Shown here: in pieces, positions 1 through 64,000 of the stretch
How positions within the stretch are numbered: the stretch's first letter is position 1
How the letters are laid out: the number at the start of each line of letters is the position of its first letter
Source of the DNA: Acetomicrobium hydrogeniformans
GTDB taxonomy: Bacteria > Synergistota > Synergistia > Synergistales > JAFGMB01
Direction: 5' to 3'
Assembly (NCBI GenBank): GCA_016841745.1
Contig: JAENYO010000010.1
Coordinates: 1 to 64,000 of the forward strand
DNA length: 64,000 nucleotides
Notes under the pieces: model-generated
Databases searched by the model: none
Told to the model about the DNA's origin: nothing
The model's input: only the letters and a program-made list of their open reading frames with translations
Program-made: the position numbers and the translations under genes

Positions 1-56
1 TCCGTGAAGGCGGACACACCGTTGGCGCCGGCGTAGTTACCGAAATCATTGAGTAA
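1..56 (+). CDS. tuf: Elongation factor Tu, 3' end only
   Basis: This is the last 17 codons and stop of a gene entering from the left edge; the frame runs from base 3 to TAA at 54-56. The residues read REGGHTVGAGVVTEIIE, which is the conserved C-terminus of EF-Tu domain III. EF-Tu delivers aminoacyl-tRNA to the ribosome. It lies 20 bp upstream of rpmG, the usual tuf-rpmG-trnW-secE-nusG order, so co-transcription is likely. Only the C-terminus can be judged here. Confidence 0.9.
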   Translation, partial: REGGHTVGAGVVTEIIE

Positions 57-76
57 AACGTTTGGAGTGAAAAATT

Positions 77-226
77 ATGGCAGATAATGTGGGCCTGCAG
101 TGCACAGAGTGTAAACGCAGGAATTATGTAACCTCAGTTAACAAAAAGAACGTGAAGGGTAAACTTGAATTGAGCAAGTACTGTAAATTCTGTAAGAAAC
201 ATACCTTGCATAAAGAAACCAAGTAG
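77..226 (+). CDS. rpmG: 50S ribosomal protein L33
   Basis: A 49-residue gene, the normal length of L33. It has two CxxC pairs (CTEC near residues 9-12 and CKFC near 36-39), so it is the zinc-binding form of this large-subunit protein, and ends in the typical HKETK. A purine-rich GGAGTGA lies a few bases before the ATG. It sits between tuf and tRNA-Trp as in many bacteria. The protein binds 23S rRNA near the E site. Identification is secure although the gene is too short for many ORF callers. Confidence 0.95.
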
Positions 227-247
227 TGTAGAATGTACTCTGCTCGC

Positions 248-323
248 AGGTCCGTAGCTCAATTGGCAGAGCACTGGTCTCCAAAACCGGGGGTTGCAGG
301 TTCAAGTCCTGCCGGGCCTGCCA
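248..323 (+). tRNA. tRNA-Trp (CCA)
   Basis: A full cloverleaf of 76 nt. The acceptor arm AGGTCCG pairs with CGGGCCT (one T-G pair), the anticodon loop is CTCCAAA giving anticodon CCA, the T loop is TTCAAGT, and the 3' CCA is encoded. It lies between rpmG and secE, its usual place in the tuf-secE-nusG region. Confidence 0.97.
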
Positions 324-368
324 TAATTATTTTCAAAGTTAATGTTACAGAATAGGAGGCCGCAAAGT

Positions 369-548
369 TTGGGAAAGATCTTCAGCTTCATCAGAGAAGC
401 AAGAGCTGAATTAAAAAAAGTTACATGGCCAGGCCGACAGCAGGTTTGGTATTCGACTCTGGTTGTTATAGCTTTTACCCTTTTCGTGGCGGCCTATCTT
501 GGTTTAGTTGATATAGCCCTCACCGGGGTATTCGCCAAGTTGATCTAG
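369..548 (+). CDS. secE: Preprotein translocase subunit SecE
   Basis: A single-span inner-membrane subunit of the SecYEG translocon, 59 residues if started at TTG 369. The short amphipathic stretch with VTWPGRQQVW just before the membrane helix is the SecE signature. An in-frame ATG at 342 would add nine residues, but a strong TAGGAGG at 353-359 lies inside that extension and is well spaced (9 nt) for TTG 369, so the TTG start is preferred. It follows tRNA-Trp and precedes nusG, the standard secE-nusG pairing. Confidence 0.92.
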   Translation: MGKIFSFIREARAELKKVTWPGRQQVWYSTLVVIAFTLFVAAYLGLVDIALTGVFAKLI

Positions 549-638
549 CAACTGCCAGATTGTATTTTCAAATGAACATACAGTCCACTTTATTGGCGGG
601 GGAGGTGAGGGGGCCGCAAGTCGGGTCCCCTTTTGAGC

Positions 639-1181
639 ATGGAATCAAGTTCTGAGCGACGTTGGTACATTGTACAGACATATGCAGGATATGAGAATAG
701 GGTTAAAGCCAATCTTGAACAGCGGATAGCCACCATGGGCATGGAAGATCAGATCTTTGATGTTCTTGTTCCATTGGAGGATAAGCTTTTTGTCAAGGAT
801 GGCAAAAGCAAGCACGTGACAAGGAAACTTTTCCCAAGTTATGTACTTGTTGAGATGTGTCTTGCCGATCAATCCTGGTATGTGGTTCGTCATACTCCCG
901 GTGTGACAGGTTTCGTTGGGGCGGGCAATCATCCCATACCTCTGAGCGAAAGAGAAGTCAAGGAAATAATGAACAAGATAGGCCAGGATCATGCCAAGCC
1001 TAAATTTGAGATCAATCTCAAGCCTGGTGATATCGTTAAAGTCAAGACTGGTCCCTTTGATGGACAGGTTGGTCCTGTGGCGGAGATCAATGCTGAAAAA
1101 GGAAAGATCAAGTTCTCCGTAACCGTTTTTGGCAGAGAGACACTCGTCGAAATAGATTATACAGAATTGGAAAAGCTTTAG
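639..1181 (+). CDS. nusG: Transcription termination/antitermination protein NusG
   Basis: NusG binds RNA polymerase (N-terminal NGN domain) and, through its KOW domain, Rho or ribosomal protein S10. The NGN domain begins RRWYIVQTYAGYENRV and the C-terminal KOW region begins KPGDIVKVKTGPF; total length is about 180 residues, normal for the family. The start is unclear: ATG 639 or TTG 633. The best Shine-Dalgarno (GGAGGTGA at 601-608) is about 25-30 nt upstream, separated by a GC hairpin (GGGGGCC at 609-615 with GGTCCCC near 624-630) that could fold and bring it closer. It is followed by rplK, the classical order. Confidence 0.95.
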   Translation: MESSSERRWYIVQTYAGYENRVKANLEQRIATMGMEDQIFDVLVPLEDKLFVKDGKSKHVTRKLFPSYVLVEMCLADQSWYVVRHTPGVTGFVGAGNHPIPLSEREVKEIMNKIGQDHAKPKFEINLKPGDIVKVKTGPFDGQVGPVAEINAEKGKIKFSVTVFGRETLVEIDYTELEKL

Positions 1182-1250
1182 TTTAGAATTCAACCCTTTA
1201 AAAGGGTTTATGTAATTTGTATCAGTAGTTACGAGAGGAGATAAAGGATA

Positions 1251-1676
1251 ATGGCCAAAAAAGTTATTGCGCAGATCAAGCTTCAGTTGCCTGCAGGTAA
1301 GGCGACACCGGCACCTCCGGTCGGGCCGGCGCTTGGTCAGCACGGTGTCAACATTATGGAGTTCTGTAAGCAGTTCAATGCCAAGACCTCTGATCAGCCG
1401 GGGATGATAATTCCAGCAGTTCTCACAGTTTATGCTGACAGAAGTTTCTCTTTCATCACCAAGACCCCGCCAGCGGCAGTCCTGCTTAAAAAAGCCGCTG
1501 GTCTGGAGAGTGCATCAGGGGAACCTAACAAGGTCAAGGTTGCCAAAGTTAAGAGGGACAAGGTTCGTGAGATCGCCGAGATCAAAAAAGAGGACCTGAA
1601 TGCCAACGATACTGAAGCAGCCATGAGAATGATCGAGGGAACAGCCCGTTCCATGGGCATTGAAATAGTCGACTAA
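1251..1676 (+). CDS. rplK: 50S ribosomal protein L11
   Basis: A 141-residue protein, the family length. The N-terminal domain carries the thiostrepton-region motif [18 protein letters not shown], and the C-terminal rRNA-binding domain ends with [19 protein letters not shown]11 forms the stalk base with 23S rRNA helices 43/44, where elongation factors dock. A GAGAGGAG ribosome-binding site precedes the ATG. It lies between nusG and rplA. Confidence 0.98.
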
Positions 1677-1694
1677 AGGTTCTAGGAACTATCT

Positions 1695-1723
1695 GTGGGA
1701 GGGTGAATGCCCGTTGGTACCAC
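1695..1723 (+). promoter_or_regulatory. Candidate L1-binding autoregulatory site between rplK and rplA
   Basis: The short rplK-rplA spacer contains a hairpin with an outer GTGG (1695-1698) / CCAC (1720-1723) helix and an inner GGG/CCC helix around an asymmetric GTGAAT segment. It ends right before the rplA Shine-Dalgarno (TAGGAGG). This resembles the L1 site of 23S rRNA that L11-L1 operon mRNAs mimic, so L1 would repress its own translation. The match is by eye; no covariance search was possible. Confidence 0.5.
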
Positions 1724-1738
1724 TAGGAGGTAAAACTC

Positions 1739-2446
1739 ATGACAAAACGAAGTAAGAGATACAAAGAGGCAGTAGAAAAAGTAGATGCAAACAAGCTTTA
1801 TGGACTTAGGGAAGCCATTGAACTTTTCAAGGATGTCGCAACTGCAAAGTTTGACGAAAGCCTTGAAGTGCATGTTCGCCTTGGAGTTGATCCCAGGCAT
1901 GCCGATCAACAGGTTCGCAGCACAGTAGTACTTCCACATGGTACTGGTATTACTAAAAAGGTGCTTGTGATCGCAGCTGGTGAAAAGATGAAGGAAGCCC
2001 AGGATGCAGGGGCTGATTTCGTAGGCGGAGAAGACATGGTTCAGAAGATCAGCGGAGGTTGGCTTGATTTTGATTCAGTCATCGCAACCCCTGATATGAT
2101 GAAGGTCGTTGGTCGTCTTGGAAAAGTCCTTGGTCCCAGGGGCCTTATGCCCAGTGCAAAGACCGGAACTGTTACATTTGATGTTGCCCATGCCGTAGAG
2201 GAAATTAAGGCTGGTAAAATTGAATACCGAGTTGACAAATTTGCCATTATTCACAATTCAGTTGGTAAAAAGAGTTTCACCAATGATCAGCTCTTTGAAA
2301 ATGCAAAAACCCTGCTTGCTGCCATAGTCAAGGCAAGGCCAGCAGCTGTAAAGGGTACATATATCAAGAGCATAGCCATCGCTCCCACCATGGGTGTGGG
2401 TATCAAGATCGATGCCAATGTAGCACAGAAAGAGATTGTGGACTGA
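1739..2446 (+). CDS. rplA: 50S ribosomal protein L1
   Basis: A 235-residue protein, normal for L1. It opens [16 protein letters not shown] and contains the signature region [21 protein letters not shown]1 forms the mobile L1 stalk of the large subunit that handles the E-site tRNA, and in many bacteria it represses the L11 operon. The start is supported by TAGGAGG at 1724-1730. It is followed by a 220 bp leader before rplJ. Confidence 0.98.
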
Positions 2447-2524
2447 TCTTAGCGCTTTTTTGCGAGAGGAATAACGGTCTCCGTACAGCTTGACAATTCA
2501 ATATATGCAAACTGAACTAAAGAC

Positions 2525-2600
2525 AGCGGGTGTGCATAAGCACTTAATATATACAACCCACCGAGGTTCCGGGTTAGAGGAGTAATATCCTCTAATGATC
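2525..2600 (+). ncRNA. Probable L10 leader (rplJ regulatory RNA)
   Basis: The 220 bp between rplA and rplJ holds a structured leader. It shows a small GTGC/GCAC hairpin, then AACCCACCGAGGTT, which matches the conserved CCGAGGU element of L10 leaders, then a TTAGAGGA/TCCTCTAA stem (2574-2595). In other bacteria the L10(L12)4 complex binds such leaders and represses the operon. The boundaries are approximate and the call rests on remembered consensus, so a covariance model should confirm it. Confidence 0.6.
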
Positions 2601-2611
2601 AAGGATTTCTG

Positions 2612-2648
2612 ATCTCCCGGGTCCGGGTGGACCCGGGAGATTTTTTTT
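2612..2648 (+). terminator. Attenuator terminator upstream of rplJ
   Basis: A perfect 13-bp stem (ATCTCCCGGGTCC with GGACCCGGGAGAT, loop GGGT) is followed by eight T. It stands between the L10 leader and the rplJ ribosome-binding site (AGGAGGGAGGTGAG). Its position fits transcription attenuation of rplJL by the L10 complex, as known in Bacillus. It could also simply end rplA transcription, with an unseen promoter for rplJ. Confidence 0.85.
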
Positions 2649-2667
2649 ACAGGAGGGAGGTGAGCGA

Positions 2668-3201
2668 ATGCCTGCAAAATATAAAATAGAACAGGTACAG
2701 AAACTTCGCGAAATGTTAGGTAGAACTGAAGCTGTATTCATCTGCGAATACAGGGGACTTACTGTTGCCCAGATAACAGAGGTCCGTGCCAAGGTAAGGG
2801 AAGCCGGCGGCGAGATGAAGGTTTCCAAGAATACCCTTATGAGATTGGCGCTTCAGGAAGAAGGTCTTCCAGTTCCAGAGGAAATTACTCTTGGTCCCAA
2901 TGTTTACACTCTTGCCTATCAGGACCCTGTAGCCGTAGCAAAGGCTCTTGAAGACTTTGCAAAGGTAAAAACAAACAAGGCCCTTGTAGTTAAAGGCGGA
3001 ATACTTGGAAATAAAGTCCTTAACGCTGATCAGGTTAATGCACTGGCAGAACTTCCGTCCAGAGACCAGCTTATTGCACAGGTTGTCGGTACCATTGCGG
3101 CTCCTCTTCGTGGACTTGTCACAGTTCTTTCCGGACCCCAGAGGGGACTGGTTACGTGCCTCTCGCAGCTTAAGGAAAAGAAAGAAAAGGACGCTGCTTA
3201 A
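2668..3201 (+). CDS. rplJ: 50S ribosomal protein L10
   Basis: A 177-residue protein. The N-terminal rRNA-binding domain includes VFICEYRGLTVAQITEVRAK and KVSKNTLMRLAL, and the C-terminal helix that carries L7/L12 dimers ends QLKEKKEKDAA. L10 anchors the L7/L12 stalk. A very strong AGGAGGGAGGTG lies just before the ATG and just after the attenuator terminator. It is followed 100 bp later by rplL. Confidence 0.97.
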   Translation: MPAKYKIEQVQKLREMLGRTEAVFICEYRGLTVAQITEVRAKVREAGGEMKVSKNTLMRLALQEEGLPVPEEITLGPNVYTLAYQDPVAVAKALEDFAKVKTNKALVVKGGILGNKVLNADQVNALAELPSRDQLIAQVVGTIAAPLRGLVTVLSGPQRGLVTCLSQLKEKKEKDAA

Positions 3202-3304
3202 AGGTAAGGATTATTTAAAACTATATCTTTTCAAAGCATCCTGATTTCAATCTGAAAATACAAAAATTACTCAAGAAAGATTTCTTAAGGAGGAAACAAA
3301 TATT

Positions 3305-3682
3305 ATGAACCGTGAAGATCTTATCAAGGCAATTGAAGAAATGTCAGTTCTGGAGCTCTCCGAGCTCGTTAAGGAACTTGAGGACAGATTTGGTGTTTCC
3401 GCTGCCGCTCCTATGGCTGCCATGCCCATGATGGGTGCCATGCCCGGCGCTGCCGCTGCTGAAGAAGAGCAGACTGAATTTGACGTTATCTACAAAACCG
3501 TTGGATCCAACAAGATCGCAACCATCAAGGTTGTCCGTGAACTTACAGGCCTTGGTCTCAAAGAAGCCAAAGAGCTTGTTGACAATCCTCCCAGGCCCAT
3601 CAAAGAGGGTGTCTCCAAGGAAGAGGCTGAAGAGCTCAAGAAAAAACTCGAAGAAGTTGGAGCAGAAGTCGAGCTTAAATAG
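3305..3682 (+). CDS. rplL: 50S ribosomal protein L7/L12
   Basis: A 125-residue acidic stalk protein. It has an N-terminal dimerisation helix ([20 protein letters not shown]), an Ala/Met/Pro-rich hinge around residues 34-52, and a C-terminal factor-binding domain with [15 protein letters not shown]. It recruits translational GTPases to the ribosome. A strong AAGGAGG precedes the start. An intrinsic terminator follows directly and the next gene is a pilin-like gene, so the common rplL-rpoB-rpoC linkage is absent here. Confidence 0.98.
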
Positions 3683-3699
3683 TTCTGTCATTGTTGATG

Positions 3700-3735
3700 A
3701 AAGGGGGGTGGCTTAAAGCCGCCCCCCTTTTTTTT
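3700..3735 (+). terminator. Intrinsic terminator after rplL
   Basis: A stem of AAAGGGGGG-T-GGC with GCC-G-CCCCCCTTT around the loop TTAAA, followed by a run of eight or more T. It closes the ribosomal operon. Confidence 0.95.
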
Positions 3736-3836
3736 GAATTTAAACAGACAAGATATTTCCCCTTTTTTTAATTACCCCGATTCTTGTATGCTGATTCTGA
3801 ATCTCTAAAGTGAATATTTACACTGCTAAAGTGTGA

Positions 3837-3865
3837 TTGACAAACCTGCCGCAATACCATAGAGT
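3837..3865 (+). promoter_or_regulatory. Candidate sigma-70 promoter for the pilin-like operon
   Basis: TTGACA (3837-3842), a 17-nt spacer and TAGAGT (3860-3865). It would give a leader of about 210 nt before the gene at 4079. The rest of the 3736-4078 gap is AT-rich and shows no convincing gene on either strand. Confidence 0.4.
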
Positions 3866-4078
3866 TACTTTGTATGAGTTTATAAACGCACTCTTGTAAA
3901 TATGGTAACTTAAACCAGCAAGTCTGAGGTATTCTGGACAAGTCTGTGTTACCCTTCTTTGAGCTAAAGTATGGTTTTTGCCATGGACTATCGATATGGG
4001 AAATCTGTTTTCTGATCTTAATTATACGTTTTTTCTGGACACACAATTCTGTTTGTACCCTTTAAAAGGAGGGGTAAC

Positions 4079-4651
4079 ATGAAAAGAAAAGGTTTCAGCT
4101 TACCGTTAGTGCTCATAATCATGGTTTTCATAATAGGTATCAGCGCAGTAATTATGGATATGACAACAAACTATGTCAGTTCCTCCCAGGCCACTATTGA
4201 TCACCAGAAACTCTACAACGCGGCCCAGAGCGGTTTGGAAGATGCTAAAGCCTGGTTATACGAAAACCGGGCTGATCTTCAGATTATTTCTGAGGATGTC
4301 GTACCAACAGCCTCTTCAGATTTATTTGTTAAGGTATCTGGATCAACTTATAGTTATCCAGATCTGCATGAAGGGATAGATTCTGTAAATGTTTATGTTT
4401 TAGCCTGTGATTATAATCCCCCTACGGGTGGCTACATTCAAGATCTACCCCCTGTTTACGAGGAATATTTCCCACCTGGAACTTCAAGTCAAGTGACTGG
4501 GGAAGGTCAATCCGGATTCATTGATCCAAATCGCAATATTCTGGGTTTAAATACGACAGGTGGGCGTGTTTTTGTGATCAGATCCATTGCCGAATTGGAA
4601 CAGAAAAAAACGGGTATTGAAGCCATGGTGGTGATTCCTAATGAAGAATGA
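4079..4651 (+). CDS. Type IV pilin-like / PilX-like minor pilin
   Basis: A 190-residue protein that starts with a prepilin-type leader: MKRKG followed by FSLPLVLIIMVFIIGIS, a processing site (G before F) and a hydrophobic helix. Position +5 is Leu rather than the usual Glu, as in PilX-like minor pilins and some non-major pilins. The region around residues 30-60 (SSSQATIDHQKLYNAAQSGLEDAKAWL) resembles the PilX N-terminal region. The start has AAAGGAGGGG upstream. It overlaps the following PilY1-like gene by 11 bp, which supports a joint role at the tip of a type IV pilus or related secretion filament. The rest of the protein is not recognised. Confidence 0.7.
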   Translation: MKRKGFSLPLVLIIMVFIIGISAVIMDMTTNYVSSSQATIDHQKLYNAAQSGLEDAKAWLYENRADLQIISEDVVPTASSDLFVKVSGSTYSYPDLHEGIDSVNVYVLACDYNPPTGGYIQDLPPVYEEYFPPGTSSQVTGEGQSGFIDPNRNILGLNTTGGRVFVIRSIAELEQKKTGIEAMVVIPNEE

Positions 4652-7208
4652 TAACAAAAGTTTTTATCGAAGAATCTGTTCTCTTTTGATTGGGCTTGCA
4701 TTTGTATTATATCCATTAACCAAGTTTTCTCATGCCGTGGATTTGGAAAACTGGCCTGTTTGGCCTGTTTCCCCCTATCTGAACACGGTATTTGAAAAAT
4801 ACACGGTTCCCTATCCTCCATTGTCATTCACGATAGTAGGACAGGACAGAGATTTCCTTGCGTGGGTCATTACTGAAGAGAACATTGAGAACACTAACGA
4901 ATCGTGGGGTTCTGTGCTTTATTTGTCTAACCTTCTGAGTAGTAATGTCGAATCTTCGGATGAGACAGGCACATTCTTTGCGGATCGAAATAACATCAAG
5001 GCAATGAAAAATACTGGATTAGCTACTTCTTTTACCTCCGATGGTTCTGATTTTACCCCCCTTATCCTTCCGTCCCATGTTCCTGTATGGACTGTCGCTT
5101 TCTATGATATAGATAGTGAGACTTATTCTGCTGATATTGCCAACCAGTATATGCCTTACTCCTGGTGGGATTCCTGGCTTGCCTGGGCATCTTTTGATGA
5201 TGATAGGTTAGCAGGGAAGGGTCTCGGAGGGGCATATTCCGTTTGTGATTCCGGGCATGCTGCTCCTGTGCTTAACTGGATAGATAACATCTGGGTTGAA
5301 GAAATGGCCGGTTTTTCTGACTTCAAGTCTTATTTATCTCAATCTGTTTATAATCCCGTTTCTGACCCATGGGGAGATGCTGTCCTTTATATAACGACAA
5401 ATGAAGGTTGGATACATATGATCAGCACGAATGAAGGAGATTATTTTCAATCACGTTACACAGCAATGCCTACACCTGCTTTCCAATTTTCCCCCTATCA
5501 TTATTACTATTATGAGAAGAACGGGTACTTTCCACATTTGACAACCCTTGATGGTTTTATCGGTATTGCAGATATCGAAAGTTCCCCGGAAAACTGGCGA
5601 AGAGTGCTGTTCGGGTCATCTGGTATGGGGAACAAGTTGGTTGCGAAAGGAGATGTTGATTCAGTACCTGATATTTGGGATAAGGAATTATCTGAAATTC
5701 TGAGCCCTGATATTGATGTAACAGAAATTAGCGGAGATGTTCCTAGTCTTGGGAACGGACATTCCTTTGGCCATTATGCTGTTACAGTGGCAGAAGACCC
5801 TGATATTACACCTTCATCTCCCGAGTTGCTCTGGTCAATTTCAAACTCTTACTGGCTGAATAACGGATCAACTGAGGGTGTAATAGCCATTAATGGCGAG
5901 CTACACTCAAGGGATGATTTCGCTACATCTCAAGATTATGATTATAGAGGTTACCTTGACCTTAAACTGTCCCTTACACGGCCCACAGTGGGCCTTGTCG
6001 AAAATTCCGGTAATGACAGGCTATGGAGGGAGGTCATGGTAGGTGTTGATTCCGGAGATAATTTTAATATCTATCATATTGATGCCAACACGGGGAAATT
6101 GGTGGAGGCCCCTATCCCTCTATGCCATGCTCTTGAGTACTACGATGGATCAGATATAGCCTATTGGGATACGGATTATGAGGCAGGTTTTCCCACTCGT
6201 ATAGCCCCTATAGCTCATAACGAGGATGACATTTCTGGCGGGGCAACAACTCTGAATCTCCAGAGTCGGGCTATGCTTGATGAAATTTACATACATCTCT
6301 CAAATGGTAATCTATATGTCTGGAGCCCCCAGCAAGACCTTAATAAAGAAGAGTCCCTTGAGACCCCAGAAGGGCCTCTTCTTCTGATGAATATGTATTA
6401 CCAGATGAGTCTCAAAAAAACCCTTGGAGGCGATTATAGCAAGGCTCAGCTCGGTGCTGCAAGCATGCAGGATATGGATGCTACCTATATGAGGACTTCT
6501 GTAAATAACGAAGAGAATATTCAGACTTACCATAGATTTCTGGCACTTGTAGTAAAAGATGGGGCAGGTGAGTTTGATCCGGAAACAGGTGTTGAAACAA
6601 AGTCAGATATCAGGCTTCTACTGGTTCTTGACGTAACCAACATCAGAAAATATATGGAGAATAATACGCCTATTGTATTGGATCCAGCCGCCCTTGGAAG
6701 AGGAAACCAGACTGTAATCCTGCCTTTGACTATGGATTATGAAGGTAGTGACTATCGCTATGGATGGCAGATGTATCTAGCGGGCGCAGATCCTGCGACC
6801 GATAAATACTGGAACCAGGATATCGCGGTATCTTCCCCAATCTTTTACAATGGAAGGCTAGTCCTGGCCAGCTATGAACCGGATAATGACCAGAGCCATA
6901 TATATATTCTACCCATTACTAAGGAAAATATCGATCTTCTTGCCGATACTACTTCTCCTACTGGTGAAACTTATCTGAAACAGGCTGGGGATAGTTATGC
7001 TCTTGAGGAAGGTGGTACCATCATAACCTTTGAGGGGATAGAATTCACTGGTGGTGCCGCTATTGATGAAGAAGGGAATGTCTATGTTGGTACTGCGGAT
7101 GGCGGAGTCATCTCTCAAGATATATCGGACCTCTTACCCGACCTGCCTGGTTCTGGTAGTGCTTATCAGGGACAAGGGGATATTCTGTACTGGAAAGTCA
7201 TAGAATAG
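4641..7208 (+). CDS. Large secreted PilY1-like beta-propeller protein
   Basis: An 855-residue protein with an N-terminal signal segment (SLLIGLAFVLYPLTKFSHA, residues about 14-32). The body is rich in Asp, Gly, Tyr and Trp and has repeats typical of PilY1 and quinoprotein-like propellers: AVLYITTNEGWIHMI (about 250), VMVGVDSGDNFNIYHIDANTGK, IYIHLSNGNLYVW, and NVYVGTADGGVISQDI near the C-terminus. PilY1 proteins sit at the tip of type IV pili and act in adhesion and pilus retraction control. I do not see a clear EF-hand-like calcium loop. It is translationally coupled to the pilin-like gene upstream. Similarity is by motif only, so another secreted propeller protein is possible. Confidence 0.65.
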   Translation: MKNDNKSFYRRICSLLIGLAFVLYPLTKFSHAVDLENWPVWPVSPYLNTVFEKYTVPYPPLSFTIVGQDRDFLAWVITEENIENTNESWGSVLYLSNLLSSNVESSDETGTFFADRNNIKAMKNTGLATSFTSDGSDFTPLILPSHVPVWTVAFYDIDSETYSADIANQYMPYSWWDSWLAWASFDDDRLAGKGLGGAYSVCDSGHAAPVLNWIDNIWVEEMAGFSDFKSYLSQSVYNPVSDPWGDAVLYITTNEGWIHMISTNEGDYFQSRYTAMPTPAFQFSPYHYYYYEKNGYFPHLTTLDGFIGIADIESSPENWRRVLFGSSGMGNKLVAKGDVDSVPDIWDKELSEILSPDIDVTEISGDVPSLGNGHSFGHYAVTVAEDPDITPSSPELLWSISNSYWLNNGSTEGVIAINGELHSRDDFATSQDYDYRGYLDLKLSLTRPTVGLVENSGNDRLWREVMVGVDSGDNFNIYHIDANTGKLVEAPIPLCHALEYYDGSDIAYWDTDYEAGFPTRIAPIAHNEDDISGGATTLNLQSRAMLDEIYIHLSNGNLYVWSPQQDLNKEESLETPEGPLLLMNMYYQMSLKKTLGGDYSKAQLGAASMQDMDATYMRTSVNNEENIQTYHRFLALVVKDGAGEFDPETGVETKSDIRLLLVLDVTNIRKYMENNTPIVLDPAALGRGNQTVILPLTMDYEGSDYRYGWQMYLAGADPATDKYWNQDIAVSSPIFYNGRLVLASYEPDNDQSHIYILPITKENIDLLADTTSPTGETYLKQAGDSYALEEGGTIITFEGIEFTGGAAIDEEGNVYVGTADGGVISQDISDLLPDLPGSGSAYQGQGDILYWKVIE

Positions 7209-7261
7209 TTTGTGATTTTCAGGTAAGTAACATAAATATCTTTCTAGCAGTATATTTTTCA

Positions 7262-7293
7262 CAGCCCCGCGTATAATAGTGGGGCTTTTTTAT
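7262..7293 (+). terminator. Intrinsic terminator after the PilY1-like gene
   Basis: AGCCCC pairs with GGGGCT across an AT-rich loop and is followed by six T. Confidence 0.8.
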
Positions 7294-7328
7294 GTCAAAA
7301 AGTATTACAAGAAGGAATAAATCGCTTA

Positions 7329-8042
7329 TTGGAATTGAGGTTGGGCATCTCATTGATGGAATTTGCCGAAAGCAATAAGAAAAGCACATACAAGAAAGCA
7401 GTTGAGTTTCAGACGAAACTGGCTGGGACAGTGGATCTATGCGGGTTTTCTCTTCAGGGTATCCACCTCATCGCCGGTACCGATGTTTCATACTCTCATA
7501 CAGCTAAAGAGACAACGGCAGTTGCCGGGATAGTGGTAATGGAATACGGAACCTGGAGTGTGGTGGAAAGGGTTTATGCAGTAAAAGACATAAATTTTCC
7601 CTACATTCCAGGACTGCTTTCCTTTCGTGAACTCCCGGTTCTTATAGATGCCTTTGCAAAGCTTAAGACCATGCCGGACCTGTGGCTTGTTGACGGGGCA
7701 GGAATAGCCCATCCGAGGCGACTTGGCCTGGCATCACATTTTGGTGTCACTGTAGACCAGCCTGCCATAGGAGTTGCAAAGAGCCGATTGACTGGAAGCC
7801 ATGCAACTGTCCCATCCCAACAAGGATCCAGAGTTTCCCTGTATGATGGAGAAGAGGTTATAGGAACAGTCCTCAGGACTCGAAGTAACGTGCGACCTCT
7901 TTATATAAGTCCCGGCCATAAAGTTTCAATCGCTCAGGCTCCTGAAATAGTCCTTTCCTGCTGTACCAGATATCGTCTTCCCGAACCAACAAGGGCTGCG
8001 CATAATTTTGTAACTGTCTTGAGACAGCAGTTATTAAAATAA
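7329..8042 (+). CDS. nfi: Endonuclease V (deoxyinosine 3' endonuclease)
   Basis: A 237-residue protein, close to the usual 220-230. It cuts the second phosphodiester 3' of deoxyinosine in DNA and starts repair of deaminated adenine. Visible motifs: the catalytic Asp in GTDVSYS (about 50), the wedge motif FPYIPGLLSFRELPVL (about 97-112), and the DGAGIAHPRRLGLASHFGV block (about 128-146) with metal and substrate residues, then IGVAKSRL. The start is probably TTG 7329, 11 nt after AGAAGGA; an ATG at 7356 lacks a ribosome-binding site. It stands alone between a terminator and an amidohydrolase gene. Confidence 0.93.
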   Translation: MELRLGISLMEFAESNKKSTYKKAVEFQTKLAGTVDLCGFSLQGIHLIAGTDVSYSHTAKETTAVAGIVVMEYGTWSVVERVYAVKDINFPYIPGLLSFRELPVLIDAFAKLKTMPDLWLVDGAGIAHPRRLGLASHFGVTVDQPAIGVAKSRLTGSHATVPSQQGSRVSLYDGEEVIGTVLRTRSNVRPLYISPGHKVSIAQAPEIVLSCCTRYRLPEPTRAAHNFVTVLRQQLLK

Positions 8043-8133
8043 GGCAATTCCCCTTTCTCCCATTTCAAAGTAATCTGAAGTAGAATAAAAGACGCTTATT
8101 AAATTTTGTATTTACAGATCTGGAGGTTCTTCG

Positions 8134-8976
8134 ATGATCATAGATTGTCATGTACATGTATATCCCCCAGAAATAATAAAGAACTGGGAAAAGATAGCTG
8201 AAAGGGAGGAGCACTTCCGAACCCTTGTTACCAACAGTGTCCATAAGTGGGCAACGACAGAAGATGTAATAGAACAGATGGAGAAGGATAAGATAGACCA
8301 GTCCTGGATATTCGGGTTTGCATTTGATGACATGGGGTTGTGCCGGGAGTGTAACGACTATGTTATGGAATCTGTCAGAAAATACCCAGGAAAGCTGAAG
8401 GGTATGGGCGTGGTCAACCCCATCGCTCGAGGTGTGGAGGAAGAGACAGGCAGATGCGCTGAAGCCGGTTTTATAGGAATAGGTGAACTCTTTCCCCAGG
8501 GCCAGGGTTTTAACCTCACCGATATGCGTCAGACATGGAAAATAGCCGGCCTTGTTGACGAACTTGGAATGTTTCTTATGTTTCATTCAGCAGAGCCTGT
8601 GGGTCATGAATATGGGGGAAAGGGTAATGTTGGACCAAAAGAAGCAGCCACTTTCAGTACTAACCATCCTGAAGTAAAAGTGATATTTGCCCACTGGGGA
8701 GGCGGTCTGTGGCTTTACGAACTTATGCCGGAGATGAAAATGTACCTGCAGAATACGTACTATGATACTGCTGCTACTCCATGGCTTTATACGTCAGGGA
8801 TGTTCGATTCGATGTTCAGTGCGGGTATAGGTAAAAAGATCCTGTATGGTTCTGATTTCCCTATACTCACTTGTAAAAGATATGTTAAAATACTTGAACA
8901 GTCAGGCCTTACTGGTTTACAGAAGGAAATGGTCCTTGGTAAAAATGCCATCAAATTCCTTAAAAAAAGGTGTTGA
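8134..8976 (+). CDS. Amidohydrolase-2 family metal-dependent hydrolase
   Basis: A 280-residue TIM-barrel hydrolase. The metal-binding HxH is in IIDCHVHVYP (His6, His8), further ligands are likely His in FHSAEPVGH and FAHWGGG, and the catalytic Asp is in LYGSDFP near the C-terminus. Members include decarboxylases and hydrolases of aromatic or acyclic acids; the substrate cannot be read from the sequence. The Shine-Dalgarno TGGAGG precedes the ATG. The TGA stop overlaps the -35 box of the tRNA-cluster promoter. Confidence 0.85.
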   Translation: MIIDCHVHVYPPEIIKNWEKIAEREEHFRTLVTNSVHKWATTEDVIEQMEKDKIDQSWIFGFAFDDMGLCRECNDYVMESVRKYPGKLKGMGVVNPIARGVEEETGRCAEAGFIGIGELFPQGQGFNLTDMRQTWKIAGLVDELGMFLMFHSAEPVGHEYGGKGNVGPKEAATFSTNHPEVKVIFAHWGGGLWLYELMPEMKMYLQNTYYDTAATPWLYTSGMFDSMFSAGIGKKILYGSDFPILTCKRYVKILEQSGLTGLQKEMVLGKNAIKFLKKRC

Positions 8977-9001
8977 CATAAAAGGCAGTCCTAGTTATAC
9001 T
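8973..9001 (+). promoter_or_regulatory. Near-consensus promoter of the tRNA cluster
   Basis: TTGACA (8973-8978), a 17-nt spacer and TATACT (8996-9001) lie 35 bp before tRNA-Val. The TGA stop codon of the amidohydrolase gene (8974-8976) is inside the -35 hexamer. Confidence 0.8.
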
Positions 9002-9035
9002 ATCCTTCGCGTCAAGGCAGTAATGGCGGGCATAA

Positions 9036-9110
9036 GGGCGGATAGTTCAGCGGAAGAACACCTGCCTTACACGCAGGGGGTCACAGGTTCGAACCCTGTT
9101 CCGCCCACCA
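9036..9110 (+). tRNA. tRNA-Val (TAC)
   Basis: A cloverleaf with acceptor GGGCGGA/TCCGCCC, anticodon stem CCTGC/GCAGG and loop CTTACAC (anticodon TAC), T loop TTCGAAC, and encoded CCA. It is the first gene of the tRNA cluster. Confidence 0.96.
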
Positions 9111-9145
9111 TTATAAAAGAAGGACATTGACAATCTTTGCAATGC

Positions 9146-9222
<77 letters not shown>

Positions 9223-9243
9223 TTTATTTGTCCTTATCACTGA

Positions 9244-9319
<76 letters not shown>

Positions 9320-9341
9320 TTTTGATAACGATAAATGACGG

Positions 9342-9416
9342 GCGGAAATAGCTCAGCGGTAGAGCACAACCTTGCCAAGGTTGGGGTCGCGGGTTCGAAT
9401 CCCGTTTTCCGCTCCA
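9342..9416 (+). tRNA. tRNA-Gly (GCC)
   Basis: A 75-nt cloverleaf with acceptor GCGGAAA/TTTCCGC, anticodon stem CAACC/GGTTG and loop TTGCCAA (anticodon GCC), discriminator T, and encoded CCA. Confidence 0.96.
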
Positions 9417-9433
9417 TTACTTGAAAATCTGTT

Positions 9434-9507
9434 GGCGGCATAGCCAAGTGGTAAGGCAGAGGACTGCAAATCCTTTATCCCCGGTTCGAATCCGGGTGCC
9501 GCCTCCA
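9434..9507 (+). tRNA. tRNA-Cys (GCA)
   Basis: A 74-nt cloverleaf with acceptor GGCGGCA/TGCCGCC, anticodon loop CTGCAAA (anticodon GCA), discriminator T, and encoded CCA. Confidence 0.96.
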
Positions 9508-9533
9508 CTAAATATATACAATATGTTTCTATA

Positions 9534-9600
9534 TTCCTCGGTAGCTCAATTGGAAAATGGAAGCTGTTAATCCGCCAGCTGGCGGATTCGAGTCCTGAGT
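9534..9600 (+). pseudogene. Broken tRNA-Asn copy carrying a 20-bp palindrome
   Basis: The first 20 bases (TTCCTCGGTAGCTCAATTGG) are identical to the start of the intact tRNA-Asn about 97 bp downstream. The middle then departs: after GCTGTTAA comes the perfect palindrome AATCCGCCAGCTGGCGGATT (9569-9588), running into an intact T-arm TTCGAGTCCTG. The 3' acceptor strand and CCA are lost. It cannot fold as a normal tRNA. The palindrome replaces the 3' anticodon stem and variable region. Confidence 0.85.
9569..9588. repeat. 20-bp perfect palindrome, copy 1
   Basis: AATCCGCCAGCTGGCGGATT equals its own reverse complement. A related copy at 10105-10124 differs at positions that keep most pairs (C-G changed to T-A). 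Confidence 0.95.
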
Positions 9601-9631
9601 CGATTAGTTGAAAATGCATAAGGTTCAATAT

Positions 9632-9707
9632 TCCTCGGTAGCTCAATTGGCAGAGCGGGTGGCTGTTAACCACTAGGTCGCAGGTTCGAGTCCTGCCCGA
9701 GGAGCCA
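9632..9707 (+). tRNA. tRNA-Asn (GTT), intact copy
   Basis: A 76-nt cloverleaf with acceptor TCCTCGG/CCGAGGA, anticodon stem GGTGG/CCACT and loop CTGTTAA (anticodon GTT), T loop TTCGAGT, discriminator G, and encoded CCA. It is the last complete tRNA of the cluster and the parent of three fragments around it. Confidence 0.96.
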
Positions 9708-9716
9708 GAATATGAC

Positions 9717-9747
9717 AAGACGGTCAGGTAAACTGACCGTCTTTTTT
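9717..9747 (+). terminator. Terminator of the tRNA cluster
   Basis: AAGACGGTCAG/CTGACCGTCTT with loop GTAAA and six T. The same block occurs again at 10156-10187. Confidence 0.93.
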
Positions 9748-9768
9748 ATATTATATTCCATCGCACAT

Positions 9769-9808
9769 GACTCGAACCTGCATCATTAGCTAATGCCACC
9801 CGCTCTGC
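9769..9808 (-). pseudogene. Inverted tRNA-Asn-like fragment with a 12-bp palindrome
   Basis: Read on the minus strand it gives the D-arm end and anticodon 5' stem of tRNA-Asn (GCAGAGCGGGTGGC), then CATTAGCTAATG (a perfect palindrome, plus-strand 9784-9795) in place of the anticodon loop and 3' stem, then GCAGGTTCGAGTC from the T-arm. Both flanking halves match the intact tRNA-Asn, but the acceptor arm is absent and the orientation is reversed. Confidence 0.75.
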
Positions 9809-9839
9809 TTTTCTTTGATCTCGTTGTATAATCGCGTAT

Positions 9840-10106
9840 ATGTCTTATTTTGTGTATGTATTGCTCAACCCAGAAGGGGAAATTTATATCGGTCAAACGA
9901 ATAACCTTGATCGACGCTTATTTCAGCACAATGATCCTGATTTCAAGGGTTCCCTCCATACTAAAAGGCATAAGGGTCCCTGGAGGTTAGTGTATCAGGA
10001 GGAATATCCTACTCGTTCAGAGGCTATGAAAAGGGAAAAACAGCTTAAGACTTCCCGTGGACGTGAGTTTATATGGCAATATCTCAAAGAAGCAAGTGGC
10101 TGTTAA
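9840..10106 (+). CDS. Small GIY-YIG nuclease-domain protein
   Basis: An 88-residue single-domain protein of the UrvC-like/UPF0213 GIY-YIG group. It has FVYVLLNPEGEIYIGQTNNLDRRLFQHN: a YVL...IYIG variant of the GIY-YIG strands, then the conserved Arg (DRR) and His, with Glu in REKQLK near the end. Such domains cut DNA using one metal ion; the biological role of the free-standing form is poorly known. The last codons AGT GGC TGT TAA are the anticodon-arm sequence of a tRNA-Asn fragment, so its stop codon lies within a former anticodon loop. The upstream side is an inverted tRNA-Asn fragment. No clear Shine-Dalgarno is seen; a TTGTATAAT near 9823-9831 could be part of a promoter, which would imply a leaderless message. 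Confidence 0.88.
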   Translation: MSYFVYVLLNPEGEIYIGQTNNLDRRLFQHNDPDFKGSLHTKRHKGPWRLVYQEEYPTRSEAMKREKQLKTSRGREFIWQYLKEASGC

Positions 10107-10145
10107 TCCGTCAGTTGACGGATTCGAGTCCTGCCCGAGGAGCCA
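10096..10145 (+). pseudogene. 3' half of tRNA-Asn duplicated after the GIY-YIG gene
   Basis: It begins GTGGCTGTTAA as in the anticodon arm of tRNA-Asn, then has a near-palindrome (10105-10124), and from TTCGAG at 10123 it is identical to the intact tRNA-Asn 3' end including CCA. The identity runs on through the terminator, 63 nt in all (9685-9747 equals 10123-10185). The 5' half is missing, so it cannot make a tRNA. Confidence 0.88.
10105..10124. repeat. 20-bp near-palindrome, copy 2
   Basis: AATCCGTCAGTTGACGGATT pairs over 9 bp each side with a two-base centre. Compared with copy 1 at 9569-9588, the fourth pair from the centre changes from C-G to T-A on both sides, which keeps the hairpin. 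Confidence 0.9.
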
Positions 10146-10155
10146 GAATATGACA

Positions 10156-10187
10156 AGACGGTCAGGTAAACTGACCGTCTTTTTTTG
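10156..10187 (+). terminator. Duplicated terminator after the GIY-YIG gene
   Basis: A copy of the tRNA-cluster terminator: AGACGGTCAG/CTGACCGTCT with seven T. It is part of the 63-nt direct duplication and now ends the GIY-YIG transcript. Confidence 0.93.
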
Positions 10188-10258
10188 ATATTTTCTATGA
10201 CATAACTCGAACATGGTTATCCCCTTTGAGATAGTTAATGGATACTCTGGTTACATTT

Positions 10259-10453
10259 CTATCCAAGTATCTCCTTAACCCTTCCCACAATTCCGTTTTC
10301 CAGTCGAACTTTAATCCCATGAGGATGATGAGGGCTTTTTGTAAGCAGATCCTTCACAATGCCTTCAGTAAGTTTTCCTGATCTCTGGTCCTGTTTCTGC
10401 ACTATCCTGACCTTTAAGCCGGGTCTCAGACTAACCCGTTCCGTTCCTGACAT
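10259..10453 (-). CDS. YwbE family protein
   Basis: A 64-residue protein that matches the YwbE/DUF2196 family: RPGLKVRIVQKQDQRSGKLT, then GIVKDLLTKSPHHPHGIKVR and LENGIVGRVKEI. The family is small, conserved and of unknown function, with an SH3-like or KOW-like feel. GGAGGAAATTAA lies before the ATG on the minus strand. It is transcribed alone, divergent from the gene at 10646. Confidence 0.9.
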   Translation of the reverse strand: MSGTERVSLRPGLKVRIVQKQDQRSGKLTEGIVKDLLTKSPHHPHGIKVRLENGIVGRVKEILG

Positions 10454-10645
10454 TTAATTTCCTCCCTGGCGTTTCTTGTTATTACTTGAAAAGGTATTGT
10501 ACCATGTCCTATGGATACTGTTTAATTATACCTTCATAAGTATCCAGGTTGTATCGCTTCTATTTGCTGTTGTGATATCATAATCCTGGTTTATCTTAAG
10601 TCTTCATGTCTTTTTTCATCCATTTTGCTTAGAGAAGGAGAAGAA

Positions 10646-11560
10646 ATGCATTCATCTGGGAAAAATTACCTTGGTTTATTTCTCATATGTCTTACTCTCT
10701 CATTATTTCAAGGGCGTATATGCCTGTGCCCTGCTATTGCTTCAGAAGAAAAGGATCCAGTGTCTTCTGTAGACATCGTTTCTGTCGAAACAGCAGCCAG
10801 GGATCTTTATGGCGCTGTTCAGCAGGTACTTGTGGCAATTGAAAAGAATGTTGATTATAAAGATACCCAAAATCATCCGGAGCAGCTTGGTGAGCTTCTC
10901 GTAAGAAGCAGGAGTGCCCTGTCCACTGCTGAATCGGTTCTGAATAAACTGCGGGTTTCAGGGAAATCTGAAGAGGCAGCATCTTACATGGAAGCCTGCC
11001 AACATGCCAACCTGGGTCTGAAAAGCCTTTACTCATACCTGGTCGGTCTGGTGGACGGACAGCCAAAAGAAAAACTGTGGACCGACTATCTAACCAATAT
11101 GGGTAAGTATCTCGATTTAACCCGGGTTATCAATGAAAACAGGCAGAAGAACCAATTGGAGAAGGGAGTTCTTTTTGATCTTCTGGCGGAAATGAAGTCT
11201 ATAATGGATCCAGCGATTGTGGCAAACACTCTTTTTTACCAGATGCTGGAAGAGAAAGTTTCTCCGGATAGAGTATTCCTTGCTTCAGTCGAAGCAAGGG
11301 AAAATTCGTTCCGTGCCATGGTTAATCTGAATAATATGTTCTTTCCACTAGAAATTGAAAATCCAGCCTTTCGTGATGTGGTAAACTGCTCATCCCTTTA
11401 CCGTGCTTACAGTCTCTACATGATCAGGGCCCTGGATATGTATGGCTGTTCTGGAGATAATCAGGATATATCCTTTGAAATGGCAGATCTGATAAAGGAA
11501 TCCCGTACTTTTCTTCATCAGGCCGAGGGTGTTATCAGAACCCTGAAAGGGTCATATTAA
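10646..11560 (+). CDS. Hypothetical secreted helical protein
   Basis: 304 residues from ATG 10646, chosen because GAAGGAG (10636-10642) is well placed; an upstream in-frame start at 10625 would overlap that site. An N-terminal hydrophobic segment (YLGLFLICLTLSLFQG) followed by CPAIASEEK looks like a signal peptide, possibly with Cys near the cleavage site. The rest is mostly helical with many Leu and Glu and few aromatic clusters; I recognise no family. It precedes a PPP-type phosphatase gene by about 50 bp, so the two may be co-transcribed. Confidence 0.75.
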   Translation: MHSSGKNYLGLFLICLTLSLFQGRICLCPAIASEEKDPVSSVDIVSVETAARDLYGAVQQVLVAIEKNVDYKDTQNHPEQLGELLVRSRSALSTAESVLNKLRVSGKSEEAASYMEACQHANLGLKSLYSYLVGLVDGQPKEKLWTDYLTNMGKYLDLTRVINENRQKNQLEKGVLFDLLAEMKSIMDPAIVANTLFYQMLEEKVSPDRVFLASVEARENSFRAMVNLNNMFFPLEIENPAFRDVVNCSSLYRAYSLYMIRALDMYGCSGDNQDISFEMADLIKESRTFLHQAEGVIRTLKGSY

Positions 11561-11611
11561 CCGAACTTCCATACTTACCTGTAATCAGATGCCTCTACCT
11601 TTTCCAGAGCC

Positions 11612-12493
11612 ATGCAGGGGAAAAATCATACCGGAATGGGAAAACGTCATTCCTTTGTAATGGAGATGTTGCCCTGTATGAAGGATTTTAAAGAACTCCT
11701 CAAGTTAGATATTTTATTAAACAGAACACTTGCAGGCAGACAGGGATCTCTTGTTCGACGAGAAATTGACGGAGCTGTTGTAATTGTTGGTGATCTCCAT
11801 GGAGAGATAGAGAGTCTGGAACAGATAATTAACAGGGTCTCTGCAATAAACCGGGAAGTGAAGGGAGAAGATATAAACTGGTTTTTCCTTGGAGACTATG
11901 TTGACAGAGGACCGGATAGTCTGGAACTTCTGGCGAGACTTATCTCTTTTCGTTTGAAAAAACCAGACAGGGTTCTTTTTCTCCGCGGGAATCATGAGGA
12001 TTGGAAAATGAATCTTCATTACGGTTTTGCATGGGAACTTCATCTTCATAATATGGATAGTCTGTCGGGTCTTATCATAAAATGGTATGAAAGTCTTCCC
12101 CTTATTGCGGTTATCCCTCCCGTTGCTATGGTTCACGGAGGGCCTCCATTTCCTATTCCTGTCTCATTCAAGGATATTTCGGATATTAGTTTTAAAGAAA
12201 CTCGCGGCATGCATGTCCTATGGAGTGATCCCGATGATGAATATTATATGAACAGGGGTGGAGGAACCAGGGCTTTTAATGATAGAGAATGCCAGGATTT
12301 CCTGAGGCTTGTTGAGTGTTCTTTTCTTGTCAGAGGACATCAACATGTTCCCCTCAAAGGCTATAAGATCAATTTTGGGACCTGTATAACTCTTTTCTCT
12401 GCAGCCTGTGGCCTGGGATGGCCAAGGAGTTTCATATACGCAAAAGATATCAACGATATGAAGAATTTGCACAAGCACATATATACCCTGTAA
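11612..12493 (+). CDS. PPP-family serine/threonine protein phosphatase
   Basis: A calcineurin-like metallophosphatase with the full PPP signature order: GDLHG, GDYVDRG, GNHED, the histidine in VHGG, and also LWSDP and RGHQ, which are typical of eukaryote-type PPP phosphatases rather than of general metallophosphoesterases. It should dephosphorylate Ser/Thr (or related) residues with two metal ions. The 293-residue reading begins at ATG 11612, which has no clear Shine-Dalgarno; ATG 11678 (GGAG 12 nt upstream) is a reasonable alternative and loses no motif. No protein kinase is next to it. Confidence 0.87.
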   Translation: MQGKNHTGMGKRHSFVMEMLPCMKDFKELLKLDILLNRTLAGRQGSLVRREIDGAVVIVGDLHGEIESLEQIINRVSAINREVKGEDINWFFLGDYVDRGPDSLELLARLISFRLKKPDRVLFLRGNHEDWKMNLHYGFAWELHLHNMDSLSGLIIKWYESLPLIAVIPPVAMVHGGPPFPIPVSFKDISDISFKETRGMHVLWSDPDDEYYMNRGGGTRAFNDRECQDFLRLVECSFLVRGHQHVPLKGYKINFGTCITLFSAACGLGWPRSFIYAKDINDMKNLHKHIYTL

Positions 12494-12524
12494 TGATTAT
12501 GTTTTTCTCCAGGGAGATGTAAGC

Positions 12525-13106
12525 ATGTTTCAACTGCCATTTCTCAGAAAGCTGAGCCAGTTAATTCGAATGGGTAGAAAACAGATACGTACTGATTTGC
12601 CCATCCAGGACAGAGTGATATATGAAGAGCGGATATTCAGCCGTAATATTACCTTTATATTTCTTACTATTGCTTTCCTCTTCCTTTTTCTTGCTGAGAG
12701 ATTTGATGCTGATATGTACCTTCCAATTAAGGGACAGGATATGTTTTTTCCATTTTTTCTTATGCTGGCGATAGCAATTAATTTCAGTGTTTTAAAAGTA
12801 AAAATAACCTTCTGGGGTCTCTTCCTTCGTTTCGGGATACTTCATTATGAAACCCCATGGGGAGACATAAAAAGAGCATATATAACTCCTGGAGAGATCA
12901 AAGGATCTGCTAAAGGCTGGGGAATTACTCTTACCTCTATAGAGGAAGGGATGCGTTTGTCTTACTCTGTTCCCGGGAAACCGAAAGTAGTGTGTCAAAT
13001 GAAGTCAGACCTGTTCAATGAAGTGGCATTTTCGACCTCCAGGCCCGAAATAGCACTGACCGCACTAAGGGAAGGGATCGGCCATTCATGGGGAAAGTCA
13101 GGATAA
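12525..13106 (+). CDS. Hypothetical two-helix membrane protein with PH-like tail
   Basis: 193 residues. Two hydrophobic segments lie at about 42-60 (NITFIFLTIAFLFLFLAER) and 72-95 (FFPFFLMLAIAINFSVLKVKITFWG). The soluble C-terminal half has beta-strand-like repeats and PEIALTALRE, which recalls the end of bacterial PH domains. AGGGAGATG lies just before the ATG. It is the last gene of a three-gene run with the secreted protein and the phosphatase. Function unknown. Confidence 0.7.
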   Translation: MFQLPFLRKLSQLIRMGRKQIRTDLPIQDRVIYEERIFSRNITFIFLTIAFLFLFLAERFDADMYLPIKGQDMFFPFFLMLAIAINFSVLKVKITFWGLFLRFGILHYETPWGDIKRAYITPGEIKGSAKGWGITLTSIEEGMRLSYSVPGKPKVVCQMKSDLFNEVAFSTSRPEIALTALREGIGHSWGKSG

Positions 13107-13340
13107 TTTTCAGATAATATTGCCCTCTCCAGATTTGCCCTTTAGAAATATTGTTAAATCTGAATTGATATATCCCTCCATATTTCTTTACCACAACAGT
13201 TCTCAAGTTACTATAGAAATAGTACAAAAGTCCCTATAGTAATGGTCTATCAAGCTCATTAGATTATTCTACAAGGTGTTAAATTGTTATTACATATAGT
13301 GTTTGAAAACCCTATTCTATAGTGCAATGCTTTAAAGCAC

Positions 13341-13369
13341 TTGACAAGTGATCAGGTGGACAATAGTAT
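13341..13369 (+). promoter_or_regulatory. Candidate promoter for the first riboswitch leader
   Basis: TTGACA (13341-13346), a 17-nt spacer and TAGTAT (13364-13369), within AATAGTATTATT that recurs at the promoter near 15518. The 13107-13652 gap is otherwise AT-rich, with no supported gene, and would form a leader of about 280 nt before the aptamer. Confidence 0.5.
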
Positions 13370-13652
13370 TATTTATATCCATGGGAATAAACGCCATGTT
13401 TTTGATCTATACTCCTATGATTTTGCCATTCATCCAACTTGGTTATGTACCTTTCTTTGATCTTTTAAATTACTTTAGATCTTTATATCCAATTCAAAGC
13501 TGATAAATTACTAAAGTCTTAATTTCCTCATTTTTGAGGATTCCGCTTAAATACCCGAAGATGGAAGGAGGGAGCAGTTGTAATACTACTTACCATATGA
13601 ATTTGGCACTGTCGTACGATGTTCGTTCTTTGAAGATGTTTTTTGTTTGAAC

Positions 13653-13737
13653 GAAAAGGCAAACTGGTCAAAAGGCCGGGGCGCAAAGCCACGGGTCTAA
13701 CGCTTGATAAGAGCCATGACAGCCGGGCTGCCGAACC
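13653..13737 (+). ncRNA. c-di-GMP-I (GEMM-I) riboswitch 1
   Basis: The aptamer shows the conserved elements in order: AAGGCAAAC, a P2 arm (CTGG...CCGG), GCGCAAAGCCACGGGTCTAA (tetraloop receptor and binding core), a P3 arm, then GCCATGACAGCCGGGCTGCC closing P1. It lies 31 bp before the gene at 13769. There is no terminator after it; instead a hairpin reaches into the Shine-Dalgarno, so control is probably translational. Confidence 0.93.
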
Positions 13738-13760
13738 TATTGCTCAAGTTATAGGGGAGG
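13736..13760 (+). promoter_or_regulatory. Putative expression platform of riboswitch 1
   Basis: CCTAT (13736-13740) can pair with ATAGG (13751-13755), the start of ATAGGGGAGG, the ribosome-binding region of the gene at 13769. The same arrangement with a different fifth pair follows riboswitch 2. Confidence 0.55.
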
Positions 13761-13768
13761 TATATCAA

Positions 13769-15253
13769 ATGTTTAAGAAATATGCAGTCTTACTGTTGGT
13801 TTTACTTTCTTTTGTTGTTCTCATCGGAACTGCTAATGCAGTTGACCTTGATCCTACAAGTGCGCCACCGACAGGTCCTACAAGGATATTCATACAGTCT
13901 CAGGGTGAACTGACATTTACAGTCCAGATGTCAAAGGGAGATGTTGCAGTCTGGCCTCCTGGCCAGGAACCCCCTTTGGTCGTTTATTCCTGTGAAAATG
14001 ACGGATATGAGATATCTATTTCACCTGTCTGGCAGAAATTTTCAGTGGATTACGTAATAGTTTCCTCATCCACTGGCTGTCTCAGTTATTGGAATGAAGG
14101 AGACTGGGAAGAAATAGAAAATGGTGCAGTCCTGTCATTCGGGGATGCCGAGGGAGTCTGCTTTGCTTCGTGTGAGGTAACCCCGGGAGATGATGACGAC
14201 GATTGTACTCCAGGTGATGATGACGATGATTGCACGCCAGGCGACGACGATGATGACGGCATCGTTGAAGATGCAAGTGTAGATGCCTACGCCTGTCTGC
14301 CCTGTGCTTTAGATCCAGCGGCATCCATTGTTGAAGTTGAAAATTCCTGTAATGAGAATTACTGGACTTTCAAGTTCGAGGTCGAATCCTGCGATACAGT
14401 ATGTTCACTTGATGTTACCTTTATGCTGGACTGCGATTTGTTGGGAGACAGAGAATACGGGATCTGGGAACTTATCTCCAGTGACTGCACAGGTTGTGCA
14501 TGGGAGTTCCTTGGAGGAGAGTTCTCGAACAATGAAGAATGTCCTCCGGAATGTATGCTTAGCTGGATCCTGGAAAAACCTGATGAGTACTCCGGAGACT
14601 TTTTCTGTGACCTCACGGACAGAACCTTTGGAGTCGGCCCTGCAGCACCTACTTATATAGTTCCTGAACCAGGTGACAACGAAGGAGAGATCGCCCCCTG
14701 GGGAGACTGGATGATATATCTTGGCCAGTGTAACCCGGAAAGCGGAGATGTAATGGCCTCCTTTGATATTGCGACCCAGCCTGATGACGGTCTTGAACCC
14801 GGAGATGCGTTCTATTTCACTCTCGAATTTGAGAACCCGGAGAACATCTGTGAAGTAGACCTGTATCTGTATCTGAAAGACTGTTCTGCAGAAAAGGGTA
14901 TCTGGGAGTTTCTTGATGGAGCTTGGGAAGAATTCGTAGATTATTTTGAATGGGAAGCATCAGGGGAGTTGCCCTGGAGAGTAAATGGCACTGACTACTA
15001 CTGCCGGATCCATGTCTTCTATCCTCCGGTAGGGGAGGAGCCTGGAGTTCCCATTGGTAATGACGACGATGACGACGGTGATGGTGTATTTGGAGTAGGA
15101 ACTGATGAATATTTCAACCCTGCCAGTCCCGGCGGAGACGATGATGACGATTCAGTTACTTCCAGCGGCGGTGGAGGATGTAATATAGGCTCTTCAATAT
15201 GGGCATTACTGCTTATGATCCCTGTAGGTTTGATGATTTACCGGAAGAGGTAG
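13769..15253 (+). CDS. Secreted Asp/Cys-rich Synergist-CTERM protein
   Basis: 494 residues from ATG 13769, which follows AGGGGAGG; any longer reading would run through the riboswitch. A signal peptide (KKYAVLLLVLLSFVVLIGTANA) is followed by an extracellular body with about 21 Cys and blocks of DDDDD: TPGDDDDDC repeated, GNDDDDDGD and GGDDDDDS. Two copies of a module with an acidic strand and GIWE...W.F motif are visible (EYGIWELIS...CAWEFL and KGIWEFLDGAWEEF). The end SSGGGGCN plus a hydrophobic helix and RKR is a Synergist-CTERM sorting signal. No enzyme motif is seen; a calcium-binding or structural surface role is inferred. Confidence 0.88.
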   Translation: MFKKYAVLLLVLLSFVVLIGTANAVDLDPTSAPPTGPTRIFIQSQGELTFTVQMSKGDVAVWPPGQEPPLVVYSCENDGYEISISPVWQKFSVDYVIVSSSTGCLSYWNEGDWEEIENGAVLSFGDAEGVCFASCEVTPGDDDDDCTPGDDDDDCTPGDDDDDGIVEDASVDAYACLPCALDPAASIVEVENSCNENYWTFKFEVESCDTVCSLDVTFMLDCDLLGDREYGIWELISSDCTGCAWEFLGGEFSNNEECPPECMLSWILEKPDEYSGDFFCDLTDRTFGVGPAAPTYIVPEPGDNEGEIAPWGDWMIYLGQCNPESGDVMASFDIATQPDDGLEPGDAFYFTLEFENPENICEVDLYLYLKDCSAEKGIWEFLDGAWEEFVDYFEWEASGELPWRVNGTDYYCRIHVFYPPVGEEPGVPIGNDDDDDGDGVFGVGTDEYFNPASPGGDDDDDSVTSSGGGGCNIGSSIWALLLMIPVGLMIYRKR

Positions 15254-15300
15254 TTCTGAAAACCGAAAGTTATGGATTGAAATAAGTAATATGAAGTTAT

Positions 15301-15339
15301 AAATAACCAGGGGGATAAAATACCCCCTGGTTATTTTAG
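15301..15339 (+). terminator. Intrinsic terminator after the first surface-protein gene
   Basis: AAATAACCAGGGGG pairs with CCCCCTGGTTATTT around a short AT loop; a T-rich tail follows. Confidence 0.9.
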
Positions 15340-15494
15340 AATAGTCTGATGGGCCTTAAGACTCATGTTGCATAGTCCAGGATAATCATATAGAATCATC
15401 CATAAGACCCACATTATCTCTATGCCTCGGTCTATAATTAATGTATAACGATGTAAAGCAAAAAAACAGCTAACAGTTCTACAGGTTGATGCGG

Positions 15495-15523
15495 TTGACA
15501 GTTAGAGCGTAGAATAGTATTAT
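15495..15523 (+). promoter_or_regulatory. Candidate promoter for the second riboswitch leader
   Basis: TTGACA (15495-15500), a 17-nt spacer and TATTAT (15518-15523), inside AATAGTATTATTAA, a motif shared with the promoter near 13364. The 15340-15858 stretch has no supported gene and would give a leader of about 330 nt. Confidence 0.6.
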
Positions 15524-15858
15524 TAACAGAACTTGAATATCATTTGATTATTAATTGAATCTTTCCTTTACATATCTTCTTTTACAATTTTATCCTCTTT
15601 TCGATAACTTTTCTTTATGTTAAAACTGCAATTCTTTTACCCCTTTTTCACATTTTTGAACCATTTGTTTTTACGCATTAATCTACCTTTTTAGTCTAAG
15701 TGTTCAGAAAAGTAGTCTTTCTTTTATGACCTTTAGCAGGATAGGTGAGGTTGTGGAAAAGCTGCTTTACCGATGTTCTTATTTCCGCTTGAATTCCTGG
15801 GAAAGAAGGAGGTGTTAGAAAACAAAAAACGTCGAGAGTCTGAGTAAAGAATCTTAAA

Positions 15859-15947
15859 ACGAAAAGGCAAACCGTCCAAAAGGCCGGGGCGCAAAGCCAC
15901 GGGTCTAAGGTTCTAAAGGGGAACTACGACCGCCGGGCTGCCGAACC
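15859..15947 (+). ncRNA. c-di-GMP-I (GEMM-I) riboswitch 2
   Basis: Same layout as riboswitch 1: AAGGCAAACC, GCGCAAAGCCACGGGTCTAA, a P3 arm (GTTC/GAAC) and CCGCCGGGCTGCC closing P1. The bases after P3 read TACGACC instead of the usual ATGACAG, the most divergent part of the four aptamers. It precedes the gene at 15987 with no terminator between. Confidence 0.9.
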
Positions 15948-15974
15948 TAAATGCGTTTCAAACCTTAGGGGAGG
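15946..15974 (+). promoter_or_regulatory. Putative expression platform of riboswitch 2
   Basis: CCTAA (15946-15950) can pair with TTAGG (15965-15969), which runs into GGGGAGG, the ribosome-binding site. Relative to riboswitch 1 the fifth pair is A-T instead of T-A, a compensatory change. Confidence 0.55.
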
Positions 15975-15986
15975 TGTGCAAGCGTT

Positions 15987-17867
15987 ATGAAGAAATTTAT
16001 GTGTTTTGTTCTTGCCATATGTATGGTTTTCGTCCTGGGTGGAGTTGTTCTTGCAGAAGAATTAACCCCTCAGATAGTGTATACGAATCCTACACAGACA
16101 TATGACAAGGAGATCAACGGCACAAGGTGGCTTGTGGAATTTGTAAAGAACGTTGACGCCTGTCAACAGACCAACGAATTCCCCTGTGCTCAGGACTGGG
16201 ATTTCCTTCAGTCCAGATACTGTGAGTGCTGGGAGCCAGGCGACGAGATGTTCAAGGATCAGAGATGCGAATGGTACAACTGCATGTGCTGTGAGGTCCC
16301 ACGCCATCAGGGAGTAATTAAAAGAGACGATAAAGACAGGTGTTGTGAAGATGACATCGCTGCCTTCAGTCTGATGTTCGATACTGACCTCGACTGGCAG
16401 AGCTGCTGGATTGACTGGGATACCAGTTTTGAAGACAAGTTCTCCTGGGCGGATTTCGTAACAAAGGTGACCATTGAACCCGGTTGCGAATACATTGATG
16501 ACATGTGCTATAACAGAGAGGCAGATGAGGAAAGGTGTTTCGACGAGGATAAGTGGGATGAGTACTTCGATACTGCTCCCTATCCTTACTGCATCCCCTG
16601 TGACGTAGAGGTTCTCTACTGCACTTATGAGGACACTGTCTGCGTACTCGATGATGATGATGATGATTGTCAGCCCTGTATTTGCGGCGACAGCCCATGC
16701 GATGACGATGATGATTGCGAAGGCTGTGACAAGGAGATCCTGTGCAGCTGGTTCCACCCGGATCTCGAATTCACCAGGGAGAATGACGAGGCAACCAGGC
16801 CGACTTTCTCTGAAGTGATCTACGGAGGGAGAAAACTTAAGCTCAAAGATCCTATATACTACAGGGCCGGCGAAATCTCTTTCCTCACCAGGTACAAATG
16901 GTATGACTATGAAGTCATCAACTGTGATGAGTGTGAAGAGCCTGGCGACGTGGTCCTCTGGAAAACATGCCATGTATCTTGCGAAGGTGATAGCCCTGAT
17001 CCATGTGATCCCTGTTGCGAGCCCACTTACCAGTTCGTAAGGTATTTCACGATGGATCTTCTCAACTGCGATAACATCAGCGGTATTAACCTCGAATTCC
17101 CGGTGTGCTGCCCCTGCGATTCTGATGCGGAGTGGGGTCTCTGGAAAGTGGTAGAGGTTGATGAGTGTGATGAAAATTGCGTATGGGAACCCCTCGATGT
17201 TACCTTTAACGAGGCTTGTGATACACCTGCCTGTGGAGATGAAGAGTGTGACTGCACTCTGTCCGTTTCCCTTACCGGAGCTTGCGGGGATGACTGCGAG
17301 GATGGAGAACTCTGTGCCCTTGAAGGGGATACCTTTGGCCTTGGCTGGTATCTGCCCCAGTACAGTGAGGGTAACTTCGGGTCAGTCGTATATGAAGTTA
17401 AGACATACGCCTGTGACCCCACTGAGTGTGTAACTGCTGATATCGTAGAGGCAGAATGCCCCGATCCATGTACCAGTGGTGATCTCTTCTTCGAGCCGAA
17501 ATTCGTTCCTGCTGATGGTGAAGGTATCTGCAAGATCGTTATCTGTATGGAAGATGTTTCAAATGGCGACTTCGGAATATTCCTCTTCAACGCAGATACA
17601 GGGCTCTGGACCTCTCTCGCAGAGGGGACTGGAGAAGCCTGTGCAACCTATGAGGGTGATGCGTCAGCACTTCTTGGAACAATTTGGGGAGCAGGCGATC
17701 CTGCAGATTTCCCGACCGAAGCTCCAGCACCTGGCGATGACGACGATGACGATGACGATAGTGGAACTCCGCTTAGCTCTAGCGGCGGTGGTTGTAACGT
17801 AGGAACCGGAGCAGCAGTACTACTGCTTCTTGCACCTCTTGGAGCACTCTGGTTCAGAAGGTTCTAG
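15987..17867 (+). CDS. Secreted, highly Cys- and Asp-rich Synergist-CTERM protein
   Basis: 626 residues. After a signal peptide (MKKFMCFVLAICMVFVLGG...VLA) the mature part has roughly 50 Cys, many as CxC, CC or CxxC (CECW, NCMCC, DPCDPCC, VCCPC), and several poly-Asp runs, the longest DDDDDDDD near the end. Trp is also frequent. Modules like those of the gene at 13769 recur (EWGLWKVV...CVWEPL; FGIFLFNADTGLWTSL). It ends SSSGGGCNVG, a hydrophobic helix and RRF, a Synergist-CTERM signal. The strong GGGGAGGTG supports ATG 15987. No catalytic motif is recognised; a disulfide-stapled or metal-binding surface protein is inferred. Confidence 0.88.
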   Translation: MKKFMCFVLAICMVFVLGGVVLAEELTPQIVYTNPTQTYDKEINGTRWLVEFVKNVDACQQTNEFPCAQDWDFLQSRYCECWEPGDEMFKDQRCEWYNCMCCEVPRHQGVIKRDDKDRCCEDDIAAFSLMFDTDLDWQSCWIDWDTSFEDKFSWADFVTKVTIEPGCEYIDDMCYNREADEERCFDEDKWDEYFDTAPYPYCIPCDVEVLYCTYEDTVCVLDDDDDDCQPCICGDSPCDDDDDCEGCDKEILCSWFHPDLEFTRENDEATRPTFSEVIYGGRKLKLKDPIYYRAGEISFLTRYKWYDYEVINCDECEEPGDVVLWKTCHVSCEGDSPDPCDPCCEPTYQFVRYFTMDLLNCDNISGINLEFPVCCPCDSDAEWGLWKVVEVDECDENCVWEPLDVTFNEACDTPACGDEECDCTLSVSLTGACGDDCEDGELCALEGDTFGLGWYLPQYSEGNFGSVVYEVKTYACDPTECVTADIVEAECPDPCTSGDLFFEPKFVPADGEGICKIVICMEDVSNGDFGIFLFNADTGLWTSLAEGTGEACATYEGDASALLGTIWGAGDPADFPTEAPAPGDDDDDDDDSGTPLSSSGGGCNVGTGAAVLLLLAPLGALWFRRF

Positions 17868-17885
17868 GTTAGTTTAATCTGTATG

Positions 17886-17915
17886 GAGAGGGGACTTTGT
17901 CCCCTCTCTTTTTTT
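17886..17915 (+). terminator. Intrinsic terminator after the Cys-rich gene
   Basis: GAGAGGGGAC/GTCCCCTCTC with loop TTT, followed by seven T. Confidence 0.95.
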
Positions 17916-17967
17916 GTTAACAAAGGGAGCAGGAGATATTGTTGTACTTTTTTCACATTGAAGCCTT

Positions 17968-17996
17968 GACAAAAGGATTGTTCTGTTATATCTTTT
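17968..17996 (+). promoter_or_regulatory. Candidate promoter for riboswitch 3
   Basis: TTGACA (17968-17973), a 17-nt spacer and TATCTT (17991-17996). Transcription would begin about 20 nt before the aptamer. Confidence 0.6.
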
Positions 17997-18021
17997 AAAT
18001 GCGCTAGAGTTTGTGAGCGTC

Positions 18022-18105
18022 GAGAAAGGCAAAGCCACCGAAAGGTGGCGGCGCAAAGCTACGGGTCTACAGCCCTCAAAGGGCCATGACAGCCGGGTTG
18101 CCTAA
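18022..18105 (+). ncRNA. c-di-GMP-I (GEMM-I) riboswitch 3, no adjacent gene
   Basis: The elements are AAAGGCAAAGCC, P2 CCACC/GGTGG with a GAAA loop, GCGCAAAGCTACGGGTCTA, P3 AGCCC/GGGCC, and ATGACAGCCGGGTTGCC. A terminator follows 23 nt later. No convincing coding sequence follows until riboswitch 4 and its peptidase gene, so it is either an orphan or the first of a tandem pair. Confidence 0.95.
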
Positions 18106-18127
18106 AAGGTAATCACCTGGTCATGTC

Positions 18128-18164
18128 AAGTGCCTTTGGAGGTTTTCCAAGGGCACTTTTTTTT
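18128..18164 (+). terminator. Terminator of riboswitch 3
   Basis: AAGTGCCTTTGGA pairs with TCCAAGGGCACTT (one T-G), followed by a run of T. TGCCTTT in its 5' arm is complementary to AAAGGCA at the aptamer's P1 5' strand, so antiterminator pairing when P1 is open is possible; ligand would then favour termination. Confidence 0.88.
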
Positions 18165-18376
18165 GAACCTTGATTTTTAAACAAGTTTGCAGATGCTCCA
18201 GATTTCCAGTTATTTCTATTTTTGTATTTTAACTATTCCTTTCACTCTCCTTTTTCTCCTTTATGATCATATTCCGGAATTTTGCACTTCACTATTTTCA
18301 GCCTTAATTTCAAGCAGGGATTTAAGCGGAAAAGTCCTGAACTATCTTTGTACCTGACTCTTTTTTATGGACAAGG

Positions 18377-18636
18377 CTGAGCATCTGCTTCTTTTTCAGG
18401 ATGCAACATTTTGTGCGGGTGCTCCTGAAATTCAACTATCATTTACTGCCTAACAATAACTCTACCTTACGTACCAGAATCTATTTAACAAACAATGAAG
18501 CGAGAATTTCAGAGTCAGATCATTCTATTCGGTTTCTTTTAATCTTTTCGACATTCCCGGATCCGCTACTTTATCTAAACCTGAGCATCTGCTTTTTTAA
18601 TTTGAAACAGTGATTTTTTTACGGGAACTTCTGAAA
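18377..18636 (+). repeat. Imperfect direct repeat between riboswitches 3 and 4
   Basis: Copies at 18377-18430 and 18581-18636 share the identical 14 bases CTGAGCATCTGCTT at their start and CGGG..CT.CTGAAA at their end. The second copy ends about 10 bp before riboswitch 4. The stretch 18165-18646 has no supported gene; a 70-codon open frame at 18401 lacks a ribosome-binding site. Confidence 0.6.
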
Positions 18637-18646
18637 GGAAAAGTAA

Positions 18647-18729
18647 CCGAAAAGGCAAAACCGCTGAAAGGCGGTGACGCAAAACCACGGGTCTAAAGCC
18701 GGAAGGCCATGACAGCCGGGTCGCCGAAG
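18647..18729 (+). ncRNA. c-di-GMP-I (GEMM-I) riboswitch 4
   Basis: The elements are AAAGGCAAAACCGC, P2 CCGC/GCGG with GAAA, GACGCAAAACCACGGGTCTAA (the usual GCAAAGCC reads GCAAAACC), P3 GCC/GGC, and ATGACAGCCGGGTCGCC. A terminator and then the C25 peptidase gene follow. Confidence 0.93.
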
Positions 18730-18751
18730 TTGCGGCACCTCTGTTTGGATG

Positions 18752-18784
18752 AACACCTCCGGGTATGCCCCTGGGGTGTTTTTT
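18752..18784 (+). terminator. Terminator of riboswitch 4 with anti-Shine-Dalgarno arm
   Basis: AACACCTCCGGG pairs with CCCCTGGGGTGTT (one mismatch), followed by six T. CACCTCC in its 5' arm and GCACCTC at 18735-18741 are both complementary to the peptidase gene's GGAGGTGC ribosome-binding region (18795-18802), so both transcription and translation could be affected. Confidence 0.85.
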
Positions 18785-18808
18785 CAGTCTGAGTGGAGGT
18801 GCTAGAAC

Positions 18809-21055
18809 ATGAAAATATTTACCCGGTCAGTAACGATTCTTTTTATCTTTCTTATGAGCCTGTCAGTTGTTTCAATCGCTTTTGCCGAAGTCCTCTCAGT
18901 ACCATTGCCGTCCGTAGAAGTTACGCATGATGTAGACCAGAACAACATCATCTCCTTTTCTGGATCTGGATTTCAGCTTCTCTCAGCAACGGGAGAACCT
19001 TCTATTCCCTACGTAAATTATAAGATCCTCCTTCCCAATGGAACAATTCGTGAAAGTATCTCAGTGTCCCTTGAGAATGTTGAAGAAGAGCTTATCACCG
19101 GTCCTTTTGATATCAGGCCTGTATCTCCTGCGGCAACGTGGAATGGAGAAGAGGACGTTCTGCTCTGGCCTGAAGACAGAAACCTGATAGAAGGCCGTGA
19201 CATGGCTGTCTATACAAAGGATGAGATCTTCCCTGTTGAACGTATATATGAAATCCGTGCTGGACAGATCAGAGGGGAAAATGTAATTGATGTTCCCATT
19301 GCAGCCTACAGGATTAATCCGGTTCAGGGAAATCTGTATAAACTCAGGGCAGCGGAAATTGTAGTTAATTATGAAAGTAGTGGAGAGGCATTGTCTTCAT
19401 CCGGTATGGACAGCATTACCGAGTCAATGGTCAAAAAATCGGTAATTAACTTTCCCGATGGTCCATCTTCCCTGTCTTCTTCAGCAGAGCCCCAGGTTGG
19501 CACCGGTTATGCTATTATTACAACTTCTTCTATTCTCAATAACTCGAACCAGCTTTCTAACTTTGTGCAATGGAAATCTTCAAAAGGTTTTTCGGTTCAA
19601 CTTGTTACTGAATCCAGCTGGGGCGGAGGAACTGGTAATACTGCCGCTGAAAGGATAAGAACATGGCTGAAAAATAACTATCAGTCCAGAAGCCTGAAGT
19701 ACGTCCTCCTGCTTGGTAACCCGGATCCATCCACGGGAGATGTTCCCATGAAGATGCTGTGGCCAAGGAATAATGCTTCTTCCTACACAGAAGATGGATA
19801 CAGGCAGTCGCCTTCCGATCTTTACTACGCGGATCTTACAGGTAACTGGGATAAAGATGGAGACGGTAAATATGGCGAGGGTGATCATGATATGGTCACC
19901 GGCGGCATTGATACTAACTGGGAAGTTTTTATAGGCCGGATTCCTTACTATGGCAGCATTTCCGACCTGGATTCAATTCTTCTCAAGATCATGACTTACG
20001 AAAATACGGCTCAGGATGAATCGGGCTGGAGAGAAAATGTCCTTTTACCAATGAAACCCAGTGATGACAATACTCCAGGATATCACCTCGGTGAAGCTGT
20101 AAAAAATGACATACTCCCTGCAGGATGGGGATATACCAGGGTTTATAACGAGAATTATGGAGTTTCTCCAGAAAAAACTCCCTGTACTACTACCAATGTT
20201 ACTAATAGCTGGAACCAGAGCAATTTCGGAGCGGTGTTCTGGTGGACCCATGGCTGGTATACAACAGCAAGTGATGTAATGGATCTTTCACATGTGGCCA
20301 CCCTCGATAATAACCATCCTGCAGTGGTCTTTCAGGGGTCATGTATGAATGCCCATCCCGAGACCTCCAATAATCTTTCATATTCACTTTTAAAAAATGG
20401 CGCCATTGCCTCTATAGGTGCAACCAGGTATTCGTGGTACTCTCCGGGCCAGACATCATTCTCCGGAAGTGTTACCAGCGCAGGGATGACCTATGATTTT
20501 TCCAAAAGGATAATAGAGTATGAGGAAGATTTTGGAACTGCCCTTTTTCTAGTTAAACAGGGAAGATATCCCAGCTCAACCTGGTGGATGAACTTTACCG
20601 ACTTTAATCTCTATGGGGATCCTTCTGTAAGCCTGGGAGCTTCATCATCAACAAAGCAGTATGTCCTTTCCGGGAGGATTACGACAGAAGATGGAGTACT
20701 TTCCGGAGTTACAGTTACCGCTAACGGTAATTTCCTGACAAGGCAGACATATACTTCCTCCACGGGAAGCTATAGCCTGGAAGTTCCTGAAGGTGATTAT
20801 ACTATCTCAGTAAGCAAGTCCAATTATATTTTTAGCCCTTCATCTTCAAGTGTTACAGTTGACGGAACCAATGTCAGTAACCAGGACTTTTTCGCCCTTC
20901 CTTCTTCCAGCACAACAACTACCACATCGACGACAACTGTTGGTGGCGGAGGCGGTGGAGGTGGATGCAATGCTTCTTCTCTTCCTCCGGGAGCGATCCT
21001 GCTGCTGATTCCTCTTGCCGGTCTGCTCATCCCGTCATCTTTTCTAAAGAAGTAA
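18809..21055 (+). CDS. Gingipain-type C25 cysteine peptidase with Synergist-CTERM
   Basis: 748 residues. It has a signal peptide ending SIAFA, a propeptide-like region to about 200, then a peptidase C25 domain starting GTGYAIITTSSI. The catalytic His is in WWTHGWY (about 482) and the catalytic Cys in FQGSCMNAHPETS (about 513). DKDGDGKYGEGDHD (about 350) looks like a calcium site. After the catalytic part comes an Ig-like carboxypeptidase-regulatory repeat (YVLSGRITTEDGVLSG... to DFFALP), a Thr-rich linker, GGGGGGGGCN, a hydrophobic helix and LKK, a Synergist-CTERM anchor. It is probably a surface-exposed protease for feeding on proteins. Controlled by riboswitch 4 and perhaps 3. Confidence 0.93.
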   Translation: MKIFTRSVTILFIFLMSLSVVSIAFAEVLSVPLPSVEVTHDVDQNNIISFSGSGFQLLSATGEPSIPYVNYKILLPNGTIRESISVSLENVEEELITGPFDIRPVSPAATWNGEEDVLLWPEDRNLIEGRDMAVYTKDEIFPVERIYEIRAGQIRGENVIDVPIAAYRINPVQGNLYKLRAAEIVVNYESSGEALSSSGMDSITESMVKKSVINFPDGPSSLSSSAEPQVGTGYAIITTSSILNNSNQLSNFVQWKSSKGFSVQLVTESSWGGGTGNTAAERIRTWLKNNYQSRSLKYVLLLGNPDPSTGDVPMKMLWPRNNASSYTEDGYRQSPSDLYYADLTGNWDKDGDGKYGEGDHDMVTGGIDTNWEVFIGRIPYYGSISDLDSILLKIMTYENTAQDESGWRENVLLPMKPSDDNTPGYHLGEAVKNDILPAGWGYTRVYNENYGVSPEKTPCTTTNVTNSWNQSNFGAVFWWTHGWYTTASDVMDLSHVATLDNNHPAVVFQGSCMNAHPETSNNLSYSLLKNGAIASIGATRYSWYSPGQTSFSGSVTSAGMTYDFSKRIIEYEEDFGTALFLVKQGRYPSSTWWMNFTDFNLYGDPSVSLGASSSTKQYVLSGRITTEDGVLSGVTVTANGNFLTRQTYTSSTGSYSLEVPEGDYTISVSKSNYIFSPSSSSVTVDGTNVSNQDFFALPSSSTTTTTSTTTVGGGGGGGGCNASSLPPGAILLLIPLAGLLIPSSFLKK

Positions 21056-21070
21056 TCAGCTTCAGGATTC

Positions 21071-21115
21071 ACCCCTCCTCTGCCTGGTTTTAAAATACAC
21101 GGGCAGAGGAGGGGT
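21071..21115. terminator. Long stem-loop after the C25 peptidase gene
   Basis: ACCCCTCCTCTGCC pairs with GGCAGAGGAGGGGT over 14 bp with a 17-nt loop. No T-run follows, so it may act as a weak terminator or protect the mRNA 3' end. Confidence 0.6.
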
Positions 21116-21298
21116 ATAACAAGTATCTTGACAGCTGAACTTTTCTCATATTCCCATATTCAATTATCCCGGGGCTGACCGCCAGATCCCGGTCCTGCCT
21201 TTTCCCTTTTTTTTGTTTAAGTTATCTCGTATTCGCCGCCTTTTCGTTTTTCTATACGATTTCATCTAGTTGCTGAACAAAGGAGGAATTGAATTTCC

Positions 21299-21868
21299 AT
21301 GAAACAAACGTCGAATGATGCCTACGCACTTATTATTGAAAATGTCGCTCTTTCCTTTGGAAATATTGTTGAAACTCTTTTTTCTTTGAGAAAATGGAAG
21401 TGTAGTTGTAACAGGGACATGATCGAGGACTGCATAAGGTCCTATCTTTGGAACAGGCCTTCCCAATTCTGGTCTGCATTAGAAGATGGTACAGGGAACC
21501 AGCAGTCAGGGATATGCAGGGATGTTATAAGGGCTATTGATAAGACCTTGAACTTAAGAAGACGTTTGCAGGCTGAGATACTCGATATTTTCAGTGATCC
21601 TAAGAGGTTTGATTGCATAATGGCGGGGAAAATAAAACCTCTGAATAATGGACTTTTAAAAACTGTTTCTGCCATATCCCGTTCCCGGAAGAATGTGTCT
21701 GCAAAAGTCTCCAACCTGGATACTTCCCCGTCAATGGGACAAAAGGAAGGAGGACTTCCCCGGATAGGTCCAGGAACAAGGCTATATGGTTCTAATCTTT
21801 CGAAAGCCCAGGAAAAGGTCAATCTTGAGTATTGGACTGAACATCAGGAAGAACTTTATAACGGTTAA
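21299..21868 (+). CDS. Hypothetical protein
   Basis: 189 residues, preceded by AAAGGAGG 12 nt before the ATG. The N-terminal two-thirds looks helical with Trp and Cys (KWKCSCNRDMIEDCIRSYLW) and the C-terminus is polar. There is no signal peptide, membrane helix or recognised motif. It lies alone between the stem-loop of the peptidase gene and its own terminator. Base composition is like its neighbours. The clear ribosome-binding site and terminator support that it is real. Confidence 0.65.
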   Translation: MKQTSNDAYALIIENVALSFGNIVETLFSLRKWKCSCNRDMIEDCIRSYLWNRPSQFWSALEDGTGNQQSGICRDVIRAIDKTLNLRRRLQAEILDIFSDPKRFDCIMAGKIKPLNNGLLKTVSAISRSRKNVSAKVSNLDTSPSMGQKEGGLPRIGPGTRLYGSNLSKAQEKVNLEYWTEHQEELYNG

Positions 21869-21906
21869 AGGACAGGACGGAGAGTTTTCTCCTTCCTGTC
21901 CTTTTG
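21867..21906 (+). terminator. Terminator between convergent genes
   Basis: AAAGGACAGGA pairs with TCCTGTCCTTT, followed by TGTCTC on the plus strand. It serves the gene at 21299 and perhaps the convergent gene at 21921. Confidence 0.8.
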
Positions 21907-21920
21907 TCTCTAGATTCAAA

Positions 21921-22601
21921 CTATTTCTCTACAGGGTCTTGTGTGGGGAGAAACCACCATCTGGAAGAGGCAAAGATCCGGTAATCTTTACCCAGATATT
22001 CTGACAGCTTTTTTTCCTCTATCCAGGCCCTGAACAATTGAATTGACACAAAACCAACAAAAAAAACCAGGTTCTGAGGGGAAAATCTCCAGAAACTGAC
22101 AGCGCCGGCAGTCAGGATCTCACCAAGGTACATGGGATGTCTTATCCAGCGGTAAGGACCTTCCCGGACCAGTGCTCTCACCTCGACAGTAAGACTGAAG
22201 GAGCGTCTGAGATAGAAAAGAGCCCAGATTGTAAGGGCCGTAGTTCCGGTCATAGCAGCAAAGGTTCCTCTGAGCAGAAGGGGTTCGCCAATGATCCATG
22301 GGGAGGGCGGTGTAAAAAGGAGCAGGAAAGGGAACGCGCTTCCTACAAGGGGAATCACGATTTCGGTAAATCCTTTAGACCTCACTTGGGGATCTATCCT
22401 TGTCAGGAAGGCGGCTATTAGAATAATATATATGAGTGTTTCGACAAACCACAGGGGTTTGAAATAGTAAAGATGATATTCCATTAGCCTTCGTACCAGA
22501 AAAACTGTACATATCAGAGTCATGATAAGCCTAACAATACGATTTATACCTCTTTCAGAAATCTTTCCATGAAACCAGGATACAGGGTCTAACGGAGCCA
22601 T
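21921..22601 (-). CDS. Isoprenylcysteine carboxyl methyltransferase-like membrane protein
   Basis: 226 residues with about five hydrophobic segments and the C-terminal motif GPYRWIRHPMYLGEILTAGA followed by EEKKLSEYLGKDY, the signature of the ICMT/phospholipid methyltransferase superfamily (R-HP-Y ... E..L...G..Y). Such enzymes use S-adenosylmethionine at the membrane; in bacteria substrates are mostly unknown. It is transcribed convergently to the hypothetical gene upstream and divergently from the phosphofructokinase gene. Confidence 0.82.
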   Translation of the reverse strand: MAPLDPVSWFHGKISERGINRIVRLIMTLICTVFLVRRLMEYHLYYFKPLWFVETLIYIILIAAFLTRIDPQVRSKGFTEIVIPLVGSAFPFLLLFTPPSPWIIGEPLLLRGTFAAMTGTTALTIWALFYLRRSFSLTVEVRALVREGPYRWIRHPMYLGEILTAGAVSFWRFSPQNLVFFVGFVSIQLFRAWIEEKKLSEYLGKDYRIFASSRWWFLPTQDPVEK

Positions 22602-22834
22602 AGGAAATCATCCTTTCATTGAACCGGGATAAATTCTGCTTTATTTTAACGTATCCTTGTTCCTCAAGATATTTCAGATATTTCGAAAATTGTATATTTC
22701 ATTTATAGAGATCAGGCTAAACTTCGGTCCGTAATTCCTTCTATGAGTCTGAAATATCCTTACTCTATGATAATATTACAAATTGAATGAAAGAGAAAAG
22801 ATCATAGAAAAAGTCTTTTTCGGAGGTGTAATCA

Positions 22835-24052
22835 ATGTCGAAGATCAAAAACATTGGTATCCTTACAGCTGGTGGAGACTGTGGCGGCCTCAATGCGGTT
22901 GTAAGAGGAGCGGCCAGGATGGCTGACCACATGGGAGTGGATGCCTATATTATTCATCATGGTTACGCTGGACTTTATAATCTTGTAGATACGGATCACC
23001 TGGTGAAACTGGACGAGTCAAGGGTAGATCATGTTCTGTCCTTTTTCGCCGGGTCGGAGGCAGGGCACTCCAGGGTAAAGATCTCCAAGATACAGGATCC
23101 CAATAAATATCTCAGGATACTGGAAGGTCTGAAAAAATTCGATATCGGGGGTCTTGTCATATCCGGAGGAGACGATACGGGGAGTGTAATGGTCGATCTC
23201 GCTGAACATGGGTTCCCTTGTGTCCATGCCCCCAAGACCATGGATCTTGACCTTCAGACATACTCTGTTGGAGGAGATTCTTCTGCAAACAAGATAGCCA
23301 ATTTTGTGCAGGACATTAAAACTACCGGAAGAACCCATAACAGGATAATGATAGTTGAGGTTTTTGGAAGATATACTGGGCATACCGCTTTCAGGGGAGG
23401 TATCGGAGCAGATGCAGATTGTATCCTTATACCGGAAATCCCTGTAGATTTTGATGAGGTCTATGAACACATGAAAAGATATTACATGAGACGGATAATT
23501 GAGAGCGATGTCAAATCTGGAACATACACCATTGTAGTTGCAGAAGGAATGACCGATGTTTCCGGTAAATACATTGTCGACGAAGACGCAGGGATAGATG
23601 CGTTTGGTCATAAAAAGCTTTTTGGAGCAGCTAAATATGTTCACAAACAACTTGAAGACCGTATGAAGGAAGATGCTGAGATAAAGAAGTTCCTGCGGGA
23701 AAATGGTATGTATGTACCCGGCCAGTTCGAGTATCCTGAGATAAGGGAGGTTGTTCCCGGCCATCTTGTGCGTTCGGGTGGAACATCTGCTTTTGATGTA
23801 AGCTTCGGCAAACAGATAGGAGCTGCTTCAGTTATTCTCCTTCTTCACGGTATAACAGGTGTTACAGTCTATGAAGTTTCAGGAGCCGAGATTAAATATA
23901 TGCCTACACGGGAGGCCATAAAGAGAAAACTTGTGGATCTTGATATGGTATCTTTCTATGAACAGCTGGATGTCTGTTTTGGCCGTAAATCCGTGTCCTT
24001 CGATCCCATATTTACCGAAGTGTTTCCAGAAAATATAAATCGATATTATTGA
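22835..24052 (+). CDS. 6-phosphofructokinase, probably PPi-dependent
   Basis: 405 residues. It phosphorylates fructose 6-phosphate in glycolysis. The nucleotide/PPi region starts ILTAGGDCGGLNAVVRGA. The donor-specificity site reads GGDDT (residues 111-115) and the later motif reads PKTMDLD (133-139). ATP-using enzymes have GGDGS and PGTIDND, while the extra Asp and the Lys are typical of PPi-dependent enzymes, which work reversibly. GGAGGTG precedes the ATG. It is followed by phosphoglycerate mutase, so it is in a small glycolytic group. Confidence 0.9.
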   Translation: MSKIKNIGILTAGGDCGGLNAVVRGAARMADHMGVDAYIIHHGYAGLYNLVDTDHLVKLDESRVDHVLSFFAGSEAGHSRVKISKIQDPNKYLRILEGLKKFDIGGLVISGGDDTGSVMVDLAEHGFPCVHAPKTMDLDLQTYSVGGDSSANKIANFVQDIKTTGRTHNRIMIVEVFGRYTGHTAFRGGIGADADCILIPEIPVDFDEVYEHMKRYYMRRIIESDVKSGTYTIVVAEGMTDVSGKYIVDEDAGIDAFGHKKLFGAAKYVHKQLEDRMKEDAEIKKFLRENGMYVPGQFEYPEIREVVPGHLVRSGGTSAFDVSFGKQIGAASVILLLHGITGVTVYEVSGAEIKYMPTREAIKRKLVDLDMVSFYEQLDVCFGRKSVSFDPIFTEVFPENINRYY

Positions 24053-24124
24053 GATAGTCTTTTGGGGGATGTATAGATTTATCTGATTGACCTCTGAAAA
24101 ATGATAGAAAAGGGAGGTATTATT

Positions 24125-24874
24125 TTGACATACAAAATAGTCCTTTTAAGACATGGAGAAAGTGAATGGAACAGGGAAAACCGTTTTACAGGCTGGACCG
24201 ATGTAGATCTTTCCGAAAAGGGTGTTACCGAAGCCCTTAGTGCCGGAAAAATACTTAAAGAAGAAGGTTATACCTTTGATTTAGCCTATACTTCTGTGCT
24301 CAAGAGGGCTATAAAAACTTTATGGATCGTCCTGGAAGAAATGGATCTTATGTGGATTCCTGTTTTCCGTTCCTGGAGGCTTAATGAAAGACACTACGGA
24401 GATCTTCAGGGGTTCAATAAGGCCGAAATGGCAGGTAAAGTAGGAGAGGAACAGGTCCTAATATGGAGGCGAAGTTATGACATCCGGCCTCCGGAACTTG
24501 CGAAAACGGACCCGAGGCATCCCGAAAAGGATCCTCGTTACAGTACTCTTGATCCGAAGGATATTCCTGGATCCGAGTGTCTTAAGGATACGGTTTCCCG
24601 CTTTTTGCCATACTGGAAAGAAGTCATAGCCCCGGCTATAACAGAAGGCCGAAAAGTTATCATCGCGGCCCATGGCAACAGTCTCAGAGCCCTGGTGAAA
24701 TATCTTGATAATGTGAGCGACGATGAGATCGTGGGGCTTAATATTCCAACAGGAATTCCCCTGGTCTATGAGATTGACGATGATCTGCTGCCTGTTAAAC
24801 ACTATTATCTAGGCAATCCTGATGACATTGCAAAGGCTGCTGCTGCTGTGGCAAACCAGGGCAAGGCAAAGTAG
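24125..24874 (+). CDS. gpmA: 2,3-bisphosphoglycerate-dependent phosphoglycerate mutase
   Basis: 249 residues from TTG 24125, the normal GpmA length. AGGGAGG at 24112-24118 is 6-7 nt from that TTG, while an in-frame ATG at 24101 has none. The catalytic His lies in [18 protein letters not shown], the proton-donor Glu in [13 protein letters not shown], and the second His in [12 protein letters not shown]. It interconverts 3- and 2-phosphoglycerate. It lies 70 bp after the PPi-PFK gene. Confidence 0.95.
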
Positions 24875-24898
24875 AATAAAGGAAGACAATAGAATGAC

Positions 24899-24935
24899 AA
24901 GAGGGGAATTGAACCTGCCCTCTCGTTTTATTTTG
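24899..24935 (+). terminator. Intrinsic terminator after gpmA
   Basis: AGAGGG pairs with CCCTCT around a 12-nt loop and is followed by the T-rich CGTTTTATTTT. Confidence 0.7.
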
Positions 24936-24968
24936 GTTTCATTCTTTTGTGATATCCTATATGAAAAA

Positions 24969-24992
24969 GGGGATTCCCTGCAGGGAATCCCC
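24969..24992. repeat. 24-bp perfect palindrome between gpmA and the transpeptidase gene
   Basis: GGGGATTCCCTG followed by its exact reverse complement CAGGGAATCCCC. T5 follows only on the minus strand, where no gene needs a terminator, so it may be a protein-binding site or mRNA hairpin in the leader of the gene at 25052. Confidence 0.85.
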
Positions 24993-25051
24993 AAAGGATA
25001 TAAATATCCGCGGATAAGTGACCCTTTCCGACATCAAAGGAGCGTTAGACT

Positions 25052-25669
25052 ATGAGAGGATACTACGGATATAGAAGAAAAAACAGGCTCCCTGTTTTTG
25101 TGATATGCCTTGTTATTTTGCTGATCCTTGGTTTTACGGGAAGATGGGGTTGGATGGCCTATCGATCAAACCGGGAAGCTCCCGTGACAGTAGAAACCAA
25201 TACCATAGATGATGGTTCCGTAAGGAGAATAGCTCTTCTGGTTGCCTCCAATGATATTTTCGAAGAACAATGCTGGATAAGGATCAGCAAAAAAGACCAT
25301 ATCCTGGAGCTCTATAAGGGGGCGGAAATGGAGAAACAGTATTCCATAGCCGTTGGAACTGGCATGGGCAACAAGGAACGCCCGGGGGACAATCGGACAC
25401 CGGAAGGTTCATTTACGGTTGTACAGATAGAGGATTCTAACCATTGGGTTTATGATTTCGGAGATGGCAAAGGGCCCATTGAAGGAGCCTATGGTCCCTT
25501 TTTCATAAGACTGAAAACTGGATGGGAAGGTATCGGGATCCACGGTACCCATGACCCTTCTTCCATTGGCACGAATGTTACTGCCGGATGTATACGGATG
25601 TTGAATGATGAACTCAAGGTTCTTGTAGGCAGTGTCAGCAATGGAACACTTGTGATAATCGAAGACTAG
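25052..25669 (+). CDS. L,D-transpeptidase (YkuD domain)
   Basis: 205 residues with one N-terminal membrane anchor (LPVFVICLVILLILGFTG, about 13-30). The YkuD domain runs from about 75 to the end: WIRISKKDHILELYKG, then the catalytic block HGTHDPSSIG...TAGCIRM with His and the nucleophile Cys. Such enzymes cross-link peptidoglycan 3-3 or attach proteins to it, in the periplasm. AAAGGAGCG precedes the ATG. It is monocistronic with its own terminator. Confidence 0.92.
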   Translation: MRGYYGYRRKNRLPVFVICLVILLILGFTGRWGWMAYRSNREAPVTVETNTIDDGSVRRIALLVASNDIFEEQCWIRISKKDHILELYKGAEMEKQYSIAVGTGMGNKERPGDNRTPEGSFTVVQIEDSNHWVYDFGDGKGPIEGAYGPFFIRLKTGWEGIGIHGTHDPSSIGTNVTAGCIRMLNDELKVLVGSVSNGTLVIIED

Positions 25670-25692
25670 GATGTTACTTTTTTATGATGTTT

Positions 25693-25718
25693 AACCGGCT
25701 GAAAAGCCGGTTTTTTTA
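25693..25718 (+). terminator. Intrinsic terminator after the L,D-transpeptidase gene
   Basis: AACCGGCT/AGCCGGTT with loop GAAA and seven T. Confidence 0.95.
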
Positions 25719-25756
25719 TTGCCATTGTAAGAAAAAAAGAGAGAATACGCGAAATC

Positions 25757-25785
25757 TTGCCTCTTTTCCGCCATTGGCGTATACT
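25757..25785 (+). promoter_or_regulatory. Candidate promoter of the ion transporter gene
   Basis: TTGCCT (25757-25762), a 17-nt spacer and TATACT (25780-25785), 31 bp before ATG 25817. Confidence 0.6.
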
Positions 25786-25816
25786 GTATAACTTGTTCGG
25801 AGGAGGTCGATTTTAT

Positions 25817-27097
25817 ATGTCTTTACATGCCTGGATTTCAATCCTGGTATTTGTGGGAGCCATTTTTACAATTGCACGAGGATATCTTACAAGGGCTACA
25901 GCTACTCTTTTGGGAGCCTCATTCCTTATGTTTGCCAAGGTCATACCGGCAGATGTCGGCTTTGGGTTCATTGATTTTAATACAATTGGCCTTCTCATCG
26001 GTATGATGATAATCGTAGGTGTCCTTTCCCGATCAGGGGTCTTTCAATATGTTGCGGTAAAGACCATCAAGTTTACAGGAGGCAACGGGTTTCTCCTTTT
26101 TTTCTCTATCATTATAGTAACTGCTATCTTGTCCGCCTTTCTTGATAACGTAACAACTGTTCTTCTCATAAGTCCCATTGTTCTTTCTCTTACAGATCTT
26201 CTTGGCCTTAACCCCGTACCCTTCCTTGTGAGTGAGGCCTTCGCGTCCAATATTGGCGGAGCAGCCACGCTTATAGGAGATCCTCCGAATATCATAGTCG
26301 GTTCATTTGCCGGTTTTTCCTTTGTGGATTTTCTAATCAATCTATCGCCCATTGCCATTATTATTCTTCTGGTGTGCGGTTCTTTTCTGGCCTTTGTTTT
26401 TCGCAAGGACCTCAAGATCCAGTCAGACAGGACTGACCGTCTCAATGCTGTTGACGAGACCAAGCTGATAAAAGACCCAGCACTCATGAAACAGTCCCTT
26501 GTCGCTATGATTCTGGTTCTTTTGGGGTTTGTGGTCCATCATATTCTTCACCTTGAAGCATCGGTGATTGCCCTTTTTGGAGCAGGTCTTCTTCTTACCA
26601 TCATTCCTGTAGCCGGGCCTGAAGTAATACATGAGGATGTGGAATGGCCTACCCTGGTATTCTTCGGTTCCCTTTTCATAATGGTGGGAGCCCTTAAAGA
26701 AACAGGTGTTATCCTTAATGTTGCAACTCTTATGTCCAGAATGCTTGTGGGGCATAAATTTCTGGCTGTTCTTGCAGTCCTCTGGGTGTCCGGTTTTTCC
26801 TGTATTTTCATTAACCCGGTGGCATTTGCTGCAATCTTTGTTCAGGTAGTGAACGAACTGGCTCTTGGCCTGGGTATGGATAGTGCCCCCTTATTCTGGG
26901 CTCTTGCCATGGGAGCCTGCTTCGGAGGAAACGGCAGCTACCTGGGAGCCACTGCTAACGTTGTCCTTGCTGATGTTGCAGAGAGAAATGGTCATCCCCT
27001 TTCCTTTGCTTATTTTGTTAAAATAGGGTTAAAAGTTGTTATTCTTTCTCTACTGATATGCAGTCTATATGTTGTTTTTCGTTTTCGAGGGATCTGA
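25817..27097 (+). CDS. ArsB/NhaD-type ion transporter superfamily permease
   Basis: 426 residues from ATG 25817, which follows GGAGGAGG; a longer reading would cover the promoter. It has about 11 membrane helices and two inverted-repeat half motifs typical of the IT superfamily: GGAATLIGDPPNIIVGSF (about 150) and GGNGSYLGATANVVLADV (about 380). Members move anions, arsenite, dicarboxylates or Na+/H+; the substrate cannot be told. It acts in the inner membrane. A CBS-domain protein follows, which could sense energy state, but that link is speculative. Confidence 0.88.
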   Translation: MSLHAWISILVFVGAIFTIARGYLTRATATLLGASFLMFAKVIPADVGFGFIDFNTIGLLIGMMIIVGVLSRSGVFQYVAVKTIKFTGGNGFLLFFSIIIVTAILSAFLDNVTTVLLISPIVLSLTDLLGLNPVPFLVSEAFASNIGGAATLIGDPPNIIVGSFAGFSFVDFLINLSPIAIIILLVCGSFLAFVFRKDLKIQSDRTDRLNAVDETKLIKDPALMKQSLVAMILVLLGFVVHHILHLEASVIALFGAGLLLTIIPVAGPEVIHEDVEWPTLVFFGSLFIMVGALKETGVILNVATLMSRMLVGHKFLAVLAVLWVSGFSCIFINPVAFAAIFVQVVNELALGLGMDSAPLFWALAMGACFGGNGSYLGATANVVLADVAERNGHPLSFAYFVKIGLKVVILSLLICSLYVVFRFRGI

Positions 27098-27161
27098 CCT
27101 CGCCTGGTTTCAGATATTTTGAATAAAATATATTGACTGCGCTCGGGTAACAGGTAATATG

Positions 27162-27200
27162 GGGAACCAGGGAAGAAATATTCCAGGGTTCCCTTTGATT
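27162..27200 (+). terminator. Terminator after the transporter gene
   Basis: GGGAACC-AG-GGAA pairs with TTCC-AG-GGTTCCC around GAAATA, followed by an interrupted T-rich tail (TTTGATTTT). Confidence 0.6.
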
Positions 27201-27252
27201 TTACGGGTTTTGTTCTTTATTCTCTTACGACGTTTTTAAAGGAGGGTACTTC

Positions 27253-27723
27253 ATGAGAGTTGCCGAAATTATGGACAGGGATCTAACCGCTATACTTGAA
27301 ACCTGCCCCATAGGAAAAGCGATAAGGATACTTCATATTCACAGGATGTCGGGGCTTCCTGTGGTGGACGAGGAGAACCATGTTACAGGTTTTATCAGTG
27401 AAAAGGACATCGTGAAAGCGGCTCTTCCGAAGTATATGAACATGCTTACCGATTCTTCTTTTCTTCCTGATTACGGTCAATTCAGGAAACATCTTCTTGA
27501 TATAAGCGATGAACCTGTAAAAAGATTTATGAGAACGGAAGTGATTACTTTCAACGAGGATGACAGCGATTTTAATGTTGCAAGTATTGTGCTTAAAAAG
27601 AATATAAAGTTGGCTCCCGTTCTCAGGGATGGTGTGATGGTAGGGATTATTAGCAGGACTCACCTTCTCGAACACATGCTTGGGATGGAAGAGGGTGTAG
27701 ATACCTTTATAAATGAAATGTAG
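27253..27723 (+). CDS. CBS-domain pair protein
   Basis: 156 residues made almost entirely of two CBS domains. The first (about 1-60) reads RVAEIMDRDLTAI...HRMSGLPVVDEENHVTGFISEKDI; the second (about 85-150) reads VKRFMRTEVITFNEDD...LAPVLRDGVMVGIISRTHLL. CBS pairs bind adenine nucleotides and act as energy sensors, often on partner proteins. AAAGGAGGG precedes the ATG. It lies between the transporter and an MBL-fold gene on the same strand. Confidence 0.92.
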   Translation: MRVAEIMDRDLTAILETCPIGKAIRILHIHRMSGLPVVDEENHVTGFISEKDIVKAALPKYMNMLTDSSFLPDYGQFRKHLLDISDEPVKRFMRTEVITFNEDDSDFNVASIVLKKNIKLAPVLRDGVMVGIISRTHLLEHMLGMEEGVDTFINEM

Positions 27724-27776
27724 GTTCTGTACTTTCTTTCCTTTTGTCTGGATCCACTGAAATGGGAGTGAGTCTT

Positions 27777-28781
27777 TTGAATGCGTCCCTTAGCAGTCTG
27801 GTTAAAAAAGATAAAACTATGGACCTTTACCTTATAGATCTTCCTCTTTCTGTTCGGGGGTTTCAGAAATTCCTTAACTGCTGGCTGATCGTTGATCATC
27901 CCAGGGACAAAATAGTCCTTGTCGATACTGGTCCTGCTTCTACCATCCCCTTTCTTGAAAAGGCTCTTTCATCTCTCGGTATAGAGAGGGTGGATTATCT
28001 ACTCCTTACCCACGTACACCTTGATCATGGAGGAGGAGCAGGTCATTTTTATGAAAAGTTTCCACTTGCGCAAGTTCTTGTGTCACCAAGAGGCTCCAGG
28101 CATATATCTGACCCTTCCCGTCTATGGGAGGGAAGTCTTGCCACGTTGGGTGGAATGGCCGAAGCCTATGGCAAACCGATCCCGGTGCCACCCTCAGCAA
28201 TAGTAGACCCTGGCCGTAATCTTCTCCCGTTGAAGGTCATTGACACTCCTGGACATGCCACCCATCATCTATCTTTCCTTTACGAAGATATTCTCTTTGC
28301 GGGAGAGGCGGCCGGTGTTTATTTACCCAGAGATCCCCAGATAGGAATGGATGCAATATGGAGAGAGGCATGTCTTTCACCTATCATGAAGGATCTGCCA
28401 AACTATATCAGGCCTGCAACTCCTCCGCCATTCCATATGGATACAACCCTCGAGTCTCTGGATTTGCTAAATGGAAGGTGTGTTTCTACCCTCTGTTACT
28501 GTCACTATGGATTTTCGAATTACCCATCCATGATGCTTCAGTCCAGCCGTTCACAGATTCTCCTTTGGGAAAGAGAAATACGTTGTATGCTGAAGGAAGA
28601 GAATGGATCAGGTGAAAACAGGTCAGAAGATGATCTGGTCGAGATCAGTCTTCACAGGCTTTTAAAGGTAGACTTGAATCTGAGGGCTTTTGATTTTCTT
28701 GAAGGGGCAGTGCAGCAGAGAGAAGGTTTTTTCCTTAAGAACAGCATTCGTGGATTTATAAGATATCTTTCCGGCAAATGA
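27777..28781 (+). CDS. MBL-fold metallohydrolase
   Basis: About 334 residues if begun at TTG 27777, which has GGAGTGA 5 nt upstream; an ATG at 27762 overlaps that site and ATG 27819 is a shorter option. The beta-lactamase fold is clear: VLVDTGPAST, then the zinc motif LLTHVHLDHGGG (HxHxDH), a later His in DTPGHATHHLSFLYEDILFAGE, and PPPFHMD with YCHYGFSNY. The C-terminal 100 residues are extra and rich in charged helices. Enzymes of this fold hydrolyse thioesters, phosphodiesters or lactones; the substrate is not evident. Confidence 0.85.
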   Translation: MNASLSSLVKKDKTMDLYLIDLPLSVRGFQKFLNCWLIVDHPRDKIVLVDTGPASTIPFLEKALSSLGIERVDYLLLTHVHLDHGGGAGHFYEKFPLAQVLVSPRGSRHISDPSRLWEGSLATLGGMAEAYGKPIPVPPSAIVDPGRNLLPLKVIDTPGHATHHLSFLYEDILFAGEAAGVYLPRDPQIGMDAIWREACLSPIMKDLPNYIRPATPPPFHMDTTLESLDLLNGRCVSTLCYCHYGFSNYPSMMLQSSRSQILLWEREIRCMLKEENGSGENRSEDDLVEISLHRLLKVDLNLRAFDFLEGAVQQREGFFLKNSIRGFIRYLSGK

Positions 28782-28917
28782 TCGGACAGGCGATTCCTGT
28801 TTCTGTTCTGTTTGGCTGACCCATTTCCCTTTTTTACTTTGACCCGTCCCGGAATATTTATGAATTCTGATCCCTTTTGTTTTCCTTTAACAAAAGTATT
28901 TTGAAGAGGTGGATGAT

Positions 28918-29931
28918 TTGAAGGATTATCTTGTTATATCAACAGGCGGTACAATTGCCTCCAGCAGGGGAGATAATGGACTCAAACCGACAATAACCGG
29001 AGAAGACCTTATTCGACAGGTCCCTCAGCTCGAAGGCCGGGCACACCGGATCGGTATCGAAGATCTTATGTCTAAGGATAGTTCCAATATGGTTCCTTCC
29101 GACTGGGCTGAAATAGCAAGAGTGGTAAGACAGAATGAACAGGTCTTTCATTCCGTTATCATTCTACATGGTACGGATACAATGGCCTACACTGCTTCTG
29201 CACTCTCCTTTCTTTTATGTGACTTCCCCAAGCCAGTTATACTTACCGGTTCCATGAAAACTATTACTGAGTTTGATACGGATGCTGTTGATAATATAGT
29301 TTCTACCTTCAGGTTTGCCGATCACCTTATCAGTAGAAAACAGGCAGGTGTCTCCATAAGTTTTGCTGATAAGCTCATTCACGGGCCCAGGTCGGAAAAA
29401 ATTGTCAGTCGGGAAAAGACCGCTTTTGAAAGCATAAACTACCCTCTTATTGGCTGTGATCTAAATGGAGATGTCAGCATAAATCATAGACCCCTTCTTT
29501 CTGGCAAATCCACGTTCAGAGACGCAGACTATCTCCTTGAAAAGAATATTGTTCTACTCAAGATATATCCCGGTTTCCAGGCCTCTTTCCTGGAACATGT
29601 ACTCGACATGTCTCCACGAGCCGTAGTCCTGGAAAGTCTTGGTTTGGGAGGAGTTCCCTATATAGGGGAAAACCTTCTTCCTGCCCTGGCAATGGCCAGG
29701 GAGAAGGGTATTCCTGTTGTAATAACTACCCAGTGTGTTTATGGTGGTGTGGATCTTACTGTCTATGAGGTTGGAAGAAAGACCCTGGATCTTGGCGTTA
29801 TATCAGGACGGGATATGACCAAGGAGGCCATAATAACCAAACTCATGGTTATCCTTCCACATGTTTCTTCTGACAATGTAGGGACCAGTCTTCATGAGTG
29901 TATTTGCGATGAGGTTGCTCCCTTGGAGTAG
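28918..29931 (+). CDS. L-asparaginase
   Basis: 337 residues from TTG 28918 (GAGGTGG 5 nt upstream), giving MKDYLVISTGGTIAS at the N-terminus as in other asparaginases. It turns asparagine into aspartate and ammonia. The first catalytic Thr is in TGGTIAS (9-15), and the second Thr-Asp pair is in IILHGTDTMAYTASAL (about 84-99). There is no signal peptide, so it is cytosolic type I-like. It is followed 40 bp later by a ROK kinase. This fits an amino-acid-fermenting life style. Confidence 0.92.
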   Translation: MKDYLVISTGGTIASSRGDNGLKPTITGEDLIRQVPQLEGRAHRIGIEDLMSKDSSNMVPSDWAEIARVVRQNEQVFHSVIILHGTDTMAYTASALSFLLCDFPKPVILTGSMKTITEFDTDAVDNIVSTFRFADHLISRKQAGVSISFADKLIHGPRSEKIVSREKTAFESINYPLIGCDLNGDVSINHRPLLSGKSTFRDADYLLEKNIVLLKIYPGFQASFLEHVLDMSPRAVVLESLGLGGVPYIGENLLPALAMAREKGIPVVITTQCVYGGVDLTVYEVGRKTLDLGVISGRDMTKEAIITKLMVILPHVSSDNVGTSLHECICDEVAPLE

Positions 29932-29971
29932 TTGAATATAATCCTTTAAGCCTGTTCGGGGAGGTGAACAA

Positions 29972-30844
29972 ATGAAGATAGGAGTAGATATTGGAGGACA
30001 CACCCTTTCCTCTGCCCTGGTCAGTAGCGATCACAGGATCCTTCAGAAGATAGAATTGGAAACACCTCCTTCCAGAAAGCTGGAAGAAGTTCTGAATTGT
30101 ATATCTGCTATGGTTGGAGAGCTTTCAAAAGGGCATGAATGTTCAGGAATTGGTTTAGGTGTTCCCGGCATGATCGATGTCAGGAGAGAAAAAGTATATA
30201 AACTCCCCAATTTCCCGGGATGGGAGGGGAGCGGCCTGAAAAAGGTCTTTGAGAAGGTATTACCCTTTCCACTGGTTATTGAAAATGATGGCAACTGCTA
30301 TGCTCTTGGGGAGGGGGTTGCCGGCAAAGCTCTGGGTAAAACAGATTATGCAGTCCTTACCCTTGGGACAGGAATAGGAGGGGGCATAGTCTGTGGGGGA
30401 CGACTTCTCAGAGGATCTCATGGTATGGCTGGAGAACTTGGGCATATAGCGACTGCTGATTCAGGGAAGTGTGGATGTGGAGCAATTGGACATATTGAAA
30501 CACTTTCGGCGGCTGATGGGATAGAACGAATGGCCCGAAGGGAAGGTCTCCCAGCGAATGTCGAGATCCTCTGGAAGAAAAGGTACGAAAAGGAAATATG
30601 GCCAATATGGGATAGGGCTCTTGACACTCTAGGGAGAGCTATTGCCTCCTTAATCCATATTCTTGATACTGAGATGATAATTCTTGGAGGAGGAATGAGC
30701 AGGGCTCAAGGTCTGCTAGAAGAACTGGAACCATATATCATCAGATACACAGCTCCCGCGTTTTACCCCCACATGGATATAAGGATAAGCGAACTGGGCA
30801 ATAATGCTGCCCTTATTGGTGCGGCATGTCTTCCTGAACCATGA
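29972..30844 (+). CDS. ROK family sugar kinase
   Basis: 290 residues. The ATP-binding start IGVDIGGHTLSSALV, VIENDGNCYALGEG, the phosphate loop LGTGIGGGIV and the zinc-binding motif CGCGAIGHIE are all present. ROK kinases phosphorylate glucose, N-acetylmannosamine, N-acetylglucosamine or similar sugars; glucokinase is the simplest guess, but the substrate is open. GGGGAGGTG precedes the ATG. Its stop lies only 3 bp from the end of the convergent gene. Confidence 0.9.
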   Translation: MKIGVDIGGHTLSSALVSSDHRILQKIELETPPSRKLEEVLNCISAMVGELSKGHECSGIGLGVPGMIDVRREKVYKLPNFPGWEGSGLKKVFEKVLPFPLVIENDGNCYALGEGVAGKALGKTDYAVLTLGTGIGGGIVCGGRLLRGSHGMAGELGHIATADSGKCGCGAIGHIETLSAADGIERMARREGLPANVEILWKKRYEKEIWPIWDRALDTLGRAIASLIHILDTEMIILGGGMSRAQGLLEELEPYIIRYTAPAFYPHMDIRISELGNNAALIGAACLPEP

Positions 30845-30847
30845 ACT

Positions 30848-31630
30848 TTACTGTGGATCGGCGAAGTATTTATAAGTAATACCATCAAAGGGTTCTGGTA
30901 GTATGCGGCTTCTGATGTAGATACGTTCTTCATCCTGTTTTACTGAATCAAGTTCCAGTGGGAAGATGAACCTGCTGAGGTCTATCACGGGTTGGATCTT
31001 GCCGATAGCCCGCTCAGTAACAGTTTCAGGAACTGAGACTTTGTTGACTTTAATCGTATAATTATCAAGCCAGATCTGCTGTTTTTTCACGATCTTGAAA
31101 TCACCCATTATTTCTATCAGTATATCCAGTTTTATGAGAAATTTTGCCAGGTAGTTTCCCCTTGCATAGATTCCCTCAGGTCTGAAATCCAGTTTAAGGT
31201 CATGCCAGTGTTCATCATCTCCGAAAGCTTTTTTAGAAAGGATTGCATTCACATCCTTTTCAGTTATGCTCGTATGGGCATGTACCAGAAGAATATTAAG
31301 AATCTCTATCTCTTCACCGTTCCAGTCAGAGGGGGGCGTGAATTGAACATCAAAGGCATCAAGGGTGAGTCGCTCGATCCTTACTCCCCCTATGATCGGG
31401 CCTTTCATATCCATGAAGAGGTACCTTACTCTTCCTGATTCATCAGGTTCTTCGTCCAAAATCAATTCCACCATTTCTGGCTTCATCTGTTCTGTAAACT
31501 CCTGAAGCAGCCTGGCACCCCTGGTATCTGGAGTTACCTGTCCATGATATTCATACAAGTTCTGGGAAGTGGCTGGTGTAACAAGAACTATGGTCAGTAT
31601 GAGTGACAGCAGAATCTTAACAGAATTCAT
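30848..31630 (-). CDS. Secreted LmeA/DUF2993-like protein
   Basis: 260 residues with a signal peptide (KILLSLILTIVLVTPATS). The body carries the pattern of DUF2993/LmeA proteins: GGVRIERLTLDAFDVQF, a TSITEKDVNAIL helix, then the RGNYLAKFLIKLDILIEI strand pair and DFKIVKKQQIWLDNYTIKVN. LmeA-type proteins bind phospholipids in the periplasm. The assignment rests on pattern resemblance only. It ends next to the ROK gene, convergent. Confidence 0.6.
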   Translation of the reverse strand: MNSVKILLSLILTIVLVTPATSQNLYEYHGQVTPDTRGARLLQEFTEQMKPEMVELILDEEPDESGRVRYLFMDMKGPIIGGVRIERLTLDAFDVQFTPPSDWNGEEIEILNILLVHAHTSITEKDVNAILSKKAFGDDEHWHDLKLDFRPEGIYARGNYLAKFLIKLDILIEIMGDFKIVKKQQIWLDNYTIKVNKVSVPETVTERAIGKIQPVIDLSRFIFPLELDSVKQDEERIYIRSRILPEPFDGITYKYFADPQ

Positions 31631-31718
31631 GATAACTCACCTTGTCAGAAAAAAGATATTAATAGTTTAAATTGAAATAACTGTATTAACAAGGTCAGAA
31701 ATTAATATTTGTTTTCAA

Positions 31719-33671
31719 CTAGACAGTTTCAGATGCCGCTTCAAGTTCCATCATAAGATTCTCCCACTCAGGCATTAGACACTCCAGTTCATTCTCGATT
31801 TCCGATCTCCGCTTCAGTATTTCCTGGACCTTTCCTGAATCCTGAAGGTGTTCGCTGCTGCAAAGTCTTTCATCCAGGCCGGCTCTCTCTCCTTCAAGAG
31901 AGGATATTCTTTCTTCAACAGGTTTAAGCCTTACCAGGATCTTTTTCCTGATTTGGAAAAGCCGGTTTCTTTTTTCAGCCTCTTCCCGCTTTTTCTGGCG
32001 GGGATCAGAATTGCTTTTCTGTTTTTCAGGTCCCACGTTTTCGATGTATTCATTTTCCATAACCCTGGTCAAAGAAGCAGTTCGTTTTTCAATAAAATAG
32101 GAATAGTTGCCCGGATAATCGAAAAGTCGCCCATTCCTGATCTCAATTACTCGTTCCACGAGTTTATCAAGGAAATATCTGTCATGTGAAACTATTATCA
32201 GGGTTCCGTCGTATGAAAGAAGGGCCTGCTGGAATAGTTCCCTTGTCTGGATGTCAAGATGGTTCGTAGGTTCGTCCAGGATAAGGAAATTAAAATCTTC
32301 CAGAAGTATCTTCAATAAGGCCAAACGAGATTTTTCCCCGCCTGATAGAACCGATATGAGTTTATGGATATCGTCGCCGTTGAACAGGAAAGAACCGAGA
32401 AGTCCCTTCTTTTCCTGTTCATTAAGTGATCCGATTGGAGCTATTTCCTGCCATATACTGTTGTCGTAATTCAGATTTTTTGAGCTTTCCTGTGAAAAAA
32501 ATCCTATCTTGACTTTATGTCCATGTATGACTTTTCCTAGAAAAGGGGGTTCCTCTTTTCCAAGAAGTCTGGAAAGAGTGGATTTCCCTGCGCCATTAAC
32601 TCCCACCAGAGCTACTTTCTGCCCCCTGGTTACAGTGAAGTCTATCCCTGAGAAAACCTGTTTTCCATCATATGCCTGCAAAACGTTTTCAAGTTTCACA
32701 ACTTCATAACCGCTTCTTTCGCAGGGGGGGAAACGAAGGTGAATTGATATTCCCTTTTCAATTGTATTGACTACTTCCATTTTTTCCAGCTTTCTGATCC
32801 TGCTCTGTACCTGTGACGCTTTTGAAGCCTTATATCGGAACCTGGATATAAATGCTTCTGTCTTTTCTATTTCTTTATGCTGTTTTTTCAGTGCTCGTTC
32901 CTGAAGTTCCCTGTTCTTTTCTTTCACTGTCTGATATTGGCTGAGATTACCTTTGAAAAGGGTGATGGTGCCCCTGTAAACTTCAGCTATCTGCCTGCAG
33001 ATCTTGTCTAGAAAACGCCTGTCATGGGATATGGCGATGATAGTACCTGGAAAGGATGATAACCAGCCTTCCAGCCATTCCATGCTTTCCGTATCAAGAT
33101 GATTGGTAGGTTCATCCAGAAGGAGTATATCAGGCTGTGAGAGCAGGACAGATGCAAGGAGTATTCTCATTTTCCATCCCCCGGAAAAATCACTGCATTT
33201 CCTGCTGCTGTCATCTTCACTGAAACCAAGTCCTTTTAAGACTTTTTTAGCCATTGCATCGAAAGAATATCCGTCCCTGTTCTCATATATTTTTCTTTTA
33301 TTCTCGAGCTGATTCAGAAGACTTTTATATTCTCCTGACCCACGGGCTGAATGTTCTACAACTGTTTCGAGTCCTGTTATTTCTTTTTCAAGCTTTGCGA
33401 TACCGGTTTCTTCCCTGATAAAATCGATCAGAGTAGAGTCCTGTAATTCAACCAGGTCCTGGGGAAGATAACCGATCTTCAATATTCTGGGGATGGAAAT
33501 TGTTCCCTTGTCGAGCTGCTGGAGACCTGTCAGGGCTTTAAGAAGGGTGGTCTTGCCAGCCCCGTTATCTCCAACAAGGCCAATTCTGCTCCCTTCATTA
33601 ATGGACCAGTTAAGGTTCCCCAGTATAGTTCTGTTCCCAAATCTTATAGATAGATCAGCTATGGTTATCAT
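31719..33671 (-). CDS. ABC-F type ATPase (ribosome-associated)
   Basis: 650 residues from the ATG at 33671, which has AGGGAGA 5 nt upstream. There are two ATP-binding cassettes without membrane domains: Walker A GDNGAGKTT and GVNGAGKST, signatures SGGWKMRILLA and LSGGEKSRLALL, and Walker B LLLDEPTNHLD and LILDEPTNHLD. A charged linker of about 75 residues joins them and a coiled-coil C-terminal extension follows (about 550-650), as in Uup/YheS/YdiF members. ABC-F proteins bind the ribosomal E site and ease stalled translation. Confidence 0.93.
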   Translation of the reverse strand: MITIADLSIRFGNRTILGNLNWSINEGSRIGLVGDNGAGKTTLLKALTGLQQLDKGTISIPRILKIGYLPQDLVELQDSTLIDFIREETGIAKLEKEITGLETVVEHSARGSGEYKSLLNQLENKRKIYENRDGYSFDAMAKKVLKGLGFSEDDSSRKCSDFSGGWKMRILLASVLLSQPDILLLDEPTNHLDTESMEWLEGWLSSFPGTIIAISHDRRFLDKICRQIAEVYRGTITLFKGNLSQYQTVKEKNRELQERALKKQHKEIEKTEAFISRFRYKASKASQVQSRIRKLEKMEVVNTIEKGISIHLRFPPCERSGYEVVKLENVLQAYDGKQVFSGIDFTVTRGQKVALVGVNGAGKSTLSRLLGKEEPPFLGKVIHGHKVKIGFFSQESSKNLNYDNSIWQEIAPIGSLNEQEKKGLLGSFLFNGDDIHKLISVLSGGEKSRLALLKILLEDFNFLILDEPTNHLDIQTRELFQQALLSYDGTLIIVSHDRYFLDKLVERVIEIRNGRLFDYPGNYSYFIEKRTASLTRVMENEYIENVGPEKQKSNSDPRQKKREEAEKRNRLFQIRKKILVRLKPVEERISSLEGERAGLDERLCSSEHLQDSGKVQEILKRRSEIENELECLMPEWENLMMELEAASETV

Positions 33672-33808
33672 ACATTCTCCCTCAATCACTTTTGCGACTT
33701 GTTCAAATTATTTTTCTGTCGCTGGTGGTATTATAAATTATCATAGTGAATTTGCTAAATTCGGGGATCTGCGCCAATGGATCCTTTCTGACCGGGAGGA
33801 GGATATGT

Positions 33809-34453
33809 TTGAAACTTGACAGAGAAAGGGACTTGATAATTGAATATGGCCGGAAACTTGTTTCCAGCGGGTTGACCAGTGGCACGGGAGGTAATCTCAG
33901 TCTTTTCAATCGCAGGGAGGGACTTATCGCAGTTAGTCCCAGCGGTATGGACTATTTCAAAACCCTTAAGAAAGATGTAGTGATCCTTGATCTCAACGGA
34001 AACCTGGTGGAAGGAAAAAGGAAACCTACCAGCGAAAGAGATCTCCATCTTTATCTTTACAGGGCAAGGTCAGATGTTAATGCTGTAGTTCACGTCCATT
34101 CCGTTTTTGCTACCACCCTTGCGTCCCTTGGATGGGAAATCCCTCCCATCAGTTACCTTGTCGCCCTGTCTGGTTCAAAAGTACCCGTTGCCCCCTATGC
34201 TACTTATGGAACTCCTGAACTTGCCATGGCAGTCACGGAGTACATAAAGGACTTTAATGCGGTTCTCATGGCAAATCATGGACTGGTTACTGTTGGGGAA
34301 GACCTGGAATCCGGATTCAACAGGGCCGAAATCATCGAATTTATATCACAGGTATACTGGAGAGCCAGGTGTGTCGGTGAGCCGATTGTCCTTCCCGAAG
34401 AAGAGATAACCAGGATAACTGAAAAATTTCAATCCTATGGCCAGAGGACCTGA
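33809..34453 (+). CDS. Class II aldolase/adducin family (L-fuculose-phosphate aldolase-like)
   Basis: 214 residues from TTG 33809, which sits 6 nt after GGAGGAGG; this equals the length of FucA. It contains LTSGTGGNLSLF, a Ser-Gly-Met phosphate-site region (VSPSGMDY), the zinc ligands in VVHVHSVFATTLA and the later His of LMANHGLVTVG, with a Glu in PTSERDLH. It likely cleaves a sugar phosphate to dihydroxyacetone phosphate plus an aldehyde, or acts in methylthioribulose-type salvage. It has no sugar operon around it. Confidence 0.87.
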   Translation: MKLDRERDLIIEYGRKLVSSGLTSGTGGNLSLFNRREGLIAVSPSGMDYFKTLKKDVVILDLNGNLVEGKRKPTSERDLHLYLYRARSDVNAVVHVHSVFATTLASLGWEIPPISYLVALSGSKVPVAPYATYGTPELAMAVTEYIKDFNAVLMANHGLVTVGEDLESGFNRAEIIEFISQVYWRARCVGEPIVLPEEEITRITEKFQSYGQRT

Positions 34454-34470
34454 ACGGAATTCTTCAGGGA

Positions 34471-34956
34471 TCAACAGGAAAATTCACGAATGAGTTCTCT
34501 TATCTGTTCTCCTATCCAGACAGGAGTGATCTTTTCTTTAAAGACCTGGCATTCTATGACCTTGCCCCAGTGATATGGATCTCTGGTGGCTGGAAGAATA
34601 GAGCCTCGATATATCACATAATCGTCAAAGATGCTCCATTGGAGCTTATCCTCTGAAATGTAAGTTTCCTCAACGGGTTTCTGCAACGGGTCATAGCTGA
34701 CCCAGCTTGATGCTCCAGCGGAATTACCCAGAAATACATATGCTGTCTGGTCCTCTTTTATGCAGATAAGTGCATGGCATAATTCTTTATCTATATAGAC
34801 ATGGTGGATTCCCCAGAAGGGAGGGTTGAATATGGTAAGTCTTTTCCCCTTGGCCCACTCAAGGATCTCATGAGAAAGTACCCCTCTTCGAATGATTTCA
34901 GAAGTTGAAAGTGGAACCTTCTTTTTTTTTGCGCCTCTCAGAATTTTCCAGACCAT
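34471..34956 (-). CDS. Hypothetical protein
   Basis: 161 residues. AAGGAG lies 7 nt before the ATG. No signal peptide or membrane helix is seen; it is rich in Trp and Tyr (PPFWGIHHVYID, WVSYDPLQKPV). I do not recognise a family. It is convergent to the aldolase gene, with 17 bp between stops. The good ribosome-binding site and normal composition support a real gene. Confidence 0.65.
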   Translation of the reverse strand: MVWKILRGAKKKKVPLSTSEIIRRGVLSHEILEWAKGKRLTIFNPPFWGIHHVYIDKELCHALICIKEDQTAYVFLGNSAGASSWVSYDPLQKPVEETYISEDKLQWSIFDDYVIYRGSILPATRDPYHWGKVIECQVFKEKITPVWIGEQIRELIREFSC

Positions 34957-35083
34957 CCATTTGCTCCTTCATTTATCCTGCTTTCTGCCAGCCAGTAATG
35001 ATAGTATCATAGTTCTTTCCTTATTTTCTTATTTTTCCTTTGGGAATAAAGTATAAATCAGTCGGCAAGCATTTCTATTTTGC

Positions 35084-35092
35084 TGGTATAAT
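35084..35092 (+). promoter_or_regulatory. Extended -10 promoter for the acidic membrane protein
   Basis: TGGTATAAT is a perfect extended -10 (TGnTATAAT); no good -35 is seen. It would give a leader of about 110 nt before the gene at 35212. Confidence 0.5.
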
Positions 35093-35211
35093 ATTGAGGT
35101 TTAGGAAGGGTTGTCGTAAAATCTTTCCAGAGGTGTACTTTTTGGGAGAGCTCTGTGTTTTTCTACTCGCGTAGGGCTTTCTCATAATAATACTAGCTTG
35201 GAGGGGATAGA

Positions 35212-35916
35212 ATGCCAGAAGATATGAACAAACAAGTACCGGAAGAAAATCTTGAACCCGAAGAAATCCTGGAGCCGGAAGAAAACCCTGAGCTGAAGCC
35301 GGAAGATTTCGAGCCTGTTTGTGAATCTGAAGAATGTCCTGAAGAAGAATGTCAGGAATGCTCTGAAGAATGTGCTGATGAACAGAGTTCTGAAGAAGAA
35401 TGTCAGGAATGCTCTGAAGAATGTGCTGAGATAAAGGAAGAATCTGTAGAGACTTCCGAAGAAGATGAGGAACCAGTAGAAGAGGTACTCGAAGAAGAAC
35501 CCGTGGTTACCAATCACAAAAAGAAGTCGTGGTGGCTGATAATTCTTCTTGTGATCATAGTTATTTCTGTATTCAATACACTTTGGAACAAGATAGATGC
35601 CAAACTGGATAATATGAATTCCCAGATGGTTGAAACTACTGCAGTACAGACGAAAGCTATGGAAGATATGAAGGCTAACTATGATAATCTTATGGCTACA
35701 TCTGAGAAGCAGGAAGTTCGCATTAAAAAGGCTGAAAGATATATCACGTCTATCAAAAACAGCATGAACGATTTCGGTACAGAGGTAAATGGTATTCAGA
35801 CTACTGCCACTCGTCATGAGGAATGGCTCAAGAAGGATCTTGAAGCAAAGAAGGCTGAGCTTGAAAAACTTTCAGCCGTCATTTCCGAACTTGAAACTAT
35901 TCTGAACGGAGAATAG
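35212..35916 (+). CDS. Acidic, Cys-containing membrane protein with coiled coil
   Basis: 234 residues. The first 100 are extremely acidic (Glu/Pro-rich) and hold a duplicated block EEECQECSEECA encoded by a perfect 39-nt repeat. A single membrane helix follows (WWLIILLVIIVISVFNTLW, about 107-125), then a helical C-terminal half with heptad-like spacing (coiled coil). No family is recognised. With no signal peptide the acidic part is probably cytoplasmic. GGAGGGG precedes the ATG and a terminator follows, so it is monocistronic. Confidence 0.75.
   Translation: MPEDMNKQVPEENLEPEEILEPEENPELKPEDFEPVCESEECPEEECQECSEECADEQSSEEECQECSEECAEIKEESVETSEEDEEPVEEVLEEEPVVTNHKKKSWWLIILLVIIVISVFNTLWNKIDAKLDNMNSQMVETTAVQTKAMEDMKANYDNLMATSEKQEVRIKKAERYITSIKNSMNDFGTEVNGIQTTATRHEEWLKKDLEAKKAELEKLSAVISELETILNGE
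35340..35429 (+). repeat. 39-nt perfect direct repeat inside the acidic gene
   Basis: Positions 35340-35378 and 35391-35429 are identical over 39 nt and in frame, and encode the doubled EEECQECSEECA block. Confidence 0.95.
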
Positions 35917-35995
35917 AGCGAAGCTGAATTTGTTAGAACAGCAGGAATATCTGCTGATAATGAGATGTTTATCATGCTGAACTATAAAAGGAATT

Positions 35996-36024
35996 AAAAA
36001 GGCGGGGAAACCCGCCTTTTTTCC
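35996..36024 (+). terminator. Intrinsic terminator after the acidic membrane protein
   Basis: AAAAAGGCGGG/CCCGCCTTTTTT with a GAAA loop. Confidence 0.95.
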
Positions 36025-36122
36025 TTATTTCACTTTTGTCTGATGAATAGGAAGAATGTATGTGCTAAATCTGGAAGGATATCATTTCAACTTTAGAGAC
36101 TGTAATTAGAGGGAATGGATGA

Positions 36123-37739
36123 ATGGATCGCACTGATAATTTAATCTTCAATTCCAGTATTACTTTGAAATCTTTTCTGAATCATGAAAAACTTAAAAGT
36201 CTTCAGGTGCTCTCTGGTGCTTTGGGGTTGAAACGGCGTGTCCAGTCAATTACTGTTCTCGATAATCTTGATTTCTGGCAATATATTCGAGGGGGAGAAA
36301 TAATTTTATCTACGGGATTCCTTTGGAAGGACAATCCTTTGCAATTATGTGAAGTAATCAAGGGATTGAACTCCCGAAATGCAGCAGGTCTTTGCCTTAA
36401 AGTGGGCCGATTTATCGATGTGTTACCCAGAAAAGTCTATGAAATATCAGATGAACTGTCTTTCCCCATACTTTCTTATCCTATGGATTTTGCCTTTATC
36501 GATATATTAAATCCTGCGTTATCCATGATAATAAATACTCAGGCTCAGGATTTAAGGAACTCGTATTATATACATAGGTCCTTAACTAACCTTGTTGCAG
36601 ATGGAGGAGGCTCACAGAAAATCGTGGAGGCTCTTCAGGAGATTACCGGTCTTGATGTATGTTTTATTGATGTTCATTTAAAAAAAAGATACTATTCGGG
36701 TATTTCAGAGGAGTTTTTATTCAACATTAAGTCCTTGCCTTTAGATCAGATTCTGTCATTTTACATTTACGAGAAGGTGCAAATAGCTGAAACTGTATAT
36801 GGTTTTCTTATCCTGGACAGTTTACAGAAATCCTCTAAAACACATGTAATAACTCAAAATGCGCTTATACATGGAAGTACGGTCCTTAAGCTCGAAATCC
36901 AGAGAAAAGAATCTGATCTTTATAGAGAAAGCCGAAGAAGAGACGAGTTTGTTTTTGATCTTCTTTATAATCGAATATCAAGTGAAGAAGAAATAAGGCA
37001 TAGGTCAGGGTTTATTGATTGGGATTCTTCCGGAGGTGTTCTTGCTCTTATCTTACGTATTTATCCAATTAGCCAAAACCCGGAAAATGCTATTCCAGAT
37101 GAAGATTCTTTATTTAAATTTAGAGATCAAGCTCTTCTAGTTACAAAGAAACATATTGAATCTTTCTCAAATAATTATTGTTATACAACTATGAGTCGTT
37201 CCATAATCTTCCTGATAAATTCTTCTCGGGAAAAATATGAGCAACAGGTAGAACATTTTCGAAATCTTCTCGTAAATCTGGTAAAAGATATATCATTCGT
37301 AGGTAATTCCAAGATTAAAATAGGGGTTGGAGGTTGCCATCAGAGGCTTAGAGATGCACATAAGAGCTATAAAGAGGCAGAAAAGACCTTGTCTTTTTTT
37401 AATACAACCCAACTCAAGGACGTACTTTTCTGGGATGAACTTGGATTCTCTAAGTTTTTCCATTCTTTGGATTCCCAGGAATTCAAAGAATATTTTGATA
37501 GTTTCCTGGGGAAGATCGTCCAGCATGATGATCTTCATCATTCAGATCTAATTGACACCTTGCGTTGCCTTGTAGAGCATAATTGGGTTTACAGAGAAAC
37601 AGCACGCTCTTTATCCATTCATTATAATACTGTTAAATATAGAATTAATTTAATTGAATCGATTTTGGATATAGATACTAACGATTCGGAAACCCGCCTG
37701 AATTTAACTTTTTGCCTCAAAATATATTTTCAGCATTAG
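36123..37739 (+). CDS. PucR family transcriptional regulator
   Basis: 538 residues. The N-terminal PucR sensory domain (about 15-140) contains LGLKRRVQSITVLDNLDFWQ and the GGEIILSTGF motif. A middle GGDEF-like fold region leads to the C-terminal HTH_30: LIDTLRCLVEHNWVYRETAR followed by SLSIHYNTVKYRINLIE. PucR proteins activate catabolic genes such as those for purines or amino acids. It precedes the TRAP/deacylase/racemase cluster on the same strand, separated by a 395 bp region with a promoter, so it is a good candidate for its regulator. Confidence 0.9.
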   Translation: MDRTDNLIFNSSITLKSFLNHEKLKSLQVLSGALGLKRRVQSITVLDNLDFWQYIRGGEIILSTGFLWKDNPLQLCEVIKGLNSRNAAGLCLKVGRFIDVLPRKVYEISDELSFPILSYPMDFAFIDILNPALSMIINTQAQDLRNSYYIHRSLTNLVADGGGSQKIVEALQEITGLDVCFIDVHLKKRYYSGISEEFLFNIKSLPLDQILSFYIYEKVQIAETVYGFLILDSLQKSSKTHVITQNALIHGSTVLKLEIQRKESDLYRESRRRDEFVFDLLYNRISSEEEIRHRSGFIDWDSSGGVLALILRIYPISQNPENAIPDEDSLFKFRDQALLVTKKHIESFSNNYCYTTMSRSIIFLINSSREKYEQQVEHFRNLLVNLVKDISFVGNSKIKIGVGGCHQRLRDAHKSYKEAEKTLSFFNTTQLKDVLFWDELGFSKFFHSLDSQEFKEYFDSFLGKIVQHDDLHHSDLIDTLRCLVEHNWVYRETARSLSIHYNTVKYRINLIESILDIDTNDSETRLNLTFCLKIYFQH

Positions 37740-37825
37740 AGTCATTAAATACCCATCAGTACTCCATTCAATAACTATTGTTACAACAAAATAAATATCT
37801 TTGGAAAACATGTGACTTCGGCATA

Positions 37826-37853
37826 TTGATATAATCGAAAATATCTTTATAAT
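37826..37853 (+). promoter_or_regulatory. Promoter of the TRAP/D-amino-acid operon
   Basis: TTGATA (37826-37831), a 16-nt spacer and TATAAT (37848-37853). It would give a leader of about 275 nt before dctP. The stretch 37740-38134 holds no supported gene. Confidence 0.65.
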
Positions 37854-38014
37854 AAACTCGTTATTTCAGTTTATTCTTTACATGTATCCCATGTGAATTC
37901 CGACTGGTAATGCTTGTTTGGATCATTTCCCTTTTATAACTGCGTTTGATTACCACTCTTTTTTATCTCCTTTTAGTGTGAAAATCTCTTTTTGGGGTTT
38001 ATTACTAGTTATGA

Positions 38015-38028
38015 ATCATTCCAATGAT
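38015..38028. promoter_or_regulatory. Candidate operator upstream of dctP
   Basis: A 6-2-6 inverted repeat ATCATT-CC-AATGAT in the leader of the TRAP operon. It may be a binding site for the PucR regulator or another factor; there is no second copy to support it. Confidence 0.25.
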
Positions 38029-38134
38029 GCTGAATTTACCTGACCACTTTTTAGAAAGGAGGCTAATAAGGGATTTTCTGTAAATCGAGTAGAGACCATG
38101 TCACTAAACTTTAATCTAGAGAGGTGTTGTGAGA

Positions 38135-39208
38135 ATGTTTAAGTTAACGAGGAAGGGTTTGTGTTTGTTTGTCATTTTCGCTCTTTTTGTATGTCTGATT
38201 CCTGGTTCAGCAATTGCCAAAGCTAAGTACAACTGGTCATTTGCTCAGCCTTGGACTCGTCCTCTAAGTAATGAAGGCTATAAGCTTTTCTGTGAAAAAG
38301 TGGAAGAGTATTCCAATGGTCAGATCAAGATCAAATTCTTTTCAGACGGTCTGCTTGGGACTCACGATGAATCCTTTCATGGAATGCAGGACGGTAGCAT
38401 CGAAATTGGTGCTTTTTCGCCTTATGTAAGCATTGTTCCAGGTGGAATGATGAACTGGATGCCCTGGACAATTGAGAACTGGGATGAAGCAAGGATAGCT
38501 TATGAGAATCCGTCAGGTATCCTGTACAAGGTTATGGAAACTGCATGGAATGAAGTTGGAGGACATCTCCTGTTTAATGTCTCTCAGGGTTCATATGGTT
38601 TAGGCAATACGGTCAGGGCACTTAGGACTCCTGCAGATCTGAAAGATCTTAAAATGAGGGTTTCAGCCTCCCTGGCTGCTGTCAAAATGCTGGAGAATAT
38701 GGGTAAGGGAACCGGCATGACTCTTCAGACCCTTCCATGGGCGGAGCTTTATAATGCCCTGTCAAGAGGGGTTGTTGATGGTTGTTGGGACATGTGGCCT
38801 TCCCTGATTCAGGAAAGGCACTATGAGGTCCTTAAATTCTATTCAGATGTCAACTTTCTCTGGGATAATAATAACATAGTAGTTAATCTTGAACTCTGGG
38901 ATTCCCTCTCTCCTGAATTGAAGGAAGCAGTCAACAAGGCTGCTGCAGAAGCAGAAGCCTTCCTTTACAAAACGGGAGAAGCTGCTGAATCTGATTTTGT
39001 AAAACAGCTTGAAGAAAGTGAAGGATTTACGATTGTTCGTTTAACTCCGGAAGAAAGAGAAGAATGGAGAACAAAATCCAGTATGTCTGGTGTCTGGGAA
39101 GAACTTTGCAAACCATGGTTGGAAAAACATTATCCAGGACAGAATATGACTCAGAAAGTTCAGGATGAATTAAAGAGGATTCATGAGGAAGTTCTGGCAA
39201 AAAAATAA
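38135..39208 (+). CDS. TRAP transporter solute-binding protein (DctP)
   Basis: 357 residues from ATG 38135, eight nt after GAGAGGTG. A signal peptide (LCLFVIFALFVCLIPGSAIA) leads to a periplasmic binding protein with the DctP pattern: EYSNGQIKIKFFSDGLLGTHDE, a stretch LRTPADLKDLKMRVS with the carboxylate-binding Arg, and LPWAELYNALSRGVVDGCWD. It captures an organic anion for the DctQM permease. The downstream deacylase and racemase suggest an N-acyl-D-amino acid or related ligand, which is inference. Confidence 0.93.
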   Translation: MFKLTRKGLCLFVIFALFVCLIPGSAIAKAKYNWSFAQPWTRPLSNEGYKLFCEKVEEYSNGQIKIKFFSDGLLGTHDESFHGMQDGSIEIGAFSPYVSIVPGGMMNWMPWTIENWDEARIAYENPSGILYKVMETAWNEVGGHLLFNVSQGSYGLGNTVRALRTPADLKDLKMRVSASLAAVKMLENMGKGTGMTLQTLPWAELYNALSRGVVDGCWDMWPSLIQERHYEVLKFYSDVNFLWDNNNIVVNLELWDSLSPELKEAVNKAAAEAEAFLYKTGEAAESDFVKQLEESEGFTIVRLTPEEREEWRTKSSMSGVWEELCKPWLEKHYPGQNMTQKVQDELKRIHEEVLAKK

Positions 39209-39275
39209 CCAGGCACAGTACCTTTGAGCTACATGCTATTTGCGACATATCTATCTGATTGATAAGTAACAAATG

Positions 39276-39313
39276 AACTATTAGTGGGATGGATATCCAT
39301 CCCACTAATAGTT
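39276..39313. repeat. 38-bp perfect palindrome between dctP and dctQ
   Basis: AACTATTAGTGGGATGGAT followed by its exact reverse complement, 38 bp without a mismatch. No T-run follows, so the RNA hairpin probably acts as an intercistronic stabiliser or processing site giving more binding protein than permease. Confidence 0.9.
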
Positions 39314-39383
39314 ATCGAAACTGTTGATTCCGTTATCGCAGTGGCCCCATTATTCGTTACCATTTCCTTCAGGGGAGGATTGT

Positions 39384-39917
39384 ATGAGTTCTTTACTAAA
39401 ACACCTAAACAGATTTATTCGTTTGTTTGAAAATACGGTTTGTTCGGTTGGTTTGATATTGACAACTTTTCTTGTGTTTTTTCAGGTAATTAACCGTTAT
39501 TGGTTGCACCTGGAAATCATGTGGCTCAATGACCTGGCTCTTTATTTATTTGTTTTTTCAATGTTTTTGACTGTATCTCTTACGACAAGAGAAGAAGGTC
39601 ATACTGCAGTAGATGTTTTTGCAGAGATGTTTTTTGGAAGGAATCCCAGAATTCACCTTATTTATAAAATTGCACTTAATCTGCTATCACTGGTTATTCT
39701 TTTTGTCTTTGCTTCACCTGTCTGGAGATTTACCCTAAGGGCTCTTAAATATCCAGAGTATGGAACACTGGTGAGATGGTTTAATACCAGTTGGCTTGCA
39801 GAATCCATGTTTGTAATGCTTATACTCTGTATTTTCCATCTGATCTTTATTCTATTCTCTAAATTTAAAGGTATGAAGAAGATCGTTTCTACAAATGAGG
39901 AGGGTCAAGAGGAATGA
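39384..39917 (+). CDS. TRAP transporter small permease (DctQ)
   Basis: 177 residues from ATG 39384, which follows AGGGGAGGA; an upstream start at 39324 would have no binding site. Four membrane helices are visible, with the family-typical ...VFFQVINRYWLH and TTREEGHTAVDVF stretches. DctQ pairs with DctM in the inner membrane. Its end overlaps dctM by 4 bp (ATGA). Confidence 0.9.
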   Translation: MSSLLKHLNRFIRLFENTVCSVGLILTTFLVFFQVINRYWLHLEIMWLNDLALYLFVFSMFLTVSLTTREEGHTAVDVFAEMFFGRNPRIHLIYKIALNLLSLVILFVFASPVWRFTLRALKYPEYGTLVRWFNTSWLAESMFVMLILCIFHLIFILFSKFKGMKKIVSTNEEGQEE

Positions 39918-41251
39918 CTTTGGGGATTTTTCTAGCACTTGCTGTGTTTTTCTTTGGTCTTTTTGGAGGAGTTCCTCTGGGATGGCTCTTTATTGCAAGT
40001 TCAGCGACCGGAGTAATTGTCGGAGGTATGCCTTTATCCTTTATTGCTAATACCTTTTACCATTCCCTGAACAGTTATGTGATAATGGCAATAGCCTTTT
40101 TCGTGTTTGCTGGAAGTTTGATATCCGAGGCTGGTCTCGCCGATCGAATAGTAAGGTTTTCCTATGCTCTTGTCGGGAGGGTCCGAGGGGGAATGGCGGC
40201 AGTAGGGATAGTATCTACGGTATTCCTTAGTGCTCTTACCGGATCATCTGTTCCCTGCATTTCCGCATTGATACCCCTGTTAGTTCCTCGATTGGAAAAA
40301 TATGGTTATAAACGGAAATATACAACAGCTCTTTTATGTTCTTCCAGTTTTATGGGTTACCTGATCCCGCCAAGTGTACCCGCGTTGATCTATTGTCTTG
40401 TTGCCCAGCAGTCTGTCTCAGCCCTATTTCTTTCCACAGTATTCCCGGGACTGTTGCTTGCGATTGGTTATGCGATCCTTAATTACTTTATTTGTCCCCG
40501 ATATATTGACCAGTCGATCGCTACTGAAATACCGGAAGAGTCTCAATCTTTAAAAGAGAGGTTTATAGAACTCAAAAAGTCGACATGGGTTGCCTTACCA
40601 GCTCTAGGTTGTCCTCTGGTGATCCTTATAGGTATATACGGAGGAATATGTACTCCTAACGAAGCTGGTGCGATCGCTGTTGTTTATTGTTTGATAATCG
40701 GTTTTTGGGTTTACAGGGAATTAACACTCCCAAAGCTATGGTCTGCTACATATTCTTCCCTGGTTTCGATGGGGGTCATAGCCCTGCTTATTGCCTCTGG
40801 TACAGTCTTTGCAAGGTATCTGATCAGGGTTGGTGTAGCGCAGGAGTTGGCTGGTTTTATCCTTGGGCTATTCGAAAGCAAAGCATTGATAATGCTTTCT
40901 CTGAATGTTTTCCTGCTTCTCTTGGGAATGTTCATGGATGGAGTACCAGTTCTAATTTTGTCCGTTCCGCTGATCCTTCCTCTGATGAAAGAAATAGATG
41001 TTAACCTGGTACATTTGGGAGCAATTGTAATTCTTAATGTAGGCCTTGGTGTTGTGACTCCACCATTCGCGATGTCCATATTTGTTGGGAGCAGATTATC
41101 AGGATGTTCATATGCTGATCTGGTTCCAATAATGTTGTTGTTCCTTTTCTTTGTCGGAATTCCTGTTTTATTGCTTACAACTTATATTCCCGCGCTTTCA
41201 TGCTGGTTACCGAGTTTGCTTCTTGGTCCTCAGGTTGTCGGTCCATGGTAA
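39914..41251 (+). CDS. TRAP transporter large permease (DctM)
   Basis: 445 residues with about 12 membrane helices. It has the DctM pattern GGVPLGWLFIASSATGVIVGG, FFVFAGSLISEAGLADRI, ALTGSSVPCISALIPLLVP and a GLGVVTPPFA motif near the end. It forms the Na+- or H+-coupled transport channel fed by DctP. It is translationally coupled to dctQ and followed by the deacylase gene. Confidence 0.94.
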   Translation: MTLGIFLALAVFFFGLFGGVPLGWLFIASSATGVIVGGMPLSFIANTFYHSLNSYVIMAIAFFVFAGSLISEAGLADRIVRFSYALVGRVRGGMAAVGIVSTVFLSALTGSSVPCISALIPLLVPRLEKYGYKRKYTTALLCSSSFMGYLIPPSVPALIYCLVAQQSVSALFLSTVFPGLLLAIGYAILNYFICPRYIDQSIATEIPEESQSLKERFIELKKSTWVALPALGCPLVILIGIYGGICTPNEAGAIAVVYCLIIGFWVYRELTLPKLWSATYSSLVSMGVIALLIASGTVFARYLIRVGVAQELAGFILGLFESKALIMLSLNVFLLLLGMFMDGVPVLILSVPLILPLMKEIDVNLVHLGAIVILNVGLGVVTPPFAMSIFVGSRLSGCSYADLVPIMLLFLFFVGIPVLLLTTYIPALSCWLPSLLLGPQVVGPW

Positions 41252-41317
41252 TGATAGTAGTATTCATGGATTTAATGACAAATATTTGATAATTTTTTTG
41301 AAAGAAGGCGTACTTTG

Positions 41318-42913
41318 ATGTCTTTTGATTTAGTAGTGAGAAACGCCAGAATTGTTGATGGTACCGGAGCTCCATGGTTTAAGGGTGATGTGGGGACTAA
41401 TGGAAGCAAGATCAGTTTTGTAGGGAAACTCCCTGAAAATGTACAGGCAGGAGAGATAATCGATGCAACAGGAAAGGTTCTGTGTCCTGGATTTATCGAT
41501 ATACATACACATTCGGATTTTTTGCTGTTAAGAGATCCCCTGATACTTTCAAAGTTGCGACAGGGTGTAACGACCCAGGGAATAGGCCAGTGTGGTTTAA
41601 GCCCTGCTCCCATATCGGCAGAGAAGATAGAGCTTCTGGATCAGTACCTCGGGTTTATTAAGGCAGGGGCAAAGCCTGACTGGAATTGGAATTCTTTTGC
41701 TGATTGGCTTAATGCTCTTGAAGGGCTAGACCTTGGTACAAACATTGCAGCTTTTGTCGGACATGGGACTGTTCGCATAGCTGTGATGGGATTTGAAGGT
41801 CGGATAGCCACCGAAGAAGAGATTAAAAAGATGCGTTACCTGGTCGAGTCATCTGTAGAGGAAGGGGCATTTGGACTGAGCAGTGGCTTGATTTATCCTC
41901 CAGGAGTTTACTCCTCTCTAGACGAAATAGCGCAGGTCTGTGTGGGATTAAAAAATAAGAATGGTTTATATGAATCTCACATGAGGAATGAGTCCAATGA
42001 TGTCGTATCCGGTGTGATGGAGACTGTAAGTATAGCCGAAAATACAGGGATTCCAGTTCAGGTATCTCATCATAAAGCTTTGGGGAAAGACAACTGGGGT
42101 TTAGTTAAAGATACATTGAATGAGATCGACAAGGCCCGAGACAGGGGTGTAGATATTACAGCAAACCAGTATCCCTATACGTCCTGCAGCACTACCCTAA
42201 GGGCTATCCTTCCACCCTGGGTACAGGAAGGAGGCGTTGATAAGGTTGTTGATCGTCTCAAAGATATGTCTATAAGAAAACAGATTACTGAAGAGATCAA
42301 CAGCGCTTCTTCTTGGGAAAATATGCTTAGACATGCAGGAGGATGTGAAGGAACTAGAATTCTGTATTCTCCCTATACACCAGAATATGAGGGTATGACC
42401 CTTGTTGAGATAGGAGAATGTATGGGGAAGGATCCATTAGAGGCTGCCTTCGACGTTATTGTTGCAAATAGGGGCGCAGATAATGCCGCCTATGATGCCA
42501 TTTCAGAGGATGATGTCAAGTTTGTAATTAAACATCCTGCTGTAATGGTGGCATCAGATTCCATCCCTCCAGCTGAAGGGGCAAAAACCCACCCGAGGAC
42601 TTGTGGGACTAATCCTAGAGTGCTTGGAAAGTATGTTCGGGAAGAAAAGACCCTGACTTTGGAAGATGCAGTGTGGAAAATGAGCGGTTTCCCGGCATGG
42701 AGACTTGGTCTTCAGACAAAAGGGATCATTAAAGAAGGAATGGATGCAGATCTTGTTATTTTTGATCCTGACTCAGTTAAGGATATGGCTACTTTTGAAA
42801 ATCCCAACCATGAACCAGTTGGAATTGATCATGTATTTGTAAATGGAGTCAAAATGATCAAAAATGGAAAACATACCGGGAAAACTGCTGGTAAAGTGTT
42901 AAGAAAACGATAA
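41318..42913 (+). CDS. N-acyl-D-amino-acid deacylase (D-aminoacylase)
   Basis: 531 residues of the amidohydrolase superfamily. The metal-binding HxH is in GFIDIHTHSDF; the family-specific AFVGHGTVRIAVMG, GLSSGLIYPPG, LYESHMRNE, VQVSHHKALG and VMVASDSIPP blocks follow in the D-aminoacylase order. It removes an acyl group from N-acyl-D-amino acids (or a close dipeptide-like substrate) in the cytosol. ATG 41318 is used; a TTG lies directly before it. It stands between the TRAP permease and alanine racemase, so the operon likely imports, deacylates and racemises D-amino-acid derivatives. Confidence 0.9.
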   Translation: MSFDLVVRNARIVDGTGAPWFKGDVGTNGSKISFVGKLPENVQAGEIIDATGKVLCPGFIDIHTHSDFLLLRDPLILSKLRQGVTTQGIGQCGLSPAPISAEKIELLDQYLGFIKAGAKPDWNWNSFADWLNALEGLDLGTNIAAFVGHGTVRIAVMGFEGRIATEEEIKKMRYLVESSVEEGAFGLSSGLIYPPGVYSSLDEIAQVCVGLKNKNGLYESHMRNESNDVVSGVMETVSIAENTGIPVQVSHHKALGKDNWGLVKDTLNEIDKARDRGVDITANQYPYTSCSTTLRAILPPWVQEGGVDKVVDRLKDMSIRKQITEEINSASSWENMLRHAGGCEGTRILYSPYTPEYEGMTLVEIGECMGKDPLEAAFDVIVANRGADNAAYDAISEDDVKFVIKHPAVMVASDSIPPAEGAKTHPRTCGTNPRVLGKYVREEKTLTLEDAVWKMSGFPAWRLGLQTKGIIKEGMDADLVIFDPDSVKDMATFENPNHEPVGIDHVFVNGVKMIKNGKHTGKTAGKVLRKR

Positions 42914-43026
42914 AAATCTTTAATATTCAATAAGGGACAAGGGGAGTTCTTTCTCTTGCCCCACATTTTCAGCCCAGATCGACATCCAGGTATCTCTTTA
43001 TATAAAATAAGGAGGATCTTAATATT

Positions 43027-44148
43027 ATGACTTGGCGAACAACTCGGATGGAAGTAAACCTTGGAAATATAAAGGAAAACTACAAGGCGATCCAAAAACA
43101 TATTGGAGAAGGTAAGAGAATCTTTGGAGTAGTAAAAGGGAATGCCTATAATCTTGGGGCAGTACAGGTTGCAAGGACGCTTTTAGAAGTTGGCACGGAT
43201 TTCTTTGCAGTAGCAACTCCTGATGAAGCCATTGAACTGAGAGAAGCAGGAATAGAAACTCCGGTTCTTGTGTTGGGCCCATCACCCTGCGCAGTTGCGG
43301 AAGAGTATGTCAGGTATGGTATAAGGGCTGCCATTAATGATCTTGGAATTGCCAAAGCACTTTCCCGGGCATCTGAAAAACTTAATATGCCCGCTTACGG
43401 TCATTTAAAAATAGATTCAGGAATGGGCAGGATCGGTTTTTTCCCCGAAGAGGTGGTGAATGCTGCCTTGAAGATAAAGGAAATGCCCGGAGTAGTAATG
43501 GAAGGTGTGTTCACCCATTTTGCCATATCGGACCAGAAAGATCTTACTTACACCTGGGAACAGTATCATAAATTTGAAAGGGTACTGAAAGAAATAGAGA
43601 CTGCGGGGATCAACTTCCGCATCAGACACTGCTGTAATTCCGGTGCGACCCTCGCATTACCTGAGCTGGCCATGGATGGTGTCAGACCGGGTCAGTTGGT
43701 TGTTGGTATGTACCCATCTGCTGAAGCGGTTAGATCAGTTGCGATAAAGCCCGGTTTCGAGTTTAAAACAGCGGTGGTTGCTCTGAGAGATGTGCCTGCG
43801 GGAAGAGGGCTGAGTTATGGATTGATCTATCATACGTCCAGTACTGAAAAGATAGCCGTTCTGCCAGTTGGCTACGCTGATGGTTTCAGCAGAGATCTTT
43901 CCGGTAAGGGAACGGAAGTATTGGTCAGGGGTGTCAGATGTCCTGTCGTCGGAAGGGTATGTATGGACCAGGCCATGGTAAATGTAAGCAATCTTCCCCA
44001 TGTCGAAATTGGGGATGAGGTTGTCCTGTTAGGAAGACAGGGCAGTGAGTTCATATCTCTGGAAGAAATGGCTGAAAAAATAGGTGGCATTGTAACGACA
44101 ATCCCAACAGGTATAAGCAAAAGGGTCCCAAGAGTCTATTTTGAATGA
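43027..44148 (+). CDS. Alanine racemase family protein
   Basis: 373 residues. The PLP Lys is in VVKGNAYNLGAVQVAR (Lys37); the usual motif is VVKADAYGHG, so Gly, Asn and Leu replace common residues. GRIGF, the SYGLIYHT region with the second catalytic Tyr, and RVCMDQAMVN are present. It interconverts L- and D-alanine, supplying cell-wall D-alanine or, here, feeding D-amino acids into catabolism. The motif changes and the operon with the deacylase allow a broader amino-acid racemase. AAGGAGG precedes the ATG. Confidence 0.88.
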   Translation: MTWRTTRMEVNLGNIKENYKAIQKHIGEGKRIFGVVKGNAYNLGAVQVARTLLEVGTDFFAVATPDEAIELREAGIETPVLVLGPSPCAVAEEYVRYGIRAAINDLGIAKALSRASEKLNMPAYGHLKIDSGMGRIGFFPEEVVNAALKIKEMPGVVMEGVFTHFAISDQKDLTYTWEQYHKFERVLKEIETAGINFRIRHCCNSGATLALPELAMDGVRPGQLVVGMYPSAEAVRSVAIKPGFEFKTAVVALRDVPAGRGLSYGLIYHTSSTEKIAVLPVGYADGFSRDLSGKGTEVLVRGVRCPVVGRVCMDQAMVNVSNLPHVEIGDEVVLLGRQGSEFISLEEMAEKIGGIVTTIPTGISKRVPRVYFE

Positions 44149-44401
44149 ATCTGGGTTACCCCCAGGAACACATAATCCAGAAATAACGATGATGACCAGG
44201 AGATAGCTTTTTTTGTTCTTTTTTTCCCATACTATCCCTTCACACATAGGTCTCAATACTGATCTTTTCCCACAAATAGGATAAATCTTTCAAGGGGTCA
44301 TTGAATTAATTTTCAAAGACCCCTTATAATATACTTTCGGGGTTTTGAAAGACTTATATTTCAGTGAGGAATTTATTATCTTGAAAGGAGCGAGGAGTCT
44401 G

Positions 44402-45046
44402 GTGTCTAAAATTAGATGGATACTTTTTGTTGTTGCCCTGATAATAGGGATATCAATGGTGGTCCCTGTTGAGAGCAGCGCTGAAGGTCAGAGAATAACC
44501 AGTATGGAATCTCGGATGATGGCGATACAGAAAGATCAGGAAGAAAAGGTAATGGTGAAGGACCATGAAGTTAAACAACAGGTAGTGGCGAAAACATTCA
44601 AAAGCGTAAATCCCTCCCTTGATGACGGGGCTGCTCTTAAATTTGCACAATATGTTATGGAAGCGGGGGATTATTTCGGAGTGGACCCTTTTCTTATAGC
44701 CTCAATAATAATCAAGGAATCCCATGTGAAATACAAAGCCAAGTCAAAACGTGCAGCCTATGGCCTTATGCAGGTAAACTGGAAGGTTCATCGGAACAAT
44801 ATCAGCAATACCTTTTCAAACATCAGGACACTTTCCGATCTTATCCAGCCCAAAAACAATATTCTCGTAGGAACATATATATTTTCGTGTTACTTTAAAT
44901 CGTCGGGAGGGAATGTTTCCAAGGCACTTTCCCGTTATCTGGGTGCTTCAGGCAGGAAATATATAGCGTCTGTAATGAAATATCATGGAAAAATGAAGGA
45001 CCTTTATTCCTTCCACATTGAACAGACTAAACAGCAGATTTCCTGA
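44402..45046 (+). CDS. Lytic transglycosylase (SLT domain), exported
   Basis: 214 residues from GTG 44402, chosen because GAGGAG and AAAGGAG lie just upstream and it gives a proper signal sequence (RWILFVVALIIGISMVVPVESSA). The SLT domain holds the catalytic Glu in SIIIKESHVKYKAKSKRAAYG, with GLMQVNW after it and a C-terminal LSRYLGASGRKY. It cleaves the glycan strand of peptidoglycan. A TTG at 44381 is an alternative start. It lies alone before htpG. Confidence 0.88.
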   Translation: MSKIRWILFVVALIIGISMVVPVESSAEGQRITSMESRMMAIQKDQEEKVMVKDHEVKQQVVAKTFKSVNPSLDDGAALKFAQYVMEAGDYFGVDPFLIASIIIKESHVKYKAKSKRAAYGLMQVNWKVHRNNISNTFSNIRTLSDLIQPKNNILVGTYIFSCYFKSSGGNVSKALSRYLGASGRKYIASVMKYHGKMKDLYSFHIEQTKQQIS

Positions 45047-45091
45047 GCTGGATTAAATCTTGTCAGGATAATGTAAAAGGAGAATATCATT

Positions 45092-47011
45092 ATGACAGCA
45101 AAAAGATCTACATATAAATTTGAAACGGAAGCAAGACAGGTTCTGGAGATGATGGTTTACTCTGTCTATTCCAACAAGGATATTTTTCTCAGGGAACTCA
45201 TCTCCAATGGTTCTGATGCGTTGGACAAACTGAGGATAGAAGCTCTTACACATGAGGGTTTGAGGGATGATGCCCAGGACCTCCACATAAGGATCGAGAC
45301 AGACCCTTCTGAAAATATCCTTTCCATATCTGACAACGGTATCGGTATGAACAGAGATGAAATAAGGGAGTTTATTGGTACAATAGCCAGATCCGGTACT
45401 AAGGAATATCTGGAATATCTCAAGGGGCAGAACAAAAAAGATCTGGCGGAAGAACTTATCGGTCAGTTCGGTGTAGGTTTCTATTCTTCATTCATGGTGG
45501 CAAAGAAGGTAACGCTTGTTACTATGAGAGCTGGCGAGAACGTTGCCTGGAAATGGGAATCAACCGGGGATGGTACCTATAGCCTTGAGGAGGCACAGAG
45601 ACCAACTCATGGTACGACAGTGATCCTGGAACTCAAGACCCCCGATGAAGAAAAGGGAATAAAGGATTATACCGGAGAGTGGACGATCAGGGAGATAGTC
45701 AGGAAGTATTCCGATTTTGTCTCATATCCAGTGAGAATGAAAGTGGAACGGAAAAAGGATGATGAAACAGTAATAGAGGATGTTGTTCTCAACTCGATGA
45801 AAGCCATATGGGCAAGGCCGGAGAATGAAGTTTCCGATGAAGAATTCACCGAGTTTTACAGGCATATTTCACATGACTGGAATGAGCCATGGAAAAGGAT
45901 CTCAATGATGGCAGAGGGTGTATCCCAGTTCAGAGGTCTGTTTTTCATACCTTCTAAAGCTTCTTCGGGTATGTTCATGAGAGAGCAGAACGAAGGAATA
46001 AACCTCTACATCAAGAAGGTTTTTATAATGAACGACTGGAAGGATCTTATACCTGAGTATCTTAGATTTGTGAGAGGGGTAATCGATTCAGAGGATCTCC
46101 CACTCAACATTTCCAGGGAGATCCTCCAGGAAGATCCACAGGTAAAGCTTATCCGACGAAGTTCTGTAAGAAAGATCCTGGCGGAACTGAAAAAGACACT
46201 CAGGGATGAACCTGATGATTACAGGAAATTCTGGAAGGAATTTGGAGTTATCCTTAAAGAAGGCATAGTAAACGATCCGGACAATAGAAAAAGCATACTT
46301 GATATTGCCCTGTTCCCTTCAACCGCTTCGAGAGAAGAGATTACTACCCTTGCAGGATATATTGAAAGAATGCAGGAGGGACAGTCGGAAATCTACTATA
46401 TGACAGGTCAGGTTCTTGAAAATCTCCGTCATTCTCCCCATCTGGAAGCGTTTGTGGATAAGGGTTATGAGATTCTTTTACTAGCAGATCCTGTCGATGA
46501 GATTCTCATGCATTATTGTACCGATTATGAAGACAGAAAGTTTGTATCTGTAGGCCAGGGTAATGTCAGGCCTGGCACGGATGAGGAAAAAAAGAGATCC
46601 TTAGAGGCACTTGAAGAAAAGGGGAAAAGTTTTCAGGGACTTTTATCCTTTATGAAGGAAAAACTTGTAGATCGGGTCAAGGATGTGAGACTCTCAGACA
46701 GGCTGAGTACTTCTCCTGTCTGCCTTGTCACTGGAGAGGAAGATGTTTCTCCCCAGATGGAACAGATGCTCCGTGCTATGGGGCAGGATGTACCAGATAT
46801 CAAGCGTATCCTTGAGATCAATCCGGAACATCCCCTTTTCAGTACCCTTACCGATCTGTATAGCAAGGAAGACCTCCATGAAAAGCTTAAAGAATACTGT
46901 GAGATGATCTATGATCAGGCTCTTCTTGCAGAAGGGGGAACTATAAAAGATCCGGCTGAATTTGGCAGGAGAATTGCCCATCTCATGGTTCAAGCCATAG
47001 ATGAGGACTAA
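45092..47011 (+). CDS. htpG: Chaperone HtpG (Hsp90)
   Basis: 639 residues, the family length. The GHKL ATPase motifs are clear: ELISNGSDALDKLR, ISDNGIGM, and LIGQFGVGFYSSFMVA. The middle domain has the catalytic-loop Arg region and PLNISREILQ, and the C-terminal dimerisation domain ends at AHLMVQAIDED. It folds clients in the cytosol in an ATP-driven way. AAAGGAG precedes the ATG. Confidence 0.97.
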   Translation: MTAKRSTYKFETEARQVLEMMVYSVYSNKDIFLRELISNGSDALDKLRIEALTHEGLRDDAQDLHIRIETDPSENILSISDNGIGMNRDEIREFIGTIARSGTKEYLEYLKGQNKKDLAEELIGQFGVGFYSSFMVAKKVTLVTMRAGENVAWKWESTGDGTYSLEEAQRPTHGTTVILELKTPDEEKGIKDYTGEWTIREIVRKYSDFVSYPVRMKVERKKDDETVIEDVVLNSMKAIWARPENEVSDEEFTEFYRHISHDWNEPWKRISMMAEGVSQFRGLFFIPSKASSGMFMREQNEGINLYIKKVFIMNDWKDLIPEYLRFVRGVIDSEDLPLNISREILQEDPQVKLIRRSSVRKILAELKKTLRDEPDDYRKFWKEFGVILKEGIVNDPDNRKSILDIALFPSTASREEITTLAGYIERMQEGQSEIYYMTGQVLENLRHSPHLEAFVDKGYEILLLADPVDEILMHYCTDYEDRKFVSVGQGNVRPGTDEEKKRSLEALEEKGKSFQGLLSFMKEKLVDRVKDVRLSDRLSTSPVCLVTGEEDVSPQMEQMLRAMGQDVPDIKRILEINPEHPLFSTLTDLYSKEDLHEKLKEYCEMIYDQALLAEGGTIKDPAEFGRRIAHLMVQAIDED

Positions 47012-47047
47012 CCCTTATTCTACCTGTATGATCATGGGGGGTGCCCA

Positions 47048-47938
47048 TTGCAGCGTCAGACTTTAGCCATGCTTAAGCTGGCTTCAGGAGTTCTGATGTG
47101 GGGTGCCTCCTATACTGCTATAAAGGTTGCAGTTTCCGAGGTTTCTCCAATAACCCTTCTATGGTTGCGCACAGGAATAGGAACAGCTGTTCTCCTTCTA
47201 ATCCTTTTTTTCCAGAAAAGGATAAACCTTTTACCAGGCCGGGACCTTCTGGATTTTGCACTTCTTGGTTTTCTCGGTGTATTTCTGCATAATTATATAC
47301 AGTCCACCGGGTTGGAGACTGCTTCAGCAGGTATGGCGGGAATAATTATTTCTTCCACTCCTGTGGTTATTGCAATCCTGGGGAGGCTATTCCTCAAGGA
47401 ACAGGTCAGCCTTGTTCAATGGTTTGGAATCGGAGTCTCGTCTTTTGGCGTTCTTCTCGTTGCAACCAGGGGAAATCTAATGAAATTATCGGAACTGGTG
47501 CTGTCTTCTCAAGGAGACCTTCTTGTTATATGCAGCGTTTTTACATGGGCTGTTTTTTCAGTGATCTCAAGAAAAAAACTTCAGAATCATCCACCTGACC
47601 TCGCCATGCTCTTTACAATGGCTTCGGGGTTGCTTTTTAGTACGATCCCTTTTATCTGGGCCGGAGCTTTCAGGCAATTGGCTGATCTATCACCTGAAGG
47701 ATGGTTCAGTGTTCTTTTTCTAGGGATTTTCTGTTCTGCCCTGGCGTATGTTTTCTGGTATGGTGGGTTAAAAGACCTCCCCTCTTCAAGGGTAGGCATT
47801 TTTCTTTACCTGAGTCCGGTCGTTTCAGTGACTGTGGCTGCTGTTTTCCTGTCCGAGGCGGTGACCTGTATCGTTGTTGCAGGTGGCCTACTGGTTTTAT
47901 CAGGTGTTGGTCTTGTAAACTACGGGAAAATAAAATAA
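47048..47938 (+). CDS. DMT/EamA family transporter
   Basis: 296 residues with ten hydrophobic helices in two EamA repeats. The first starts SGVLMWGASYTAIKVAVSEVSP and contains YIQSTGLETASAGMAGIIISSTPV; the second starts GDLLVICSVFTWAVFSVISRK and contains SRVGIFLYLSPVVSVTVAAVFL. These are small-molecule exporters or importers such as amino-acid exporters. The start is TTG 47048 after GGGGGGTG; ATG 47069 is an alternative. Confidence 0.9.
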   Translation: MQRQTLAMLKLASGVLMWGASYTAIKVAVSEVSPITLLWLRTGIGTAVLLLILFFQKRINLLPGRDLLDFALLGFLGVFLHNYIQSTGLETASAGMAGIIISSTPVVIAILGRLFLKEQVSLVQWFGIGVSSFGVLLVATRGNLMKLSELVLSSQGDLLVICSVFTWAVFSVISRKKLQNHPPDLAMLFTMASGLLFSTIPFIWAGAFRQLADLSPEGWFSVLFLGIFCSALAYVFWYGGLKDLPSSRVGIFLYLSPVVSVTVAAVFLSEAVTCIVVAGGLLVLSGVGLVNYGKIK

Positions 47939-47960
47939 TCCATATCCAGATATTAACATT

Positions 47961-47996
47961 GACTGGAAGCAGGATTCGCCATTCCTGCCTCCAGTC
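47961..47996. terminator. Stem-loop between convergent genes
   Basis: GACTGGA-A-GCAGGA pairs with TCCTGC-C-TCCAGTC. There is no strong T-run, but its position between convergent genes suggests termination. Confidence 0.5.
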
Positions 47997-48028
47997 GAAA
48001 TCTGTTTACAGGGACTTTAAGATAGCTC

Positions 48029-48625
48029 CTATGATAAAAAGGATTTTCCCCATTTTTGTTCATAGAGGAAATCTCTGAGTGGATATCTCTCTCTTTCATC
48101 AAATTCCATTTTCCTCAAGTCGGGAGACAGACATTCGGGATCCCCGGGGTAACCCACTGCAATAGCGGTAATGGGTTGAAAATCATCAGGTATTTCATAG
48201 TTTTCCCTTGCCTTTTCGACTGAAAAACCTGCCATGGCGTGGGTATAAAGACCTAATGAAGTAGCCTGCAACATCAGATTCTGAATGGCTAGACCCATAT
48301 CGTGAAGGGAATGGCGGTTTCCTGATTCTCTGGTTCGAAATGTTATCTTGGCTACTGCTATAACAAGGAGATATGCATTTTTTGCCCACACCTGATTCTT
48401 TTCAACAAGACAGTCAAGCATTATGTGGAAATTATCTTCATCATCCTGTGTAGCTATAATAAATTGCCAGGGTTGGTCATTAAAACAGGATGGTGCCCAT
48501 CGGGCTGCCTCAAAAAGGGATAGAATATCAGCTTTTTCTATCTCAGTATTTGAAAAAGCCCTGGGACTCCATCTTTTTCGGAGTATTTCAAGGACAGGAT
48601 GATCTGTTGAAGCAATCTTTTCCAT
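48029..48625 (-). CDS. Nitroreductase family protein
   Basis: 198 residues with FMN-binding motifs: LRKRWSPRAFSN near the N-terminus, EAARWAPSCFNDQPWQFI (about 40-57), and DMGLAIQNLMLQATSLGL plus AVGYPGDPE near the end. It is a flavin oxidoreductase using NAD(P)H. The substrate is unknown. It is monocistronic and divergent from pepA. Confidence 0.9.
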   Translation of the reverse strand: MEKIASTDHPVLEILRKRWSPRAFSNTEIEKADILSLFEAARWAPSCFNDQPWQFIIATQDDEDNFHIMLDCLVEKNQVWAKNAYLLVIAVAKITFRTRESGNRHSLHDMGLAIQNLMLQATSLGLYTHAMAGFSVEKARENYEIPDDFQPITAIAVGYPGDPECLSPDLRKMEFDERERYPLRDFLYEQKWGKSFLS

Positions 48626-48775
48626 GATATCAGCCTTCCCTTCTAATGTGATTTTAAATACATATTCTTTATATATTATAGGTTATGGAAATAAAATCAG
48701 ACTTTTGTTACTGTTAATCTTCACAAAGGCAAGTTACCCATTGGGCAAATTCTCAATCTGGAGAGGTGTATTAAT

Positions 48776-50242
48776 ATGAAAATAGAAAGTTATCACGGGG
48801 AACTCAGAGAAATCAGAGTCCGGACTTTTGCGTTTCTGATGTATGAAGAGGATCTGTCTTGTCTGGAAAAACTGGATGCGGAAATATCAAAACATATTCG
48901 CTCAGTTGTAGGTACTTCAGGATTCAAGGCAAAAAAGGGAAATATACTCTCCGTTCCCATGAGCAGGGGGCAGATAAGTTGTATTTACCTGGTGGGGCTT
49001 GGAAGCAAAGAAAAATCAGCCCCCGATGTATTCCGTTACTGTGCTGGAGAACTGATTCGCAGGGCGGGTAAGGACAAGGTTAAGGATATCCTCATCTGTG
49101 TGCCTGTTAAGGTTGACTTTGTTCTGGCCAAGGTCCTTGCCGAAGCATGTGAACTCGGATCATATTCCTTTGAAAAGTATAAGACGAAAAAAGAAGACAA
49201 TGGCTCCGAAAAGATCGAACAGGTCTACATTTACGAGGGAGATGAACCTGGCATACATATGGGGACCATTTTCGCTTCAGCTCAGAACTTTTCTCGGGAT
49301 CTTGCAAATGAACCTGGTAATGTGATCAATCCAGTGTCATTTTCGGAAGAGGCAGTGAAACTTTCTGAAACATATGGCCTGTCCTGCGAGATCTGGGATG
49401 AACAGAAACTGAAAGAAGAACGAATGCTTGCCCTCTGGCATGTGGGAAAAGGGTCTTCCATTCCTCCCCGGTTTATCCATCTTTCCTATTGCCCCGTCTT
49501 GAAACCTGAAGCCAGGATCGTTTTTGTCGGGAAAGGTATTACCTTTGACAGTGGTGGTCTTAACATCAAGCCAGGAGAACATATGCGGGATATGAAGGGT
49601 GACAAGACCGGTGCCTGTAATGTCCTGGGTATAATGAAGGCGATAGGGGAGTTTAAACCAAAGGTAGAGGTACATGTAATAGTTGGTGCCGCCGAGAATA
49701 TGCCAGGTGGGAACTCTTATCGTCCTGATGATATTATCAGTGCCAGAAATGGCAAAACCATTGAGATCGATAACACTGATGCGGAGGGAAGGGTAACCCT
49801 TGCAGATGCACTCTCATTTGCGTCTGAACTAAAACCCGACATGATTATCGATATGGCTACCTTGACAGGGGCATGTGTGGTTGCCCTTGGACAATATACA
49901 GCAGGCCTTTTTACGAATAACGATGACGCAGGAAAGGCAGTTCTTGAAGCCGCTGCAAGATCCGGAGAGCGCCTCTGGAAGCTTCCCATGGATGATGAAA
50001 AACTCAGGGAACAGATAAAATCTCCTTTTGCTGATGTTATGAATACTGGAGGTAGATGGGGTGGTGCCATAACTGCAGCCATGTTTCTGGAGGAATTTGT
50101 GGATGAATCCATACCCTGGGTTCATCTTGATATTGCTGGTGTGGATAGTTATAAAAAACCCTTTGGTTACTATCCGGAAGGTGCCACAGCTTTTGGTGTC
50201 AGGGTTTGCCTTGAACTTGTCATTTCGTTAGATAAAGGTTAA
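48776..50242 (+). CDS. pepA: Leucyl aminopeptidase (M17)
   Basis: 488 residues. The N-terminal macro-like domain is followed by the two-metal catalytic domain: VGKGITFDSGGLNIKPG, MRDMKGDKTGACNVLG and the hallmark NTDAEGRVTLADAL. It releases N-terminal residues from peptides in the cytosol, which suits peptide fermentation. GGAGAGGTG precedes the ATG. It has its own terminator. Confidence 0.95.
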   Translation: MKIESYHGELREIRVRTFAFLMYEEDLSCLEKLDAEISKHIRSVVGTSGFKAKKGNILSVPMSRGQISCIYLVGLGSKEKSAPDVFRYCAGELIRRAGKDKVKDILICVPVKVDFVLAKVLAEACELGSYSFEKYKTKKEDNGSEKIEQVYIYEGDEPGIHMGTIFASAQNFSRDLANEPGNVINPVSFSEEAVKLSETYGLSCEIWDEQKLKEERMLALWHVGKGSSIPPRFIHLSYCPVLKPEARIVFVGKGITFDSGGLNIKPGEHMRDMKGDKTGACNVLGIMKAIGEFKPKVEVHVIVGAAENMPGGNSYRPDDIISARNGKTIEIDNTDAEGRVTLADALSFASELKPDMIIDMATLTGACVVALGQYTAGLFTNNDDAGKAVLEAAARSGERLWKLPMDDEKLREQIKSPFADVMNTGGRWGGAITAAMFLEEFVDESIPWVHLDIAGVDSYKKPFGYYPEGATAFGVRVCLELVISLDKG

Positions 50243-50247
50243 AAATA

Positions 50248-50283
50248 AAAGGGGGATGGTGTAAATATCCAACCCCCTTTTAT
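50248..50283. terminator. Bidirectional terminator between pepA and mnmE
   Basis: AAAAGGGGG pairs with CCCCCTTTT around an AT-rich loop, with T-rich flanks in both directions. Confidence 0.8.
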
Positions 50284-50289
50284 TTATCA

Positions 50290-51657
50290 CTATTTACCGA
50301 CACAGAATTGTTTGAAGATAGTATCCAGAAGGCTCTCATCCGAAGTGATCCCTATCAGTCTTTCCATATTAAGCCTGGCATCTGTTATACATGTACCTGC
50401 TATATCCTGCCCTAATCCTGAATCCAGAGCTTCCGATGCCTGTTTCATGGAGTCAATGGCTGTCTTGATCTCGTTTACCTGTCTTGCTGTTGCATTCAAG
50501 CCAGTATCAAGAGTCCCTCCTCCTGCAACAAGGGTCAATATTTCATCTTTAAGCTGTTCCAGGCCTTTTCCTTTCTGTGCCGATATGATGAAAATAGGGC
50601 TTCCAGGAAGGATAGTTCTGACAACTTCTTCTGTTACCGCAAGAGGGAGATCTGCCTTATTGATAACTACCACATGGAGAAATCCTGATATCCTTGAGGC
50701 GAGAGCCATGTCGGTTTCCAGAAGTTTCTGGCTTCCATCAATTACCCATATCCGGACTTCGGCCCTTTCAAGTTCCTTTTCAGCCCTTTCTATTCCGATA
50801 GCTTCCACTTCATCAGATGGGATCCCTATACCTGCAGTGTCGACTATCCTCAACGGGACTCCTCTATAGGTTAGAACTTCTTCAATAATGTCACGGGTTG
50901 TTCCTGGAATGGAAGTGACTATTGCCCTTGCTTCCTTGAGCAGGGCGTTGAGAAGTGAAGATTTTCCGACATTGGGTCTTCCTATCAAAGCGACCCTTAT
51001 CCCTTCGCGTAGAAGCAGTCCTGTGGTGCATCTGTCAAGAAGATCCTCCATGCTTTGCCTCAGTGCCCAAAGACGATGAGATACCTCCTCATCGGAGATC
51101 AATGGAACATCTTCTTCAGGGAAATCTATACCTACCTCAAGAGAAGCGGAGAGGTTCAACATTTCATAATATATTTCCTGGACAAATTCAGACAGTTCTC
51201 CCTTAAGGGATCTTAGAGCTGCTTTAAGTGCTTCTTCACTTCTGGATCTTATTATTCCCAGAACTGATTCTGCCTGAGGTAAATCCATACGTCCGTTAAG
51301 GAAAGCCCTCCTTGTGAATTCTCCAGGTTCCGCAAGTCTAGCCCCTGAAGAAAGTAGCATGTCAAGACAGGTCTGTGCTACCAATGTTCCTCCATGACAG
51401 TGTATTTCAACAATATCTTCCCCGGTATAACTTTTAGGGCCCCGGAACCATACTGCCAATACCTGATCTATAACATTTCCCTGACAATCAAGGATATGAC
51501 CATTTCGCATGAACCGTGGCGGTGTTTCCGAGAGTGGTTTTACCCCTCGAAACAGTCTATCTGCAATTGTCCGTGAGGAAGGACCGGACAGCCTGATTAT
51601 GGCAATCCCGGCTTCTCCCCAGGCGGTTGAAATGGCAGCGATGGTATCTTCAAACAT
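50290..51657 (-). CDS. mnmE: tRNA modification GTPase MnmE
   Basis: 455 residues. The N-terminal tetrahydrofolate-binding domain starts DTIAAISTAWGEAGIAIIRLSG. The G domain has GRPNVGKSSLLNAL, the GTTRD switch, DTAGI and NKAD. The C-terminus is FCVGK, with the catalytic Cys of the family's FCIGK motif. With MnmG it modifies the wobble uridine of certain tRNAs. MnmG is not in the window. Confidence 0.96.
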   Translation of the reverse strand: MFEDTIAAISTAWGEAGIAIIRLSGPSSRTIADRLFRGVKPLSETPPRFMRNGHILDCQGNVIDQVLAVWFRGPKSYTGEDIVEIHCHGGTLVAQTCLDMLLSSGARLAEPGEFTRRAFLNGRMDLPQAESVLGIIRSRSEEALKAALRSLKGELSEFVQEIYYEMLNLSASLEVGIDFPEEDVPLISDEEVSHRLWALRQSMEDLLDRCTTGLLLREGIRVALIGRPNVGKSSLLNALLKEARAIVTSIPGTTRDIIEEVLTYRGVPLRIVDTAGIGIPSDEVEAIGIERAEKELERAEVRIWVIDGSQKLLETDMALASRISGFLHVVVINKADLPLAVTEEVVRTILPGSPIFIISAQKGKGLEQLKDEILTLVAGGGTLDTGLNATARQVNEIKTAIDSMKQASEALDSGLGQDIAGTCITDARLNMERLIGITSDESLLDTIFKQFCVGK

Positions 51658-51736
51658 CTAGAGCACATCCCATGAATAATTGCTTACTAGCACAGCGTGG
51701 AAATTATATCATAGTTCCCTTAAGAGTTTCACAGAT

Positions 51737-51771
51737 CAAGAAAAAGGAGCAGCATTCCTGCTGCTCCTTTG
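51737..51771 (-). terminator. Terminator of the first aminotransferase gene
   Basis: On the minus strand AAAGGAGCAGCA/TGCTGCTCCTTT with loop GGAA, followed by a T-rich tail. Confidence 0.85.
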
Positions 51772-51783
51772 CTAAAACGTTTT

Positions 51784-52989
51784 TTATAGAAGTTCCTTCA
51801 TAGATTCACCAAGTCTGTTTACACCTTCCTCTATCTGCTCTCCGGAGGCGAAGGTGTAACACATCCTGAACTCGTGTTCCCCACCCCCATTTGGAAAGAA
51901 GGGCTCACCTTTGACAAAGGCCACCTTCTTTTCTATTGCCTTGTTGAAGAGATCATCAGTAGATATTCGGGGTGTTTTCACCCAGTAGAAGAAACCTCCT
52001 TCAGGAGTGTTGTATTCTACTTCCTCCGCTGGAAGATATTCCTTGAAAGCTTTACCCATGATATCCCTTTTCTTCCGGTAATGGTCGATTATACCCGGCA
52101 GGCGATCATCAAGATATCCTTTCCTGCAATATTCATAGACCAGAGCTTGTGAAACCACACTGGTGGAAGTATCTACCCCTTGCTTGAAAACAGTCATCTT
52201 GCGGATGATATTCGAATCTCCAAAACACCAGCCAACTCTTGTTCCGGGTGCTAGTATTTTCGAGAAAGATCCCCCAAATATGACTAGGCCTTTCCTGTCC
52301 ATTGAAAAGAGAGTCGGAAGATGTTGCCCGTCAAACCGGATATATCCATAGGGATCGTCTTCAAGAATGGCCAATTCAAGTTCTTCAGCTAATTCGAGCA
52401 GTCTTTCCCTCCTTGCCATAGACATGGTGCATCCCACAGGGTTCTGGAAGTTGGGTATGGTGTATATGAATTTTACTTCCCCTCCTTGAGTTCTGACCCT
52501 TTCGACTTCTTCAGGGATCTTTTCAACTACCATTCCCTCGGAATCACACGGGATACAGATAAACTTTGCACCGTGATTGTGCATATCAAGGGTGGTACCC
52601 AGAAAAGTGGGTGATTCTGTTACTATGTAATCTCCCTTATTAACCGTTGAGGAGGTCAGGAGATCGGCCACCTGGATGGATCCGGATGTGATAAGCATCT
52701 CTCTGGATGAGACTTTCCTCCCCATGCGCTCTTTTGTCCATTCTGAGAGGAACTCCTTCAAAGGAGGGTACCCATCCGTTGCCCCATATTGAAGGATATC
52801 CTTACCTTCTCTTTTGATAATATCTGCAGAATCATAGAACTCTTGAACTGGGAAGATCTCTGGATCCGGCATTCCACCTGCAAAAGAGATCATCCCTGGT
52901 TGTCGTATAACGCTCATGATCTCTCTGATGGGAGAAGCTTTCTGTTGCATTGCCGCTTCGCTGTAGAGTTTGTTCCAAAGTTCGGACAT
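51784..52989 (-). CDS. PLP-dependent aminotransferase, class I (LysN/MocR type), copy A
   Basis: 401 residues. The fold-type I pattern is present: MISFAGGMPDPEIFPV near the N-terminus, NFQNPVGCTMS, LAILEDDPYGYIRFDG and the PLP-binding Lys in GGSFSKILAPGTRVGW. It resembles the 2-aminoadipate/broad aromatic and branched-chain group without a GntR domain. It is a close paralogue of the next gene upstream (53067-54290), with near-identical motif spacing, so the pair arose by tandem duplication. Each has its own terminator. Confidence 0.9.
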   Translation of the reverse strand: MSELWNKLYSEAAMQQKASPIREIMSVIRQPGMISFAGGMPDPEIFPVQEFYDSADIIKREGKDILQYGATDGYPPLKEFLSEWTKERMGRKVSSREMLITSGSIQVADLLTSSTVNKGDYIVTESPTFLGTTLDMHNHGAKFICIPCDSEGMVVEKIPEEVERVRTQGGEVKFIYTIPNFQNPVGCTMSMARRERLLELAEELELAILEDDPYGYIRFDGQHLPTLFSMDRKGLVIFGGSFSKILAPGTRVGWCFGDSNIIRKMTVFKQGVDTSTSVVSQALVYEYCRKGYLDDRLPGIIDHYRKKRDIMGKAFKEYLPAEEVEYNTPEGGFFYWVKTPRISTDDLFNKAIEKKVAFVKGEPFFPNGGGEHEFRMCYTFASGEQIEEGVNRLGESMKELL

Positions 52990-53016
52990 CTGTTTTCACC
53001 CCCGGATAGATATTGA

Positions 53017-53048
53017 AAAGGGCCTCCCTTATCAGGCAGGCCCTTTGA
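53017..53048 (-). terminator. Terminator between the twin aminotransferase genes
   Basis: On the minus strand AAAGGGCCT/AGGCCCTTTT with a T-containing tail; it ends the gene at 53067-54290. Confidence 0.75.
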
Positions 53049-53066
53049 AAGTTTCAGGAATAATTA

Positions 53067-54290
53067 TCAGGCAGTTACCGTCATTGTTATTTCATCCATT
53101 GCCTCTGCTATCCTTTTTACTCCCTCTTCAATTATCTCAGGAGAGGGGAATGTGTAACAGAGTCTGGCGTAGTGTTTCCCATCTTCAGCCTTAATACAGA
53201 AGGGATCCCCGGTTACAAAGGCAACTTTCTTTTCAATTGATTTCCTGAAAAGTTCATCAGTAGACACTGTGGGGAAGTGAAGCCAGTAAAAGAATCCGCC
53301 TTCAGGCTTAGTCCAGGAAACACCCCTGGGTCCCAGGTGTTTGTTAAAACTTTCCTCCATAGCATCCCTCTTGACCCTGTAGTTATCTATGATTACCGGA
53401 AGATGCTCATCAAGGTAACCCTTTTTGCAGTATTCTGCCACAAGGGACTGGGTTATGCTGCTTGAGCAGAGGTCTGTAGCTTGTTTGAAGACGGTCATCT
53501 TTCGGATTATCTCCCTGTTTCCCGTAACCCAGCCTATTCTGGTTCCAGGAGAAAGGATTTTGGAGAAAGAGCCTGCATAAAGGATGCCTCCCTCATCATC
53601 AAAGGAAAAGATGGAAGGAATATGTTCCCCATCGAATCTTACATAACCATAAGGGTCATCCTCAAAAACGGGGATATTATACTTGTGGGATATATCTACC
53701 AGTTTTTTGCGTCTTTCTTCCGACATAGTGGCTCCGGCAGGGTTTTGGAAGTTAACTATTGTGTAGATGAATTTCACCTTTCGTCCCTCTTTTTTTGCTC
53801 TTTCTATGGCCTCAGGAATTAAATCCACCTGCATTCCATTACCATCTACGGGAATTCCGATGAAATTTGCTCCATGGTTGTAAAAGGTAGTCAGGGCTGC
53901 AAGATAGGTGGGATTTTCGGTAATAACTGTATCACCCCTGTCTATCATGGCCCATGAGAAAAGGTCAAGTGCCTGCTGAGATCCTGTTGTAATGAGCATT
54001 TCTTCAAGATCTGCAACACGACCTATCCTGGGTCCCGTCCAGTTTGCCAGAAATTCTTTAAGAGGTGGGTAGCCCTCGGTCCTGCCATACTGAAGAACGT
54101 TTGCCCCGTCGTCTTTCAGTACATGTGCACCTTCATAGAACTTGTCGATAGGGAACACTTCCGGAGCAGGCATCCCACCTGCAAAAGATATCATGCCCGG
54201 TTGCTTGATAACAGCAAGTATTTCCCTTATGGGTGATGGTCGGACATTGTTAGCAGTGAAACTGTAATTCGATTCCCAAACCTTACTCAC
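53067..54290 (-). CDS. PLP-dependent aminotransferase, class I (LysN/MocR type), copy B
   Basis: 407 residues, paralogous to the neighbour over its whole length: MISFAGGMPAPEVFPI, IVNFQNPAGATMS, VFEDDPYGYVRFDGEH and the Lys in AGSFSKILSPGTRIGW. It probably transfers amino groups between a 2-oxo acid and several amino acids. The start ATG 54290 follows GGAGGCGATATG-like purine-rich sequence. The differing active-site neighbours suggest the copies have diverged in substrate, which cannot be read further. Confidence 0.9.
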   Translation of the reverse strand: MSKVWESNYSFTANNVRPSPIREILAVIKQPGMISFAGGMPAPEVFPIDKFYEGAHVLKDDGANVLQYGRTEGYPPLKEFLANWTGPRIGRVADLEEMLITTGSQQALDLFSWAMIDRGDTVITENPTYLAALTTFYNHGANFIGIPVDGNGMQVDLIPEAIERAKKEGRKVKFIYTIVNFQNPAGATMSEERRKKLVDISHKYNIPVFEDDPYGYVRFDGEHIPSIFSFDDEGGILYAGSFSKILSPGTRIGWVTGNREIIRKMTVFKQATDLCSSSITQSLVAEYCKKGYLDEHLPVIIDNYRVKRDAMEESFNKHLGPRGVSWTKPEGGFFYWLHFPTVSTDELFRKSIEKKVAFVTGDPFCIKAEDGKHYARLCYTFPSPEIIEEGVKRIAEAMDEITMTVTA

Positions 54291-54463
54291 ACATATCGCC
54301 TCCTGGATTTTACTATATTTTCATTTCCCCCAAATGTTCACGGTAATTTAAATGAATATTCTGAATTGTAGGCTATAAATAGAAATAAAGGTAATATTCA
54401 CGGAAGATTATATCATTCAAAGGACAAGAAAATAGAGAAAAATAGAGCGTATACATGATACAA

Positions 54464-55093
54464 TTATTGAGATGACACGATTTTAGCTGTATTCCTGACG
54501 TGAATAAGTCTTCGCTCGGTGGGGGGGTGAGAATTAAATCCGCTTGGAGTTGTTTCATATCCGGCCTTTTCCATTATCTCGAGGGATTGCACAAGACCCC
54601 ATGGATCATATCCGGCCTTCGCTGCAAGTCTGATGCCATAGTCATCTGCTTCAACTTCCTGTTCTCTGCTGAATCCTGATTCGGCAAGGGAGAGTCCGAG
54701 TCCGAGAGCGTTGCCGGCAGTTCCATCATTTCCAATAGCCTTGTAGAGCAATACCCATAACAGGTTTCTGCCCATAGTTTCCTTGTAGTGACCAAGTTTT
54801 ATGTGGCCTGTTTCGTGACTTAAGATCCCGGCGAGCTGGTCATCAGTTTTCAGAAGATTGAGCATTCCCCTTGTAATATGAACAGAATATTTATCAAGTG
54901 AAAAAGAAACCCACGCATTAGGTTCTTTCTTGTTTTCGATGTTGACCCTGGGTGCATATTCAAGTCCCGCTGTTTTTGCCACTCTCTGCCATACATTATT
55001 TACGCCTTCTTCTGTGAACTGGGCAGAAGCCGGAGTCACAAAAAACATGACCATAAGCAGGTAACCCAGCAATACATTTCTAAATTTTGTCAT
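54464..55093 (-). CDS. Secreted M48 family metallopeptidase
   Basis: 209 residues with a signal peptide (VLLGYLLMVMFFVTPASA). The zinc site is GILSHETGHIKLGHY (HExxH) with the third ligand in EQEVEADDYGIRLAAKAGYDP, and the C-terminus has SHPPTERRLIHV, all typical of the BepA/LoiP-like M48 group. It is likely a periplasmic protease for outer-membrane or envelope quality control. GGAAGGAACC precedes the start. Confidence 0.9.
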   Translation of the reverse strand: MTKFRNVLLGYLLMVMFFVTPASAQFTEEGVNNVWQRVAKTAGLEYAPRVNIENKKEPNAWVSFSLDKYSVHITRGMLNLLKTDDQLAGILSHETGHIKLGHYKETMGRNLLWVLLYKAIGNDGTAGNALGLGLSLAESGFSREQEVEADDYGIRLAAKAGYDPWGLVQSLEIMEKAGYETTPSGFNSHPPTERRLIHVRNTAKIVSSQ

Positions 55094-55211
55094 CTTTGGT
55101 TCCTTCCTTTATCCTTGTATCTCATAATAATGCTAGCACATTGGTAATCCAATTGCTATCCGTAGAACTGACTATTGATAATACCCATCTTGCCTGATAT
55201 TTTGTCGATTC

Positions 55212-55240
55212 TTGACTATATTATCAGGGAGTGGTATAAA
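55212..55240 (+). promoter_or_regulatory. Near-consensus promoter of the 44-residue peptide gene
   Basis: TTGACT (55212-55217), a 17-nt spacer and TATAAA (55235-55240); 29 bp remain to the start codon. Confidence 0.8.
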
Positions 55241-55268
55241 TATTCAAAATCTTTTAAGGAGAAAGTTA

Positions 55269-55403
55269 ATGATGAAAAAGATGCTTCATCAGTTCATCAG
55301 TGGCATAGGTTGCGGCTCTTCCTGCAGCTCTTCCGGTTCATCTACGGAAGGGGCAGATTTTCCTGTGCCGGCAGCCGGAGAGTCTCCTGAGAGAATAATG
55401 TAA
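55269..55403 (+). CDS. Small Cys/Ser/Gly peptide of unknown function
   Basis: 44 residues from ATG ATG at 55269/55272, with AAGGAG 7 nt upstream. The peptide has a helical, weakly hydrophobic start (MMKKMLHQFISGIG), then CGSSCSSSGSS, then an acidic Pro-containing tail ending ERIM. It is framed by a near-consensus promoter and a strong terminator, so it is a complete one-gene transcription unit and likely well expressed. I recognise no family. It could be a metal-binding peptide, a modified peptide precursor or a signalling peptide; no modification enzyme is nearby. Confidence 0.7.
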   Translation: MMKKMLHQFISGIGCGSSCSSSGSSTEGADFPVPAAGESPERIM

Positions 55404-55428
55404 CATATTTTCTAGATTGAAAATCCAT

Positions 55429-55463
55429 AAAGAGGCCGGGATCTTATCCCGGCCTCTTTTTTA
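55429..55463 (+). terminator. Strong terminator of the small peptide gene
   Basis: AAAGAGGCCGGGAT pairs with ATCCCGGCCTCTTT around CTT, followed by a run of T. Confidence 0.97.
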
Positions 55464-55477
55464 TTGAGGAGGAGTTA

Positions 55478-56626
55478 ATGATGAAGATGCAGTTATTTAC
55501 ACCAGGTCCTGTCCCAATTCCAGAAAGGGTGCTTTCCTTTCCAGGACAAAATCCCTTAAGTCACAGAAACTCCATGTTTTTCGAATTGATGGAAAGGATC
55601 CAGACCAGCTTATCCATTTTTCTCAAGTCAGAAGGTCCTGTCGTGATACTTCCTTCTTCGGGAACAGGTGCTCTTGAGGCCCTCTGTTCCAACTTTATAA
55701 ACAATGGCGATAGAGTGCTGTCAGTTTCCTGTGGAACCTTTGGGAATCGTTTCCGTGAAATAGCACGGATTTACGGAGCTGACATCATCTCTCTAGATAT
55801 ACCTCATGGATCTTCAGCAAAACCTGGTGAGGTTAATTCTCTTCTCACTGCCAATCCGGATGTTAAGGCCATCCTCCTTACACATAATGAGACTTCTACG
55901 GGAGTAGTGAATCCCCTGAGCCAGATAGTCCAGAGCCTTCCAGAATCATGTCCTCTCGTGCTTGTTGATGCAGTTAGTTCCCTCGGCGCCATGCCCTGTT
56001 TCCCGGAGAGGTGGAGGATTGATGGCCTTGCTTCCTGCTCTCAGAAGGGGTTATTAACTCCTCCAGGTCTTGGGCTGGTTTGGCTTTCTGATAGGGCATG
56101 GCAGTATCTCTGTTCGTACAAACAAAAAAAAGGTTTCTATTTTGACCTTCCCATGCATCGGGCATATCTGGATAAAAAGGATCCTCAGAATCCCTTTACT
56201 CCTCCCGTATCACTACTCGAAATACTGGACCGGTCCCTTTTATTTATCCTAGATTATGGACAGGAAGAATGGTTCGTTTCAAAGAAGCGTCTGTCCCGTT
56301 CGTTTATTGCCGGAATATCGGCTATGGGTCTTGAGCCCTTTGTAAAAGAAGATTATGCAAGGTCTCCCGGGGTATCTTCAGTGCTGTTTCCGGATGGAAG
56401 AGCAGAACTTATACAACGAAGTCTTGAGGATATGGGAATAATTGCCTCTGGGGGACAGGGAGACCTCAAAGGTCATATTATGAGATTTGCCCATTATTCA
56501 GATCAGCATTGGCCTGAGACTGCCATGCTTCTTGGATGTATTTACGGGGGGCTTTTAGAAAATGGAATTGAAGCCTCTCCAGATTACATGTTATCGGCCT
56601 GGAATACCTGGAAGGAGGCGAAGTAA
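55478..56626 (+). CDS. Class V aminotransferase (serine-pyruvate/alanine-glyoxylate type)
   Basis: 382 residues. It starts LFTPGPVPIPERVL, has SSGTGALEAL, the Asp in LVLVDAVSSLG and the PLP Lys in CSQKGLLTPPGLG. Relatives are alanine-glyoxylate, serine-pyruvate and phosphoserine aminotransferases. It lies 2 bp before serA, and a histidine-family phosphatase follows serA, so it may serve as phosphoserine aminotransferase. GAGGAGGAG precedes the ATG. Confidence 0.9.
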   Translation: MMKMQLFTPGPVPIPERVLSFPGQNPLSHRNSMFFELMERIQTSLSIFLKSEGPVVILPSSGTGALEALCSNFINNGDRVLSVSCGTFGNRFREIARIYGADIISLDIPHGSSAKPGEVNSLLTANPDVKAILLTHNETSTGVVNPLSQIVQSLPESCPLVLVDAVSSLGAMPCFPERWRIDGLASCSQKGLLTPPGLGLVWLSDRAWQYLCSYKQKKGFYFDLPMHRAYLDKKDPQNPFTPPVSLLEILDRSLLFILDYGQEEWFVSKKRLSRSFIAGISAMGLEPFVKEDYARSPGVSSVLFPDGRAELIQRSLEDMGIIASGGQGDLKGHIMRFAHYSDQHWPETAMLLGCIYGGLLENGIEASPDYMLSAWNTWKEAK

Positions 56627-56628
56627 TA

Positions 56629-58269
56629 ATGTGGAACGTTCTTGTAAGTGACCCCATACATGAATCGGGTCTTAATGTTCTTTCGTCAGATCCGACTATT
56701 CAGCTTGAAAACAGACCTTCAATCAACAGAAAAGAACTTCTTGAGATTGTTGGAGAATTTCATGCTCTTGTTACAAGGAGCGGGACGCCCATCGACGAGG
56801 AAGTCCTGTCCAGGGCAACAAAGCTTGAAGTGATTGCCAGGGCCGGGGTTGGCGTCGATAATATTGATCTGCTGGAAGCCAGCAAGAGAGGTATTGTAGT
56901 TATAAATGCACCAACGGGTAATACTCTTGCTGCTGCAGAACATACTATGGCCATGATGCTATCCCTGATAAGGCACGTTCCCCAGGCTTTTCATTCAATT
57001 TCTTCAGGCGAATGGAAGAGAAGTATCTTTACTGGTATTCAGCTCCATGGAAAAAAACTTCTTATAATCGGACTGGGAAGGATCGGTTCACAAGTCGCTC
57101 TCAGATGTAGATCCTTTGGAATGGAACTTCTGGCATATGATCCCTATATTTCAAGATATCGAGCTGAACGACTGGGAGTAGTGTTAGTGGATGATCTCAG
57201 AGGAGCGCTTGCTATGGCTGACATTGTGACACTGCATGTTCCTCTGACAGAAGAAACCAGGGAGATGATTGGTGAAATGGAACTTAAAGCCTGCCGAAAG
57301 GGGACTTTTCTCGTGAATTGTGCGAGAGGAGGACTTATTAAGGAACAGGCCTGTGCAATGGCTTTGAGAGAAGGTCATCTTGGCGGAGCCGCTTTTGATG
57401 TTTTCAAAATGGAGCCACCTTCTGAAGAACATCCTTTGATGGCTCAGGATCTAAAGGAAAAAATGGTATTAACTCCCCATCTGGGAGCCAATACCAGAGA
57501 GGCACAGTCTGCAGTTTCCCGTATAGCTGTTGAGAATCTTATATCTGCATTGAAAAAAAAGCCTTACGAACATGCTGTAAATTTACCTTTTCTTGACCAT
57601 CTGTTAAGGGATGGCGAAAAGGAATATCTATCCCTTGCCAGAAAGGCAGCAATAATTGCCATGCATCTTCTCAAGGAACCCCTGACTTCTGTCAGGGTCT
57701 TTATGAGAGGTCCGGTCTTTAACAGGGAAGATGAATCCATGTGTTTTGAACTGCCCTACCGTTATAGCCCTTTTACCATTGCTTCTCTTAAAGGGGTCCT
57801 TGAAGTCCGCCATGGAGAAGAGGTTTCTTATATGTTTGCCCCTCTCCTGGCCGCAGAAAAGGGGATTCTCATAGAAGAAGTCAAGGGGGATTCTACGACC
57901 TATCACAATCTTCTGGAAATATCTCTGAAGGGAGAACGGGAAGAAGTAATAGTCAAGGCGACAGTAACGGAGGAAGGCAAGCAGAGAATAATCTCAATTA
58001 ACGGTTACTCTGTTGATTTTATCCCCGAGGGAATTGTAATTATCTTCAACAACCATGACAGACCAGGTGTAATCGGCAAGATAGGGACATCACTAGGGAA
58101 TTCCGGTTCCAATATAGCGAGTTTCACCCTTGGAAGAAAGAATGGCAGTGGTCTTGCCCTTGGAGTTCTTCTTATTGACAATGAGATAACGGAAGAACTT
58201 TTTGAGAACCTGGAAGATGATGCGGATCTTCTCTGGGCGGTCAGGATTGACCTGAGGAGGTACAGTTAA
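56629..58269 (+). CDS. serA: D-3-phosphoglycerate dehydrogenase
   Basis: 546 residues, the long form. The substrate-binding part has ARAGVGVDNIDL and NAPTGNTLAAAEHTMAMML; the NAD site is GLGRIGSQVA; the catalytic residues lie in NCARGGLI (Arg), the FKMEPPSEEHP region (Glu) and TPHLGANT (His). The intervening domain (about 315-460) and a C-terminal ACT domain (VIIFNNHDRPGVIGKIG) follow, so serine feedback is likely. It makes 3-phosphohydroxypyruvate in serine synthesis. Confidence 0.95.
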   Translation: MWNVLVSDPIHESGLNVLSSDPTIQLENRPSINRKELLEIVGEFHALVTRSGTPIDEEVLSRATKLEVIARAGVGVDNIDLLEASKRGIVVINAPTGNTLAAAEHTMAMMLSLIRHVPQAFHSISSGEWKRSIFTGIQLHGKKLLIIGLGRIGSQVALRCRSFGMELLAYDPYISRYRAERLGVVLVDDLRGALAMADIVTLHVPLTEETREMIGEMELKACRKGTFLVNCARGGLIKEQACAMALREGHLGGAAFDVFKMEPPSEEHPLMAQDLKEKMVLTPHLGANTREAQSAVSRIAVENLISALKKKPYEHAVNLPFLDHLLRDGEKEYLSLARKAAIIAMHLLKEPLTSVRVFMRGPVFNREDESMCFELPYRYSPFTIASLKGVLEVRHGEEVSYMFAPLLAAEKGILIEEVKGDSTTYHNLLEISLKGEREEVIVKATVTEEGKQRIISINGYSVDFIPEGIVIIFNNHDRPGVIGKIGTSLGNSGSNIASFTLGRKNGSGLALGVLLIDNEITEELFENLEDDADLLWAVRIDLRRYS

Positions 58270-58271
58270 GA

Positions 58272-58904
58272 ATGAAATTATTTTGTATCAGACATGGTGA
58301 AACGCAATGGAATATGGAAGGGCGCTTCCAGGGCCGTACTGATATCCCATTGAACATCAAGGGGAGGGATCAGGCTGTAAAAGTTGGAAAGGCTCTGGCT
58401 TCTGTTAGAATTGACAGGGTATGGAGCAGTGAACTGCGAAGGGCCAGGCAGACAGCAGAAGAAATTGCTATCCACCATGACCTGGATGTTCTTGAGGAGC
58501 ATGGTATAACCGAAATAAGCCATGGTTTGTGGGAAGGAAAACAAGCTGCTGAGATTGAAGAGATCTGGCCTGGAATACTGAAAAAATGGCATCAAACCCC
58601 CGCGGATGTTATCATGCCTGGTGGAGAGGATCTCGAAATGGTCCAGAAAAGGGCTGTCAAAAGTTTTTCTTCCATAATGTCCTCTGGGGGAGATAATATC
58701 GTTGTTGTATCCCATGATGCTCTTCTTAAGGTTATCCTTTGTTACTGGCTGGATTGTCCTCTTTCAAGTTTCTGGAGATTTCAGCTTGGGAATTGCAGTA
58801 TAACGGTAGTTGAAGGATCTGATACGGGGATAAGGGTTCCTCTCCTGGGGCAGATGTCTCACATAGGAGATCCCTTCCGCAGGAAAGAACAGAGGGGGCT
58901 TTGA
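58272..58904 (+). CDS. Histidine phosphatase family protein, possible phosphoserine phosphatase
   Basis: 210 residues. The catalytic RHGE is in LFCIRHGETQWNMEGRFQG, with the Arg in SSELRRARQTAEEI, the proton-donor Glu in EISHGLWEGK and the second His in VVVSHDALLK. Candidates are alpha-ribazole phosphatase, a phosphoglycerate-mutase-like phosphatase, or the metal-independent phosphoserine phosphatase type. Its start is 2 bp after serA, which favours the last. Confidence 0.85.
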   Translation: MKLFCIRHGETQWNMEGRFQGRTDIPLNIKGRDQAVKVGKALASVRIDRVWSSELRRARQTAEEIAIHHDLDVLEEHGITEISHGLWEGKQAAEIEEIWPGILKKWHQTPADVIMPGGEDLEMVQKRAVKSFSSIMSSGGDNIVVVSHDALLKVILCYWLDCPLSSFWRFQLGNCSITVVEGSDTGIRVPLLGQMSHIGDPFRRKEQRGL

Positions 58905-58908
58905 TCTC

Positions 58909-59325
58909 GTGATCAACAACAGGAAGAGTGAAAAACAGATGCCTCAATGGAAAAAAAATGTTTTCCTGACATTTTCATTAAGGAGTCTTTTCTGGTCTTT
59001 TCTCCTTATCATGCTGATATATCTTTCGATCCAGCCTTCTTCCAGGTTAACTCCGCCCTTTGTTTTTATCCATTCGGATAAACTTTACCATGGATTATAC
59101 TACGGAATACTTGTTTACCTCTCTAAGGGGTTCTTAAAATCCAGTTGGGAAAGGATCATTCTTGGACTTTTCCTGGTTATACTGGGGGTTCTTCTTGAAT
59201 TTGCTCAACAGGCAGTTCCAGGACGATTCTTTTCCTACGGAGATATCATGGCCAACATCTCGGGAGTCTTTCTGGGTCTGGTCTTCTTGTTCTGGATCGG
59301 GATAAAGGGGCAGTGCAAAGGGTAA
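58909..59325 (+). CDS. VanZ-like membrane protein
   Basis: 138 residues with four hydrophobic helices and the VanZ pattern: HSDKLYHGLYYGILVYLS, then GVLLEFAQQAVPGRFFSYGDIMANISGVFLG. Function in most bacteria is unknown. The start could be GTG 58909, 4 bp after the phosphatase stop, or ATG 58939. It overlaps the upstream part of the next reading frame but not its likely start. Confidence 0.85.
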   Translation: MINNRKSEKQMPQWKKNVFLTFSLRSLFWSFLLIMLIYLSIQPSSRLTPPFVFIHSDKLYHGLYYGILVYLSKGFLKSSWERIILGLFLVILGVLLEFAQQAVPGRFFSYGDIMANISGVFLGLVFLFWIGIKGQCKG

Positions 59326-59363
59326 TGATAGCCCTTTATCCCAAGGAAAAAGGAGGTGAAAAA

Positions 59364-61346
59364 GTGAATAGGAGCTCTTCCTTTTGCTTGTTCGCAAATA
59401 TGATGGTATTCCTTGTAAGCCTGGTTAGTATATGTATTTTAAATCAGGAAGCAGGGGCTTCTGGAATAGAGTCTTTTTTCTGGGAGCGGAACTGGAAGGC
59501 CATTGATCAGGCCCTATCGAAAGACGAAGGGGATCTGTCTTCAAGGGATCTGTTCCTGTACGCAAACTCACTGTGGCTACAAAAAAGATGGAAAGATGCT
59601 CTGCCGGTAATGTTATCGAATAAAGACCTTCTTCCTGATGAAATTATTCCTTACCAGGAGATGCTCGTAATTCTGGGTTATGAAAGGACAGGACAGAAAG
59701 AGAAGGCCCTGGCGCTTGCTCGTACTTATTTCGACAAGGCTCCACTGGAACTGAAGTATTATGTTGCCTATGCCCTGGCGCGTATGGAAGAAGATAACCG
59801 GACATGGTATTCCAGGATGCTGGAACTGGCAGAAAATTCAGATCAAAAAAAGACTGCCCTTAAAGGTCTTATTAGTTTTCCTGAGCCTGAGATCTCTATT
59901 GCTGTTGAACTAATGAAACTGGAGCCCCAGAACCGTAATGCCCTATCCGTGCTGTTTTCCCCCAGGGCTGATAAGAGTGATACTGAAATACAGTTTTATA
60001 AAGGTTATTCCCTTTATCTGAAGGGAAGCTTTGACGAAGCAGTGGCTTTTTTCGAGACAATCCCCCTGAATGATCCTGTTTATGGTCTGAGAGCAGGATA
60101 TTACATGGCTTTTTCCTGCTATAGACTGAAAAGGTATGAAGAATCCATGGATATCTGGAAAAGGATCGCCCTTACAGGGAAGGATTATTCATCCCTTTCT
60201 GCAAGAAGAATAGCTAACATGGCGGGAAAGGCATCAACGGAGGCTGTCTTGAAAACCCTTGAGGAAATAGCTGATTCAACAGAAAAAAATGCAAGACTAA
60301 TGGCCCTTTATTATTTGAGCACCCTCTATAAAGGCGATGAAGCCAGATATTATGAGGAGATTATTCTCAAGGAATATCCTGTAAGCGAATATGCTATCAG
60401 GTCTATCTGGGACAGTGGATGGGGTCATTGGCAGAAGCAGAATTACGGGGAAGCCCTTAACCTGTGGAGGAAAGCTTTAAAGCCTGGCATAGGTGAAGAA
60501 TGGGAAGCGCGACTGCTCTACTGGATAGGCGCAGCAGAGGAAAAACTTGGAGAAAACGATTTTAAAATCATGTTCGACATGCTCTCGCAAAAGTATCCAT
60601 TTTCCATATACACCTTCAGAGCTTTTCCTAATGGGGCCTGGCAGATAGCCGATATGCTACCAGAGAAACTCCAGACAGAACCGTCCCTCCTTGAAATATG
60701 GGGATTTATCCCATACGCTAGAATATGGTTACAGAGAGATTCTTCTCCAGGGTCCACCTTCAGGTCCGCTATCCTTGCTTCCTGGATGGGTGATGAACAT
60801 TCGGCGTTTATGTCGGCTAGTAAAGTTTACAGGTTTCTTACAACCGGGAGAGTCCTGCCCCGGGATGGTCTCAAGCTCTTGTATCCCAGGCCTTATTATG
60901 AAGCTGTGTCTAAAGCGGCGCAGAGATTTTCAGTCGAACCTGCTTTGATCTGGTCAATAATGAGACAGGAAAGTGCCTTTGACCCCAATGCTACCAGTTA
61001 CGTTGGCGCATGTGGCCTTATGCAGCTTATGCCTGGAACGGCCCAGGACGAAGCGCAGAAACTGGGACTTGGGGATTATGAAATATACGATGCAGATACA
61101 AATATTCTTCTCGGGTCTGCCCATATATCATGGTTGATGAAAAGATTGAAAAGATTGGATTGGTCTGTAGCCGCCTACAATGCTGGTTCTGGATCCGTTG
61201 GGAGATGGGTTGATGATGAGGAAATCACTATAGAAGAATGGATCGAGGACATACCTTACCTGGAAACTTATGATTATCTGAAGAAGGTACTTTCTAACCT
61301 TTATGTCTACAGGCTTCTTTATGATGGGGAGAATGCTGAAAGGTAA
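59364..61346 (+). CDS. Soluble lytic murein transglycosylase
   Basis: 660 residues from GTG 59364, which follows a strong AAAGGAGGTG. A signal segment (FANMMVFLVSLVSICILNQEAGA) leads to a long alpha-helical, TPR-like superhelix (about 40-500) and a C-terminal SLT domain with the catalytic Glu in IWSIMRQESAFDPNATSYVG, GLMQLMPGTA and AAYNAGSGSVGRW. It cleaves peptidoglycan glycan strands in the periplasm, as Slt70 does. It ends the five-gene run from 55478. Confidence 0.93.
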   Translation: MNRSSSFCLFANMMVFLVSLVSICILNQEAGASGIESFFWERNWKAIDQALSKDEGDLSSRDLFLYANSLWLQKRWKDALPVMLSNKDLLPDEIIPYQEMLVILGYERTGQKEKALALARTYFDKAPLELKYYVAYALARMEEDNRTWYSRMLELAENSDQKKTALKGLISFPEPEISIAVELMKLEPQNRNALSVLFSPRADKSDTEIQFYKGYSLYLKGSFDEAVAFFETIPLNDPVYGLRAGYYMAFSCYRLKRYEESMDIWKRIALTGKDYSSLSARRIANMAGKASTEAVLKTLEEIADSTEKNARLMALYYLSTLYKGDEARYYEEIILKEYPVSEYAIRSIWDSGWGHWQKQNYGEALNLWRKALKPGIGEEWEARLLYWIGAAEEKLGENDFKIMFDMLSQKYPFSIYTFRAFPNGAWQIADMLPEKLQTEPSLLEIWGFIPYARIWLQRDSSPGSTFRSAILASWMGDEHSAFMSASKVYRFLTTGRVLPRDGLKLLYPRPYYEAVSKAAQRFSVEPALIWSIMRQESAFDPNATSYVGACGLMQLMPGTAQDEAQKLGLGDYEIYDADTNILLGSAHISWLMKRLKRLDWSVAAYNAGSGSVGRWVDDEEITIEEWIEDIPYLETYDYLKKVLSNLYVYRLLYDGENAER

Positions 61347-61381
61347 CTAATATTCCTGTATTAAAGCATTATAAAAGAAAG

Positions 61382-61417
61382 GGGCACTCAATATCTTCTT
61401 GAAGATATTGAGTGCCC
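61382..61417. terminator. 17-bp stem-loop between convergent genes
   Basis: GGGCACTCAATATCTTC pairs perfectly with GAAGATATTGAGTGCCC around TT. The better T-rich tail is on the minus strand (CTTTCTTTT), so it mainly serves the CDC48-like gene. Confidence 0.85.
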
Positions 61418-61455
61418 TCTGAAAATGTAATGTTCCCATCTTAATTTTTCCAGAA

Positions 61456-63549
61456 CTATTTTAAAGCCTTTTCAAAATGTTGCCAGTTTATACTTGGTGA
61501 GCCTTGCTGTCCTGATTTTATAAATTCCCTCAATGCAAGCATGGAAGCCTTTCTGCAGATATAGCTTATATCCCCTCCCGATTTACCTTCGGTAAGGCGC
61601 GCCAGAGTCTTGATATTGATATCATCGGTCAGTGGTTTTTCTCTGAGGTGGATGTTGAAAATATTTTCCCGGGTTTCCTCATCTGGAAGCTCCAGGCTCA
61701 GTATGAGGTCAAAGCGTCCACTGCTTAGCAGTGATGGGTCGATCAGGTCCAACCTGTTCGTGGTTGCAAGTACCAGAACCCCTTTAAGTTCTTCGATACC
61801 GCTCATTTCAGCCATAAACTGGCTTATTACCCTTTCAGTGAATGCAGCGCCTGCGCCTCCGTCTCTTCCCCTGACGGGAACAAGAGATTCGATTTCATCA
61901 AAGTACAGGATAGATGGAGCAGCCTGTTTGGCTGTCTTGAATACATCCCGTATTGCCCTCTCGCTTTCGCCTACATATTTGGACATAATGGAGGGGCCTT
62001 TAACGGAAATGAAATTCACGCCGCTCTCATTTGCCAGGGCTCTGGCAAGGAGGGTTTTCCCTGTTCCTGAAGGTCCGTGTATCAGAATGCCTGTAGGTGG
62101 ATGAACATTGAAGGAGTCAAAGATCTCTGTATACTGTAGAGGCCACTCAACTGTCTCTTTAAGCTGTTCTTTGATATCTTCAAGGCCGCCTACATCTTCC
62201 CAGGTTACATCAGGAACTTCCACAAAGACCTCTCGAATTGCAGAAGGTTCCACTTCTTTCAGGGCCTCAAGGAAATTTTCCATGCGGACTTCCATTTCGA
62301 GAAGCCTGTCATACGGGATTTCTGCCATCCCGAAGTTGATCTTGGGAAGTATTTGTCTGAGGGTGGACATGGCAGCTTCTTTTGTTAAAGCCTCAAGATC
62401 TGCTCCGACAAAACCATGAGTTATTTCTGCTATGCGATGAAGATCCACATCTTTCGAAAGAGGCATTCCTCTGGAGTGAATATTCAGTATTTCAAGTCTA
62501 CCTTTCCTGTCTGGTATGGGAATTGAGATCTCTCTGTCAAACCGGCCAGGCCTGCGCAAGGCCGGATCCAGTGTGTTGGGTATATTTGTAGCTCCTATGA
62601 CCACGATCTGTCCACGAGATTCAAGTCCATCCATGAGAGAAAGAAGCTGTGCTACGACTCTCCGTTCCACCTGTTTTTCTCCACCCATTTCTTCTCTCTT
62701 TGGTGCGATGGCATCTATTTCATCTATAAAGATTATTGAAGGAGAGTGTGCCTGGGCTTCTTCGAAAACATTTCGCAGCCTTTCTTCGCTTTCACCGTAG
62801 AACTTGCCAATTATCTCGGGTCCTGAAATATGTGTAAAATAAACATCAGTTTCATTGGCTACAGCTCGGGCGATAACAGTTTTACCTGTTCCGGGCGGTC
62901 CATAGAGGAGCACTCCCTTTGGAGGTTCAACTCCAAGCCTGTCAAAAACCTGGGGAAACCTGAGGGGCAGTTCTATCATTTCACGCACCCTCTGGATCTG
63001 AGGGCCAAGTCCTCCAATATCTTCATAGGAAACTTTTTCATATTTACTGGATCCACCGGTAATATTTTCAAGAGAAATATAGGTATCCTTGTTGATTACG
63101 ACTATTCCGTGAGGAGCCGTTCCACTGATCCTCAAATCACAGGTCCGCGTGCCGAAAAGGGTTATCCTGACCCTGTCTCCTTTGCTTACAGGCATTCCTT
63201 CAAGAAGAGATACGATATATTTTGCATCCTTTTCTTTTTCAAGAAGAGATATGGTTGTCACCGGTTCAAGGGATATGCTTTCTGCAAAATTGTGGTTAGC
63301 CTTTGAAATAGTTACATAGTCGTCAATTCCAACCTGTGCATTATCTCTAATGATTCCATCTATCTGGATCATTCTGGATCCTCTATCACAGGAGTCACAG
63401 GAAAGGGCTCTTGCAGGTGTCCTTCTTTTCCCTTCTATTTCTATGATCTGCCCTTCCTTGATACCATAGCGTTTCATGTCATCAGTGTCTATCCGGGCAA
63501 TACATCTTCCTACATCTTTTGTCATGGCTTCCTTGACTTTTAAAGGCAT
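61456..63549 (-). CDS. CDC48/VAT-like AAA ATPase
   Basis: 697 residues. The N-terminal double-psi barrel-like region (about 1-160) includes CDSCDRGSRMIQIDG, with a CxxC not usual at that place. Then come two AAA modules: D1 Walker A GPPGTGKT and Walker B IIFIDEIDAIAP; D2 Walker A GPSGTGKT and Walker B ILYFDEIESLVP, each followed by arginine-finger regions such as ALRRPGRFDREI. CDC48/p97 proteins form hexamers that unfold substrate proteins. This is archaeal/eukaryal-type machinery found in few bacterial groups, so past transfer is likely. Confidence 0.94.
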   Translation of the reverse strand: MPLKVKEAMTKDVGRCIARIDTDDMKRYGIKEGQIIEIEGKRRTPARALSCDSCDRGSRMIQIDGIIRDNAQVGIDDYVTISKANHNFAESISLEPVTTISLLEKEKDAKYIVSLLEGMPVSKGDRVRITLFGTRTCDLRISGTAPHGIVVINKDTYISLENITGGSSKYEKVSYEDIGGLGPQIQRVREMIELPLRFPQVFDRLGVEPPKGVLLYGPPGTGKTVIARAVANETDVYFTHISGPEIIGKFYGESEERLRNVFEEAQAHSPSIIFIDEIDAIAPKREEMGGEKQVERRVVAQLLSLMDGLESRGQIVVIGATNIPNTLDPALRRPGRFDREISIPIPDRKGRLEILNIHSRGMPLSKDVDLHRIAEITHGFVGADLEALTKEAAMSTLRQILPKINFGMAEIPYDRLLEMEVRMENFLEALKEVEPSAIREVFVEVPDVTWEDVGGLEDIKEQLKETVEWPLQYTEIFDSFNVHPPTGILIHGPSGTGKTLLARALANESGVNFISVKGPSIMSKYVGESERAIRDVFKTAKQAAPSILYFDEIESLVPVRGRDGGAGAAFTERVISQFMAEMSGIEELKGVLVLATTNRLDLIDPSLLSSGRFDLILSLELPDEETRENIFNIHLREKPLTDDINIKTLARLTEGKSGGDISYICRKASMLALREFIKSGQQGSPSINWQHFEKALK

Positions 63550-63610
63550 GGAAATATCTTCCCTTCAGGAAAAGAATTTATTGAGCAGTTACCGTTTACT
63601 AACGTATGCT

Positions 63611-63659
63611 AACATGAAAAAGACCCCTTTCCAACAGGAGAAGGGGTCTTTTTCATGTT
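63611..63659 (-). terminator. Terminator before the CDC48-like gene
   Basis: AACATGAAAAAGACCCCTT pairs perfectly over 19 bp with AAGGGGTCTTTTTCATGTT. It ends the minus-strand aminotransferase gene. Confidence 0.85.
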
Positions 63660-63691
63660 ATGCTTAAGGGCCTTTTCTTTATCCCTTTATC

Positions 63692-64000
63692 CTAAATGGA
63701 AGTTGTCGCGGCTTGTACACGACCAGGATATGCCTCAAGACCAGCTTTAAGGATATCCATAGCCCTGGATAGATCTTCTTTCTTAAGGACGTAGGCAAGT
63801 CTTGCTTCATTTTTTCCTAGTCCGGGAGTGGCATAAAATCCTTCAGCGGGAGCCATCATAACTGTTTCTCCCTCTACATCGAAATCTCTGAGCATCCAGA
63901 CAACGAACTTTTCGGCATCATCAACGGGAAGTTTGGCAACGACATAAAAAGCACCCTTGGGTTCGTCGCATACCACTCCTGGCATGTCCTTAAGAGCAGC
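63692..64000 (-). CDS. Class I aminotransferase, C-terminal part (cut by window edge)
   Basis: The last 102 codons of a gene that enters from the right edge. The residues [19 protein letters not shown] and [20 protein letters not shown] match the C-terminal domain of aspartate/alanine-type aminotransferases, including the substrate carboxylate-binding Arg in NEARLAY. The N-terminal part with the PLP Lys is outside the window. Confidence 0.88.

Follow-up and report, generated by a model that had tools for sequence, protein, structure and literature searches.

SegB, a free-standing GIY-YIG homing endonuclease of phages T4 and T6, cuts within tRNA genes and gives rise, according to the available part of the report (PMC13096335), to recombination-driven tandem repeats of a tRNA together with segB. 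The locus described here resembles it in the position of the nuclease beside tRNA genes, with many isotypes involved, and in the microhomology between the tRNA 5' end and the nuclease 3' end. SegB, however, is phage-borne and its repeat unit contains a full-length tRNA, palindrome-marked half-tRNAs not being described in the available part of that report; the element described here resides on bacterial chromosomes, encodes a protein of about 88 aa, and is built of half-tRNA units carrying palindromes at fixed positions.

Group I introns, some of them with homing endonuclease genes, are also selfish DNA located in bacterial tRNA genes (PMC3984707), but in the element the tRNA is saved by duplication of a half, not by splicing. 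An Rfam search of positions 8900-10700 returned tRNAs and no intron, and the intact tRNA is separately encoded: a group I intron was therefore rejected. Integrase-type tRNA islands share with the element the duplication of a tRNA 3' end, and differ from it by the integrase, absent here, by the size of the unit (about 400 bp in the element) and by the insertion in the anticodon arm. An integrase island was rejected as well, since the only ORF between the tRNA copies is the GIY-YIG one, and no recombinase gene is present.

REP elements and their RAYT transposases, known together as REPtrons (PMC3733652), offer a different likeness: short palindromes, dispersed in some genomes and tied to a small nuclease gene. 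No TCCG motif appears in the available main text of that REP catalogue. In the element, the palindromes are also found in tRNA arms, and the gene that they flank encodes a GIY-YIG enzyme, not a Y1/HUH transposase, so that the locus is not a REPtron. Finally, GIY-YIG-encoding insertions in CPR rRNA genes are likewise non-intron insertions in stable-RNA genes, most of them at the tops or bases of stem-loops (PMC11270868). Their hosts are rRNA rather than tRNA genes, and palindromes or half-copy duplications are unmentioned in the available part of that report; they may be cousins of the tRNA elements. A literature search, with preprints and most subscription papers outside its reach, retrieved SegB and no description of these bacterial tRNA elements. 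What is reported below looks like a widespread minimal selfish element, apparently undescribed.

Organization of the tRNA-Asn locus and its nuclease

The window, i.e. the whole stretch of 64,000 nucleotides analysed, belongs to contig JAENYO010000010.1 of Acetomicrobium hydrogeniformans, a member of the Synergistales with a 3.04-Mb genome. A tRNA cluster (Val-Asp-Phe-Gly-Cys, 9036-9507) is followed by a disturbed tRNA-Asn region, where a broken tRNA-Asn, an intact one trailed by a terminator-like hairpin, a tRNA fragment in inverted orientation, a GIY-YIG gene, a tRNA 3' half and the second copy of a 63-nt sequence come in this order (Table 1). The initial annotation had described one intact tRNA-Asn accompanied by a broken upstream copy, an inverted fragment and a 3' half, and ARAGORN and repeat analysis confirm it; the exact duplication of the tRNA 3' end and terminator, also noted there, is found as a perfect 63-nt repeat (9685-9747 = 10123-10185).

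Table 1. Features of the tRNA-Asn locus, in window coordinates
Feature	Position	Strand	Basis and remarks
tRNA-Cys	9434..9507	+	ARAGORN; the conserved Val-Asp-Phe-Gly-Cys-Asn cluster is undisturbed up to and including this gene; order matches sister families
Broken tRNA-Asn copy	9534..9600	+	Repeats D4/D2; position of the single tRNA-Asn of sister families (empty-site comparison)
Palindrome AATCCGCCAGCTGGCGGATT, core TCCGCCAGCTGGCGGA	9569..9588	.	Sequence and genome-wide uniqueness
Intact tRNA-Asn (GTT)	9632..9707	+	ARAGORN and Rfam
Spacer behind tRNA-Asn, with terminator-like hairpin AAGACGGTCAGGTAAACTGACCGTCTT	9708..9747	+	Repeat D1 and inverted repeat I2; the 3' flank is duplicated, this being its first copy
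Inverted tRNA-Asn fragment (T arm, part of D/anticodon stem)	9769..9808	-	Inverted repeats I1 and I3; between terminator and ORF
GIY-YIG nuclease gene, 88 aa	9840..10106	+	ORF, Pfam, pN/pS, AlphaFold
tRNA-Asn 3' half, starting in the anticodon arm	10096..10145	+	Repeat families D1/D2
Palindrome AATCCGTCAGTTGACGGATT	10105..10124	.	Sequence; at most 3 mismatches from the first palindrome
Second copy of tRNA-Asn 3' end and terminator, 63 nt	10123..10185	+	Repeat D1, 100% identical

In the broken copy, AATCCGCCAGCTGGCGGATT takes up the place where the 3' anticodon strand, the variable region and some of the T arm would be. Palindromes of the form TCCGNC....GNCGGA, with up to 3 mismatches, occur only at the two sites of the locus within the whole 3.04-Mb genome; on these grounds the palindromes were rejected as ordinary background for this genome, an explanation accepted in part for others. 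A palindrome had been assigned to each of the three fragments: AATCCGCCAGCTGGCGGATT and AATCCGTCAGTTGACGGATT stand, while CATTAGCTAATG (9784-9795), in the inverted fragment, has another form, without TCC...GGA, and no counterpart in the sister genus's inverted fragment. Not being conserved, it was dropped as a third palindrome of the element, and is probably due to chance. In the inverted fragment, the 14 nt at 9795-9808 match the reverse complement of 9650-9663 without a mismatch, and an inverted T-arm is found at 9769-9781; the latter has a counterpart both in the sister genus and in another Synergistales locus (L234, see below). The TAA stop codon of the nuclease gene lies inside the tRNA fragment and is formed by tRNA sequence, GGCTGTTAA. 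At 10096-10106, tRNA-Asn sequence encodes the C-terminal residues SGC as well as the stop; similar overlaps are seen in relatives.

The small GIY-YIG nuclease gene is recognized as such by Pfam (PF01541, E 2e-18), as initially annotated. Residues Y16, G18, R26 and E66 are invariant among 34 relatives, and the AlphaFold model (pLDDT 92) has UPF0213 proteins and Slx1 as nearest folds. Domain, conserved catalytic residues and modelled fold all place the protein in the GIY-YIG nuclease superfamily; it consists of the bare domain, without a separate DNA-binding domain. UPF0213-like small GIY-YIG proteins and Slx1 (PDB 1zg2, 1ywl, 6sei) are the closest solved matches in both sequence and fold. UPF0213-like relatives of the same order, unlike the window family, are not associated with tRNAs: ARAGORN found none at the UPF0213-like Synergistales loci, taken as outgroup and control subfamily. 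Between the window gene and the copy in the sister genus, pN/pS is 0.20 with saturated synonymous sites, indicating that the gene has long been under purifying selection.

Empty, filled and amplified sites in relatives and other phyla

The empty tRNA-Asn locus that the initial annotation proposed to look for is present in relatives: in sister families of the Synergistales, tRNA-Cys is immediately followed by one tRNA-Asn, which closes the same cluster without any insertion and occupies the place taken in the window by the broken upstream copy. A filled site is found in a sister genus of the same family, where a broken copy with palindrome, an intact copy, an inverted fragment, a GIY-YIG gene and a decayed 3' half are recognizable. 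The gene is 69% identical to that of the window and now contains one stop codon, which shows that some copies decay. The duplicated tRNA-flank sequence, identical within the window, has diverged between the two genera; judged by sequence, the identity of the 63-nt repeat fits either a recent duplication or ongoing gene conversion. One locus of another Synergistales family (L234/L286; 1388-1700 in L286) features an intact tRNA-Asn, an inverted T-arm, a palindrome-bearing 3' half and a duplicated terminator, without the nuclease gene, and is a possible remnant or non-autonomous derivative. In two further genomes (L240 and L241, from G041 and G035), the contig breaks off at this locus, either at tRNA-Asn or just within it, and one of the two has a broken palindromic copy; this suggests assembly-stopping repeats at these points.

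Under a strict threshold, only 2 of 188 genomes from the phylum contain the nuclease. Its nearest relative outside the phylum is encoded by an Acidobacteria genome, likewise beside a tRNA-Asn; a palindrome of this type and a tRNA 3' half come after the gene. Sequence relationships, with the nearest kin in Acidobacteria at tRNA-Asn and the gene rare in its own phylum, point to horizontal transfer. A phage or plasmid origin was rejected, the only matches being distant ones, below 60% identity.

A scan of public genomes yielded 70 loci from Acidobacteria, Bacteroidota, Chlorobiota, Marinimicrobia, Nitrospirae, Omnitrophota, CPR and others, fetched by similarity to the window protein and thus not a random sample. 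The family is present in 122 of 192 sampled Patescibacteria genomes, with up to 11 copies, and in 109 of 198 sampled Bacteroidota genomes, with up to 16. A search for small GIY-YIG genes near tRNAs had been proposed in the initial annotation: an ARAGORN tRNA lies within 320 bp of 82 of the 114 family loci, while the figure for pseudo-ORFs of equal size, positioned elsewhere in these loci, is 5 of 331 (Fisher p 4e-56). Among these neighbouring tRNAs, 92 share the gene's strand and 2 have the opposite orientation. In a CPR set, chosen by protein score only, 40 of 50 loci are tRNA-linked. For the remaining 32 of the 114 loci, some of them located on contig ends, ARAGORN reported no neighbouring tRNA, and in one CPR genome (G226) most strong family members do not adjoin a tRNA. 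One family member (L170) follows a tmRNA gene at a distance of about 155 bp, which suggests that targets may extend beyond tRNAs.

The isotype of the neighbouring tRNA follows the protein tree: 35 changes are required, against 61.1 in shuffled data, and none of 200 shuffles was as low; the protein being short, single forks of the tree are weakly supported. The nearest kin of the window gene, in Acidobacteria and Synergistales, are also at tRNA-Asn. Two layouts are observed: in Bacteroidota and kin, as in the window, the intact tRNA is upstream of the gene and the 3' half downstream, while in CPR a 5' half is upstream and the intact tRNA downstream. In the closely inspected examples, the junction between gene and tRNA half falls in the anticodon arm.

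At some loci the unit is tandemly repeated. Three exact 323-bp units, each composed of half a tRNA-Ser and the nuclease gene, precede an intact tRNA-Ser in L283, and five 365-bp units follow an intact tRNA-Met in L282; in both, the half-tRNA and the nuclease gene are repeated and the intact tRNA stays single. In L281 there are eight units, each about 365 bp long, and the stretch fetched includes no intact tRNA.

Palindromes in tRNAs and at dispersed positions

The link between nuclease and palindromes, advanced as an inference in the initial annotation, is real, as a wider count shows: a TCC...GGA palindrome is found within 450 bp at 51 of 87 tRNA-linked loci and in 7 of 162 control windows (p 6e-22). 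Around the tRNA-linked loci, 70 of 89 such palindromes border directly on tRNA sequence at one or both ends, and they do so at fixed tRNA positions. Recurrent junctions are 37/48 or 38/49 in tRNA-Met, 24/35 in tRNA-Val and 23/32 in tRNA-Lys; in tRNA-Asn they are 23/34 in Bacteroidota and kin, and 13/17 in CPR. The stretch replaced by the palindrome is about 10 nt long, frequently a single strand of the anticodon stem, and the replacement is confined to the leftover half copy. Related arrangements were seen at two other loci. In L105, a tRNA-Val-like sequence, where hairpin TCCCGACTAAAAAGTCGGGA replaces the anticodon arm, is present at 2816-2892 and in two further identical copies, one of them reported by ARAGORN as tRNA-???; in L048 (2583-2944), a pseudo-tRNA-Asn of 76 bp, interrupted by AATTCGCCTCAGGCGAATT, is present in five tandem copies upstream of a family member.

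In three genomes, that of the window, G197 and G189, every copy found of the searched pattern is at the nuclease locus. By its own terms, the initial annotation would be refuted by palindromes occurring widely without GIY-YIG genes or tRNA sequence; this is partly the case, as they are common away from both in other genomes, though not in that of the window. Dispersed copies number 66 in a 0.8-Mb Kazan genome, against 1 for the reversed control pattern, and 230 in an Acidobacteria genome, against 15, and are mostly far from tRNAs and nuclease genes. In G226, none of 40 palindromes is within 400 bp of a nuclease gene. In this genome, 27% of the dispersed palindromes are placed in the centres of larger hairpins, where 4% are expected; for a set pooled from 14 genomes the values are 25% and 5%, an excess of about five times. 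Examples from G226 (L196-L230; e.g. G226:C1:87184 and 660132) are 16-nt palindromes in loops of terminator-like or other hairpins, with neither tRNA nor GIY-YIG genes close by.

In the 192 Patescibacteria, genomes with more nuclease copies tend to have more palindromes (Spearman 0.53, against 0.17 for the reversed control pattern, kinship being ignored), and still do so after removing Y1-transposase copies (0.48, again ignoring kinship). The correlation for Y1 transposases, once GIY-YIG is controlled, is 0.15: palindrome abundance tracks the GIY-YIG gene much more closely, and Y1 transposases are weak candidates as palindrome drivers. In the 198 Bacteroidota, the excess of palindromes over control correlates with nuclease copies at 0.37, and raw counts at 0.095, kinship being ignored in both. 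At least 5 palindrome copies are present in 8 of 70 nuclease-free CPR genomes.

A proposed homing-type element and its alternatives

The best explanation, with a probability of about 0.6, is a mobile element of minimal size, namely a free-standing GIY-YIG gene of homing type inserted into the anticodon arm of a tRNA, with duplication of part of this tRNA and its flank leaving one copy intact. Recurrence across phyla, a phylogeny tracking the isotype, empty sites and tandem units strongly favour a tRNA-associated nuclease element over an integrase island. Placement, isotype specificity, empty sites, half-tRNA duplication, tandem units and fixed-position palindromes are directly observed. As for SegB, the gene is located at, and is specific to, a conserved target, as indicated by tRNA proximity and isotype tracking, and empty alleles occur in sister families. 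The initial annotation, where a tRNA-targeting nuclease element distinct from an integrase island was proposed, holds as to the association with tRNAs and the lack of an integrase; the palindromic "end or processing site" remains that annotation's own inference.

By analogy, the protein would work like a free-standing homing endonuclease, with sequence-specific cleavage and recombination-driven copying. The nuclease would cut the DNA of the tRNA gene, and repair by homologous recombination would copy the unit, or duplicate it in tandem, as with phage SegB. The palindrome would destroy the cut site in the leftover half copies, making them immune, and might bring a second benefit by disabling the folding of the leftover half as a tRNA; the intact copy would keep the cell alive. 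GIY-YIG homing enzymes can cut away from the insertion point, as I-TevI does. Since the palindrome is about 10-25 nt from the junction between gene and tRNA, and cutting may take place at a distance, self-immunity is favoured as its role. The presumed target, however, is still present in the intact tRNA: this counts against the homing-type explanation and is the main gap in the immunity of the host locus. The bare domain, the loci without a tRNA, the members of G226 located away from tRNAs and the decayed copy in the sister genus also count against it.

The dispersed palindromes raise the question of whether they are themselves what is moved. TCC...GGA palindromes might be non-autonomous mini-elements inserting at hairpin loops, including tRNA arms, with the GIY-YIG gene as autonomous partner, as RAYT may be for REP. 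The correlation with nuclease copies in Patescibacteria (0.53) and, as excess, in Bacteroidota (0.37) agrees with this, as do the preference for hairpin centres and the three genomes where all copies are at the nuclease locus. Such a reading is nevertheless unlikely: the correlations ignore kinship and nearly vanish in the raw counts of Bacteroidota, some nuclease-free CPR genomes have 5 or more palindromes, and those of G226 are all distant from nuclease genes. In its fuller form, also doubtful, tRNA-dwelling nucleases would be a GIY-YIG counterpart of RAYT/REP, moving the 16-nt palindrome into hairpin loops, tRNA arms first, where half-tRNAs are disarmed, then terminators and other hairpins genome-wide.

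Tandem duplication of the tRNA, for ordinary reasons, may have come first, with spare copies decaying and gathering hairpin-loving repeats, and the nuclease gene being a passenger tolerated in non-functional DNA. tRNA clusters do recombine, pseudo-copies without nuclease exist (L234/L286), and palindromes are common repeats in some genomes; but isotype tracking, the 92-to-2 strand bias, fixed junctions in unrelated phyla, tandem arrays that include the nuclease and purifying selection are left unexplained, and this history is improbable, being already disfavoured. Alternatively, the nuclease could benefit the host, raising tRNA dosage, or providing a backup, against tRNA-cleaving toxins or defence enzymes. 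SegB serves phage T6 in this way, amplifying tRNA-Tyr to defeat Septu, according to the available part of the report (PMC13096335), and units are tandemly amplified here too. In L282 and L283, however, what is amplified is a half tRNA, disabled by the palindrome, beside a single intact one, so that dosage is not raised: a role in tRNA supply is very unlikely.

If the homing-type explanation is true, these would be among the commonest minimal selfish elements in Patescibacteria and Bacteroidota, residing in essential tRNA genes without splicing, and reaching at least 10 copies in some genomes. Many small GIY-YIG annotations and tRNA fragments would be explained as parts of one unit, and short palindromic repeats without a known mobiliser would gain a candidate enzyme. 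Should the RAYT/REP-like reading be the true one, a previously unlinked class of palindromic repeats would be the product of a second, non-transposase mobiliser. The element offers a testable way to break an essential gene harmlessly: to duplicate one half of it, and to disable what is left over.
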